From the NCBI RefSeq assembly GCF_001625215.2, contig NC_030381.2, positions 39,120,689 to 39,184,688 on the forward strand: a DNA stretch of 64,000 nt. Direction: 5' to 3'. Positions within the stretch are counted from its first letter, which is position 1; every line of letters begins with the position of its first letter. Both the position numbers and the translations under genes were made by a program. The notes beneath the pieces are model-generated. The model had not been told where the DNA came from and ran no database searches. It worked only from the letters and a program-made list of their open reading frames with translations. This DNA is from Daucus carota subsp. sativus (Eukaryota > Streptophyta > Magnoliopsida > Apiales > Apiaceae). Shown one piece after another: positions 1 through 64,000 of this stretch.

Positions 1-2542
1 CAATAACTAATTGTCTCATTTGGACATGTAAATATATTATAATTAACAATTTTCAAGTGAATTCAGACCTCCAACTTGTATAATCCAATTAAAAATCAAC
101 TTAAACTAAAAATATTATATATATTGTTTTTAAGATTCAAAAAAAAAATTGTACACATATTTTGTTATATTTTGATGCACACACTTCCGTTATTTATTGT
201 GGCTTTTTTTAAGCCAGCTAAACATTGAGATTATTCAGAGTCTTGTTTCCGTCCTTTAAACAAAAAATGAAGCCACTTATTTTATATATTATCTATTCAT
301 TTCAATATAGACATATTTTACAGCTATATTCCGAATTTCCCAGGTCAGGATACAAAACCACAACTAACTCAATTTTTTGTGTATCATTTGGCTGATAGAT
401 TTTGCTTGCAAATTGCAATAGACCCGGCATGAACATTTCACGAAGTTTTTTCCGAGAAACAACCATCCTCCATGATTTTCGAACTATTTCCTTACTATGT
501 GTTACCTGCTTGCGATTAGTATATGTCCACTAAAAACATGCATCCAGTATTCAGATAGCTAGACAGCAGCAAGATTAAACATTTTCACGTCTGGATAGCT
601 GTTAGGATATGCTCCGTGAATATGCGGCGGAGACTTTAGAATCACTCCAAAATTTTATGATTATGGTTTTCATGCTCAGCTCTACTCATAGACTTGCTTA
701 ATGCTTACTGGTAAGCAGATTAATCTCACCTTCTGTAAACACACTATTTTTAGTAATGGGTTTGTCCAGCGTGTACTCATAGGCACATGCTAAGCGCGTG
801 ATATTATATGTTTGGAATATTTTGATTGGTGTGGTGCAGTGGTGGTTATATATGCAGGGGTCCATCATTATTAAGATATGTGATATTATATGTTTGGAAT
901 ATTTTGATTGGTGTGGTGCAGTGGTGGTTATATATGCAGGGGTCCATCATTATTAAGATATGAGAGCTAATAAAAATAATCAAACTTATAAAATTCTGCC
1001 CATAACATGAATGGAGACACACTAGTTATACGCTGTTGAAGGTCCCCAAGGACTCCAACTCAAAACGATGCTTAGCCCCCAATCAAAACACGATTTTAAT
1101 CATACGCCACATTACTCGCTCAGCGGGAGGGGTGATGAAAGAGGAAAAGAAAATTAAGATTACATTCATACTTGAGTAGAATGAAATGATGTTAGAGTGA
1201 TTAGGAAAAATGTCCATGACTTTTCATTCATTCCATCCTTCTAATTCCAACTATCCTGAAAAAAATCTAAGACACTTGTTTTGAAAGAATATGATTTTTC
1301 CACTACTTTGTTATATTCCTTGTAAGCTTTATCTCTAATTTTGGAATCATTCATTTAATCACTATTTTCTTCTGCATTTTTCTTTTTTTATATAATTGTC
1401 ATGATATTCTTAATTCATTACATTCCATGTCGACTATACTAGTCAACGCAACCACAAGCTTTGAACTTGCACGATAAAAATATATCCTGCTAAATAAACA
1501 TACACTCTCTGTCCTAAAATAAACGTAACTATTGAACATAATTTGAAATGACAAAAGTATATACTTCTAAATATTATTTTTCAAATTTTTAAAAAAAATT
1601 ATAGATTTTAAATTTTATTCAAGAATTCTTTTTAAAAATATAATATATAAGAATATGTCTCTTTTACGTCGCAAATTATATATAAAAATTAAAAAACATT
1701 AAATTGGCAAAAATAAATCGTTTAATGAGAGAATTTTCCCAGGGGTAAAGTCTATGCAAGTCCTAAACCACAAGCTTTGATATAATTGTGATATTATCCA
1801 GGCGAGAAAGCAAGCCATTCCCGGAACCACAAGCTCGGACATTGTTATCCACCGCCGCCAAGACACTAGCTAGTTGAGCCTGCGCTTGTGATGTGTCATT
1901 TACAATAACAAAGCATACGCGTTACGTGATTATGTTCAATAAGGTTCTCCGTCTACACCTACGCTCTACAAAGTATCGGGGCTTATATATGTAATTCTCG
2001 CTTATTTACAATTCTGCGTATGTGTAATAAATCGTTGTATGCTGCTATTATTATTTCATATATGAATATGTTTCTTGTTTATATGCGTTCATACCGCTCT
2101 TTTTATTTAGAATTTTTTAATATAAATTCCTATCGAAGTTGAAATTAAATCAACTACGTTTTCACCAAAACCAACCTCAACTACTAGGTTGATGACTCCT
2201 CTAATTTCCTCCAAGTTCCATATTGCGCAATAAGCAACGACCTCTTACAATTGGAGACAAATATGGAAAAGGAGTCGTAAACTACAGTGCTACATTCCTC
2301 ACTCACGGTCACGGTAAGCACAAATTTGATAAATTTGACTTGCATTCTTTATTAACGATAAAACTGTGCATTTATAATAATAACATCAAGCAAAACATCA
2401 TATTCATAGATTTTAGTGCTTAACATGTGCGATGCCAGACAAACCCTACTTATAATTAGCACTACCAGCGAGAATGATTCATGTAAACACACAAAGTCTA
2501 ATATACAAAACAAGTACGAAATCATATAAAAATATGCATGGA
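1..2542. other. AT-rich intergenic region, no gene seen
   Basis: No convincing coding region was found on either strand. The open frames near 2223-2546 are short, lack recognisable motifs and overlap each other or the neighbouring gene. The stretch holds the 82-bp tandem duplication listed separately. A decayed sequence near 1503-1760 starts with a CTCTCTGTCC-like end reminiscent of Stowaway MITEs, but no matching second end was found. Confidence 0.6.
799..962. repeat. 82-bp tandem duplication, two copies
   Basis: The unit starting TGATATTATATGTTTGG at 799 is repeated head to tail from 881 and appears identical over its whole 82-bp length. Identity suggests a recent duplication by slippage or unequal exchange. 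It lies outside any gene I can see. Confidence 0.9.
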
Positions 2543-3268
2543 TCACCAGTCCTCACCACGAAGACTCCTCAGAACCCTCCCATGAGGCGAGTAAGGATCC
2601 CCTCTCGCCGCCGTCTGCCGCCACATTTCAGTAGCTCTCCTCATCGTCTCTTCCGCTCCCACGCGCTGCTCCTCTCTGAACATAATCACACCCCCACCCG
2701 CACCATCATACCCTATCTCACTCCCGCCGGCAGTCCCGTCGGTGGCTTGCGTCACCGGCTTCCTCGTATCAGCCACCTCTATCTCCGACAGCGGGGACGC
2801 CTTGTGGTGACTAAAGTACTCCTTGTCATCCTCCTCTTGCTCTCTCCGCATCTCTCTCCTGTCCCTTTTCTCCTCGCTCTCTCCGGACCACGGATCAAAC
2901 GCTTCACAGCTAGGTGCTGAGAGTGTTGAGTTGTTTCTCTTTTGCTGGGTGGTGGGTGGTTGCGCGTGTTGATCGGAAACGCTGGTTTTGAGCTGCGGGG
3001 ATGATGAGATAGGCGCCTTGGAGGTGACAAAGGGGTCTTTATCTTTGACCGGGGTTGGGTCTCTTTGACCTTTGTTTTCCATGTCTTTGTAGGCTTCTTC
3101 TGGGGAGTGGATGGCGGAGGTGGGGCCCATGGGATCGTCGGTGGAGTGGACGGCGGGGTCGGCGGTGCGGCCGCCGGATGAGCAAAGCAGCCTGGTGAAG
3201 AAATGATTGTATTGAGCTGAAGGCTTGAGTTTCGCGAGGAAAGACGGGGCTATCACTCTTGCTTGCAT
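2543..3268 (-). CDS. Conserved plant protein, LEA/stress-like, probably mitochondrial
   Basis: Single-exon frame of 241 residues. The N-terminus (MQARVIAPSFLAKLKP, up to about residue 32) is rich in Arg, Lys and Ser with almost no acidic residues, as in a mitochondrial presequence. The rest is very hydrophilic, with charged low-complexity stretches (EEKRDRREMRREQEEDD, about residues 131-147). A conserved-looking core (HHKASPLSEIEVADTRKP, about 153-170) and a C-terminal SPHGRVLRSLRGEDW follow. From memory this resembles a family of small seed or stress-induced plant proteins, but I cannot name the Arabidopsis counterpart. There is no transmembrane segment and no catalytic motif. The promoter carries ACGTG-type elements that suit ABA or seed control. 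The 148-residue frame on the opposite strand is a shadow. Gene reality is likely; function is not known. Confidence 0.75.
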   Translation of the reverse strand: MQARVIAPSFLAKLKPSAQYNHFFTRLLCSSGGRTADPAVHSTDDPMGPTSAIHSPEEAYKDMENKGQRDPTPVKDKDPFVTSKAPISSSPQLKTSVSDQHAQPPTTQQKRNNSTLSAPSCEAFDPWSGESEEKRDRREMRREQEEDDKEYFSHHKASPLSEIEVADTRKPVTQATDGTAGGSEIGYDGAGGGVIMFREEQRVGAEETMRRATEMWRQTAARGDPYSPHGRVLRSLRGEDW

Positions 3269-3333
3269 CTTGCTTTTTATGTTTTAGCTTGACTTGTGTT
3301 TTGCTTGTTTCTGTTCGGTAATATCTCTCGAAG

Positions 3334-3451
3334 TATATAAAATGGATATGTTATGCAAGTGCGAGTAGATACTTGAGGAGATGACACGTTTCAGGTTTCT
3401 TTAAACGTGGCAGATGGTTCTAGACTCCTCGTGTTCTTACGTGTCATCTCC
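3334..3451 (-). promoter_or_regulatory. Promoter with inverted ABRE-like pair and TATA box
   Basis: GGAGATGACACGT (3377-3389) and its exact reverse complement ACGTGTCATCTCC (3439-3451) form a 13-bp inverted repeat around an ACGT core. ACGTGGC (3405-3411), a classic ABRE core, lies between them. A TATATA stretch (3334-3339) sits about 66 bp upstream of the start codon of the minus-strand gene at 2543-3268. The sequences are seen directly; ABA or bZIP control is inferred. Confidence 0.6.
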
Positions 3452-5148
3452 AGATGATCCTAGAATTTGTCTTTATAATTTTCCTGTAAGAATACATATC
3501 AAAATATTATATTAATTTATCGATTATTCTTCAATTTGACCACAGTTCTTTCATATACCTTAAACATCTGATTCTCGATTTTACAATCATACTCGCGGTC
3601 AGGATATAATTCATGTAAAAATATCAAGATTGATAAAAATAAATATATCTTAAGAGCGGTTAAATCTAAAAAGTGGTTAAGTGCATACATATGGTTTGAT
3701 TGTTTACAGATGTATTGTTTTGATAAATGATTTTTTGACACAGTTTGATGTGCACGAAGTAATCACATTATTTGACGTTTAGATTTTATGTATATCGCTT
3801 CAAACAAATCCCACCCTCTGCAGTAACCCGGCAACCACGTAGTGAATTTCACCCATCTGAAAATGGCGTGAAGAGTTTACTAAATTTAAAATTCGACATA
3901 TTTATTTCTTTCATTTTGAGTAAACCAATCATCATTTCATTAAATAAACGATCGGACCATGCAACATCCGCAAAAATAATTTACCAACATTTAAGATATT
4001 GATCACATTCATAGAAATTTGACGGCAAGTTGGCAACCCAGGTCGATAGCCTCACATTACAGGAACTACTATACCTCCTTAATTACATGTAAATTTTTGT
4101 AACAAAAAACTGATAGTAATAGGGACTATTCCAGGTCCAGCCAGAGAGGATAATACTTCATCGGACAAAAACTGATATTCACTTCACAAAAACAACACGA
4201 ATTCCTGCCAACCACAAAAAACACTGGCATCAATAATAATTCAAGAAACCCCTCTCAGCAGAGAAACTAATTCAAAGGCATCGGTTTATTAATTATTGCA
4301 AGCATGGTTATCAAAAACAATTACAAATTTACCATACACAAGTTACCGTGAGAAATAAATATAGGTTTACTGATCTGATTCTTTTCAAGGGTAATTCTTA
4401 CTCACAAGAATAGAGTATTAAAACACCTAATTAAGTGTTAGCAATTTTAAGCACTCCAAAACTTTCCACACACTCTATTCTCTTCTTCAGTATAAATGCC
4501 TGCTTACGAAGAGTAAAATGCTTAACTCTGAATGATATACTGAATGAAGAAAAAGCAGCAATATCATATGCACTTTCAAGACTAAAATCCTAAAAACAAC
4601 ACATATTTGGAATCATCCCGTCGGAGATCTGATGGATTACAAATCCATGTGCGAGGCCTTACTAGGGTCAACTCAGTATATCATATATATTGGTTATTCA
4701 CTGGGCTGATCTAAGAGACCAAATTAAAGTTGTTTTGTTCACTCTGTTGACCCTTTTTCTCATCACAGTAAATCGGAGAGTAATCCTCACTCCAAACATT
4801 TCAAAGCTGATGCATCAAAAATCCCAAAACAACATTTTAAGAACCTGGTGAGTAGTTTTTCAGCATTAAGACAATCAGCAATAGATTTTATAAAAAAAAG
4901 ACTGAATACAAAGTGGAAGTTGTCTTGAATTCAAAACTATACATGTAATCAATCAGTATGAATCTTTACCCAACAAGTCAGTATACTGGCAAATGGTCAA
5001 AAGTCTATTAATTTACATTTTTTACATAGTTGCCAACAATAGCCATCGATGAATATATAAGCATCAATTGTAACATTGAGTGAGTAAGTTATGTATATAA
5101 GAAGTCTCCACTGCATATCATAAGATAGTAAACTAGAAGTACATACCT
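3452..5148. other. Intergenic, 3' flank of importin alpha
   Basis: No gene recognised. The frames at 3517-3741 and 3772-4002 show no motif or codon pattern that supports coding. The right part (about 4900-5148) probably contains the 3' untranslated region of the importin alpha gene, which is read leftwards from 9012. Confidence 0.5.
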
Positions 5149-7463
5149 TTAGCTGAAACTGAACCCACCAGATGGAACTGCAGGTGCATTTCCTGCAAAA
5201 TCCAATCCAGATTGCGGAGTATCACCCACTGGTAACTGCTCATCGTCTTCCTCTAACCAATATGTTTCAAGAACCTTCACTGCTTTCTCATATATTTCGG
5301 TGTTGTCATGACTCTGAAGATTTTCAATCTTCTCTAGGCCCTCAGCTTCATCAATCAACTGGGCATACAAATTCACATCACCTGTGGTGCCCAAGTTCTT
5401 CTCAGCTTCACCAACCTTTAAAATATTTTCAAGGCCTTCCAAGCAGACAGTGATAATTCTTGCATCAGGACAAACTAATAGATCACACAATGGCTTTATA
5501 CACCCTTGGTTGACCAAGAATCTAAAAAAAAAATTATTGTGTTAGATCATAAATGTCAAGTATACTGACGTAAGAAGACATTATAGAAGAGCAAAGCATA
5601 AATTATTTCAAGATGCTTTACTTGATTTGCTCGTTTGTTCCACCAGATGTAGCATTTGACACTGCCCAGGCCGCCTCTTTCTTTATTTCAAACTCAGCAT
5701 TCTCAAGCAATTGGATGAGAGGAGCAGTTATACCCGACTCGATAACAGCCTGTGTATATCTTGGAAATTTGTGTTAAAAACGAGATAAACATGTACCAAC
5801 TTAAAATTTAAAAGAAATGTAACCAGGTATATATCAAGCCAACTGCAACTGCATTTGCTTAGTACATGATCACATAACACACCTGTATCTGTTCTTTATT
5901 ACCAGCTGTGATGTTTGAGATAGTCCAACAAGCTTCCTTCTTGATACTCTTCTTATGATTATTTGTTAACAAATTCAGAAGACATAGAAGAGCTTGGTGC
6001 TGTACGATAACCTGAAAGGGAATTGAAACAATAAACTAAAAGTTTATCTAACAAAAAAATGAACGTAGCATGTCTGGGTCAAGTTCCAAACAAACAAAAA
6101 AAAACCTACAGGTTAGCTGACTCAGCCCTTCTATAAAATGTTTTTTCCTTTTCTCTATTTACTATATTATGATGCATCCTAGTAAAGGCAATCTTAAATG
6201 AATGTTTTTGTGTGTTCAAATTATCCTTATTAGAAGATATGTGATACTAAACAAATCTTTTTCTTCTGCTCATCCAAAAAACACCCTCTTGCTTCTACAA
6301 GTATAAAAACGACAATGCCAATTATAAATAAAACTAGTCAAGCCGCATCTTTTCCTATGTATCTAACGTCTTCAACTGTGATGACTATGCATTTATGACT
6401 TGGAGTTACATATGGAAAAAGATCATGATATCAAAGGCCAACGCCAATAAAGCTGAATATTTATTAAAAACATGACACGGTGTCAAATACCTGGGTCTGC
6501 ATATCATCTCCTGTAACAATATTACCCACTGTTCGCAAGGCAGGGATGAGAACAGAAGCTGACGGATGCCTAGTAACATAAATTAAACGTCAGGCTTTCA
6601 CAACCAATCTGAGAAACAAATAACACCATCACAAAAGTTGATGAAAAAAGTTCAACAAGATACGCACAGTAAAAGCTCAACCAGTCGCGGGCAAACACCA
6701 GCATCTATGACAGCTTGGATTTTATCATTGGTACCATCAGAAAGATATGATAGAGCCCAGCAGGCATCAGTAAGGACTTCTTCATCATTTGAATGTATAA
6801 GCCGAGCTAGAGCAGGTAGAGCAGGCTTTGTCTGGTCATTAATTTAAAGACAACGAAAATATTAAATGCAGCCAAGGAGCAGACGTAATCAATAATGAAA
6901 AAAACCCAAAACTATAACAATGACACACTGATAGCATAAATTATTAACAATAACAGAAAGGTGAGGATCTACAAGAAACTAATTCTTTGATTGCATATAA
7001 TCTGTAAAAAGTATTAACTATCGGCAGTAGAAATATAAATTTCAACGCTGAGGAAAATTTTCAAACACTTAAGTATACACCAACTCCCCTCTATTTGCCA
7101 CATTAACTAAATGATTTATCCACATCCTGTGTGTGTGTGCGCGCGCGCGCGTGTGTGTGTTAACCTGTTCAAAATGAGGTTGCGGCTTTCCCCGACAGAA
7201 ATTTGACAAAGTCCATGTTGCATTCCTTAACATAGAAAGCTTTGCATTTTCATTGAACTGCGCTAGCAATGGTATCAGAGCTCCCTGACTAAGAACAAGA
7301 TCTCGACATTTGGGTGAGTCACCAGCAACGTTACCAAGCGCCCAGACAGCCTAACCAATTTGAACCATGCAATGAAGCTATAAGTAATAATAACTAAATT
7401 TTATTCATAAATAGCAGTAAACCATGCACACACACACACACACAGATATATATATATATATAG

Positions 7464-7509
<46 letters not shown>

Positions 7510-9012
7510 TCTGATTACAGGTACTGTAAGCCAAAATAGCGACAAGCCTTTCGAACTATACCTGCTCCCGGACGTCATCACTTGGAGAAGCGAGAAGCCG
7601 AATAAAAATGGGTATAGCACCATGTTCAATCACAACTTTAGTATGTTCAGATGTTCCGGATGCAATATTTGTGAGAGCCCAGGCGGCCTCAAACTGAAGA
7701 AACCCCAACATAAAATAATCCAAAAGGCAAAACAAATAACCACATTAGAAAATGTGGAGGGGAACTCGTAATTGTTTAAAGTTCAAGCTTCAGATTCAAA
7801 CCTGAAGTTGTGGGAATTCATCTAGGCCGAGAAAGTCAATAAAACGAGGAACAACTCCTGATTGAATAACCTCCTGAATAGGAGGATTGCGCTCTGAAAT
7901 ATGACAATTAGTCAGAACGTAATTTGGACATGTTTAGAAACATAAACCAATTATTGATGGGAAAAAAGGGAAATCAAACCTATTGAAAGTAGTTTCCGGA
8001 ACTGCGTAGTGGCTTCAAGTCTCAAATTTCCATCATCAGACCAAACACCAGCTACCATTGCGGGAATACTTTCTAGCTGCAAACACATCTATACATCAGA
8101 CCCTACCATCTCTAGCATAAACATTGCACCCATCCTCCCATCACTGTCAAAACTTCTCCTTCATATAACACAACACGTCAACATATAACATGCACACTTT
8201 CCACGCAATTAAAATTACTACCAACACATAGATAGTTTGCAGTATTACAAAACTACAAACTAAGGGAATAGTTTAAATATTCTACACACTCGATTGCTTT
8301 GCAACAACTGTTGTTTGGTTTCAACCTACAATCATAATCAACAATTTTTCAAATACGAGTCCGATACATAATAGATACAACCGATAACCAATTGAAACCT
8401 ACTGTAAAAACCAAAACTAAAATAAAACTCTACCGAGTGCAACATTCTTAAATCAATTTTGACACTAACGAAAACGACAAACAGTTGATCATTACAACAA
8501 AACACCATAACAAAAGTATTCCTAAACCTGCAACAAAATCAACATCACTTAAAATGAACACATCCATTCCAGCATGCTTAAATCAGTTTTGAGGCTAACA
8601 AACACCTTATTATCCTCAACAAAACAATCAAATACACGAGTTAAGCCGTAATTCATCGCACTTCTTCAGATACAACTCTTACAACTTCGCTCCTGAAATC
8701 AACTAATTTCCGCGAAAATCATCAACATCAAACGACACACACACACAGCAGTAACAATAACAATTACAAAAACAGATTACAGAAAGTTAAAATTGACTAG
8801 AAATAGACCTTCTGTGCAAGTTGAGCAGCAGTGGCAGTGAATTGCTGAGCTTGAAGGCCTTCACGGCGCTTCTTAAGCAAGTTCTCTTCTCTTTTATTCT
8901 TCCTGATCTCCACCATATTATCCTCTCGCCGGCGCCGTCCTTCCTCGGCGTCGACGGCGACCTTGTACCTGCTCCGGCGAACCTCGGTTCTCGCATTAGG
9001 TCTCAACGACAT
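5149..9012 (-). CDS. Importin subunit alpha (nuclear import receptor)
   Basis: Binds classical nuclear localisation signals in cargo and links them to importin beta. Ten coding exons can be spliced with GT..AG borders and matching phases: 8809-9012, 7980-8076, 7802-7893, 7562-7693, 7165-7350, 6668-6831, 6491-6569, 5883-6011, 5622-5749 and 5149-5521. The product is 527 residues, close to the roughly 530 usual for plant IMPA proteins. The N-terminus is a typical importin-beta-binding domain with basic clusters ([13 protein letters not shown]). Armadillo repeats follow with the Trp/Asn pairs that grip the [39 protein letters not shown] and [10 protein letters not shown]. The C-terminus is acidic and ends GGFSFS. 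All exons appear intact. Introns hold (AC)n, (TG)n and (TA)n repeats. Expected to be constitutive; a purine-rich GAGAAGAAG leader lies just upstream. It looks closest to the IMPA1/2/4 type, but I cannot choose among them. Confidence 0.95.
7128..7160. repeat. (TG)n(CG)n(TG)n microsatellite in importin alpha intron
   Basis: A run of TG, then CG, then TG dinucleotides ends four bases short of the exon at 7165-7350, on the donor side of the minus-strand intron. Alternating purine-pyrimidine of this kind can adopt Z-DNA. It is likely to vary in length. Confidence 0.9.
7426..7509. repeat. Compound (CA)n(TA)n microsatellite in importin alpha intron
   Basis: (CA)n, (TA)n, (CA)n and (TA)n blocks follow each other within the intron between exons 7165-7350 and 7562-7693. 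The short frames called across it on both strands are repeat artefacts. Confidence 0.9.
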
Positions 9013-11222
9013 GATTGAGACCTAGATCAAGTATAGATACAAGTGTTTGTGTGTATAGGTTTGTGATGAGTATCAGGAGATGCTGACAAGCACCTGATGG
9101 AAACCGAGAGGAGAAGAAGAAGAAGTGACCTGGAAAAGAAGTGGGGGGTTTTGAACAAGCAACTTGCCTGGGAATATGGTTGGGCCCGACCCAGATGAGT
9201 TGTTGGGCCAGCTTTAGTGTTGGGTATTGGTTGTGGGGTTTAGTGGTGACGGTGAGCCCGTTGGATCGTCTGTTTGTCGGTGTAGGTGTTTTTACTTGAG
9301 CATTCTATTATGCTGGGACTGATTTTAGTAGATTCTTTTTTGAAAAGCATTTTTTTTTTTGAAAAGCAGTAGATTTTATATATAATCAATATTAATCAAT
9401 GAATTAGTAGACTACTGTTATATACTTATATACATGAAATTATATGATAATTAAGATGAGGAGTTTAAATTATTTCTATTTATGTGTATATAAGAGATAT
9501 AATCAAAACTTAACGCATGTTATATATATATGGTGAAAGATTTTATAAATGATTTTAAGCATAGAAATTTTTTGAGAAAATGACTATCATATTATTTTTT
9601 TAGAATGTAGATGTCCAAAATACCAATCCTCGCTAACTGTGTCCAAAATAACCAGTAATATACGCATATAGATATATTCTATATACGTGTATGGTATACC
9701 TTCTTTGCTTTATTAATTGCCTTATCTTTACTGTCTTTTTAAGATATACAATTCACTCACTTCATCTTTGTATATTTACACGAGTAGGAGTTGAATAGCA
9801 TCCAAAAGGTTTGGATCAAGTTTTGGGCTCAAAGTGATATGGGGTTAATGAAGAATGGGTGTGTGAGTTGGAAGTGATGTAGAATTAAAGGGCATACGCA
9901 TTCTTAAGTTGCGTATACAGGGTTACGCAGTAAATCAATGCGTATTCTGACTCTAGTTTGGTTACATACGTATAATTATTATACGTGTAGTTGAGGAAGA
10001 ATAGTCCACATGATTAGTTCTCGCAACTCCGGATGCGCATGCAGATTTGAAAGCAGAACCCTCACATTTATTGTATGCGGATGTGATACACGCAATTGAC
10101 AATTTTTCCACAAACAGTTATTTTGGGCAAAGTTTAGAGGAAAAAAATCATATCGGGCTTTCACCCAAATTTTTCCTTATCCCATAATCAGTGTTTTAAA
10201 AATTTCTGATTTATTAAAATTTATCCAATTAATTCTTATAAAATATTTAACGATTTTTTGATTGTACTTTGTTTGATCGAAATTATTGATTTAACGAAAT
10301 CTCCGAAAAACTTAATTACTTCCAATTTATGATTTTCAAAATAATAATAATTTATATGCGTTATTTATGATTTCTTAAGAAATTAATTGAAAGACAAGTC
10401 TTTAGATATGATTGTGATTCATTTCTCAAATTTAAATTTAAGAAAAAATAAATTAATTATTTAATTTAGAATTATATATATATATATAATATTGATCAAT
10501 TTATTTTTACAACAAATCAAAGGATACAAAAATTATTCAAAAATTATTAATAATAAATTTATAATTTAGTTAAACAAAATAATGAACATAATTAGTACAA
10601 AATTCACTTTTGTCAATAAACATTTTTATTAAACTGCCAAGATAGTTTTGTCAACCATGTTTATTGAATTCCCACATAATTTTTATGGAAGGGAAGTATA
10701 AGTCTCCGCGGAAAGTTACTTAGTGTTTTTAAGAGTCTGTAAGAGTTTCTTGGAGTTTTATTTCTTTTCATGTTCTTTATTTTTGGAATAATGAACATAA
10801 ATCATTGGAGATTTAATTGTCTTTCTTCTTTGTTTCAAGGAGGTGGTTTTCAGTCCATTTCTCTTGTTTTCGTAGTTGCGTGATTCAAGATTTATTTATT
10901 GTTTCTGTTTGGTGTAGTCTCCTTGGTGAGAGTTAGGTTGTTTCTCTCTTTGGTGAGTGTTATGGTTATTTCTTTCATTTGTTTGTGAAATCACTATGAC
11001 TTTTGATTCAGTGATAAAAGTTGTTACGGGTTTGCAAATATGGTCGATAGCTCAAACAGAATTAACTTCAACTGCATGTGGAGAAGAGGGTACTGGTAAA
11101 TATCTCATCATCAACAAAACGTGTGATTCCAGGAATAATGGATTAATCAGCGATTATTTCTGTTTTATGTTTATTCGATGCGATTGTTTTTTAGATGTTG
11201 TATGATTTTTATCATTGAATTA
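9013..11222. other. Importin alpha promoter and AT-rich spacer
   Basis: 9013-9250 should hold the leader and promoter of the importin alpha gene, with a purine-rich GAGAAGAAG tract at about 9106-9127. The rest is AT-rich with no gene recognised. About 10190-10330 resembles a diverged dispersed repeat (GTGTTTTAAAAATTTCTGATT) whose relatives appear near 28190-28310 and 29735-29885. The 82-residue frame at 10957-11205 has no recognisable feature. Confidence 0.5.
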
Positions 11223-11464
11223 CTCCCTCCGTCCCATTTTAATTTTTAACTGCTTTTGACTTTTTTACACGTATTTTAAGATGTTAAAAAAATTACATCT
11301 AAACATGATTATTTTTTATAAAATTTATATCAAATAAAAGTTTAGAGTCTAAACTTTTATTGGATATAAGAATTGAAATTTTTTATTGAGTGTAGATATT
11401 GTTTTTTTACACCTCAATATACGTGTTAAAAAGTCAAACATCAGTTAAAATGGGACAGAGGGAG
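11223..11464. mobile_element. Stowaway-type MITE (Tc1/mariner), complete
   Basis: The element starts CTCCCTCCGTCCC and ends GGGACAGAGGGAG, inverted copies of each other, and is flanked by TA on both sides (11221-11222 and 11465-11466). Length is 242 bp with no coding capacity. Subterminal TTGACTTTTT and AAAAGTCAAAC are also inverted copies. Confidence 0.9.
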
Positions 11465-12019
11465 TAATTTTTTATCAAAAAAAAAAAAAATGGAACGTTC
11501 AGGTACAAAATAGAAAGCTTGAACTCTAGTTAAAAATAACAGAAATGAATTTGATAAGAAAAATGAAGCTACTAAACAATTCAACTAAACTTTTATTTAA
11601 GGGGGGTGTATTGGATTAGGATTTTAATGGATTTTTTTGGATTCTTGATAGCACATGGATTCTATGGGATTTTTAAAATCCATGGATTCTTTTTCATTTT
11701 ATATGGATTTCATGTGGATTCTTTTTCATTCTACGTGGATTCTGTTGGATTTTAATATGTGGATTCTATGAGATTCTATGAGATTTTCCTCCTTTTATTG
11801 AATTCTTTTTTTTAAATCTCAATTGAATACTTATTTATTTCAAAAATTCAAAATAATCTAATTGAATACACATGACATTCATATATGTACAGAATAATAA
11901 TAATATAAAATATAATATTTTATTATAAAAAAGACATACTTGTCTTTTTAAAAAAACCATTTATATTAGAAAATGCTATTAAAAATAATATTTAATAAGA
12001 GAATAAATATCTAAGTTAC

Positions 12020-13534
12020 TCATAAGTCCATGTGTTCTTCATCATTCTCTTCCTCATTATCCCCTTCCTCCTCATTATTCCCTTCCTCCTCCTCCTCGTT
12101 TGTAGTGGTGTTTCTTGGTCTATTATTCCACATCGCATTTGCAATGGTAGCTCTCCAGTTATTAGCTTCTTCCCGTTGTTGTTGTTGACTTAAAAGATTT
12201 GGTTCATAAACATGATCATCCATGTCTGAAAATTGGTCATCTGTACTTTCAACCGGAAATTCATCAGAGCGGCATTCTTTTCGAAGAAAGTTATGTAATC
12301 CGGCACAAGCTAATACCAACTCTGCTTGTGTTTGAAATGAAAATGGAGCTGCAACTTTAAATATCGTGAATCTTGACTTGAATACACCAAAAATTCTCTC
12401 AACCACATTTCTCAGAGATGAATGACGAAGATTAAAGAGCTCATTTGCATTTCTTGGATGACGGCCTTCGCCATCAAAATCTTTTAGATGATATCGGACA
12501 CCACGCAGAGGAGCTAAAAACTGACGACGATTAGCAAATCCACAATCTACAAGAAAATATTTTCCTGAAAATAAAGTTTATAATAAATAAGCGTGAGATA
12601 TATAATAATAAATTAAACATTATCTATATTAGACCAACGAATAATGATGTATATATATATACCTTGGGGAACTTCAAGCCCATTTCTTCTTGATAATGCA
12701 TCATTTAACAATTTTGAATCGTGTGCGGAACCTTCCCACCCACTAAGCACGTATATGAATTCCAAATCAAAGTTGCAAGCAGCTAAAACATTTTGAGAAT
12801 TAAAACCATGCCGATTACGGTAGCTACTTACTTCCCGACCTCGTACCATAGCTGGGATATGAGTTCCATCAACAGCACCAACACAGTCCTAAAAAAATAT
12901 TTTTCAAAGAAAAAATTAGAGTTTCGAAATCAAATCAAATCATGGTTAGACTAATAGATGACAATTAAAATAATACCTTAAAATAAGGATAAAATCTTGT
13001 ACTCTCTGAAATTTTAGGAGAAACACCTCCAGGCTTTACCATCAATTGTGGTGCTATAGTGTTCAAAGCCTTCAGAACTTTATTAAAATTTGTACTGGTT
13101 GCAAAGTGTGAGCGATTAAATCTTTGCCTAACATTACAATAGCGATCATTGTGTCCCACAATTAGTAGAAAGGTAGCTACCATTTCTTCAACAGATACAA
13201 ATCTTGTATCTTCCAAAGAAGCTCCTTCTCTTATGATATTACACAGCTTGAGAAAGATATTAGGATACATTCTGTGTAATTCACGAAAATTATGTGGATC
13301 TTCCTTCATCAAATTATTAACAAAATGATACCCGAGTCTCGTTACTGGCCGTCTTGTAAGAGAACGGTGGATAGGTTCATGTATCATGCTTAAATAATCT
13401 CTCAAGACATTCAAAATTGCATCAATAATCATCAGTAAATACTTAACCGTCTCATAAAATTCATCGTCCATCTCTTCTTCCATCTCTTCTTCGTCAATTT
13501 TATTCTCCAGAATTTTCTCATTTTCCATTATCAA
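12020..13534 (-). CDS. PIF/Harbinger (HARBI1-like) DDE transposase
   Basis: Cuts and pastes the element that encodes it. Three exons splice in phase: 12977-13534, 12663-12888 and 12020-12564, giving 442 residues, normal for this family. The N-terminus is acidic (EEEMEEEMDDE). A helical DNA-binding region follows (RYCNVRQRFNRSHFATSTNF, about residues 130-150). The catalytic domain shows VDGTHI (Asp at about 193), GSAHDSKLL (Asp at about 243) and NVVERIFGVFK (Glu at about 317), the usual places for the DDE residues of DDE_Tnp_4 proteins. The tail is Glu/Asn-rich (NEEEEEGNNEEEGDNEEEND). No stop or frameshift was seen. The family needs a second, Myb-like protein for activity; that gene lies 1.84 kb upstream on the same strand. 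Confidence 0.93.
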
Positions 13535-14243
13535 GAGCCTGCACCAAAAACAGACCAGATGTGAACTGTAGTTGCATTACCAGGTCAACAAAATGCAGAC
13601 TCTAAAAGAAAACTGCAGATGCAGCACTTGGTCATCTCAGACAGTCTGCTCAGGCTGTATTTGAACAATCAGGAATGATATTATTCTGAATCCTTATTTT
13701 GCAGATGGATTAGATGTTAAAATATACAAAAACTAGAAGCACAATTGTATGGAATCTCATAATCTTGAACTAAAGGACGGTGGTTGAAGGCCTGCAGAAT
13801 AATTAGCATAGGCTAACAGGTTGTACATGTTCATTATAATACAAGTTTAATACCAAAGACCTTTACATATACTTATTGAATTCATCCAAGAAGTGGATTA
13901 GGGGAACACCTCTAAGGCATCCAGATATTAGTCTAAGGCATCCTGTCTTGATTTAATTATTAATTAATGAATACAAGTTGACATACATAGTCTTTCTTTG
14001 CAAGCATTACCAGGTCTTAAACTCTACACTGCAAGCCTTGACAGCAAACAAGAATTTATTCATTTTTCATATTATCTACGCATAAATACAGGAAGTAATT
14101 TCTTTTACAATGGCTCTAGAACAACCACATTACGCCAAATAAAAGTTTCATCTGTATAACCTGATAGTATGACATGCTAATTGTTTCTTAAGGTCTAAAC
14201 TAATAAAAGAACACATGGATTTGTGTTAACAGAACACATGGAT

Positions 14244-14310
14244 ACTTTTCATGTTCTCCCTCTATCTGCAAATCAATGACTCAGAGTCAAGAATTTCTGC
14301 ATTATGCGAA
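14244..14310. repeat. Direct repeat inside Harbinger, copy 1
   Basis: Contains TTCTCCCTCTATCTGCAAAT and the palindrome-like ATGACTCAGAGTCA. It recurs at 14789-14855 with only a few differences, about 545 bp away in the same orientation. Confidence 0.85.
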
Positions 14311-14788
14311 CATAAACTCTGACAATCATGTTCTGGCAAGTACATGCAAAAGGGTAAATTTTAACCAAACTTTAATAGGGGAGCCAGTGATATGAACCAG
14401 AAATAACAAAGTTCTGAAGTTTAAACTAGACTCCATTCGAATAATCTCTTTTACGTAGAAACTAGCCTAATACTATTGCAGGTACTGAACTGAAGATATA
14501 TTTGGACTTAAGACATTGAACCCACATATATTTGCTGATCAACAGAAACAGCTTAGTTATATTAGTGCCAATATTAATTAAATTTATATTAGTGCACACA
14601 AGTGTTTGTCCAAATTATATGAGGAACTGCAGATTTTGAGTTGGAGATGAACTGCTGATTTTGAGTGTCTTAGACATTACTACATGAGGATACATTTTAG
14701 TACAGAATAAAGGATGGTAAAATGAGATTTTTAAGCTGATACTCACCTCGATTTTTAAGAGCAGAGAGCCTATTTGGTGAAAATCGAA

Positions 14789-14855
14789 TTCTTTTCAAGT
14801 TCTCCCTCTATCTGCAAATCAATGACTCAGAGTCAAGAATTTCTGTATTATGGGA
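14789..14855. repeat. Direct repeat inside Harbinger, copy 2
   Basis: Near-identical partner of 14244-14310, again with the TCTATCTGCAAATCAATGAC core. The pair suggests an internal duplication within the spacer of the element. Confidence 0.85.
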
Positions 14856-15373
14856 ATCAAAACACTCAGAAATCATAGAACAAATCAAAGTTTCAGGTAT
14901 TCTGCACATTAGAAAAGCAAATTATATACAGAGCAGAGACATAATAGGCAATTTTCACAATCATATTAATATAATTTTACTGATATATTAATATACAGAG
15001 CGAAGAACTGAACAGCAGTCGGTTCAGAGCTCAGACTTGGCACCTTAATCTAAACAGCCACACTCAGCCTATAAGACATATATCTATACACATCACTTTG
15101 TTTTTTCCAGTACAATCAGTACGATCAAAATGACACAGGACTCAGTTAACACAAACATAACTCAATCAGCACAACCAAAGCATCTAAAAATGATCAAAAA
15201 TATTCCAGAATTATCAATAAAAAATGAATGAAAATAAACAAGACAGCCATCATAATTTTATTCAAACCAAACTCATATAATCATACACCCAAGCAAAGGG
15301 AACTTCCTCTAACTCAAATATCGCTGATTATTTAAAAGTATTCAATGATTGTAAAGTAAAATTCTAAAAATTA

Positions 15374-16375
15374 TTATTTGCCCATCATGCGAAGTATCCA
15401 ATTTGCTCTTTCTTCGGGAGTCATTCTCAAGAAACCATCCTTTTTCGTTTTGGTGTCAAGCAAGTTAAATGCCTCTAAACGAACATCTTCACTTAAATTT
15501 GGCACCTCCTTAATAGCATCCCAAGCTGTATACATCCTTTCATTTTCCCTTTTTTGCAATAAGCCATAAACCCCTTCAAAAGTTGTGGTGAGTTTAGCAA
15601 GATTTTCTAAAATATCGCTTTTAGGATTGTTGCTACTTGAGTTAGAACTTCCTTCGTTATCGCTTCTGGCTCTTTTAGTTGGAAGTTTTTTCTTGGGCAA
15701 CTCAAAAACTTCAGGAGAACCCGTCAGTGGCGAATTGTTTTGTTCAAACTCCTCAAGATCATAAGTCAAGTCATCAATGCACGTGTCTTGCACTTCACTA
15801 GCTTGTAATGTCCTTGCATCCGTAGCATTACCCAATCCGATCGAATTTTTACCAATTGCGACACCGCCTCCAACAGCAATTTGTAAGTCCTCGTAATCAT
15901 CAGATACCCCATCGCGCAAGCTTTTATCTTTTGGATGAGCCTGTCCAAAATAACAATGTTACTCAAAATTGTTGGCCTACTATCATGCTTATATAAATAT
16001 AGATATGAGATGTGGATTCACCTTTAGGTAGTCATCCCATACTTCATTGGGAGCGGTAAACTTCTTTGAAATTGAGTCATAACCAAAACCAGAATTAAAC
16101 TTCAAAAGAGTTGAATAAGCGATCCATCGGCCTTTAAACCATTTTAGTCGACTATAATAATGGTTATAAGTTTTATTACAGCCAAGTTTTGCGTTAAGCG
16201 CAGGAAGAATTCTATCTTCCACAATTTGTTTAGTAAAGACACCGCTATTGTCACGCCATCCTCGATTGGCGGCATCAACCATAATTTCTAGTAGCGCTTT
16301 GCTCTCTTCCTGAGTCCATTGACCATAACCTTTTCGTTTTTTAACAATTTGTACATCATCTTGTACATCATCCAT
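15374..16375 (-). CDS. Harbinger ORF1: Myb/SANT-like DNA-binding protein
   Basis: Partner protein that, in this superfamily, helps bring the transposase to DNA and into the nucleus. Two exons splice in phase: 16022-16375 and 15374-15940, for 306 residues. The Myb/SANT-like domain (Myb_DNA-bind_3) spans about residues 18-105, with GQWTQEESKALLEIMVDAA at the start, the conserved NKTYNHYYSRLKWFKGRW helix, then the usual W..Y linker (APNEVWDDYLK). A basic stretch (KKKLPTKRARS) could be a nuclear signal. A Ser/Asn run (EGSSNSSSNN) and a helical C-terminus follow. It ends NWILRMMGK. No lesion seen. The host genome also has domesticated relatives of this domain, but its place inside matched inverted repeats makes it a transposon gene. 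Confidence 0.9.
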
Positions 16376-16786
16376 AACACTAGTGCATTATCAACAATAC
16401 CAAACAAATAGACAAACATGTATATGAGGGTTATTTATAACAAATATATACGAAAAGCATACAAAAATACACAATCATATGATATGATAGTAGGGTATGT
16501 ACCTGTAGAGAAGAAAGCCAGTGAAGAGATAGTGAAAGCTGTTGAAAAGCCCGTAGTGAAAGTGATGAGAAGCTTACGATATATATAGTGATTCTTTACT
16601 TTGATTTTATTTTTTCTTTTGATTAGAAATCCCTCTAATTTGTCAATGCAACGAAATCTCACCTCCTGATGCCTGATTTGATGATGCAAATTATACATAT
16701 AAAATCTTCTCCAAATGCTTCAAAATCAGCGATGCAATAAAATCCATGAATATTTGGATACCTCGAGATTTTGATTGATTTTTAAG

Positions 16787-16926
16787 AATCCCAATCGAAT
16801 ACCTGCAGATTTTAAAGCATTTTTTCAAATCCCAATCGAATACCTGTGGATTTTAAAGCATTTTTTCAAATCCCAATCGAATACCTGTAGATTTTAAAGC
16901 ATTTTTTCAAATCCCAATCGAATACC
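16787..16926. repeat. 41-bp subterminal tandem repeat at right end of Harbinger
   Basis: AATCCCAATCGAATACC recurs with its T at 16789, 16830, 16871 and 16912, an exact 41-bp period, about 3.4 copies. On the minus strand each copy reads GTATTCGATTGGGATTT, which matches 15 of 17 bases of the terminal-repeat segment GTATTGGATTAGGATTT. Confidence 0.92.
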
Positions 16927-17694
16927 CTCGGATTTCAGAAATCCAAAAAAATGTCATGAAATCCTAATCCAATACACCCCCCTAAGTTTCATTCCATACA
17001 GCAGTTCTTGAGTATCAATGCGTCCATATTCAGTATTCCATTGCATTCGGACTGTTCAAAACATCTTCTCTCGTCGCCTTTCGTCCAGTTAAAACAAAAT
17101 TAACTGAAAATGAGAAACTAATACTCGATTTGAAATCGAATGAAGGGCTGATAAGTCATATAATAATTTTTATCATGTTCACGTGAAGTAAAGTTTGGAT
17201 TTGATTATGGGCCAGCAGGCAGCAGCCAGCTCCAAGTTTTAAGATCTGAGTCGAGTCCGATCGATTTATAATGTCTAATCTTTCGTGTACACCTAACTAA
17301 TTCTAAAATGTTGGATACAGTATTAAAATTTTATGAGACCCCAGTCGCATATCTTATCAATCTCATCAATAGGTTGTCAAATAATACTACCTAGCCAGGT
17401 TTATAAATAATCCAACTAAAACCTAACTGCAGAACCCATAAAACAACTCTGCACGCATGTATTTATAATGAGAGCCGTAAAAACAAGTGTTTGAAAACTA
17501 ATACTCAAAACATCTTCTCTCGTCGCCCTTCAAATGAGAACGGTTTTTCTATGGTTGTTTTCATGTTCACATATTAAGCACTCAAATCTATGATTTGGAT
17601 GATTGTGATTGGTTTACGCAAAATGACGGATTGTTATATTTAAATCATAACGCCCATTAAAATCATACAAATTAATAAATTTTGGTGTTTAGTA

Positions 17695-17929
17695 CTCCCT
17701 CTGTTTTTTTTTATATGACACTTTTGACTTGGGCACGTAACTTTAGGTGAGTTGACCGGGTAGTAAAAATTATTATTTTTAATTGATTTTTTATGTGAAT
17801 TAAAATTTTGATTTCATATTTTTATTCAGAAAAAGAAAATTTGGAAAAAAATGTTTTTAACTACCCGGTCAAAGCACTTAAAAATGTGTGCCAAAAAGTC
17901 AAACGTCATATATTAAAAAACAGAGGGAG
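17695..17929. mobile_element. Stowaway-type MITE
   Basis: Starts CTCCCTCTG and ends CAGAGGGAG, flanked by TA (17693-17694 and 17930-17931). Inner parts are also inverted: TTTTGACTTGG near the left and AAAAAGTCAAACG near the right, and ACCGGGTAGT against CTACCCGGT. Length is 235 bp. Confidence 0.88.
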
Positions 17930-18386
17930 TATGAATTTATGAGTACACAGACAAACTCAAATGAGAAATTAACTCGTAAGATCTTTTTCACCTTAAACTC
18001 AAAGAACATATACAGAAAGCGTCTCCTGTAAAGCTCTTTAATCGCCGTTTTAGACTAATTGCAGGAAGAGGAGTTAATGAAGAAAAAGAATCTACAGAGA
18101 CAGGGAGATCTTTGGGGATGTGAATAAAGTTCGGGGATGTACAACTAAACGGGACCATGAAATAAAGGCAAAAAAACATGACAAGATAAGAATTTAAGTG
18201 CTGGCGCTTCAGCAGACAGATGTGACACTCACTGTCGCAGGCCTGATCCTAAGTCCACTTTTTCGAATCCTCAAGTTTTTATGTTTCTTTTAACCCTGCT
18301 GTGCCGTTGGCGTGTCGCTGACCTTACGTATGTTATCATCTTCGTTTTCACGTTCAGATATTTAACGCTACAACTACAGTAATATA

Positions 18387-18532
18387 CTCCTTCCGTCCAT
18401 TCAAGAAGGCAGGAAGTACTAGGTAGCATAGTTCTAAAACGTATTTTTAATTTTCTTTTATAAATTAAATTTATAAAATTTTTAAAATGCGTGTCAAAAA
18501 ATAATATAAAGAATCTTGTGAGACGGACCGAG
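18387..18532. mobile_element. Short, decayed Stowaway-like MITE
   Basis: Left end CTCCTTCCGTCC and right end GGACCGAG are imperfect inverted copies, with TA on both outer sides. At about 146 bp it is shorter than its relatives here and is probably internally deleted. Confidence 0.6.
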
Positions 18533-21262
18533 TAGTCATCTTTAGCTAAGCGGGTTGACAAACTGAGGTCGGGATAAATCTCCAACCGACTCTCTGATCA
18601 AATTAAAAATAAATAAATTTTTGAATCGCTTAATGTACAAGATACAAATATTTTTGTTCAAAATTGAAAATAAATTTTATAATTTCTAGCAATCCCAACT
18701 GCATCAACTTTCAATCTCTTCTTAAAATAACATCATGATTGACAATTGACTTTCATATTAAAAGACATGCACATATATTACGGAATTCAGTATAAATCCT
18801 AGTTTAATTACCTCCATGCATATAGAAACATATCCTGCACGTAACACGTACTATGTATAAGATAATTGTATTTATCTTTTTTCCAAAATTGCGATTACTG
18901 TCATTCTGATGCGAAGAGCATCTCCCATATGCGGTTTCTTAGTTTGGCTATATTTATTGATAAGGAGAATGTATAATTAAAGTTGGGGCTTTTCTTTATA
19001 TAACTTATATTTTTATTTATAATATGTATTAATATGTATTAATGAGTTTTAGATAAGGTTTTTACATGAATGAAATTTCTTTGAGATTAATTGAGTCACT
19101 ACAGGCTTATTTGGGTAAATAATTTAAGAGCTTATTAAAGACTTATTTTTTTTCTTAAAAAAATGTATATTTTTATTATTTTTTAGATATAAAGGTTAAG
19201 AAGATGTTTTATATTTATTATATAGAGAGAAAACAGAATTTCATGTAATTTTCTTCGAAAGAAAAATAAGTTCAGCCAAAACATGCAAGACCCTATTTCT
19301 TGTCATCTGTTAAAGCTCTTGTATATATATTAAACCAAAAATTTTCACATCCGCACACCCAAGTGGTAACAATCAAACAGATGTATAATGCTACAATTAT
19401 TAGGACCATGCACACAACCTCATAATAACGTGTGATGTCGATCGTGTTTATAGCTTTGTATGTGTTTTCACACAACACCGAGACGAAGGGGGTCACTTGC
19501 CGGAATATTAAAGACAATACTCACTGTCATCATCGGAAGGTCCACGAGCTGGAACCTGTAATCGAGGGGGCCATATGTGCAAATACTCTGAGACCCTTGT
19601 AGTGGCAGACAGCCAAACTCATCAGGACTTGTTAACAAGCTTCTCATAGAGTTATAGTACGTAGGGCATCACACGACGACAATGATCTTCCTTTGTAAAA
19701 GCAAAGAGGACCATTCATTCTAGCTAGAGAATGGTTTGCATGCGATACTAAGGATGGGAGACTGGTCAATGTCACTTGCATGTTAGTTCCTCCTCTTGCA
19801 TGTTTTTGCCAAAGTACAAAAGTTATCTTCTCATTCATGACCTGTGCATTATTGTACCTTTAGCTTGAATAGTGCCTTGAATGCTTTATTTCGTTTTCTG
19901 CCATATGATTGTACAGTGTTACTGGGGTGCTGGGGGCACAGCAAATGTACTTTTGCAGGTGCAGCCAGGTAAACATTATTCTCTTGTTTTGAGAACATGA
20001 TGTACTTGCAATTTTTGATTCAGATTATGAAAGATGCAATTATCGCTTCTTTTTTTTTTTTTGAATAAATGCAATTATCGGATCTTAATTCTTAAAGAAT
20101 AATATGCTGGGTCACCAATTTATTGGAAGTAAATAAACCAAACCATTCCACTTAGAATTGAGTTTTAGGATGATAAAATATACGCAAACCATAACTTAAT
20201 TTGAAAGAGTAGAGACTGTTTATGTGAACACTCTCGGACTACCGTAAAACAAAGTTAGCTAATTACCCAGTTATATAGATCATACTATGATACTTAACTT
20301 ACAAATTTCAAAAGTAAACAGACAAAGCACGTACAAAACCAAGATTTGCTATTTATGGTACGAAACACTTTTTGAACATGAAAAACAATGGAAAAGACAG
20401 TTCTGCGACAAAAGCGAAAAAGTTAACGAGGATGACTGAAAGAAATTAAAGAAAGACCAGGTACGTGATGATGCTCTTTACTCCCATCTAATTAGATATC
20501 TGGCTCCGACTTATCCGTTTTTCTGTCAACAATCATCCTTAGTTATTCTATGAGTCTGTATTGCTGTGAAATTAGGGTAGTTTATTCTGATTATGTACAT
20601 ATTCACTTGAGAAATTAAAGAAGGCATGTAGGTAGGGCGTGACTTTTTCTAAACTTTTCAAGCCTATATTATATTCTCAGTGTTACGGCATGAGTGCACT
20701 AAACCTTAGTTTTAATCAAATTGGTCATTTTTTTGACAAATATCAAATATGAATAGCTAGATTTTTGTTTTTGTATTTGTTAAAACAATATTCTAGTTGC
20801 TTATTTTTTTTAAAACAATTTTCAGATATCACTGCAAGAAAAGCGGCAAAATTTGATCGTTCTGAATATGACCGACGCTATTTTCTACCGTTTTATAAGA
20901 CCAAGCGCTAAATCTATTTTTTAATTTATTTCTATAATAATGTTAAAAATTTTAACTAACTTTTTGACTACAAAGCCAACTATCTTTGAGTAACAGACTT
21001 TAAATAATGTATATTAGGTGAAAGATATTTATATATTATAATAAGATTTTCTTACAAAAAATGAACATGAAAAACAGATATATATGCTGGTAAAATGGCC
21101 TAAAAAGAACTCTTAACACAGAAAGACGCTCTTGATTAGTAGCAATGTAGCATTATGTCAAGTCATTTTGGCAGCCTAGCTAGTACAATTGAGAAGAGAG
21201 TGGTTATATATACATGCATGATCCCATGTATACAGTATACTAATATCCTTCTATTATTCCCT

Positions 21263-21760
21263 ATGGCTGGGAACTCCACCACCACAAGTGACCGATCCAC
21301 TCAGAAGCCTTCAGCTTTCAAGTTATTCGGCTTTCATGTCACAAATGTTCATCAAGAAGCCCTCCCAAGCAAGGAAGATGAGAACCAACAGCTGGAATGC
21401 ATGAAATTCAGCTGTCAGTACTGTAAAAAACTGTTTGCAAACTCTCAAGCTCTAGGAGGGCATCAAAATGCACATAAGAGAGAGCGCCAAAGCTTGAAGC
21501 ATCGCCATCAACTGCGCGGTAAGGGTCATCGCTTGATTGCTCCAGCTCCACCACTACCACCGTGCCTCGCGGCTGCACGGTGGCCTCAAAATGGCTACGG
21601 AGTGCGATCACCATGGCTGCAATGGTCCCCGGCTTTTCAACAATTTTGTGCTCGTTATGGTAATGACGGCACTAATGCAAATCGGACATTGGCTGTTAAA
21701 GGACAAGGGAGTGCAAATGTGGATTTAAATCTTAAACTCCGTCCTTCTAATTATAATTAG
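21263..21760 (+). CDS. C2H2 zinc-finger transcription factor, single QALGGH finger, EAR motif
   Basis: Probable transcriptional repressor. The 165-residue product has KLFGF at residues 20-24 and one finger at 51-71 ([21 protein letters not shown], split here as C-x2-C-x12-H-x3-H with the plant-specific QALGGH helix). The C-terminal DLNLKL (154-159) is an EAR-type repression motif. This layout matches the GIS/ZFP5/ZFP6/ZFP8 group that acts in trichome, root-hair and hormone responses; which member it is cannot be told. An in-frame ATG at 21155 would add 36 residues, but a TATA-like stretch (about 21206-21213) lies between the two, so the start at 21263 is preferred. Single exon, as is usual for the group. 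Confidence 0.88.
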
Positions 21761-24740
21761 CAATAATTAATTAGCCACTATTATAAAGATCTTATTTGCA
21801 TATGTATGTACTTGTATAGACGCTTAGGTCAGTGTCTACGTGCTGCTTTAATTAGTACCAGAAGCTGTCTGTAGCGTTTCGCATCAACAATTTCTCCTCG
21901 TAGGACATATATATCGTAGCTATATGCAGTATTAATGTATTGGTGAAGGCCACACAAAATAAGAAGCATGATCGATTCTACAATAATTTACTCCTAGCTA
22001 GATCGATAAACTTCACTAACAAATCCTAATATTCTAATCTGTAGTTTCTGTATAATATTCGAACAAAATCTGCTAACTTGACGTTCACTGATATTGCGCA
22101 AAATATATAGTTTATTTCTTTTTAAGTAGCAGAAATGTAATTGAATCTAGTGAGTTTTTCTGTAAGAAATTAAATAAAATAAGTTAAATGTAAAGTTTGT
22201 GCTGTAAGTAAAATTGATCTCACATCTGGTTGAAATATAACATAAAATTCATTTGGGGTTTTCTTCGAACACTAACATCTTGAGCTCTTAGATGGACGCG
22301 GAGTAATTTGGTGTTTTTTTAAAAGAAGAGTGCTAAATATAATGTGTGAGAATAAACATAAAAAAGATTATACTTCATTGTATGACAAGTTAGTATGTCG
22401 TTGGAGATACTCTAACACCTCCTTACTCTTAATCTCTTTCTACTCTTTTCTTAACAGCTTTCCCCCTTTTTTCTCAGCCTTCTATTGGTTTTAATGCCAC
22501 CTTTGATTCCCCCCTCTCAATCGAAATATTTGATTTTTGTATGGCCCAATTCAATATGTATCCTTATCCCAGGATGTTGGATCTATCAACTTCTTGGTGA
22601 AGTCTTAGTTTGATCCGACAATTGTTTGAATCTGGCACACCAGTTAATGTTTAGTTCGTTAACAACAGCTAGCAGTGAGCAACAATAATAGTAAGCAGAT
22701 TATTCAGTTTGTTTACGTTGTACTTCAGATGCTTAATCTGACTTGTCTGAATTATGCATCAACTAAATATTCAGTTCCTTGATTAACAATAGCAATGAAC
22801 AGCCCGTTCAGTTGATTTATATTTTACTTGAAATAAGTTAAGCAATGGATTAAGCCAAGTAGTCGTTGGGTTGATATAGGAACGTAGTAACCGATTGTTA
22901 GGAGTTTTAGTTTCTATCATGTTTTATTTATTTATTTTATTATCAATGTACGTACCAGTTTTATCATCAACGAGAATAAAATAGAGTATCAGTTTAGTCG
23001 CACATTCAAATTTATATTCTACAAAATCGGTATCAAAGCTAGAGATATATTGGTGAAAGCATGGTGACGTCCAAAAAGACATCTCTTCCTCGGCTTTTTC
23101 ACTTCTAGAATAGTACTTAGTTCTTGTCCGTGCTATACCATGTCGAGTTGAGTCTGATCATTGATAGGTGATCATAAGTATTTCCCATGGTCATTTGACT
23201 TTTTATTCATAGTATTAAAAATTTTGAGCACATATTTAATAAAATAGAATTCTGAAAATTTTCCTAAAAAGAATTATTTATATCATATTTTTATTAGAAA
23301 TTAAAAATTTTAAAATACTAATTTTGCTATAGGATCAAAACAAAAATCAGGTGTGAATAGTCATATGACCTACAAAAAGGATCACATGAGTACTTTCATT
23401 TCAATTTTAATATTTAATATATATTATTTTGACAGGTATATTAAGTTATAAAAAGATAACTATACTAAATTCTTATATAAAGTAAAATTTTGCTTTAAAT
23501 TTTATTTGATATAAATAATTATATTTATAAGAAATTCTTTTTACATCTTAAAATATATGTAAAGGTATAAAAACAATTAAAACGGAAAGAAAGGTGGGAG
23601 GTGAAAAGCGTAGTACTAAGAATTTTGTAAGATGATCTGCGAATCAGGCTGCACACCTCGGCTAGACGATGTCTGATCGTGGAGAGTGGGTTGACGTCCG
23701 TCCTTTCTAATGTGTTGGAACTGATCAGCATTTTAAAGGAAAAAAACCCGAATAATAACCATGAAAGTCATATATAGACCATCTCATTTATTTACTGTTT
23801 TTATTTTTGATCGTTACCCTATATTTCACATTATCTAAGACAGCAAATTTTAATATTATAAAAATGAGGTGTGTATCTTTGTGTCCCCACAAATTCTCCT
23901 ACGAACAGGTTAAACACTCTTGACTTCTACACTTTGTATATCAAATATTCTTTGATCGAATTTTCTATGGTGTGTCCATGGGCACACAATAGTCACTGAC
24001 TTCCATGAGAATACTAACTTTTTAATTGGTGGATGAATATTAAATGTTGATGGCCCCATGCATTCACACCAATTCCACCAATCAAATTAAGCCATTTTCA
24101 TGAGAGTTTGTACTTAGCATGTGCCCATGGGCACACACTAGAAAAACCGTTCTTTGATTGTTTAAAGGTAAGGTATTGGTCTTCGTGTCCATGTGTAAAA
24201 TCTTTCGAACAATTGGTTTTAAAATTTTTAAAATTCACTGGAAAAAAGGAGACTCAAAACTAAAAGAAGCGGTAATTTACGAGCTGTACTTGTACACATC
24301 TGTAGATCTACTTATGCGAAAAAAATATGGCGACACAAATTCGCGAGATGCAGGGAATGGCTAGCTGGCCCTTGCAGAAATCAAGGAACTAGGACTTGAC
24401 CGTTGACTAAAACACCTATCCTTACAGGCTCGCACGTCTCCCACCGTAAAATGAACGCTGTAAAAACCAAAGTGAACACACGCCCTGTAAGTTCAGACCG
24501 TTAAAAACCGAGCATTTAACTAAAAAATTTGTTTTTTTTGATCAAACTAAAAAATTTGTGTTAGTCTGTGCTCATTTTAAATATAATATATTTTATTTAT
24601 ACATTGTATGCATACAACAGTAAGAAATTTTACGTTTAAATGTTAAAATTCGAATAATAGCTGTGAATCATGTGGATTAGTAAATCTCGACAAAAATGTT
24701 GTTACAAGGTTGGTCTGAGGTAAGAGCAGAAAAAATAATA
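21761..24740. other. Intergenic region with an LTR fossil
   Basis: No gene recognised. The first few hundred bases are probably the 3' untranslated region of the zinc-finger gene. An LTR-like fossil at 22575-23040 is listed separately. The frames at 23525-23731 and 24158-24364 carry no motif. A direct repeat of GTGTGTCCATGGGCACACA-like words near 23970-23990 and 24119-24139 may mark another small decayed element. Confidence 0.45.
22575..23040 (+). mobile_element. LTR retrotransposon fossil, Copia-like solo LTR remnant
   Basis: About 450 bp starting TGTTGG and ending TACA, followed a few bases on by CGGTATCAAAGC, which resembles the tRNA-Met primer-binding site that follows the left LTR of plant Copia elements. 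No internal coding region follows, so this is a decayed remnant, old by its condition. Family assignment is tentative. Confidence 0.4.
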
Positions 24741-25022
24741 CTCCCTCCGTCCCTCTCATTTCTTATCAAATGGGTTGGGCACGGAGGTTAAGAAATATGT
24801 ATAAAGCAGTGGAAAAAAGAAAAGAAAGTGGGTGAAGTGGTGAGATCCATTGATTTTTTATGTATAAAAAGAAGATAGTGGAGTAAAAGTAGTGTGAAAA
24901 GAGAAGAAAAAGTGGAGAAGTGATGGGATCCATTGACTATTTTTGATAAGTTTTGAAATGTAAAGAATTGGATGGGACATCTCAAAAAGGAAAGTGTAAA
25001 GAAATGGGTGGGACGGAGGGAG
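24741..25022. mobile_element. Stowaway-type MITE
   Basis: Starts CTCCCTCCGTCCC and ends GGGACGGAGGGAG, perfect inverted copies over 13 bp, flanked by TA on both sides. The 282-bp interior is rich in AAAGAAATGGGTGGG-like repeats. The frames called across it are artefacts. It lies about 350 bp upstream of the DUF3511 gene start, inside its likely promoter. Confidence 0.92.
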
Positions 25023-25370
25023 TACTAAAGAAAAGATTTGAAATGATAGTTGATCATCCCACGACAGAGACAATGAAAACTTCGAGGTTGTTGTCATCAA
25101 GCTCTGCACATCCTGAATTGAATATTTGTTCTTTCCCCTGAATAATGCTGCCTAATTCATTTGCATATAAATTTCAAAATCTACACTTAATTAAATATTC
25201 TTATTATCCTGTACGGAGACCACCACCCAACCAACCCTGTTACACATTCAGATTCAATAAAAAGATTTACAGCTAGCTAACTAGCTCATCTGCTCATTGT
25301 TTCTCTCCCATCTTGAATATATCTCAATCTTCAAACAATCACACACACAAAAACACACAGTGATTTAGTT

Positions 25371-25691
25371 ATGGAGGAGTGCAGGCCGAGTTTTCGAAGC
25401 TCAGCGGGAGAGAGGAGGCTCGAGATTGTGAGCGGAAAGGTGCTCACGGGGAACCAGATGTATTCGGGGCCTGATATGAGTGCGATTTCCACCAGAGTGA
25501 ACAGGCTGAGCCAGGTGGCTTCTTCGTCGCCTGCTAAGTCAAGCTGGGGGTTTAATGATCCTGAGATGAAGAGGAAAAAGAGGATTGCTAAGTATAAAGT
25601 TTACACTATTGAAGGCAGGTTCAAAGCTTCTGTGCGGAATGGGTTTCGTTGGATCAAGAACAAGTGCTCGGAGTTCATCCATGGCTATTGA
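25371..25691 (+). CDS. DUF3511 domain protein
   Basis: A 106-residue plant protein of unknown function. The signature is the C-terminal DUF3511 core at residues 64-106: a Pro-Glu-Met-Lys-Arg-Lys-Lys-Arg start, KYKVYTIEGRFKASVRN in the middle and GFRWIKNKCSEFIHGY at the end. This is basic and aromatic-rich. The N-terminal half (1-63) is Ser/Arg-rich and probably disordered. Length and position of the domain are normal for the family, and the gene is a single exon. The start has an A three bases upstream (TTATGG) and a CA-rich leader before it. Members are small, often growth- or stress-responsive, but no molecular role is known to me. Confidence 0.9.
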   Translation: MEECRPSFRSSAGERRLEIVSGKVLTGNQMYSGPDMSAISTRVNRLSQVASSSPAKSSWGFNDPEMKRKKRIAKYKVYTIEGRFKASVRNGFRWIKNKCSEFIHGY

Positions 25692-26400
25692 CTTGTATTC
25701 TACGTTACCCTCGACTCTTTATTCTGCTTCGACTACGCATGTCAGGCACTTTATACTCGAAAATGGCTATGGAAATTCCGAACTCAGACGTTTTGGATAT
25801 TTACAGTCGAGTCCGGGTAACATAGTTTGTATTCTCAATCCATTTTTGTGTTTCTTATTTTTGACATTTTTTAGGAGTTACGACTTGTATGAGAATTTGC
25901 CCTGCATTAAGATTAAGAGGGTTTTCGATTTGTCGAATCTCATGTGCAATTTGTAACTTTCTTTTCTAGCAGTGGATTGGGTTTTTAATGTCTCATTCTT
26001 GATCCTATATGATTTCTTAAGATTTGCTTTATGTAATTATTTTTTTCTCTGGAAAAAGTAAGCACATTATTAACAGGAAGAAATGTAATTCAAACCGCCC
26101 GATTAAAATTTAATTTTAATGCAGAAGCATGACACAATGACTCAATGTTGATCCAAATCATGATAAAAAGAACTTGCAAATTCATTGAATATACATGCAG
26201 AAAAAGTTATTCATCTTCATACAGATGAATAACAATCTCATCTTTTCTCTTCTACATGCTAAACATACAAAATTGTCCGCACTTGTTGAACCAGCTACAT
26301 TAGATGTAGTTATCAGGAACAATTAGTGTTCCTACTGTACTACAAAACCTGCATATCTAGCTAGATCATTAGTGTCTATGCTTTCCCTCGCATTGGCTCT
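25692..26400. other. Convergent 3' flanks of the DUF3511 and DUF761 genes
   Basis: The plus-strand DUF3511 gene and the minus-strand DUF761 gene converge here. No further gene was seen; the 123-residue frame at 25585-25956 overlaps the DUF3511 gene in another frame and is a shadow. Confidence 0.55.
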
Positions 26401-27453
26401 TCATTTGTGGGTAAGCGTTTGTGTCGACGCTTTAGATCCCTTGTGTTGGCTCTTCATCTGTTGGTAAAATTGCTTGATGAACTGATCAGCTTTAACATCA
26501 ATCATCACGTCCGCTGCACATTTCTCAAGCAATTTATCATCAGTGTCTTCCTCGGCTTCAGTCTCTTCGTTCAAGTCCAGATCATGAAGATTGAGGGCTG
26601 ATTTATATCGTCTCATCTTCTGCAGACTTAAATCTTGGAGATTACTAGTCGACTTGCTAGGACTCATCCTGCTTTTTCTCCCGAGTTTGCTACGATCACC
26701 AGATGATTTACGGTGTTTTCTCCTGCTATTTGCTATAGCAAGATTACGGAGATTACTAGCCGATACACTGTGGCTCACGGTGCCAATGAATTCTTCCAGA
26801 TCATCATCTGATACACTGTTGCTCATGGTGCCTATATTATTGGGCGATAAACCGGGGCTCGTGGTGCCCGTTGATTTATCAAGATTGTCCGGTGACGAAT
26901 TGGAGCTCATGGTGCCTGTACTCGCTCCTTGGAGATTATTAGGCGATGCACAGGGGGATAAGTCCGGGCTCGTGGTGCCTGTACTCGCTCCTTGGAGATT
27001 ATTAGGCGATGCACAGGGGGATAAGCCCAGGCTCACGGTGCCTGTGCCCAGGCTCATGGTGCCTGTGCTCCCGGATTCGTGGAGGCTATTAGGCGAGTCA
27101 TATTTGCTCGCTGTGCCCCATGAAGTAGCAGATAAGGGGAACCCTAGAGCTGGTTCACTAATCGGGGAATGACGAGGAGACGGAGATGAAGATCGAGTGG
27201 CCTGCATATGCAAAGGGCGCATTGATCCCACAAACTTCTTCCAGCCCTCTGCATTATTACCATTTATTTTGTCATCCTTGCGGCTAACAGATTTTTTATT
27301 TTTTCTGTTTTTTTCATTTGGGCTGCCACTTAGCATGTCCAATGCTGCATTAAACAAGGTGAATCTTTGCTTCCTTCTTGCATGTCTCTGATCATCTAAA
27401 TAACAGCTAGGTCCGACGGTGACGCCAGCAACAAATTGGTTCTTTTCGGCCAT
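26401..27453 (-). CDS. DUF761 family protein, copy A, with expanded Ser-rich repeats
   Basis: A 350-residue paralogue of the gene at 28907-29554. Shared parts are, in order: a KQRFTLFNAALDMLSG block near the N-terminus, WKKFVGSMRPLH, a TSWGT block, LHDLDLNEE, and the C-terminal DUF761 signature ADQFIKQFYQQMKSQ. The middle is expanded by degenerate Ser/Thr/Gly/Pro repeats with the pattern S-P-N-N-L and S-T-G-T; two copies are an exact 63-bp (21-residue) tandem duplication. An extra tail (HKGSKASTQTLTHK) follows the family's usual end. The ATG at 27453 is chosen because it lies downstream of a TATA box and a leader hairpin; the frame stays open further upstream. DUF761 proteins resemble cotton-fibre expressed proteins. 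Molecular role unknown. Confidence 0.82.
   Translation of the reverse strand: MAEKNQFVAGVTVGPSCYLDDQRHARRKQRFTLFNAALDMLSGSPNEKNRKNKKSVSRKDDKINGNNAEGWKKFVGSMRPLHMQATRSSSPSPRHSPISEPALGFPLSATSWGTASKYDSPNSLHESGSTGTMSLGTGTVSLGLSPCASPNNLQGASTGTTSPDLSPCASPNNLQGASTGTMSSNSSPDNLDKSTGTTSPGLSPNNIGTMSNSVSDDDLEEFIGTVSHSVSASNLRNLAIANSRRKHRKSSGDRSKLGRKSRMSPSKSTSNLQDLSLQKMRRYKSALNLHDLDLNEETEAEEDTDDKLLEKCAADVMIDVKADQFIKQFYQQMKSQHKGSKASTQTLTHK
26921..27046. repeat. 63-bp in-frame coding tandem duplication
   Basis: CTCGCTCCTTGGAGATTATT begins at 26921 and again at 26984, exactly 63 bp apart; the two copies differ at few positions. The repeat adds 21 residues to the DUF761 copy A protein without breaking the frame. 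Looser relatives of the unit flank it on both sides. Confidence 0.9.
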
Positions 27454-27513
27454 ATACGAGGAAGATCTGCGTCGATTATGCAAGCGTTGGTATGTTATCC
27501 TCAATCTGCCCTC

Positions 27514-27599
27514 CCTGCAATAATGCAGGAAGAGAGGATTAAGAAATTTCACGCAAGAATTCTCATTTTTGATGCTAGAAATATTTATACGAAGAATGG
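27514..27599 (-). promoter_or_regulatory. TATA box and leader hairpin of DUF761 copy A
   Basis: On the minus strand TATAAATAT (27591-27599) is a good TATA box, about 138 bp before the ATG. CCTGCA (27514-27519) and TGCAGG (27524-27529) form a short hairpin with a 4-base loop about 62-85 bp downstream of the TATA box, so probably within the leader. The same arrangement occurs in copy B. Confidence 0.6.
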
Positions 27600-28906
27600 A
27601 GTTTTACACATTTCGGTACAAATTTGTCGAGTTACCAAAATACCCATTTTATATGTGTATTAGGAGCATCTACATGCTTCAGGTACTTTGGTAAGAAACA
27701 CAAGGGAACTGGTGCTTGATACATTTGAAGGGCAAAATGGGCAACTAAAACACTTGATAATGAACCAGTATTTAAACTGGTGGTAACGCGAACATGTAGG
27801 AAATTGTTAATGATATTATTAATTGCCTCTAGTGGATACGATGAAAAATCTGAGACTCCGAGCCAATCTGATGCATTTTCCCCTGTAATTTTATTTTCTT
27901 TTTCATCACTGTTTTGACGAATGAATAGTTTTAACTCATTAGACTTTGTTTAAGTTCTAAATTTAAGACCCGTGTCACCTTTCAAACAAGGGCATGTTTT
28001 TTTTTTCAGGAAACAAGGGCTTGTTTAATGTATCAGTTTCTTGAAAAAAAAATTCTTTCAAAAATAAAAACACTTCAAACATCATATTTTCAAGATACAA
28101 ATCTGCAAAAGTGGAAAACACAAATTTGAATTATATATTAGAGAACCATAAGAAGGAGCATGATTGTAGAAATCAGGAATCAAAACTAATCTGTTGACCT
28201 ACCGATTCAGGATTTATATGAGGTTTATCAAAGTTTTTTGAAATAAATCAGAATTTTTTAGTCAAATCGGAGAGTAATCGAGAATGTTTAGAACACCGTA
28301 AATGAGTCTTAAATAATATTTGGAGAAACTTAGAATGTACAAAAAAAAATACACACACTTTTTTAAGTATAACTTTCCTTTTTTTTTTTTTTTACATTTG
28401 CTATGACTATCTCCTTTAAATTTCATCTTGTGATGAGTCTAATTGTTGCTGTGGGTGTGGGAGCAAATTTAACTTGCATTTGAACATGTTTTGTAAAGAG
28501 TCTTATGGTTAAATGTTGTTTGGTTTATGTCTTATAGATTATACATAAATTTGTTTCTTTCGCTTACTGTTTTTATTCGCTGCAATCTTTCCATGTAGTT
28601 CAAACTTCACCACCCATAATCATACAATTGACTGATAAACTTAATTGAACAATCATGCATGTTATTACGGGAAGATAAAAGCACCATTTTATACATTACA
28701 CACCTGCATGCATGCATCCACATGAGTACAATCTTATCAAATTACTGCAGTTTGATTTTTCTGTTTCACTGTCCGTCTCTCAGCCCATAACACAAGAAAA
28801 GCCTACTATAAAGATTAAAGGTTATGATTGAATATGAAACAGAAAAACCGAAGATTTGTTTACAAGACCGCACGAATAATGTACTTAAAGCGCTCCTCGT
28901 TTTCTA
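27600..28906. other. Spacer between the two DUF761 genes
   Basis: No gene seen. It holds the upstream region of copy A and the 3' flank of copy B. About 28190-28310 contains GACCTACCGATTCAGGATTT, an inverted relative of sequence near 29735-29885, so a dispersed repeat may flank copy B on both sides. Confidence 0.5.
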
Positions 28907-29554
28907 TTACTGACTCTTCATTTGATCATAGAATTTTGCAATGAACTCATCTGCCTTGGAATCAATCATGTCATCTGCCTCGCAATATTTTTCAAGCACA
29001 CTATCATTCTGTTCCTCATCATCAACATCTGCATCGACCTCTTCTTCCATGTCTAAATCATGAAGATTAAGAGCAGAGGCGTACCTACTCATGGTATCCG
29101 ACATTTTGCTGCTTAAACTATTTGTCGATTCACTTTGCCTCATTCTTCCTAATCCGGTTAATTCTTGAAGATTATTAGTTGATCCATAATTGCTCGGTGT
29201 TCCCCAAGAGGAGGTGGAAAATGACGAAGATGATCCAAAAAAATCATCGTCCGACGATGTTGATGGCCTAGAGAAAGCCTTCATTGGCTGCGGAGATCGG
29301 CTGTCCTGCGAATGTAAAGGCCGCATTGACCCAACAAGCTTCTTCCAGTTTTCATCAGAATTATTAGAATTATCATGATGTTTAGAAACGTTTATTGAGA
29401 TTTTTGCCTTTGATTTTTCGCCCGGGCGACCACGTAACATAACCATTGCGGTCTTGAATAGACTGAATCGTTTCTTCTTTTCCCCCCCATTTGGAATAAG
29501 ATTTGCAGGACCGTTGTGGATGACCATGACGTTGCTGGTTATTTTATCTTCCAT
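28907..29554 (-). CDS. DUF761 family protein, copy B
   Basis: A single-exon 215-residue protein, the compact form of the pair. An N-terminal basic block KKKRFSLFKTAMVMLRGRPG is followed by WKKLVGSMRPLHSQ, a Ser-rich stretch with FSTSSWGTPSNYG, the ALNLHDLDMEEE block with an acidic run, and the C-terminal DUF761 signature DSKADEFIAKFYDQMKSQ. It ends exactly at the signature, as is usual. Copy A lies 1.45 kb downstream on the same strand, so the two are a tandem duplication that later diverged mostly in the Ser-rich middle. No transmembrane segment. Function is not known. Confidence 0.85.
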   Translation of the reverse strand: MEDKITSNVMVIHNGPANLIPNGGEKKKRFSLFKTAMVMLRGRPGEKSKAKISINVSKHHDNSNNSDENWKKLVGSMRPLHSQDSRSPQPMKAFSRPSTSSDDDFFGSSSSFSTSSWGTPSNYGSTNNLQELTGLGRMRQSESTNSLSSKMSDTMSRYASALNLHDLDMEEEVDADVDDEEQNDSVLEKYCEADDMIDSKADEFIAKFYDQMKSQ

Positions 29555-29587
29555 AATCGTGTGATTATATTATCTCTACGCCTCTCT

Positions 29588-29666
29588 GCCCTGCAAAAAT
29601 GCAGGGCGGGAGGAACAGAAATGTTGCTCCTCAGAAGCAAAATTTACATTCTTTCAACTATTTATA
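29588..29666 (-). promoter_or_regulatory. TATA box and leader hairpin of DUF761 copy B
   Basis: TATAAATAG (29658-29666, minus strand) is a TATA box. GCCCTGCA (29588-29595) and TGCAGGGC (29600-29607) form an 8-bp stem with a 4-base loop, about 51-78 bp downstream of the TATA box and 34 bp before the ATG at 29554. It matches the hairpin of copy A in sequence and placement. Confidence 0.65.
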
Positions 29667-30175
29667 CAGGTCTTTTATTTTTTTCATTTGCGTTTTGACT
29701 AATCTAGGCATGTAAAATGTTAATGAATTTTAAAAATATTTTTAGTTGATAAAAATTGTTGATTTATTTAAAAATTTCTGACTTTTTTAAAATATATTTT
29801 ATTAATTTACTGATTACTTTTAATTTGTCTGAAAATCTTCAATAAATCATGAATCAGTAGGTCGGAAACCTAATCCCCGACACAAGAAAAGATGGGTGTG
29901 ACTAAATAAATTTTTTTATTGTAGTTTTAGGATTAAAATTTAAAAGATATATTTTAATTTAAAAAGTATATTATTAAAAATAATTTTTATTAGAGGCCAT
30001 CTGCCCCGTTCGTGTAAAGCCCATACAATATGTTTGGGCTGACAGCAGTTCAACTCTTCAGTTGATGTTCATAAGCTTCAGATGCAGCTCCATCATAAAA
30101 TTCATCAATTTAGAATTTAAATAAACAAAAATTCAATAAAAACCACAACTTTAGTATTTCCTGAAGAATCTTGAA
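29667..30175. other. Divergent promoter region between DUF761 copy B and the 30.2-kb gene
   Basis: The minus-strand copy B and the plus-strand gene at 30176 diverge from this stretch. It includes a diverged dispersed repeat (about 29735-29885, with TCATGAATCAGTAGGTCGG). No other gene seen. Confidence 0.5.
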
Positions 30176-33100
30176 ATGGGTTTAGAACCAAATTCTTCAT
30201 CATCAGCGTCGGCATCAAATTCTTGTTCATTATCTTCATCAGCATCACCAGTGGCGCAGCCTGCAGTTGCGTGTAGCAGTGGAAAAAGAAGTAGAGATCC
30301 TGAAGATGAGGTTTACGTAGACAATCTTAACTCTCACAAGCGTTACCTTAGCGAGGTTATTTACTCTTCTTTTAATCTTTTTCCAATGTATTTGCTTTTA
30401 ATCTTATTTATTTGTGTGTGTATATGTGTTTGTGTAAAGTTTATATCTTTTGATTAGTAATTGAAGTTTCATGACATTTATTTTGTGTGGTGTTGAGTTA
30501 TGCTGTTGAATTATGTAGAATTATTATCTTGTTCAGGGCATTGGGATTTTTGTGCCACATTTGTTCTTGTTTGGATACGACTCGGAATTGACAAAAAGAT
30601 TACGGGGGTGTTTGGATGGTGGGTGGGATTGGGAATGAGGGGTATGGGAATGGGGGGTACTGAATGGTATTCCAAGGGGTGTGGGTGTGGAGGGAATGAT
30701 TTCCCCATCAGGTGGGAACGAGGTTCCCACTCCATACAATAAAATTGCTAATCCAAACACCAACACATGAGTTTCAGTTTCTATTTCCCATTAACCGGGG
30801 TCATTAACCACGAACCAAACGCCCCCTATATGTATGTGTGTTTATTTGTGAAGTTTAAGTTTTTCTTTTGTTAATGGAAGTTATGTGACATTTTTTTGCT
30901 GCACGAATGATTTAGATTCAAATGTTCAGTTGAGTATTCTGTAGAGATTGTCCGTTTTTTGTATCCTATGATATTTTGTTGTGATTTATTATTAATATTA
31001 CTCACAATTGTTCAATGGGGTTTTCCGTCTCTTTCGTATATGGAGAATATAGTACTCTGTTCAAACAAAATCTTTGTTTACAGCCTGCGACATTTAAAGC
31101 TTCAAACTTGGCTTCACAGTTGCACACGGAAAAATAACAAGGGTCAAGAGGTTTCTAAAAGTATGCACAATGCAAAACACATCCTTCATTGAAAGGAAGC
31201 TCATTGGATGAATATAAATTAAGAAAATATATGTTAACACAATTCAAAGTAAATAACATTGTGAAAAATAAGTTGAAGTACTGTTCTATCGCTCATGCTG
31301 TGATATCAACTCAACTTTTATTTTTAAGAAATTAAGAAACATCAGTTTTTTTGACAATAATTGGTTGACATTCGTCAGTGAAGATTCAGAAAATCTCTGC
31401 TTCGATTGCATTGAATTATATGGTACAAATATTGTAATTTTGTTATTTGATATTACTACCACCATGTACCTAAATGCTCTTGCAGTCTTGCTAAAATGTA
31501 TAGTCTACATCAATTTTAAAGCTTTTGGGGTCAAACTTACTTCTAGCTATCAGTGGCGAGGGATTGAGACTCAGTAGATAAACTACAACCAGACAATAAA
31601 AGATTTATCGCATACTAGAAGATGGATTGACCCATACCTACACTTTGCTATTGGAGAGGACTTTTGGGTGGTGCAGGGGGAACTTATATTCTATATACCT
31701 CAGAAAGTGTATGGTGATGGCATTACACATTATTACATAGTACATGTCGTTTCGTAATATCTATCAGTAAAATAGAAGTCCTTGGTGCACAATGTCTTCT
31801 TTTTTTGTAGATGGGATCCTATTTGTGAATTAATACTTTATCAAGCCATTTTCCAGTTAGTGTTATTTGTTTGTATGAATTTCGGATGATGTAATGCTGA
31901 GTATCCTTAATCTGTGTTATAGCACTGTAAATATGAGGCTCTATTTGCGACTTGGGTTATTTGTTTGTTGAAATCATTTAAATTGCAGATAATGGCTTCA
32001 AGCTTGAATGGGCTGACGGTTGGTGACTCCTTAGCGGACACTCTCATGGATTCTCCTGCAAGGTCTGTGAACATGTTCTACCTTGGATGATTAATTATTG
32101 TATATAATTTGGTTCACATAAAATTTTTAGTTACGTGTAAAGATTTTATCTTACATGAGGTCATATTTTTTTTTTATATTTTTTGTGCCCTATCCACCGC
32201 ACCGGAATCGTCATAATATCTTATTATTTGAATTGCGTGTACACTCACTTTTGTGCCCATATCCTCACATTATAAAGGAAGAAAATATGATGGATCACAA
32301 CCTATAGAAAAGACAAGAATTTTAACCTTAAAAATCAATAAAATAAGCTCCAAAGATTATTAAAGGTTTCATCTCATATGTAGTTGGAATACCCTAGACT
32401 AGAAAAGTACTCTTAATCGATAAATATATTATTGCAAATCAACTAACATGCAAATTAATATGTGTATTTAAACTCCTTTTTATTACTTCACTACTCCCTC
32501 CGTCCCCCTCAATTGTTTACATTGGGGGATGGGGTTTCCGCACGTATTTTAAGGCTCTCATAAAATATAGTTTGATAAATTATTTTTAACTTTTTTTCTT
32601 CTGAATAAAAGTTGAATGTTTAAATTTTTATACTTGCACAAGAAATTTTTTAAAAAGTTGTGAAACTATATTTTATATACATCTTAAAATGTGTATCAAG
32701 CAGTTGAAAAAAACCGTAACGAAATGAGAGGGATAGAGGAGTACAATGATCTTAATTGGACTTTTAACAAATTACATTTAACTTTTATACTTGGGTAATA
32801 ACATATATACAAGTTAAAATTTCCTGCTCTGTATGACCGCATCACATAATTAATCTCTCTAGCTGTTGCAAGGGCAGAAAAACATAAGAAACAACTATGA
32901 ATGGGGTTTGCAAACAAGTCTTTATGCATTTTTAGTTATGTATGAAATAAATACTTGAACAAAAGCAACCTGGAAAGTTGACTTTTTCATGTATTTGCAG
33001 CTGGCATCTATATTAATACAAAGGTAAAAAAAATTTTAGTCTCTTTGTTGACCTGCCTAGTATCCTACCATGTTTATTTGGTGAATTTAAATCATATAAT

Positions 33101-34967
33101 CATGTTTGCTACATGGTTGAATTTATTTTAACAAGTTAGATATTTGAATTATAGTATGAATGTCGAAGGATTATTTGTCAAATCTGAATCACATGTTCTG
33201 AATAGTCTGAAAGGTTTAACCTTTAAAAAATTTGTGTAGATAACCTATTAAAATTGTACCTCGTAATATATTTTAAATATTATTACATGCATAAAATATT
33301 TGAGAAATCATTTATTCATTCTGTCCGGTCAAGTAATTTTAATATTACAAACTAAAAAGTTAGAGAAGATATGAAAGTTTATCCTTTCATATAATGTGCA
33401 ACATATGAATGCAATCTGAATACGCCCTAATGTTCTACAAGGACATTGAAATAACTTCTAACAAATATTAATCGCACTCCTATTATTAGTAAACATTTAA
33501 ATATTAATAATAATACTAATATTATATCAAAGACCATAAATATTGTTGTATAAATTGTAATAATGTAATTTGGTAATTCATAGAATAAAATGTTTTACCA
33601 AGTAGATGTTATTATGTAATTTGCAATTTAAAATAATCAGAATTCGAAAATAAGAAGATACTATATAATTATATAAGTAAGAACAAAACTCATATGGATT
33701 TTAATCTATGATAATCAATTGTTTAGTCAACTTTTTGTGAGTTTAGCCAATTTTTTTGAGTCCACTTGATTATGGCTTCATTGAGAAAATAAACAATCAT
33801 ATTCACTTGTTCGCTTTTGTTCAGTACCATTCAACTCATTCGCTTGTAACAATATGGGCCATAAAGTTCTTTTTGTTGGTTGAGTTGTCATCAATTCTGA
33901 ATGTAACGACATGGTTGCGGTTTTAAAATGAGTTGGTAGCTTGGCAATACACACTTGCATATCAGGACAAAGTGGAAGGTGGTTGGTTTGTATGTGATTT
34001 TTGTTTACTTTTCTAAAAGTTGTGCAATGAACAGATATCTTGCTGATAACTACTCATAGTAGAGTTGTTTTCCTTGAAATCACTATCTTATAAAGGCGGA
34101 AAATTATATAAATTCGTTAATCGTTATTTAAATCAACAAAGAAACTTTGCAAGAACTATGAAGGAAGATATCACTTTCTCTTTAAATTCCTTGGTCTTGG
34201 TTAGAACTCCCTTTTTCCTCTATGTTAATTGTGGCTGGAGTTTCACGTATATGCTTTAATTGGTAGTAGCGAAAGGAAGATATCACTTTCTCTTTAACAC
34301 GTTGCAACACTGTTAGAACTCCCTTTTTCCTCTGTTAATTGTGGCTGGAGTTTCACGTATATGCCCTCATATTTTATTATTTGACAACTTTTATGGTATC
34401 AGAGATGAGATGCCTTTACAGTATTCACCAATGTCAGAAGACTCAGATGACTGCCGGTATTATGAGAGTCCAGTTAACGCATGTTCATCCCAAGCAGACA
34501 GTGTACCCACCAGTCCAGTTTCTCCTTACAGGTACCAAAGATTTCCATGTGGCTTTTCCTCAGGTTCACCTACCACTTCCTATCCTTTGCACAACTGTAA
34601 TCTTCCCGTAACATGTCCCCAACCTCGCCAACGGGGCTCTGACTGTGAGGGTAGATTCCCCTCGTCACCAAGTGACATATGCCACTCAGCGGACCTTAGG
34701 AGGGCTGCACTTATGCGGTCAGTGCAGATAAGGACACAATCTCCAGGCCCGTCTCTTTTAGAAATGTCATTCAGTTCAGGTCAAGAACCTGGGCATAATA
34801 TAGAAGCCCAGGAGCGTCCCTGTTCTTATACCAAGTCACTAGTTGTTGAGAGGGAAAATCATATTGTAGAAGGATGCCCTACATCAGCTATACCAGAGCT
34901 TGAAACTAGGGAAAAGTCTTGCAGGGCCCTGAATATGGATTTGAAAAGGGACGAAGCTGCAGATTGA
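30176..34967 (+). CDS. Conserved plant protein of unknown function, three exons
   Basis: Exons 30176-30355, 31989-32062 and 34403-34967 splice in phase with GT..AG borders, giving 272 residues. The N-terminus is a Ser/Ala run (SSSSASASNSCSLSSSASP) followed by GKRSRDPEDEVYVDN, a possible nuclear signal with acidic linker. Exon 2 encodes MASSLNGLTVGDSLADTLMDSP. Exon 3 opens with MPLQYSPMSEDSDDCRYYE and VPTSPVSPYRYQR, short conserved-looking motifs typical of a family of plant proteins I cannot name, then RRAALMRSVQIRTQ, a basic segment, and a polar tail ending KRDEAAD. No enzyme or membrane features. Introns are 1.6 and 2.3 kb and carry two MITEs and a 112-bp tandem duplication. The start is the first ATG of the open frame; no in-frame upstream extension is needed. 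Confidence 0.8.
30604..30826. mobile_element. G-rich MITE in intron 1, PIF/Harbinger- or hAT-like
   Basis: Begins GGGGGTGTTTGGATGG and ends CCAAACGCCCCC, imperfect inverted copies. The 223-bp interior is strongly asymmetric: G-rich on the left, C-rich on the right. No clear target duplication could be fixed, so the superfamily is uncertain. It lies in the first intron of the gene at 30176-34967. Confidence 0.65.
32494..32741. mobile_element. Stowaway-type MITE in intron 2
   Basis: Starts CTCCCTCCGTCCCCCTC and ends GAGAGGGATAGAGGAG, imperfect inverted copies with TA on both outer sides. About 248 bp. It lies in the second intron of the gene at 30176-34967; the short minus-strand frame that starts in it is an artefact. 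Confidence 0.82.
34160..34369. repeat. 112-bp tandem duplication just before an intron acceptor
   Basis: GGAAGATATCACTTTCTCTT occurs at 34163 and 34275, and the shared GTGGCTGGAGTTTCACGTAT follows in each. The copies differ by small changes and short gaps. It ends about 35 bp before the acceptor of the last exon of the gene at 30176-34967. Confidence 0.85.
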
Positions 34968-35568
34968 TTGATTTAGTGAAATAGGTTCGCGGATGTATGT
35001 TCGACTTTGACGATCTTTCGTCATGGAATTTACTAATTTAGTTTATCTGGTAAAGGATTCCCAGCATGTAGCTGTTCTGGTATGTGTATGTAGCTTGTGT
35101 ATAGCGAAATACCAAGACAGCCGTGTCTTTACTAGGAGTATTGATTTTTATATAAACTTCAGGCATTCATCTGAAAAACAATTTAGAAGAATTGTCAGTT
35201 GTGTACTTGTGGTTATGATGCAAAAGCCTATAGTCTATAGACAGATTATAAGGTAAGGAAATGCATTTATTCCTGTAATAGTAAATGAAATTAAATAAAA
35301 AAACTAAGCAGCTGCCTGTATATTGGAATCATAGACATTATACAAACCCCATTAAGTAAGAACCTTGGGATCAATAAAAACTTAATTTATCGAGAGTATA
35401 AAAACATTTGCTCTATTATTTTGGACCAGGAAAAAATATTAATTTAATGAGGTTATTACTTTACTAGAGTACCTGGGGTTTGTCTCAACTCAAATTAGAA
35501 CTCAAATGATTTATCTGATATTAGATTAGCTTGTATTCCAGATCCAAGTGAGCATCGAGTTAAATGAT

Positions 35569-35660
35569 GGATGCTCAAATCTGAAGATGGGTTACTAGAT
35601 TGAGTCTTCTGTAAATTATTAAATTTTCTTGGTGTTCATCCTTGGCACCACTTCATGGCT
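35569..35660. repeat. Duplicated segment, copy 1
   Basis: GATGCTCAAATCTGAAGATG followed by GGGTTACTAGATTGAGTCTT is matched at 36421-36510 with scattered differences, about 850 bp away in direct orientation. No function seen. Confidence 0.75.
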
Positions 35661-36420
35661 CGAAGTTAATGCAGTTCCTGTCAACAGTGACAGGCTTCAT
35701 AATATTATTTTTTTTGCTAAAAAAATATTTCAGAATGAAAAGGATAGAAATAGAATGTACAGTACTAATGCTTAGTTGCTTACTAGACCAGCTTCAAAGA
35801 TCTTATAAAATCTCAGCACGTCTGAAGAGCAAAATCTGTCTTGCATAATTTATGAGTGGCAGGCTGGCAGGGCAGCTGCTAATTAGGAAATATCTCGCAG
35901 AGGTGCCGTGCTTTGCTACAGATACGAGCATCCGGATTTTTTATATAATAAAAAATAGAAACAGAGGTAATTTAGTAATTTTGATTTCACTCCCTCTCTT
36001 TTTTCACGGGGGTTAAATATATCGAGATAATATTTATTCAGTGTTAACAACGTCGACTATGAATTATGGTTCTGTGTGTTCAGATATTTTTATATTGTAA
36101 AAATGCTCTAACAGTACGTAGAATATTGGAAACACATTCCAATACGTATTTAGGCAACTTATATAAGTATGTAATATAAATAAATGGCAATTATGATAAC
36201 ATAAATAAAAAATTTGTATTGCATTAATATCTTTTATACTTACATTAAAATGTCCTTGTACTAAAATAACCTTGATGAAGACCTACTTAGAAGCATCAAC
36301 CACTTTTAGATATACTTCTGCAGCCGGCCTTTTGATAAGACGATCAAATCAAACACCAAATAAGTTTCAGCTACCTTGAACAGTCTTATTACTCAGTTGA
36401 AGCTCAGCTCCAAGCAAAAC

Positions 36421-36510
36421 GAGATGCTCAAACTGGAGATGGGTTACTATATTGACTCTTCTATAAATTAAATTGTCTTTCTGTGCATCCGGTGGCACTA
36501 CTTCAAGTCT
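36421..36510. repeat. Duplicated segment, copy 2
   Basis: GATGCTCAAACTGGAGATGG and the following bases match 35569-35660. The number of differences points to an old duplication or to two members of a dispersed family. Confidence 0.75.
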
Positions 36511-36892
36511 GGAAGAGTTTCAATATAAGTCTGCAAGTAAATGTTAACTACAAGTTCTTCGTGCTAGAAGAACTTTACGAGGATAATATTGTATATTAAC
36601 ATCCTCCTTCATTTAACATCTTGAGATTCTGAGAGAAACTCATATCATTTTAAGTGATCGATTGTTCTAAAATCTCAAGAATTTGAAAGAAGTATTTATC
36701 ATGAATCATGATCATAATATTCTAACAGCAAATACATCAAATAGTGTAGAGCCACTTTTAACAGAGTAAACTATGAAGAATAATTTAGTGTACTATGAAA
36801 TAGTACAAAAGAGAACAATGGACCTTTTTTTCCCGAATAAAACAAGAATTTTGACAAATTTGCTATTTGAATGGCGCTGGTTGAAACAAGTT

Positions 36893-36988
36893 TCAGCTCT
36901 TCCACTTGTTTGGCACCATGCGAGCAAGCCTGGTGGTATTGACTGCTCTTGAGATCTGGGTTACCCAGTCCCTATCAGCTTTTCGCAA
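36893..36988 (-). pseudogene. Orphan terminal-exon-like fragment, gene unknown
   Basis: On the minus strand a TTGTTTAG acceptor-like site is followed by a 31-residue open stretch: LRKADRDWVTQISRAV, then NTTRLARMVPNKWKS and a stop. Its composition looks protein-like (amphipathic, Arg/Lys with Trp) rather than random AT-rich translation. No upstream exon was found in the following kilobase, where the LINE insertion begins. It may be the last exon of a decayed gene. Weakly supported. Confidence 0.3.
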
Positions 36989-37189
36989 CTAAACAACACC
37001 CTTTATGTCTTCCTTAAAGGCGGGGAGACAAATGACAAGTGACTTTTTTCTCATTGATGACTGATGTGTGTACTCTCTCCACCATTTTCTCAGAATTATT
37101 AACAATTTGATTTATCAATCAAATCTTGAAGAGTAAAAACAGACACATTTCTGCTTTCGGTAAGTAATGGCGGAACTCCATGTAGTGCT

Positions 37190-37330
37190 CAGTGGCGGAA
37201 CCAGAGGGGGCTAGGAGATGCTAGAGCCCCCTTAACCTCGAAAAAACAGTGCATATTTTTTTTCCAGCCCCTGCTGAATTATTGATGTCAATATAATTCG
37301 GGGCACTTAGAACGTGTCCAGGAAATAAAG
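37190..37330. mobile_element. hAT-like element fragment
   Basis: CAGTGGCGGAACCAGAGGGG is a typical end of plant hAT (Tip100-type) non-autonomous elements, and CCCCCTTAACC follows as in that family. No matching second end was found, so the element is truncated or decayed; the right boundary is a guess. Confidence 0.4.
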
Positions 37331-37514
37331 TCATAATTTAGGGTATTTGATGAACAATGTTGATCCAATGATGTCTTAGTGGTGCCTTATATCATTAGGA
37401 CAATCTCTTCCGACCTTATTTATAAGGCACCTCTCTCTCCTTGCTATATACTATATTTTTTAAGAATTCATCCCAATTTAGATGAGCTTTTTACTCATTT
37501 CACACATATTAAGG

Positions 37515-37531
37515 AATATCAAAAGATTGTT
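37515..37531. repeat. LINE target-site duplication, 3' side
   Basis: AATATCAAAAGATTGTT, 17 bp, exactly repeated at 42874-42890. It adjoins the short A-tail of the minus-strand LINE. Confidence 0.93.
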
Positions 37532-37558
37532 TTTTGATGCAAAAGGAAATTTCATCAA

Positions 37559-40500
37559 TCAAACTGAACTTTCGGACAATATTGTCTCCAACAAATGACT
37601 CGGAGGAGACGGGAAAACACTGAAACTATTAAGCTCACAGGGAATTTTAGCCATACAATGAGCTACCCTGTTTGCTTGATTTCTAACAAACCTCAAGGAG
37701 AATCTATCGTTGCTTTGGAGAAGATCCCTGCATTGCTGCGTAATGTCACCCACCTCCAGAAGATTTTCCTTGTCTTGCTGCACAGCTTGGACACTGATCA
37801 AAGAGTCACTCTCAACAATCACCCTACCTGGTATGCTATCGTTGGCCCATGACAAAGCTTCAAGGATGCCTATCATCTCTGCTTCAACCACCAAAACTTC
37901 CCCTGAAAATTTCATCATTCTTCCTGTAATGTACTGCCCCAAATGATTTCTAACCACCATCCCTAGAGCAAACCAGTTCTGGCCTACCGTCACTGCAGCG
38001 TCAACATTAATTTTCATGCAATCAAACTCGGGAGGCTTCCATATACAATCATACTTTGTTCTAACGCCTTGCTCATTCCCACTTTGCAGTTGCTTCTCGC
38101 CAGTCAGAGATCTGTTTTTTGCTCCATTCCATGACTGCTTCTGAAGTCATACTCTTGTGCTCAAAAATGTTCTTGTTTCTTGTGAACCAGACTCCCGCTA
38201 ACACTGTTGAGATTTTTATCAGTTCCTGTTTCGGACCATTAGCTAATTTACGGAGGAGCCATTCGCTGCTATCTTCAATATCCCAGCTGTCCACATCAAC
38301 TCCCATATAATACCAACAATTTCTAGCAAACTGGCACTCAAAAAATAAGTGTCTCAAGTGCTCAATCTCTCCCGTACACATAGTGCATGTTACTGGTACT
38401 TGAATTCCTCTTCCTCGCAACAAGTATCTTACTGGCAGTGTATTCCGACAAAATCTCCACAGGAACACTTTGGTCTTATGAGGGACTTCGAGCTTCCAGA
38501 TCACACTCCAACCTTTAGATTGTTGAACTTCATTCACATTTACATGATGTTCACACCACTGGAAATAACCTGATTTCACCGTATACTTCCCATTCTTAGA
38601 ATGAGTCCAGGCCACCCTGTCTGTTGTATACCTTTGGGGAATTCGAGTCTTCACCATTGCTGCTACATCTTCGCTACAAAAATGATTATTCAACTTGTTT
38701 ACATCCCAAGTTTTCGTGTTCTCCAGAAAAAAATCACTTACAATTAAGTGTTTTACATCGCCAGTCACTCGATTTTTATCGACACAAAAATCTTCCTTCA
38801 ATCTCAGCCACCTATCCTCAAGAATTTTAATAGATTTACCATCACCTACGACCCACCTCAGACCCTTTTTCATTTCCTCCTTGGCCTCCCAGATGCCAGA
38901 CCACGTGTAGCTATCTCCCCCCTTTCTATTCGCTTGTAAAAAGTGGCTGTTTGGGTAATATTTTGCTTTTAAAACTCTGGCCATCAAAGAATCTGGCTCG
39001 TTCACTAGCTTCCAACATTGCTTGCTTAACAGAGCTATGTTAAAACCTTTGATGTCCCTGAAGCCTAACCCACCATTATTCTTCATCATACACATTTTCT
39101 GCCAACTTAACCATCTAATCCCTTTGTTGCTCGTTGAGTTGTTTTGCCACCAGAAAGCATTCATCACCCTTTGAATCTCCTCACATAGAGATTTTGGCAA
39201 TAGAAAGCAGGACATTGCATAGGCAGGAATAGCTTGTAGAACATTCTTTAACATAACTAGCTTGCCAGCTCTAGATAATAATCTCGTGCTCCAGCCCTCA
39301 ATCTTCTTGATTACCTTCTCCTTAAGTCTCCTATGTCCTTCATAACCCCAAGCTTCTCTTTGATTTCTCCTTGCTTATCCGTCCTTACATTGGAGCTGAA
39401 AAATATGGCAGATTTCTGGTAGTTGACAGCTTGACCAGAATAGCCCTCATACTCATTCAGAATTCTTTTCACTTCAACCGCTTCATTGATCGAGGCCTTA
39501 AAGAACAAGAAACTGTCATCAGCAAAAAGCAAGTGCGATATTGCTGGGGCTGTATTGCTTATTTTACATCCAGTGATACTTCCAGAGCTACCGGCTAAGC
39601 TTAGATCTTTAGATAAGCCCTCAACACACAACAAAAATAGGTATGGAGACAAAGGATCCCCTTGCCGTAGACCACGAGTAGGATTTATAGGCCCTATCAT
39701 TGAGCCCTGAAAAGAAATCGAATAAGATATCGTAGTGACGCATAGCATTACCCACTTTATCCATTTATCTGAGAAACCCATAGCTTTCATTCTGTAACGA
39801 AGATAATCCCAGCTGACTCGATCATACGCTTTACTGATGTCGAGTTTTAGTGCCACCACACCATCCTGGCCACTGTACTTTCTTTTCATATAATGCAGAA
39901 TTTCAAACGCTACCAACACATTGTCCGTAATATTTCTACCAGGGACAAAGGCTGACTGCTCTTCCGATATGATTTGAGGGAGGATTTTTTGCAGCCTATT
40001 TGCCAGGACTTTAGCTATAATCTTGTAAAGCACATTACATAAGGCTATAGGTCTGAGATCTTTCGGATCATCCACCATTTATTTTTTTTGGAATGAGCAC
40101 AAGGGTTGTATCATTGACTCCAGCCGATAAATTGCCCTCGGATAACCAGTTGCAGCAGCACTTAAAAACTTCCTTACCAAGGAGCTTCCAGAAATGTTGA
40201 AAGAAAGCCGGATTAAGACCGTCCGGTCCACTGGCTTTATCTGGGTGCATATCTTTAACCGCTTTAGTAAATTCTGAAAAAGTTAGCTCAGCTGTAAGCA
40301 ACTAATTTGACTAAAAGATATAAGTGTTGTGTCCTCACTACTCGGTGTATCACTTCTGTTGTTCGACTCCTTAAAGACTTGACTGAAGTAACTGAGCAGA
40401 ATATTACACATACCTTCATGACTTGACACCATAGTCCCATCTTCTGCCTTTAGACTTGAGATATGATTCAATTTTTTCCTGCTGGACGCTGCTGCATGGA

Positions 40501-41566
40501 AGAATCGAGAATTTGTAACGCCCTCCTTAAGCCAGAATTTCTTAGCTCTTTGTTTCCAGTAAACTTCCTCGTTAGCTAGCAATTCATTTAAATTTTCCTT
40601 CTCATCAAAGTATAGCTGGATACCATCATCGTCTTCCCTGTCTTTTAGATCTTCAATAATCTTTTTCTGTCTAACAACTTTTTCCCTGAATTTATTGAAG
40701 AAATCTCTGCCCCAGTGGGCCATGTACCTAGACAGCTCGATTAGCTTCGGAATCAAATGAAGAGCTGGAAGTTGTTGCCAGAAACCTGATATCTCTGCAT
40801 GAAAATTGGCCTCCTTCAACCATGTATTCTCAAAACGAAATCTGAACTGCTTCTTCGAAATGGATGTACTCATCAACTCTAACTTGATTGGGTCATGGTC
40901 TGATTTAGTGACCTGAAAGACAGAAAGCATGCATAACGGAAACTTACCCCACCATGCATCAGTTGCAAAACATCTGTCCAACCTCTCCCTAACCCAACTT
41001 GACGTGCCCTTACTTTTTTCCCAAGTAAATTCACCTCCTTTAAGCTCCAGCTCTATCAACGAACTATCTTCAATTGCACTACGATAACCTTCCATCAGAC
41101 TAATCGGATGCTCATTTCTCCCCTTTTTATCACTGCTATAGAGAAGATCGTTGAAGTCTCCAAACACACACCATGCCAACTGAGAAATAGAAGACAAATG
41201 TCGAAGAAAGTCCCAAGATTCTTGCCTTCTCTCCCGCTCGGGGAAGCCATAAAAACACGTTAACTGCCACTTATCCCCTGATCTCTCCTGGACTATGATA
41301 TCGATATGATTATTGGAAGAGCCAAAAACAGAGCAGTTTATCTTATTACTCCAAAAAACTGCTAGCCCTCCTCATCTACCCTGCTTCTCTACTGAAAAGT
41401 AATTAGAAAAACCAATCTTTCTTGCAAGCATTGCAATTTTATTACTATCTGCTAAAGTTTCAGATAAAAACAATACATCAGGCTTATGAGACGTAATCAT
41501 CTCTTTCAAAAGACGAACTGCCTGAGATGAGCCCACACCTCGACAGTTCCAAGCTATGGCATTCAT
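37559..41566 (-). pseudogene. LINE ORF2 (endonuclease, reverse transcriptase, RNase H), broken
   Basis: Read from 41566 leftwards. The apurinic-like endonuclease starts MNAIAWNCRGVGSS and shows LFLSET, CVFGDFNDLL, RERLDRCF and SDHDPI. The reverse transcriptase shows DKASGPDGLNPAFFQHFW, LRPIALCNVLYKI, LKLDISKAYDRVSWDYL, RQGDPLSPYLF and the catalytic HLLFADDSF (FADD instead of the common YADD). A zf-RVT region follows, with CTMCTGEIEHLRHLFFEC. The RNase H domain lies at 37559-38017 (KINVDAAV, AEMIGILEAL, ESDS). The frame is broken by one stop near 41373 and frame changes near 40290, 40075, 39290 and 38050. The plus-strand frames in this interval are shadows. Confidence 0.92.
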
Positions 41567-42765
41567 TTTGAATGGCTGGCTTGCTTAGCAAGCTCAGCCG
41601 GACTGTTGTGAGAAGTGACTGCCAAATCCCCATTAGAAATGTCAGTCTCTTGTGGTTGTTGCTCTGTCTGATTTCCCAAAAATTTCTCCCTTTGGTCAAT
41701 TTCCATGTGGCCCACATGATTTGATATTCCTCTCCTACGTTTTCGGTCCTCCAACTGGATAATTTCACTGTCATCTTCATTTAAATCATATATCATATTG
41801 GAAGTTGTTTTAAATCCCATGAAATTCGCCTCATTTAAATTCAGAGATTTATCCTTATCCTTTCTATGATCTGTTACAACTTGTTTCCTGTAATCGCTCG
41901 CCCCCCTGATTTTATGCTCCTGATTCGAACTTCTTTCCCCCGAAAAGTGCTGTTTGTTGAAATCGCGACCAATCCTATCCTCCCACGTGTCATCGTTTTC
42001 GTTTCTCAGCCACTTACTCTGAGTTTGGCCGGCCACCCTACGCGGTGGTGCTCGGAGCCAGCTACCCCAGTCTTTCACCTTACTTTCCTCTCCTGCTATG
42101 TTCAGTCTGCAGAATCTATCAGTATGAGTCACCAGACCACATGAAAAACAGAATTCACCTAACCTTTCATATTTGCATTCCACCGTGATCTCCGTGCCAT
42201 CCTTCTTGATAATTTTCTTTTTTCTCTTGAGAGGTTTACGTACATCAATCTTAATTCTAACTCTCATACAATCTCTCCATATTGATGTGTTGTTCCTTGC
42301 ATCATATTCCAGAAATTCTCCAAAGAAGTTTCCTAGTTGTTTCCCAACTGTTTCAAGCATGTACCCCATTGGCAGGTTATATAACTGAATCCAAATACTT
42401 ACAAAGCATGGCGTTATCTTTGCTGGGTTCTCCCCCGCTGCAATCTTCTCCAGAGCCAGCATTGCGTTGTCGAATGACCAAGGACCTCCGTTGGTAACCC
42501 ATTGCATATCTTCTTTTCTGAAGAACTGAAAAAGAAACATACCTTGTTCTAGATCTTTAATATTTAACCCCATAGATGGCCTCCAGATATCAGCTATCCT
42601 CGATTTCATAATCTTTGTGTTTACACCTTTTTCTGTAAGCAATCTCCCAACGAGACAGAGTTCATATCTGTTGATAGTTTCATCCACCTCGCCTTCCAGT
42701 ATAAACCCCATGTTCTCCTCCTCATCAAATACCCATAGTTTCCAGGCGTTGATTGATGTCCTCAT
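41563..42765 (-). CDS. LINE ORF1: DUF4283 and zinc-knuckle nucleic-acid-binding protein
   Basis: An open frame of 400 residues. The N-terminal two-thirds is a DUF4283-type domain (WRPSMGLNIKDLEQGMFLFQ, VTNGGPWSFDNAMLALE, VSIWIQLYNLPMGYM), which plant L1 elements use in their RNA-binding protein. A CX2CX4HX4C zinc knuckle follows (CFSCGLVTHTDRFC, about residues 207-220), then a polar tail with RKRRR-like basic words. Its stop codon overlaps the ORF2 start in ATGA at 41563-41566. No stop or frameshift was seen. Free-standing host proteins with DUF4283 exist, but the context makes this a LINE gene. Confidence 0.9.
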   Translation of the reverse strand: MRTSINAWKLWVFDEEENMGFILEGEVDETINRYELCLVGRLLTEKGVNTKIMKSRIADIWRPSMGLNIKDLEQGMFLFQFFRKEDMQWVTNGGPWSFDNAMLALEKIAAGENPAKITPCFVSIWIQLYNLPMGYMLETVGKQLGNFFGEFLEYDARNNTSIWRDCMRVRIKIDVRKPLKRKKKIIKKDGTEITVECKYERLGEFCFSCGLVTHTDRFCRLNIAGEESKVKDWGSWLRAPPRRVAGQTQSKWLRNENDDTWEDRIGRDFNKQHFSGERSSNQEHKIRGASDYRKQVVTDHRKDKDKSLNLNEANFMGFKTTSNMIYDLNEDDSEIIQLEDRKRRRGISNHVGHMEIDQREKFLGNQTEQQPQETDISNGDLAVTSHNSPAELAKQASHSK

Positions 42766-42873
42766 TATCCTCCATTAGTACTCAGAAAGAAAACTCTCAC
42801 AATATTCTCAAGGTTTTGAATATGGAGAGAAACAAAAAACTCTCACATAAGACTGGAGAGAAAAAAACTATAG

Positions 42874-42890
42874 TAATATCAAAAGATTGT
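42874..42890. repeat. LINE target-site duplication, 5' side
   Basis: AATATCAAAAGATTGTT, identical to 37515-37531. It adjoins the 5' end of the LINE leader. Confidence 0.93.
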
Positions 42891-45098
42891 TCTTTTTTCT
42901 ATCTATACCCATATTTATTGTGTTGACTTTCTATAACATTAGCTAGATGGTATATTGGAAATGATAAATAGGAAAGTGTAAGAATGGAAAATTGTTGATA
43001 AATGTGCATTGGAAAGAAAGAGATTTACCTATTTCGGAATAAAAAAATTTCTCAAAAGAATCATCTAATTTGGGATGAAGGGAGTACATTCAAAAAGATA
43101 CACTCATAAGTCGTACGCGCTCACTTGACAATCCCCCAACTCAACATCTCACTGCTATAAATTCATTCAGCCGCGAACCCGCGACAACTTACTCAGCTGC
43201 GCTTAAGTCCTTAAATTTGAAAAGAAAATCTTACCCAAACAGGCCCAATAACTACTGTCAACCACTTCCTATTTGTTCTGGTAAAATTACTTCATGTGTA
43301 TAGAAGAACACATGCATCACTTGCAAGCCGGGCAATACTGGAAAGTTGCTCAACTAATTTAAGACATTGCATCGAGCTGATCTCAACCATCAAAATTCTG
43401 AAAAATGGACTAGCATACCTTCTGGTATTGATCTACTCTAACACAATAAGATCCAAATACGTAGAAATACATCGAGAAGTTATTGATTGCTTGACAAGCT
43501 AAGGACCACCGGAAGGCTGTAGCTTTCTTCTACATTCATTTGGATTTCCATGACCTTCTATAGGAAATGATGGTTTCCGAAAACATTTAATTCACGTACA
43601 AGACATCATATTCACCATTCACATCCTCCATCCCTTTTCATTCCTCGATTTATTGGCAATTCAGGACATATTAATATGCGTGATACAATAATAGTAACAT
43701 TGATCATACAGTTCTCACCATATATTTGATTGCGATAAAACTAATAACTGGGAGTCGAGGCTTCTTAGAATATAATATGATCCTCATAAACTCTCTTTCC
43801 TAACACCTTGAAATTCCGTGGTGGAATAATGCTAAATACTAAATGCCAATTTTTTCGCTTGTGCTTTGGTTTTTAAGTAGTCGATATCAAATGGACATTG
43901 ATGAATATTGTTAAGGTTATAAGGCTGTCTATTACATAAATACATATGATCCGTCCAACGTTTAAACAACTTTGCAGTGTACTATTACTTTTCTTTGATT
44001 GAAGCATGGGACTGGGACAATGAATTGCCTGTCGATTCTTGTAGAAAAGCAGAGCTGACAGTAATTAGCAAATGATTTCAGTAACATTAATTAGCATTGT
44101 ACTTGTAGCCCTACCTCGCTGAAAAATTCCAAGCACAAAATCCAGAATGCTAATAAATAATTTAGTTGATTACAGGCTTGCAGCTATATTTAAACGGCCA
44201 TTTATCTTACGCTAATTATCCCAATTTCTCATGAAGATCACATATATCAGTCTTTCTATAATTGTGAACTTGACACGTTCCATCTCCCTCAGATATGATA
44301 TTTCACCTAGCCTCGGCCCTCGCAGCTGGGTAGTTCAATTATCAGCTGAATTGGGATGGAAGTTTTTAAGTGCATGTATAGAGATTATGCACCATATATG
44401 ATAGTATATGTAATCAATACGTAACAAACACATACAAAAGTACCGAAAGTACTTGGCTAAAAAAGGTGCTAAAGCAAAGGTGTTCAAAGAATAAGAATAT
44501 CATATGATGGTATATGGTATATATGTTTACGTGTCAGCTCAGTGCACTTATAAATTAATGATCATTATAAATTTTAAAATTTTTAATAAAAATCCAGTAT
44601 AGAAATTAAACATGTACATTCTTTAATATTGATAAATAAATAAAAAATATTTGATTTCGTAAATATTATTTATCAAGATTTGAGAGAATAATTATTCTCT
44701 CAAATTCAGTGTCATTATTAGTAAACTAGAAATCCTTTTTAAGTAATAATTTGTTTGTTTTAGTAATTAAATTACATAATATTCTGTTAGTAGTAAAGTC
44801 ATAGAAAAAACATGCAAATATTAACTTTATTTTAATGTTATATAGATATATGTCTGGTTAATCAAAAAATAATTTCAATTATAAAATTTATTATATATAT
44901 CACATATAACTCTCGAATGAAAATGAAAAAGAAATTGATCTCTGTTTCCTTCACAAATGGTAAGATTGTTGGCAGGAAAAAGTGGTAGAAAATATTGAAG
45001 ACCATTTTCTTGATGTAAAAGGCAGGAGATAACTCTTGAATCCCGTTTAGAGTATACTTAATAAATTATAAAATTAATATGAATTTATTTATGTCATA

Positions 45099-45105
45099 TT
45101 ATTAC

Positions 45106-45171
<66 letters not shown>
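45099..45171. repeat. (TTA)n microsatellite
   Basis: An almost pure ATT/TTA trinucleotide tract of more than 20 units. The Tyr-run frame called across it (45079-45261) is an artefact. Confidence 0.95.
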
Positions 45172-45172
<1 letters not shown>

Positions 45173-45237
45173 TTTCTATACTTCTTTATTATTTATATAC
45201 TAAAAACAACTTCAAGTTTTTCTTTTCTTATTTATTA

Positions 45238-45489
45238 CTCACTAAGTCTCAATTTACATGATCCTTTGTTTTTCTAGGAGTCAAATTGACTAATTTTGAC
45301 CAACTATTAAAAAAAATTATTTGTCGTTTTTGAAAATTGAAAGTTATATATTAAAATAGACTGGAATTATTTTTCATTGATGTTTTTTAAATTTTCTTTT
45401 GAATTATATAATATATATAAATTTCAGTCAAAATATAGTCAATTGATTAGTAACAATTCAAAATGATATGTATATTGAAACGGAGAAAG
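45238..45489. mobile_element. Decayed Stowaway-like MITE
   Basis: Left CTCACTAAGTCTCAATTTACATG and right ATATTGAAACGGAGAAAG are imperfect inverted ends with TA outside both. The TTTTGACCAACTATT region seen in the better-preserved copy at 56394-56624 is also present. Confidence 0.6.
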
Positions 45490-48241
45490 TACCGTATATT
45501 TTATCATTAAAAAGTCGGATTTCTTATCGGAGGTAGCATTAAATACATGTATGCCCTTACTGAAACCAACCCTTATAAGCAATTACCGGCAGGCTGCAAC
45601 AGATTAAATTCAACTGAGGAATATGTCATCTCTATTCTGTGATACATCTCCCTCTAGTGTCATAATCAGAAAACTGTACATGATAAAAGGTCGATAAGAT
45701 TAGAGTAACAGTAAACCTTATAGTTCATATCTAATCACATAGGATTTTTAATAAATTAAATTGACAAAAAAGTCCATAATATCATTAATGTTAAAGTAAT
45801 TTTAATTCCATCTATCGTATAATATCCAAATATAATAGAGATGATATATATTTTAAATCTTATTACTAGAATAAAATATAATTTGATATTTATTTATCTA
45901 GATTGTATATGGACTCGTATATATAATGAGAATAGGGTTAAATGATAAGATGCTCACTAAGTGACGTGAAAAGCTAGTATCAAATTAATCATTAAATTTT
46001 AACGGGGTATCACTCGAAGCATTAAAGTCAAAGTAAATATCAAACATACCTCGTGTATGTGCACGAGAACTAAAAGCTATATCTATAGAGTTCTATACAT
46101 GTTTCTTGAATTCTCACAACCAAATGAAAAGTTATGAATTCTAGTATTTTAGATAATATAATGAGACTTTTAAAATTTGATCTACTAATTGTTTTCATTT
46201 AAATAAAAAAAATAACTACAAAATTAAAAGTAATTAAAGAGTAGATAAAATAAAAGCAAATTAATGATGTGCTTAATAATTATTTCATCTCCACAAAATC
46301 TTCTTTTTTTCTGTTAACCCATAATATTTATAATTTACCCTTTTACTTAGAACTTTCGAGCTTAAACATACATATTAATTAAGCACTTGCCTCACCTAAT
46401 CTGTACACTTGCCTCACCTAAAATCGTCTGTGCATCACTAATTATCAGTATAAACTTTAGTGGGGCTCGTCATGTATGAGGAACGGTGATCCACCGTTGT
46501 GTAGTGCCTGTATTAAAAGAGTAGATGGTCACGTCTAGGGTAGCCACTGCAATCTGTAATATGCTACAATAAATACGAGCATTAACTTTGTTCACAGGAC
46601 AAAATTTTGGGAACCAACTGAAAGCAACACCTCCTTTCGTTTCATAGTACCCACTGGTCTACGATCTACTACGAACGCATCCCATTGAATCATGCATATC
46701 TTCGTAAAAGTATTTACATTTTAATCTTCATCGTATAATCATTTTTTGTAATGACTTCGTAGCATTGAGGTGATCAGGTCCGTGTGTGCATATATTTGTG
46801 AAATTGTAAATTTGTAATCCAAGAAGATCACATGATGATGCTGTGGACATATATTGATGTGTGGGGGCTTACTCTCAACCCTCAGACCCCTACCAAAGGT
46901 ACTGCAGATATTTGAGATGTTTGCTCCATTCACCTTAATAGAAGCATACTGATATAAAATAAATTCCACTATGATGATTAAATTTTTCAAAATTTTATGA
47001 AATAGTGGTTTAAATTCTAAAATAACAAAATTATGATCGGATTTTTTCTTCTCTATTAAAAATAGTTGCCGTTAACTATGGTTCGTGATTAAAAGGGTTG
47101 AGAATAAATTTCAAGATGGCTAAAATTTCACAGCTCGTTATCAATAAACTTTAGCTACCATTTTGTAAGTATTTTTTAATTTCAAATCCTTAATGACATA
47201 TCGTTAACGAGAATTGACATTTTAGAAAGCGGAGGAAAAATCCTGTCATAATTTTATTATTTTTAAAAATAAGCCAATATCTTGTAAAATTTAAAATTTT
47301 AAGCTATCATCTTGAAATTTACTCAACTTATATATTATATTTTCAGATTGAATTTAGCTATATTTTATTATTGATAAAAATATGAGGATATTATTTAACG
47401 AAAAATTATATACAGGAACCTGTTCGAAATACTGTGTAATACAATTAAATAGTAAAGTATAAAAAGAGGATTTTCTTAAACTGTAAATATTAAAGTGGAA
47501 ATGAGTCTAATAAATATTATATATTATAGTAGTGATGACTGAAGTGATGCAACATATATCAATTATGTGTTTCACTAAAAGATAAAAAGATATTGATTCA
47601 TGATTTTTTTTCGATGTATCGCGGTCAAGAGTTGTGTTAGAAAATGAAAGCAATGACTCTGTATATGTATCGGTATTTCCGCTTTAAGGATATTCTAGCG
47701 CATACTTTGTATACGTGCTAGTTGCTACAATACGATGTTTGAAAGAGGACTTTTGTACGTTTATACATAAGTTCACACAGGAAAGGCAAAACTATCCTGT
47801 CTTGTCTTTTTATTTGATAATCAATTTCTTATTTACTGTTCTTTTCCTGAAAGGATAATTAAATTCGGGATAATAATATCAGTTAGTCATATATGTCAAA
47901 GCTATATATGATATCTATATATTTGTTTGAATTATAGGTCTTGCGCGAATTTAATTTAAATTAAGAAATATCCATCCATAATTAAGTTCAAATAAAAACA
48001 TTTTAAAGCTAAAAACATTGTCAAAGTTGATATGAGATACTATTCTGAACATATTTTTATATGTGTGATTCTAGGTACATGGTAAAAGTTACTATTACTG
48101 TTAACAAGTTTTAAAATTTATTCTTTATTATTTTGTTTTAAATTCATAAAGTATTTATAATATTAATTAAATTAAGCAAATAGATGCTAATTAAAATTTC
48201 ATATGATTCTCTTATCATATTAAATTAATTTACATTATATA

Positions 48242-48422
48242 CTCCCTTGGGTCGTTAACTTTCTACACGTAATTTAAAATTCATAAAAAAACATTTTTCA
48301 TTAATATTTCTTACATTTTTTTGTAAATAAAAACTTTTGATTTATATTGCTGTTCTGAAAGAATTCGAAAGACAATAATAAAAGTAGATTTTTTATGCGC
48401 CTAAAATTTTAATAAGTAAGAA
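48242..48422. mobile_element. Strongly decayed Stowaway-like MITE
   Basis: Starts CTCCCTTGGGTCGTTAAC after TA and ends GTAAGAAG before TA. The right end matches only loosely. The call rests mainly on the left end and the size. Confidence 0.35.
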
Positions 48423-48800
48423 GTATAATTAATTTCAGCTTGCATTATCAAAATTTTCAAGCATGAAACAGGTTAGTTCTATTGGACGAGTCAAACCACT
48501 ACTATCAGACTTGAGTTTACCCAATCCAACCAAACATCTAATAACTATTATTCATTATAATTCATTATCTCCTTAATACACAAGATAGAACACCTAACTA
48601 CAACCTAATTACTCCAACTTTAGTAGTAGTAATTACTGTCTTCACATACACAAACCAAATTAAAGTGGAATCCTAGTTCCACTTAATGCATGCAATGCAA
48701 CAAGATCAGGGACTAACAGTGTCTTAATTGTAGTAACTAATTAGCCAATGTTCCCTGACCTAGAGATGTACGTAACTGCTAATATTAATTAACAACATGA

Positions 48801-51436
48801 TTAAGAGAACAGCCATTCAACTATTGCATCCTGTTTGTGATCACCATCATCACCTTTATCACAACTAGTCTCCCACAGACCAGAAAACAGCTTCTCATCT
48901 TCACTATCCCATAAATTCTGGTCTTCAAATCCGCCGTCCCAATCCATGTTGCCGCCGCAGTCCCACCCCAGAACATCTAATTCACCGTTCTTCAGGTCAT
49001 ACTTCTCGCCTTCTGGCATCAAACTCGGATTAGGCATGATTGTATTACCATCATCCATAAGCCAATTTTCCACGTCAGCATTACTAAGTAACAATTCACC
49101 ATTCGGATCTCCTACTGGCACCTGGTTTAGGGTTTGTAAATTAAGGTCCGCTTCGAGACCTTGATCAGATACTATGTCATCAAGAAAAGAGCTGAGGAAG
49201 ATATCATCCATAGTTTCCTTATCTTCAGGAATATCCAAATTAATCATGCTGCTCATGACATCTTCCTCCAAGGCCGGTGTCGCGGGCATAATTACTAAAC
49301 TTCCACCATTACCAAGATCCCGACTAGAAGTAGCCGATTCCGGGGATTTATCCACCACTTTCTGATCAGGAGAATTATCAGGAACTTTGGTGTCCTTCTT
49401 GGTGATAGATTTACGTGTTCTCTTGACTGGTGGCTTGGGAGCCACATCAGTGGTCCTGGACTTGGGCACTGGCTGGTCCACAACAACTGGTTCGTGGTTC
49501 AATTGTTGAATAATCTTTCGAAACTTGTAAATTTGTCTGCTCAAATGCGAGTTCCAGTAATTTTTAATCTCGTTGTCTGTTCTACCGGGTAGGTGACTTG
49601 CAATTAAGCACCACCTAAAACAAATGTCACGGACAATCATCAATCATGCATATATCTTTATGGAGAAAAAGAGGTGTATAATTAACGTTGTACACTGTGC
49701 TACCTTATCATGTTCGTCCTTTCAAAGGTAAGGAGAGAACTTGGTGCCACCTATATTCTAGTACGACTTTATTCAATTGCTTAACGGACAGGATTTGACA
49801 TTTTTATTTATGTATACAGAAATTAGAAGGAAAAATACTATACATTCGCTGTTTAAACAGAGGAAACCAATTATTGATGTATAGAGATAGTCGTGTGTTG
49901 ATAGTAAGAATCCTGGCTAATTTCTGAATTCGTGTGCTTGACCTTTTCTTAAAAAGAATGGATGGAGCCAGCAATTTGATATACAATATAAGAACACGAA
50001 TATAAAAAGATAACATGAAAAATATGGATATGAGTTCACATTTTCAATACACGAAGATGGATTTGAAATAAGATGACTAAATTTAATTTGAGATATGTAT
50101 ATACATGACAACACAAACACATAAATGCACGAAATATATAAATTTATATATATATATATATTATATATATACATATATATGATATAATATATAAATAACC
50201 ATTATTCATTATATATTTATAAAGAATATATCCAAACATATGTATTATATATAAGTATATATATTCTTGATACATAAATGTAAATATATATTATATTTTT
50301 CAATTATATATATAACATGATATTATAGAACATATGATGATACATATATGTACTTATCATTCAAAATTGAAAACCACAAAACACGATTCTACCTTCATGT
50401 AATTATCAATAGTCAATTACATACCGTACGTCATCGATTCTTTACTAGAGGAATATCAGCTTCAAGTAATTATTAGTGGTCAATTATATGCGGTCATCGA
50501 TTCCTTCCCAAAGGAATTGATGACTTTGATTCATCGTCATTATTTTCTTTCTAAATATTTTTAACTAAGTAAAATTAAGAATAATCATCTTTAAAAATAA
50601 ATTAAATGATCGATCATGAATCAGGTATGATTATAAAATCAATCAAACAACCCCAAATAGTACCGTAACGAGAATCAATCCGGTGCATCTCCATCAGTCA
50701 CAAAAGTAATAAATTCTGGTTGGAAGTACAATTGGAGCTGGGGACAAAATTAGCATATTTTAAATTTACTGTTTTTTCCTACAACCAATTACGGAAATCG
50801 AAAAATCCACACTCACCTCAGAGGACTTGCATGTGAGTTTTAACTTCTACTTTTCGAAAAAAGTTCGTAAATACATCAACTTGAAGCTAATTAGAATCAT
50901 AACCGACGCTGACTGAAGTAGAAGTCGTATTTTGCTAGGTAAAAAATAGATGTAGTCGTAAAGTTCATATTTAACTTTTCTAAGAAAAACAGACCAGTAA
51001 AACAACAGAAAGAAACACAAAACTGAGTCATTGATCAGAGTCAAAGACTGACCTATTTCCCAAAGATGAATGAAGCTTGATAATTGTTTCATCTTCGTCC
51101 GAAGAGAATTTGCCTCTCTTCAAGTCTGATTTCAAATAGTTGACCCATCTCAGTCTGCAGCTCTTCCCACACCTCAGCAAACCTTCATAACATCAACACA
51201 CACATTACCATCATTTCCGCCACGTCTGAACAATCCCACAAAATCACACACAAAAACACAAACTATATATATCTCAAATGTAAATTTAAGTCACAAAATT
51301 TACCAGCATTCTTGGGCAATGATCTCCACGAGCCCTCACCGTTAGCCTGAATATACTTCGTCAAAATGTCATCTTCTTCAGCCGTCCATCTCCCTCTGTT
51401 GAGTCCCACCTTTTCACAGCACGGCGCTCTCCCCAT
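48801..51436 (-). CDS. R2R3-MYB transcription factor, flavonol-type (subgroup 7, MYB11/12/111-like)
   Basis: Exons 51304-51436, 51053-51182 and 48801-49614 splice in phase (the first, 133 bp, is the classic R2R3-MYB size) into 358 residues. R2 runs from about residue 14 ([17 protein letters not shown] to [15 protein letters not shown]) and R3 follows ([18 protein letters not shown] to [18 protein letters not shown]). The start [20 protein letters not shown] and the [20 protein letters not shown] run are those of flavonol regulators, which switch on CHS, CHI, F3H and FLS. The bHLH-binding signature of R3 is absent, as expected for this group. [11 protein letters not shown] may be a diverged SG7 motif and the C-terminal EWLFS resembles SG7-2. 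The rest is acidic, typical of an activator. Intron 2 is long (1.4 kb) and AT-rich. A phlobaphene/P-type relative is an alternative. Confidence 0.9.
50140..50330. repeat. Low-complexity (AT)n-rich stretch in MYB intron 2
   Basis: Nearly pure A/T with many TATATA words. The small frames around it are artefacts. No element ends were found. Confidence 0.7.
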
Positions 51437-51692
51437 CTTTTATTTAATCTCAAATTTCGACGGAGTCCAGATTTTTTTAAAATGCACTAGAATCGAATTC
51501 GATCTAATAGAATCGAACATAAAATATTTTGTTAATACTGAACGAGAGCTATCTACTTTTATACAGCATGTAAACAAATTGACTAGCCAAAAGAAGAAGT
51601 TGAAGCTAGGCGACAAGCAGAAACCTACAAATGTATGTAACTGTACTTGTTCAAGTTACGAAAGATGTACAGAGATTTAAGAATAGATTTGT

Positions 51693-51770
51693 GCGTATAT
51701 ATAAGAGCACAAGAGCGAGCTGGGTGAATTGAATTGAAGTGTGTCGTCACTAAGGAGTACTGAGGTTGGT
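51693..51770 (-). promoter_or_regulatory. Core promoter of the MYB gene with AC-type element
   Basis: CTTATATATA on the minus strand (about 51696-51705) is a likely TATA box, about 260 bp before the ATG. Further upstream ACCAACC (minus strand, 51764-51770) is the AC-type site bound by R2R3-MYB proteins. CGTGTC-type words nearby could be light or bZIP sites. Sequences are seen; control is inferred. Confidence 0.5.
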
Positions 51771-54700
51771 GAAATGAAGTAAAAGCGAAGAGAGTGACAC
51801 GGGTACTTTAAAATATCAAGGCCCTTGTCGTGGCTTCTCCACCGTCGAGAGCTATTGACGGGGCATCCATGTCCACGTTCATATTTCACATATATATGTT
51901 TTCTCGTCACTCCCACCTTTTTCTGTTTTCATACAGATTTTTACGAAAGTCTTCGTACATCAGCCAGCGGCCTCGTTACTCTATTAATCTATAGACTACA
52001 ACGGACGGCTAATTGATACTCAATTTGAGTGGTCAAAATCGACATGTAAAAAGAGACGGCTGCATGCACAAGACTTAATATAAAATTTTATAATAATATA
52101 TAATACTTGAATGAGATGTTTTAATTGTTATTATTTATATGTTAAACTCATTTTATAAAAAAGTTTGTACCCAATTTTAGTGTTATAAAGTATTTTTTAT
52201 AATCAATTTCAATTACATTTTGTTTTAAATTTGTCATACATTTTGAGAATTTTCAGGTGGATTGACAAATAAATGAAATTATTCGAAAATTTAACTTAAA
52301 GATAATAAATTTAACTATGAGATTAAGTTAGCAAATATATGAGTTAAAAAGTCAAACATCCATACAAAACAGATATATTAGTCAATAATTTTTAATTATA
52401 TTCTTGAAAAGTAATCAAATTCTATTAAAATTTCGCTTGAATTCGAAAATTAACTAAATAAAAAATGTATGATTTGAAGTTGCAGTGCGTGTCTTCTCAG
52501 TTTCTGAGGATTGGCCGACTCTCATTTAGGGTACGTCAGTGGTATGTGTAAGGTGCACATAGTATTCAGAAGTTCTCCTGTTCATTTTGTTTTTGGTTTA
52601 GCGTCATAACTCTTGGCCACTTTACTAGTATAGACTGTGTTAATATTTTTTTTTGTTAACAGAATTATGTGACTTTAATTTATAAAAAAGTTAATAAAAA
52701 TAATAATTTTACTTTAAATGATAAAACATTTAAATATGCCCACTATTGATTTTCTAATGAGTATTATTTTGACTCGTATTTCTTAAAAGTAAATCCCGCC
52801 TAAATACGTATATCAATAACCATAAACATATTTAAGACATACAATGTATTATTGTACATGAAGACTGAAGTCCTTTAATTAAAAAATCTATATATTAATT
52901 TTGTAAGTAAACAACGTACGTCAATAAAACTAAAATTAAAGTCAGTGTGGTACACGTACAACTGTACAAATGTCTTAAGGTCACGGTTAAGGTCATGGGA
53001 GCCGTGGGCCTTGTGGAGGGAACAAAATAAGAAGAAGAGTCTTGGTACAAAGTAATCTTTCATGTTTCCGTAGGCCATAGTGTTGCTTCAATTCGGCGGT
53101 TATAACTATAGGAGTACTGTTTACTCATCTACATTAACATAATTAATTACTAATACAGGACTGTGTTAAATACCTTCATAACATTCTTAAATTCAATAAT
53201 TTAAACGTTGGAGGATTAAGTATCTATTCACATTAATGACTTCATTTACTCAATAATCTGTGTCAAGAAATATCACCAGATAAGTTAGATCCTGAGAACC
53301 AAGAACGAAATGAATCATGGATCAAATATGTTTGATTTATTATATTTTTATAAAAAATAAATCTTTTTGGTAATTAAAAACTTATTTCTTTAAATAAGAA
53401 ATATTAAGCACCCTTTAATTAATAAAATATAAAATAATATATAAGTGTGAGATTTTTGCAAAACAAATCTTTGTTTACTTTAAATAATATTAACACATCC
53501 AATTCTTTTTATCCCAAATAACTCATCTTGATTTGTGGATAACCTGCGGATAACCTGCAGATATCTCTCATTTTTCCTATCTTCTTTCACTGCATATCTG
53601 AAATCTTGAATCCCATATTTACATTTTGAAAACGGCATACTGTGGTGTCAATAAGGATACATGATAAATAGGCTCAAATCCCAATTTGGAATATACGGTT
53701 GGACTGTCTAAGGATTAAACCTATGCTTTTATGGCTTTATACAGCACTTTGAAGTTTTGATAGGAGGCGGCTAACTACTTGTCTACTTGATCCATCACAC
53801 TGCAAAAAGTGCTTATGTGTAGCCATTCGTGGCACTCGGACTTCCATGCAAAGTTCAATGGTTTTGAATCTCGAAACGTATACCACACATGTACTAGGAC
53901 TCGTCTTCATGCATAGTCACGTATTTTGGGGTGTTTTTTTCCGATATTTATCTAGATTTATCTGGACTTTCGCATGACCTCGACTTGTGTCAATATGTCA
54001 TTGTTTTGATTGTTTTATTTCCCGAAGTGTCTGCCTAAACGTTGAGTCCTTTCTTTGCTTGTATTGCTTGTGAAATTGAACAATATGAGCTCCTTATGAA
54101 TTTATGATAGTTACTAGCACACCAAATATATTAATGAGTCCTTTTATGAGTATAACTAAGGGTGCATGATTTCTTTATGCTGCGTGCCCATGCCATTGTT
54201 TAGTATGCTTGTGAACTAGAAAGAGCGGTTGATCGTAAACTCATAAATGAGAAGAGCGGGTATAAAATTGATTTATTATATTCTTTTTGTAGTATTCATA
54301 TGAAACTAAAGTGATATTCAAAATTATTGTTTTATTAGAAAAACACGGGTAAAACATGTATTGTTGAGAAAAGTTGATTTGAATTTATTAAACACTTTTT
54401 CATAATTTTTTTAAAAAAAATACTTTTATTACCTGCAAGGCTGCAACACTAGTATCAAACCGGGTCATATTCATGTTCACGTTCCTGAGATTTTTAAAGG
54501 ATACAATGGGAAAAAAAATAAAATATCAAAAATAAATTCTTCTTTTTCTCCTTCTTCGAGAATCACGAGCACCCACAAAACTGATTTTTTTTTTTTTTAA
54601 TACATTCTCTCCTCTTTTTCTTAGTGTTGTTTCTTCTATTTTTCTTAATTTCTACACTACAAAAAAAACTTTTTAAAATTGATCGATTCAAGAAAAGTTT

Positions 54701-56006
54701 TGGGATAAAATCGAACAACTTCATTCAGGCGAACATGAGTTTTGCTGAGTTGATAGGAGTATGGCTGTACTATTAGTAGGAATTATGGTCGGTTTTAAAA
54801 TTGAAGATCATCTATTACGAGTCGTTAGTCTTGTTTAAACTCGAGTTAAGTTGTGAATAAATCTGACCAACTAATTATAATCACCCGGCTATTATGGTCA
54901 ATCTTGTACGGTTTGAATTAAATCTAGGACAAATTGACTATTATATTATAATTGATCACGCATGTTCAATTTTGTTTATCAATAGTTTTGACTAGTCGGC
55001 TAAAAATATAATTGATCATAATTCCGTCGATTATATATACACATAACACTCAGTGTTCAGTGAAGCGGTTGGATTTACTGCTTGATCTTTTTCTCAAACC
55101 TAAAGCCGGTCAATATAATGATTTATTTTATATATAAATATTATCGATTTAGCTAAACATGTGCCTAAAACTAATCATCGTCGTCGATCATGTGAACTTT
55201 GATATTTTTTTGTTATAACCGATCAACGCTGACAGTTGAATTTTTTGTGGTTTCTAGTGTACAGTATACTACATTTCTCTGGCTCCAAAATGATAGGGCC
55301 CTGGTCCGAAGCGATAACTTCATTCCATGGGCTTGTGCCACTAAGATTGCTGTAATTCTTCATTTCAAATTAATGCTCATAAAGTCGGTTTGATGAAAAT
55401 ATCATCTAGCAAATTTTAATTAATTAATTAATAATTATTTTGGTCGAGTTTGATAAACAGATTTTAGATTGGGTTCTTTTGAATGTATTGTAATGTCGTT
55501 GACCGCGCAACACAGGTTAAATTTGTATTAATATGATATTGCTTGTTCAATATAATGATTAAGTTTGCATGTATTTATATATGTGTTTTTCTCAAAAGGT
55601 TTCTACATAATGAAATTGTTTGGATACTTATATTGAAGATATTTTTTTTTCCCGATATGAGACTTGAATTGACCCTATTCAATAATCTCTCTTCAATTCA
55701 AAAATCATCCAAAAACCTTCCCATATCAAAAAATTAGCACCCATAATTTTAGGATCAACTTCTTACTCATCGGTTTTGATACTACTTATTGGGTCGGCTC
55801 TTAGGTTGTGCAACACTCGTCAACTTTATATTAGTATGATATTGTACATTCTGGGCTATGGCTAAATCCCAGATTTATTATCGGGGTACTCTCAAAAGGC
55901 CTCCTACTCATACTAATGGAGTTATTACTTATTTGCCTGACAAATTTTATTTATCTTTGCATTTTGAAACTTGGGTTACACTCACTCAATAGTAATAATA
56001 ATGAAA
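51771..56006. other. Gene-poor spacer between the MYB gene and the Helitron
   Basis: No gene recognised in about 4.2 kb. Short frames (52875-53078, 55199-55393, 55543-55737) have no motif or support. The first few hundred bases should include distal MYB promoter. The rest is AT-rich and probably consists of old unrecognised repeats. Confidence 0.5.
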
Positions 56007-56393
56007 CTAGTAATTTTGCCCGCTACGCATGGGCGTTAATTTTCAAAAATTCCATATTCCATTTAAAATAATAATTTTGTAAATAAAATTTTAACAAATT
56101 ATCTCGCCACGATTTCCTTCATTTTTTAAACATACTATTTATTTTGTCATACTTTACTTACATCTCAATCAAACATAATTTTGAAAAATAAAGTTTCATC
56201 TTATGAGAAATATAAGAAATACTCTCGGTATTTTTATAAAAAATATGCTCACTATGTTGTTCTACTTTATTACATTTTCTTGTGAAAAATCTCTTTGAAT
56301 TTTATATGATTTAAATTTTTGAAAAATAACAATTTTATTGTATCAAAACACATCTGACATTACTTTCGTAAATTTATTTGTATCTATCAATTA

Positions 56394-56624
56394 CTCCCAC
56401 CATCCCATTTTAAAAAAATATGTCATGTTTTGACTTTAAGCGGTCAAATTAACCAATTTTTGACCAAGTATAAAAAATAAATTCGTTATTATTTTAAAAA
56501 ACTAAAAATTATGTTTTATAATATATTGTATGTACTTTATGATAACATTTTTTTTTTCTTTTGAAATTTGGTCAATTTGACTATTCAAAAGTCAAATAGG
56601 ACACTTAAAATGAGATGGAGGGAG
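56394..56624. mobile_element. Stowaway-type MITE nested in the Helitron
   Basis: Starts CTCCCACCATCCCATTTTAA and ends TTAAAATGAGATGGAGGGAG, near-perfect inverted copies, flanked by TA on both sides. Length is 231 bp. It lies about 390 bp inside the 3' end of the Helitron. Confidence 0.9.
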
Positions 56625-57436
56625 TATTAATTATGAATCTCCATTTTATATCCAATTTTTTCTTTTCACACTCTCTTTATATTTCTTTTTTATAACTCAA
56701 AGTCCTCCATAAAATAAGAAAATCGGGTCGAATCAAAAATTAATATTCACTTAATACAGTTTTAATGTTCAAGTGTAGGAAGCTTCACTTTAGATTTGAA
56801 CAAGTCAAAAATGTTATATAATGTATTATTGTTATATTTTAAATTTTAAATATTAAATATTCTCTTCATTTCATTACAATTTATTTACATATCAATCAAA
56901 AATAATTTTTTAAGGGTAGGTTCTCTTTTAAGAGAAATATTCATTTTTCTTTGTGGTATTTTCCCTCCGAATTCTTAATTTTTAAATTTTTTTGTAAAGG
57001 TAATAAACTTTTGCTAAAAAAAAAAAATGAATGTTGGCTTAAAGTTCCCCGTACATGTACGTGTGTCCCAAAACTAAATATCCAAGAAGAGCAACTAATA
57101 TTTGTGTCTGTCTTTGTATCTGTCTATGGTAAGAAAATCAATGTCAGCTTGGAACCAATAACAAATGGTCCTATTGCAAGTAACAATGCTTAATTTAGGG
57201 TATGCTCTGAAATATATTGAAATGCTGCTACTGTAGTCTGTAGACACCATAGAATCCCAATGGACCAATTTGGTTAAAAAAATCTCTCTTCTAGGCTTGT
57301 TCTGTAAAGAGTAAAATGCCTGACATGTTTTAGTGACCAGATGCACAGGAAAGACAATAAGAACAAACCTATCCAAACACATACATGCATACATATGTGA
57401 GTAAGTGTGTACTGTGTACATTAGTCTACCAGCTTG

Positions 57437-57604
57437 TTGTCTGTTAGGAAGTTGCAAGTAACGGCAAAGTATCCAGCTATCATTGGTAGTCCTCAGAGAG
57501 CACTCTGTACTTTTTATGAATGGGCGCTGGTGTCGCGTTTCATAGAAACCCATCAGTCTTGCAATGACACTGGGTGTCTCTTCTTTGGTTTCCATAGCTT
57601 TTCA
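57437..57604 (-). pseudogene. Captured fragment of a DUF3741/TRM (LONGIFOLIA-like) gene
   Basis: The minus strand reads METKEETPSVIARLMGF from 57595, the conserved V/I-ARLMG motif at the start of TRM/DUF3741-DUF4378 proteins, which act at cortical microtubules. After about 19 residues the frame shifts by one; the other frame then reads PAPIHKKYRVLSEDYQ, also typical of that region. Only this N-terminal part is present. It is the most 3' gene fragment in the Helitron. Confidence 0.7.
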
Positions 57605-58703
57605 CAAGCTTTTAATTAGTTGCCTCCAGAAAAATTAAACTCAAACACTGCACAGATAAGGAATGCAATCCTGTAAGCTCATTAAACATACAGAGAAGAA
57701 CTATAAACATACTAAACCAAATTCAACATTATCTCTTATGTTAAATGAGAAACAGAAACAGAAACACATTTGGTTTATTCAAATTTATAATTCAAAACAG
57801 TAATCAGTAATACCCCGATTACCTTGTCATCCTCCACTGTACAATCATTGCTTCTTGAAATAAAACGTATAGTCTAAAATCTTTCAATGTGCCCAAGCCC
57901 TCCATTCCTTAATATATCAATTCAGATCAGACAGGACAAAAAGATAAGCACCACGTAAAATAAAGTATATAGAGGCCATCTTAGTTTCATATTTAGCAAA
58001 TATTCACAAATGGAAATCTCTTCCACCCTACTCCAATAGGCCAAACTTTCCAGCTCAAACTACCATCTATAATCGCCTTACTTTTCGTTCTTTGTTTATC
58101 AGAACTCAAGCAAGCAATTGCCACCCAGGGTATAACATATTAACATAACAGAACGCTCTTACCAACTGTGCTCAAAACCCAATCCTAAAATTATTATTTC
58201 GTAATGAGCCTTTCAATCCATTTTTGATCTATAAAAGCGCAAAACCTGTAAAAATTATAAATTTTAACATCTAATAAGCAAGCATGATATGTTCCATGTT
58301 AATCAAATAACTGAAAATACAAAAAGCAAATCCAAGACACTCTCATAAGATTTCAATTCGTCCATATGGAGACATTTTTCAAATTATATATCTAAAACGT
58401 GGACATTTTTCAGTCCAATAGCATAACGACACTCCTGTTACAGAACAGAGCAACAAATGCTAAGTTAAAAAAGCAAACCTTCAAGGCAAGATCAAAAAGA
58501 CGTACAACTATATTTACATCGAAGTTTATTTTATATATAACCGCATTTTAAATAAATGTAAAAATCTTACTCTCTTCTATTCTCAGCATTCAAGTTACCT
58601 TTGGACTTTGGAGTCTCCAAGTACAAAAAACTGATGGTAGTGAACCAATGCACTGATTTGAATTAGTCTTAATTGATTGAACTTGGTAGGCTGGCAGGTT
58701 GGT

Positions 58704-59128
58704 CTATTTGCTCATATGCTCCCCAATCTTTGAAACGGCTTTATTTGCAGCATCGAGCTTGGACTTGATCTCCTCAGCATTTTCACCACCTATTGCTGTC
58801 CTCAAGCTCGACACAGCAGTCTCAATCTCTGTAACCACCTCTGATGGTATCCTATCCTTGTACTCGCCCAAGCTCTTTTCGATGCTATATATAGCTGTGT
58901 CAGCACTATTTATGAGGTCAATCAATTCTTTCCTCTCCTGATGTATTTGAGAATGTAAATCTGCTTCCCTGACCATATTCTTCAGAAAGCCCCCCAGATG
59001 ATTTTATCGTAATCTGCTGCTCTTTTCCAGTTGCCTTATCCTTTGCAGAAACAGTAACATACCATTGGCATCAATATCAAATGTCACTTCAACTTGTGAC
59101 AATCCTCTGGGTGCAGGTGGTAGACCCG
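58704..59128 (-). pseudogene. Captured fragment of mitochondrial Hsp70 (mtHSC70), C-terminal part
   Basis: The minus strand encodes the end of the substrate-binding domain ([20 protein letters not shown], then [19 protein letters not shown]) and the helical lid (MVREADLHSQIHQERKELID to KAVSKIGEHMSK). The [22 protein letters not shown] run is that of mitochondrial Hsp70. One base is missing near 59065 and a short internal deletion lies near 58980. The family's Gly-rich tail is replaced by an early stop. The ATPase domain is absent. Confidence 0.88.
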
Positions 59129-59630
59129 AGAGTTCTTATTTTGTATGATGGTTTCACTCAAAAAAGTGCTTCCACTACAATGTTTTACCACGTGGAACAA
59201 TGTTTTTCCACTCCACATGAATTGATGAACATAAATCAATATAATTTTTCAGAATTAAAATTTAAAATTAAATTCGTATTTATATGTCTCACAAAATAAA
59301 GTAAAGTTGATATAGTAAAATTATATTTTCACAACATTTATTATGATTATATAAAATTATATATTATATTGTTAAAAAAAATATTATAAGATCATTGAGT
59401 AAATATATACAATACATTTTTATGCAACATTGAACAATCATCAAACAGTAACATAAGCATTTTCGATGAATTTCTGATTTGCAGATCAATGAATAAGAGT
59501 CCCAAAATAGCCTTTTAAAAGACTACTGAGAACTTATTCAAAAAAAAAAAAGACTACTGAGAAACTTAGCAGGAGAGAAAAGACAACAGTCAGTGAAACT
59601 CATACAAAAAATAATCAAGAGAGAACTCAC
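59129..59630. other. Spacer inside the Helitron between Hsp70 and eIF5B fragments
   Basis: AT-rich, no homology recognised. The break in Hsp70 similarity at about 59128 is abrupt, which marks a capture junction or a later insertion. Confidence 0.5.
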
Positions 59631-59900
59631 CTTAACACGGAGTTCCTTCACTGGATGAGGAGTCAATAAAGCTCGTATCGTCGTAGCAATAGGTCCCTAT
59701 AAAAGAATCCACATTTAGTTCCCTGACATGTGGCATCCATCAGCAACTTTAAAACTTAACTACATACAATTACAATTTAAGTTAAATACCTGCAAACCGC
59801 AGACAACTATCTGGTCACCTTCATGAAGGACACCATTGACCAACACCACATCAATTGTAGTTCGGTGACCTTCAATGACCTTAACCTCCAAAACGGTGAA
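59631..59900 (-). pseudogene. Captured fragment of translation initiation factor eIF5B, two exons
   Basis: Exon 59790-59900 encodes [18 protein letters not shown] and [19 protein letters not shown]; exon 59631-59696 encodes GPIATTIRALLTPHPVKELRVK. Both are phase 0 with sound GT..AG borders, and the intron between them is kept. This is the start of domain II of eIF5B, just after the GTPase domain. The parent protein has over 1000 residues; only about 59 are here. Copying with introns shows capture at DNA level, not through RNA. Confidence 0.88.
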
Positions 59901-59983
59901 CTGACAAAACAATTCAAAACATTTTCAGACATGAACAGTTAAAATCTTTTGAGAACTGAGCAGAAACTAACGAAGAAAGTTAC

Positions 59984-60262
59984 CTGCACTACATCACTTT
60001 ATGAAATGATAGGTAAGCTTTGGAAAATTCCTGGGCTGTAACATATCTGTAAGGTTCATCCTTATGCAGCCAACATTGCTTCTGATCATGTTTTGATGTT
60101 ACCTACAAAACATATTAGATTATGTTCCGTAAAACTCATTTTGTACGTGCCCTTGAAAATATATCTTATATAAAAAAGGTACACTTACTTCTTGCAAGAA
60201 GTCTGCGACACCTTTCCTCTCAAGACATTTAAAACCCATTGATTCAAAAAACTCAAGCACAT
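59984..60262 (-). pseudogene. Captured fragment of a PDR-type ABCG transporter, two exons
   Basis: On the minus strand the exon ending at 60189 encodes [24 protein letters not shown], and the exon 59984-60102 continues VTSKHDQKQCWLHKDEPYRY and VTAQEFSKAYLSFHK. This is the conserved region after the first nucleotide-binding domain of PDR proteins. The intron is kept and the phases agree. The second exon runs into a stop soon after the conserved part, at the junction towards the eIF5B fragment. The two parent exons adjoin in real PDR genes. Confidence 0.85.
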
Positions 60263-60320
60263 TTTACCAAAACATTATCTTTCCCAAAACTTATAAACAG
60301 CACATAATCATGATTAGTAC

Positions 60321-61250
60321 CTGTCCAAAGCTTTTCTCTTTTAATAATTTCTTCAGAGAAGTCTCCAACCTGCAAAAACAGAAAGAAGACATGTGTCAAA
60401 TAAAGCATCACATAAACTATGTGTTCTTAATCAACATATCTTTCTATAACTCAAAGTCTAAAATTTAGAAAAAAACAGCTTTGAGTTTCTCCTAGAACTT
60501 ATATCAAATAGTTGGGCTGCACTAATAAAACACAAGCATCCATCTTAAAAACAAACTCACTATATATCAAACAACATATATCTCAAGCGGTGAAACTGAA
60601 ACTAAAAAAAAAAAAGGCAAAACAAATAAAATTTTGAGCAAAATACTAACAAATATACAGTAAATGTAATTAAAGAAAATAGAATTAAGAAATGGAGAGG
60701 GGTTAGAGAGATTACCAGCTCCGGCGAGAGAGAGATTAAATTGGAGAATCTTGAAACCCTAGAAAAAGGGGAACACGATAGAGAGAGAAGAAGCACAAAT
60801 CGTATCTCTTCCATTAGAAGATCACTACTCACTCCCCTGTAACACACAAAAATTCACAGAATTAGTACATAAATTGAGAAAAAGAACAACCTAAATCAAT
60901 AAAAGAACAAACAGCTGCAACATCAAAACACAAATATCTGCAAGAAAAAAACATATATGTGCCGGAGTCAATTACCTGCCTCAATGGTCAATTACATATA
61001 TATTAGAAAAGAGGGACATGGTAAGGGGGAGAGAGAGAGTCGGACGGAAACACACGAAGAAACGGAAAGAGAGTGTAGAGAAAGCCGGGGGAGAGAGAGA
61101 TAGACAGAGGGAGGAAGAGAGAGATTCGGGTAGAGGGAGAGAGAGAGAGAGAGAGGGACATATGATACATGGAGCAAACGGCTGTGTGAGGCTAGAGAGA
61201 AAAGAAATATATCTGAGTGAGTTTGAATTCAAATTCAAAATATAACATGA
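60321..61250 (-). other. 5' part of the Helitron insert: unidentified exon-like pieces and a pyrimidine-rich tract
   Basis: On the minus strand an acceptor-like TTTTTGCAG precedes an open VGDFSEEIIKREKLWT stretch (about 60321-60368) ending at a GT donor; its source is unknown. At about 60730-60812 a frame starts MEEIRFVLLLSLSCSPFSRV and covers CTAGGGTTTC, a telo-box often found in leaders of translation-related genes. At 61018-61165 a GAGAGAG tract (CT-rich on the minus strand) resembles a plant core promoter or leader. Together this may be the promoter end of a captured gene. Confidence 0.4.
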
Positions 61251-61560
61251 TAGAAAGCAACGACGTGATATGAATTTGAATTTTGAAATTGAAATCAGCA
61301 GAAATAAGAGTTTTATGATGATACTTGCACAAAAAGAAGCTGCAGTTTTGTTTGTTTTTTGAAATAGTGAAGAAGAGATGGAAGGCGTAAAGGTTTGAGT
61401 TGGACCATGCTTGGATTGCTACTGTATCCATTCTATTTTAGTGAAATAAAGAAAATGAGAGTACGCGAATATCGAGAAAATTGCACGCGGGATGGTGGAA
61501 ATCAACGAACCATGCGGCATCTTTTGTCTTTTATTAATATTTAATTTAATGAAATATAGA

Positions 61561-62502
61561 TTTTAGAAGTATTTAAAACATATCATTCTAGCAAGTTGGA
61601 ATGGCATTTTATGTAATTAAGCATCAACTCTTGGGGTAGGGGGTGTAAAAAAGACTTCCAAAAGGCAACAGGATTTATAATCTAAAGGATAAAGGATAAA
61701 GGATGAGTGATCATACAAAAATTCATGAAATAAAAGATAATATGAAAAAATAATTAAATGTAAGTGAGTTCAATTTTGTTTTTTGTTATGAAAAAAAATT
61801 GAATAAGTATTCATTCCAAAACATGCGGATTCAATATTTAATTTAAATACTGAACAAAATAAAACAATTAGAATAACAAATATTATACACATTATCTGCA
61901 ATCAATTTCAATGTACATTTAATTTCATGTTAATGAAGTTATAAATCCCATTTGTTAACGGGTGGATAAGATAGAGATAGTTGAACGAGAAAAAATTTAG
62001 TTGTTCAAATCATTTGTTTGCTTAAAAATGGATTAAATGACTAAAAAATTTGCTGGAACAGGACAGCTGGAGGACGGGGCTACATAACATAACCGGATGT
62101 GTGTTAATTTATCATATCTTTGTTCTAATATAACTTATTGTATCATAATATATGTATGATTACAAAACTAATGATATAAACAATTAATTTTCATACAAAA
62201 CTATACAAAAAAGCTTTGAGAAAACAAAGCGACTTTACTCATATTGATAATTGCATTTTAAAATCGCTTCATTCACCATGAGTACGAAAAACAAACGTGA
62301 ATTCAAGAATGAAGAATCCCATATGAACCGGGCCTTTAAACCACCAAGGACATCCAAGAACAAGACTGCAATGTCAACTGGACCAGTCCATTGGGCTTTC
62401 AACTAAAGGCCCAATATCGGCGTTACCGAGACGTTTGACATGTAAATATCAGTATCCAACTTGACAAAACTCAAAAAGAGCAGCAGACGAGAGTGAAGCA
62501 TA
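61561..62502. other. Spacer between the Helitron and the ERdj3B gene
   Basis: AT-rich, no coding region found. The right part (from about 62300) becomes less AT-rich and is probably distal promoter of the J-protein gene. Confidence 0.55.
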
Positions 62503-62521
62503 CGTGGCAACCAACGATTGG
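62503..62521 (-). promoter_or_regulatory. ER-stress response element (ERSE)
   Basis: CGTGG (62503-62507), nine bases, then ATTGG (62517-62521). On the minus strand this is exactly CCAAT-N9-CCACG, the ERSE consensus bound by NF-Y with bZIP factors of the unfolded protein response. It lies about 232-250 bp before the ATG of an ER chaperone gene. A second ATTGGTCA box lies at about 62547-62554. Confidence 0.8.
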
Positions 62522-62752
62522 CTGATAGCTGTTGTAGTCGTCTCTGATTGGTCAGTTCTCACACAGAACACGTTGCGAGCAAAAATTAAAATCACAACTC
62601 AGCGCGTGTGGAATACTAGTGAAGTCTTCGCATTCAACTAAACAAACAAATATCAAATATATATAAAATCTCGAATCTAATTCACAATTTGCTGCTGTGT
62701 TGATCTGATTCAAAACCCTAGGTTTTGCGCTCAGAGATCTTGTACATATACA

Positions 62753-63285
62753 ATGCTGCAGCGAAGATCGAAGCTGATTTATCTGTTATGCCTGTTCTCA
62801 TATGCTCTCTCTGCAATCGCTGCGTAAGTGTTGATTCTACTGTGTGTTTTAGTGCGTGTTTGTATTTATGTGTAATTGGATGAAAATGTGATGCAGAAAG
62901 AGTTATTATGATATATTACAAGTGCCGAAAGGCGCGCCAGATGATCAGATTAAGCGAGCGTATCGGAAGCTAGCGTTGAAGTATCATCCTGATAAGAATC
63001 AAGGCAATGAGGAAGCGAATAAGAAGTTTGCGGAGATTAATAATGGTACAATTTTGTTATTTAGGTTTTGATTAGTGATGTGGATTTTAGGTATTTTGCT
63101 GTAGATGATTGTGAATTAGTGTGCTTATTGTTTGTTGTGGCGAATGATTTAGCTTATGAGGTGTTGTCGGATAATGAGAAGAGGGGAATTTATGATCGGT
63201 ATGGAGAGGAGGGACTTAAGCAGCATGCTGCAAATGGCGGAAGAGGTGGAGGTGGCGGTATGAACATTCAGGACATTTTTAGCCA
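62753..63285 (+). CDS. ERdj3B-type ER-luminal DnaJ protein, partial (runs off the window)
   Basis: Co-chaperone that feeds substrates to BiP in the ER. Exons 62753-62823, 62897-63045 and 63153-63285 splice in phase; the gene continues beyond 64000. The N-terminus [20 protein letters not shown] is a signal peptide, probably cut before [12 protein letters not shown]. The J domain follows ([19 protein letters not shown]) with the catalytic HPD loop, [33 protein letters not shown] and the start of a Gly-rich region ([16 protein letters not shown]). The order and wording match plant ERDJ3B, which binds BiP within the SDF2-ERdj3B complex in immunity and heat tolerance. The remaining exons should encode the substrate-binding domain with its Cys pairs. 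A perfect ERSE lies upstream. Confidence 0.93.
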
Positions 63286-64000
63286 GTAAGTTGTTGCTAT
63301 TTTACTTTGCAGTTGTATTGTGTTATTTGCTAATGATTTCTGTAATCACAAGTCATGTACATGTAGGACAGTAGTAGAGCTAATAAGTTTTATCGTTTTC
63401 TATGATTCGTATTCTGTAGTTGCCAATTATGATAAATGATAAAGTAATGTACATGAAGTACAAAATGTGCAAATTTCTTAAAACAAAATAGTTTAAGGAG
63501 TCGTCATTAACTTTTCTGCATTCGCTAGAGGTTCAAACATGATTCACAAAATTGCCTAATCATTGAATATTGATTGATACCTTTTGCAGATATCTTGCAA
63601 CCTATATTAAGAATTAAATCTCCGTAAAAGATGTCTTCTAATCTGGCTATAACCTATACATATGCACATATATAGTGTATCTCAGTCTTTATGTTATCTT
63701 TACGGTGTTTATAGGACAAAGAATATCTACATTGGGCATGATGTATTACATTTTAGCTAGCGATTTGGATTCTGGCAAGGCTTACAATCTGTGAATGAAA
63801 AACATCCTCAACACACTGTTCTTCTAGAATACTGTGATTTACTAATGCTATGATTCAAGTCAAAGAATACTTTGATTTGGCTCTCTTCTGGTGCAGCAGC
63901 CTAACCAAAGTAAAGTTTGTGCTAGTACAAACTACAAAATTTAAGAATGTGAAGAATTGAGTTCAGACTGAGAAGTTTCCAAATGTGATTCTTCTTAATA
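63286..64000 (+). other. Intron 3 of the ERdj3B gene (incomplete)
   Basis: Starts with the donor GTAAGT at 63286. No sequence resembling the next expected exon (Phe-Phe-Gly-Gly, then KGDDV-like) was found up to the window edge. No repeat element recognised in it. Confidence 0.7.

Follow-up and report, generated by a model that had tools for sequence, protein, structure and literature searches.

The minus strand of positions 56007–61689 of the window (the whole 64,000-nucleotide stretch of carrot DNA that was analysed) is a real non-autonomous Helitron with parts of at least four unrelated plant genes, and probably of a fifth, stitched together between its ends (Table 1). The comparisons with other loci support the claim of the earlier note that pieces of four or more host genes lie in the Helitron, with introns retained: the putative donors align at separate loci, and other loci share both ends. 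We consider it very probable that a non-autonomous member of a medium-copy family, moved by the RepHel of relatives with the same 5' end, picked up stretches of DNA at several loci and gathered them inside its termini.

Table 1. Features of the Helitron (window positions; C, contig).
Feature	Positions	Strand	Remarks
Whole non-autonomous Helitron	56007–61689	-	5,683 bp; common termini; between A (56006) and T (61690)
5' terminal region	61590–61689	-	Starts TCCTTTAGATTATAAATCCTGTTGCC... after A; 39 other genomic matches
5' subterminal region	60901–61589	-	Common to 1.2 kb sister at C1:44.43 Mb, 84.6% over 60901–61519
54-bp piece	60811–60864		96% to C3:46.307 and C8:25.849 Mb
Leader-like module, GT...AG intron-like signals	60261–60820	-	Multicopy; closest C3:60223585, K2P 0.053 over 448 sites
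PDR-type ABC transporter fragment	60001–60265	-	Two partial exons and intron; closest C7:40484260–40484536, 90.3% ungapped
eIF5B fragment	59426–60006	-	Exons, two whole introns, part of a third; closest C4:37530501–37531060, 94.2% ungapped
Dispersed piece	59229–59423		84% to C9:43417618–43417811
Mitochondrial-type Hsp70 C-terminal coding end, stop, 3'UTR	58543–59135	-	Closest over whole length C7:36974393–36975070, 96.2% ungapped
SH2-like gene piece (exon end and intron)	58191–58540	-	Source multicopy; C2:13.28 Mb at about 91%
115-bp piece	58079–58193		79% to C3:8872194–8872296
TRM/DUF3741-like gene start (METKEETPSVIARLMGF, ATG at 57595) and upstream noncoding DNA	57485–58078	-	Closest C8:22215657–22216254, 93.5% ungapped
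166-codon open frame, the element's longest	57098–57595	-	TRM start, frameshifted (1-bp gap), on into dispersed piece
Dispersed pieces	57025–57479		Best match 3' side of a protein-kinase exon, C6:29.28 Mb
Nested MITE with TA ends	56392–56626		Inverted ends
3' terminal region	56007–56128	-	Hairpin motif GCCCATGCGTAGCGGGC at 56018–56034; CTAG terminus at 56007, then T

At the 3' end, the GCCC...GGGC motif (GCCCATGCGTAGCGGGC) precedes the CTAG and lies 11 nt inside from the end. With up to three mismatches, the 3'-end pattern occurs at 18 genomic sites including that of the element itself (17 others), and the reversed pattern, used as a control, at none; CCAG or CTTG stands in place of CTAG at 3 of the 18 sites. 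T follows the end in 7/7 viewed 3' ends (window included), and CTAG is altered in two of these seven. The hairpin is short and no more stable than shuffled sequences (DNA folding z -0.47, 64 of 200 shuffles being equally stable), so the support for this end is its recurrence, not its energy.

Both ends had been described in the earlier note as fitting Helitron rules, which is borne out at 56007 and not at 61560: the latter position is rejected as the 5' end, being off by 129 bp. The C1:44.43 Mb sister matches to either side of 61560 (over 60901–61519 and 61577–61691), and a start at 61560 was seen in none of the fetched loci. The matches of the sister and of other copies run to about 61690, which places the end at 61689; the base before it is A, read as T at 61690 on the plus strand. 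When the genome was searched with the 5' region and the best 40 of 52 candidates were scored, the right limits of the 39 other matches fell at 61689–61693 in 32 cases and at 61685–61714 in the remaining 7. The 19 other copies that were viewed match over 61601–61690 and stop at 61690–61700, and TC after A starts at the same base in 21/21 viewed rows, window included. TC after A is, alone, weak evidence for a 5' end; ATC occurs nine times on the minus strand of the 360 bp that were checked. The 5'-end pattern has six genomic matches, including the element itself, and none in the control. Short matches of three loci (L037, L041 and L061) to 61660–61699 were dropped, since a search did not find the terminal pattern there; the shuffle control of this search gave two chance matches of the 5' pattern and none of the 3' pattern in 0.86 Mb.

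The Helitron is inserted at a single AT site, between the A and the T, without target duplication, and it has no terminal inverted repeats (6 of 30 end positions match on inversion). When the joined flanks were searched in this genome, no clean unoccupied site came up: the left flank belongs to a repeat family of about 72% identity, and its matches stop before the joint or at most 4 bases from it.

A six-frame Pfam scan of the element found no Helitron domain (RepHel), so we class it as non-autonomous. The search for sister Helitrons with both ends, which had been proposed in the earlier note, found three other loci where the ends are paired within 10 kb (C1:44431928–44433173, C3:21471472–21476538 and C1:7144188–7154165), with about 0.01 pairs within 12 kb expected under uniform placement; these are the copies sharing both ends, two on C1 and one on C3, on which that note had made its reading depend. 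An additional wide pair of ends, on C2, is 41.9 kb apart. The 18 other 3' ends were compared with the 39 other 5' ends, and the three pairs (plus that of 41.9 kb) leave the majority unpaired. The C1:44.43 Mb sister has both ends and none of the gene fragments. In at least seven cases among the 39 other 5' ends, a RepHel domain lies 3.3–4.5 kb inside and on the right strand, against about 0.04 expected (the seven were chosen by eye, among the matches listed), so that autonomous partners probably exist.

The four donors that had been proposed, a PDR transporter, eIF5B, mitochondrial Hsp70 and a DUF3741/TRM gene, hold up: each fragment aligns to a separate locus, and Pfam detects PDR, eIF5B/IF2 and Hsp70 domains in the element or in the donor loci. 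The PDR and eIF5B pieces have kept their introns, which indicates that DNA was captured; their exon pieces contain no stop codons, and the splice signals of the donors are kept. The PDR intron is more divergent (0.163, versus 0.06–0.08 in other noncoding parts; Fisher p = 0.015 in one unplanned test), so that the PDR piece may really derive from another copy; a PDR paralogue at C6:39.61 Mb also matches (80%). The Hsp70 piece has coding gaps of 1, 11 and 81 bp, its reading frame is interrupted, and a paralogue at C9:9.467 Mb also matches, at 88–95%, in split pieces. The TRM assignment is the weakest of the four: Pfam reports VARLMGL with E = 0.016 for the donor and E = 0.042 for the element, neither of which reaches the curated cut-off, and the piece is frameshifted by a 1-bp gap. 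Its upstream region also matches C8:3.24 Mb (90%), a paralogous locus that was rejected as the source, its likeness to the donor running beyond the captured stretch. C4 and C8 carry one best-matching donor locus each and C7 carries two, 3.5 Mb apart, and all five coding assignments are in the sense of the Helitron. The coding pieces are partial and any function is putative. Pfam matches beside the pieces (Pyridoxal_deC at L058, GH1 at L057 and L061, kinase at L013) are neighbouring context and were not counted as captured.

A fifth donor had been suggested at 60.3–61.2 kb. A simple donor is rejected there: 60901–61689 is the Helitron's own 5' region, and 60261–60820 is a multicopy module found near related 3' ends. 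More distant matches to 60901–61589 are found at C3:46.31, C8:25.85 and C5:0.805 Mb. Of seven variant Helitron 3' ends identical to each other, five have relatives of the leader-like module at a distance of 1.5–6.4 kb, correctly placed and oriented (positions compared by eye). For this module, all Pfam matches at locus L037, where both strands were scanned, were below the cut-off, and there were none at L039 and L041 (minus strand only). The SH2-like piece is a better fifth donor. A short Pfam query gave SH2 at E = 0.029, below the cut-off, and nothing was found for the SH2-like exon in PDB searches. Matches to the dispersed pieces 57025–57479 end exactly at 57479 at five loci, and 59142–59228 had no match in the genome searches. 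The nested MITE is presumably Stowaway-like.

The RepHel proteins of relatives with the same 5' end would mobilise this Helitron, and the pieces may have come together stepwise, either through template switching or end-joining while the element transposed by rolling circle, or else by repair of the element's own breaks; short shared bases or filler at the four examined joints would agree with this. A different proposal is that the fragments entered the already inserted Helitron in place, as break-repair filler, and that the mosaic never transposed. We consider this less likely. It would fit with the fact that no second mosaic copy was seen in the genome searches, in which only the best candidates were scored (this also counts against our preferred explanation), with the nested MITE being a later local insertion, and equally with the four examined joints, which have short shared bases (AAAAT between leader and PDR, CAT between PDR and eIF5B) or 2–5 nt of filler (2 nt between the Hsp70 and SH2-like pieces, 5 nt between the TRM piece and 57479). 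However, the modules 60261–60820 and 57400–57479/60811–60864 recur in or near other family members, and transposing Helitrons of maize are reported, in the consulted part of PMC3288121, to capture several fragments stepwise.

That the mosaic is transcribed as a functional chimeric gene is, in our opinion, quite improbable. The same-sense assignments, the kept splice signals and the stop-free PDR and eIF5B exon pieces speak for it, as do the leader-like module with an ATG at 60814 upstream and the 166-codon chimeric frame from the TRM ATG, a frame at least this long being found in 6 of 500 simulated elements. On the other hand, neither the Hsp70 piece, which is interrupted, nor the TRM piece, which is frameshifted, is intact, and the 166-codon frame is an after-the-fact observation that is interrupted in the related C6 locus. 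In an extended version, the Helitron would be a gene-assembly unit: driven by the leader module common to relatives, a spliced chimeric transcript would run through the same-sense pieces of as many as five genes. The product would be a new RNA, perhaps the 166-codon chimeric protein from the TRM ATG, or a source of small RNAs acting on the donor genes; we give this idea little chance.

Last, a segmental duplication or a mosaic pseudogene cluster whose Helitron-like ends are a coincidence is hardly credible, even if the SH2-like, leader and 57025–57479 pieces are themselves multicopy, since the best-matching loci are scattered over three contigs, at four distant places (C4, C7 twice and C8), and are not adjacent in a duplication without Helitron ends, as the earlier note had envisaged, the breakpoints are clean, both ends are termini common to many other loci, and the paired-end loci contradict it.

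Capture by a transposing Helitron has well-known counterparts. In maize, 1–5 gene fragments are present in 82.1% of helA elements and eight in one that is putatively autonomous, according to the consulted part of Dong et al. 2011 (PMC3288121). Like these, the carrot element combines several gene fragments from different chromosomes, and stepwise acquisition has been proposed in maize; unlike these, it belongs to another family and host and a single mosaic copy was seen, so that the order of the captures is not readable from intermediates. The Mothra Helitrons of rice, as presented in the consulted part of PMC4683698, have the same TC at the 5' end, CTAG at the 3' end and a hairpin motif close to the latter; with a RepHel sister family, they too are likely mobilised by relatives that have the same termini. 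They differ from the carrot element by their tandem-repeat blocs and by a mother element that encodes an RPA-like protein, and no gene capture by Mothra was seen in the consulted part. A curated set of carrot Helitrons served the repeat annotation of the DH1 v.3 assembly, in all probability of this same genome (PMC10581907, consulted part). No gene-capturing carrot Helitron was found among the literature matches listed, which is not proof of absence.

As an example of gene capture, which is a well-known process, the element is clean but ordinary. Its limits are well defined, it combines several donors, and its host is a plant far from maize; the same genome also contains the loci that match the donors best, probable autonomous partners and a sister without captures. 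Comparing the whole family could reveal the order of the captures and whether leader modules are exchanged between Helitrons.

The Helitron lies on the minus strand, and its 3' end, at 56007 of the window, is common to other loci, with which similarity starts at 56006/56007. In the searched genome (441,086,747 bases in 11 contigs), a 31-base pattern of the 3' end, with up to three mismatches, occurs at 18 sites including the element (none in the control), and seven of the 18 carry one identical variant. The earlier note had placed the 5' end at 61560, but the boundary lies elsewhere: a search across that position gives 39 other matches among the best 40 of 52 candidates, of which 32 end at 61689–61693 and seven at 61685–61714. 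An A|TC start falls on the same base in all 21 of the 5'-end rows viewed, that of the window included, and the sequence outside is unlike. The shared 5'-end matches and the common start therefore define an element of 56007–61689, inserted at an A|T target, AATGAAA|TAAAGG. A 26-base 5'-end pattern has six matches in the genome, the element included, and none in the control.

Two extra ATCCTTT units stand directly outside the 5' end, at 61690–61703 (ATCCTTTATCCTTT|ATCCTTTAG on the minus strand), and are missing from the other 20 viewed copies; they may result from slippage or belong to the target sequence. On this side a DnaJ domain is encoded on the plus strand (62901–63044, E=2.9e-19), about 1.2 kb beyond the 5' end, which places the element just upstream of a probable DnaJ gene. 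The left flank (55806–55990) is one copy of a dispersed repeat; members of this family are about 72% identical and sometimes stand in pairs, about 420 bp apart.

Captured pieces of the element in its 5' to 3' order, followed by the nested MITE and the longest open frame (positions in the window)
Feature	Position	Strand	Remark
Leader-like module	60820–60261	minus	first in order
PDR transporter piece	60265–60001	minus	after leader-like module
eIF5B piece	60006–59426	minus	after PDR
Dispersed piece			between eIF5B and Hsp70
Hsp70 piece	59135–58543	minus	
SH2-like piece	58540–58191	minus	after Hsp70
115-bp piece			between SH2-like and TRM-like
TRM-like piece	58078–57485	minus	
Dispersed sequence, then 3' end		minus (3' end)	after TRM-like piece
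Nested MITE	56392–56626		
166-codon open frame	57098–57595	minus	captured TRM ATG into dispersed piece; longest in element

The leader-like module is also found in tandem, with a spacing of about 1.6 kb, at two groups of loci fetched for comparison, L047–L049 (C6:40.365–40.370 Mb) and L042–L043 (C8:5.81 Mb).

The identity of the donors is supported to different degrees. An Hsp70 domain is detected in the element itself (E=2.9e-19), and the PDB matches of this piece are DnaK and mitochondrial stress-70 chains. The eIF5B donor locus carries GTP_EFTU and IF-2 domains, and the PDR donor locus carries ABC2_membrane with PDR_assoc; naming the pieces as eIF5B and mitochondrial Hsp70, rather than as other paralogues, is partly our assumption. 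The TRM assignment is based on a weak VARLMGL match and the SH2-like one on a match with E=0.029 in the comparison locus L029, each together with what we take to be a characteristic motif. Each named donor locus is the best match and not a proven donor, since paralogues of several donors match too (an Hsp70 gene on C9, a TRM upstream region at C8:3.24 Mb and a PDR gene on C6).

The ungapped identity to the best-matching locus is 90.3% for the PDR piece (257 sites), 94.2% for eIF5B (537 sites), 96.2% for Hsp70 (585 sites) and 93.5% for TRM (587 sites). In noncoding parts, the K2P divergence is 0.061 both for the eIF5B introns and for the Hsp70 3'UTR, 0.082 upstream of TRM, and 0.163 in the PDR intron (82 sites). 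The latter differs from the other noncoding parts pooled with p=0.015 in a single unplanned test, and may reflect either an older capture or a donor that was not sampled. Plant substitution rates are 0.7–1.3e-8 per site per year, at which divergences of 0.06–0.08 would correspond to roughly 2–6 million years.

No protein function is demonstrated for the captured pieces. The Hsp70 piece has gaps of 1, 11 and 81 bp, the last flanked by AGCAAA repeats; the first two add up to 12, which restores the frame, yet a stop lies in between, and the open frame starts no earlier than 59003. In the TRM piece, a 1-bp gap shifts the reading frame, and the shifted frame is open for 166 codons from the TRM ATG. 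Among 500 elements simulated with an order-2 Markov model, 6 have a frame of at least this length; in the related C6 locus the frame is interrupted. The PDR and eIF5B exon pieces are free of stops but partial.

Related elements exist in the same genome. A 1.2 kb sister (C1:44431928–44433173) has both ends and the 60901–61691 region, and none of the gene fragments of the element; its 3' end reads ATAG instead of CTAG. Two further loci have paired ends, 5.1 and 10.0 kb apart. With uniform placement, chance alone would give about 0.01 pairs within 12 kb; the majority of ends stayed unpaired in this comparison. In a fourth pair (C2:19490718–19532633), the matching 3' and 5' ends share a strand and are separated by 41.9 kb; it may be a Helitron of very large size, a nested one or a chance association. 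No Helitron protein domain was found within the element itself. Matches to the replication/helicase protein RepHel (PF14214) lie on the same strand 3.3–4.5 kb inside at least 7 of the 39 other 5' ends (0.04 expected), which are probable autonomous partners; this count is a lower bound, as it comes from the listed part of 168 matches among the best 150 of 344 candidates.

Stepwise capture of several genes is known in maize Helitrons (PMC3288121; review PMC13317346), and the four or five donors found here are within the range given for gene-capturing maize elements. Multi-gene capture by the carrot element is real but ordinary; what the analysis adds is the corrected boundary and an improved account of previously unexplained pieces.
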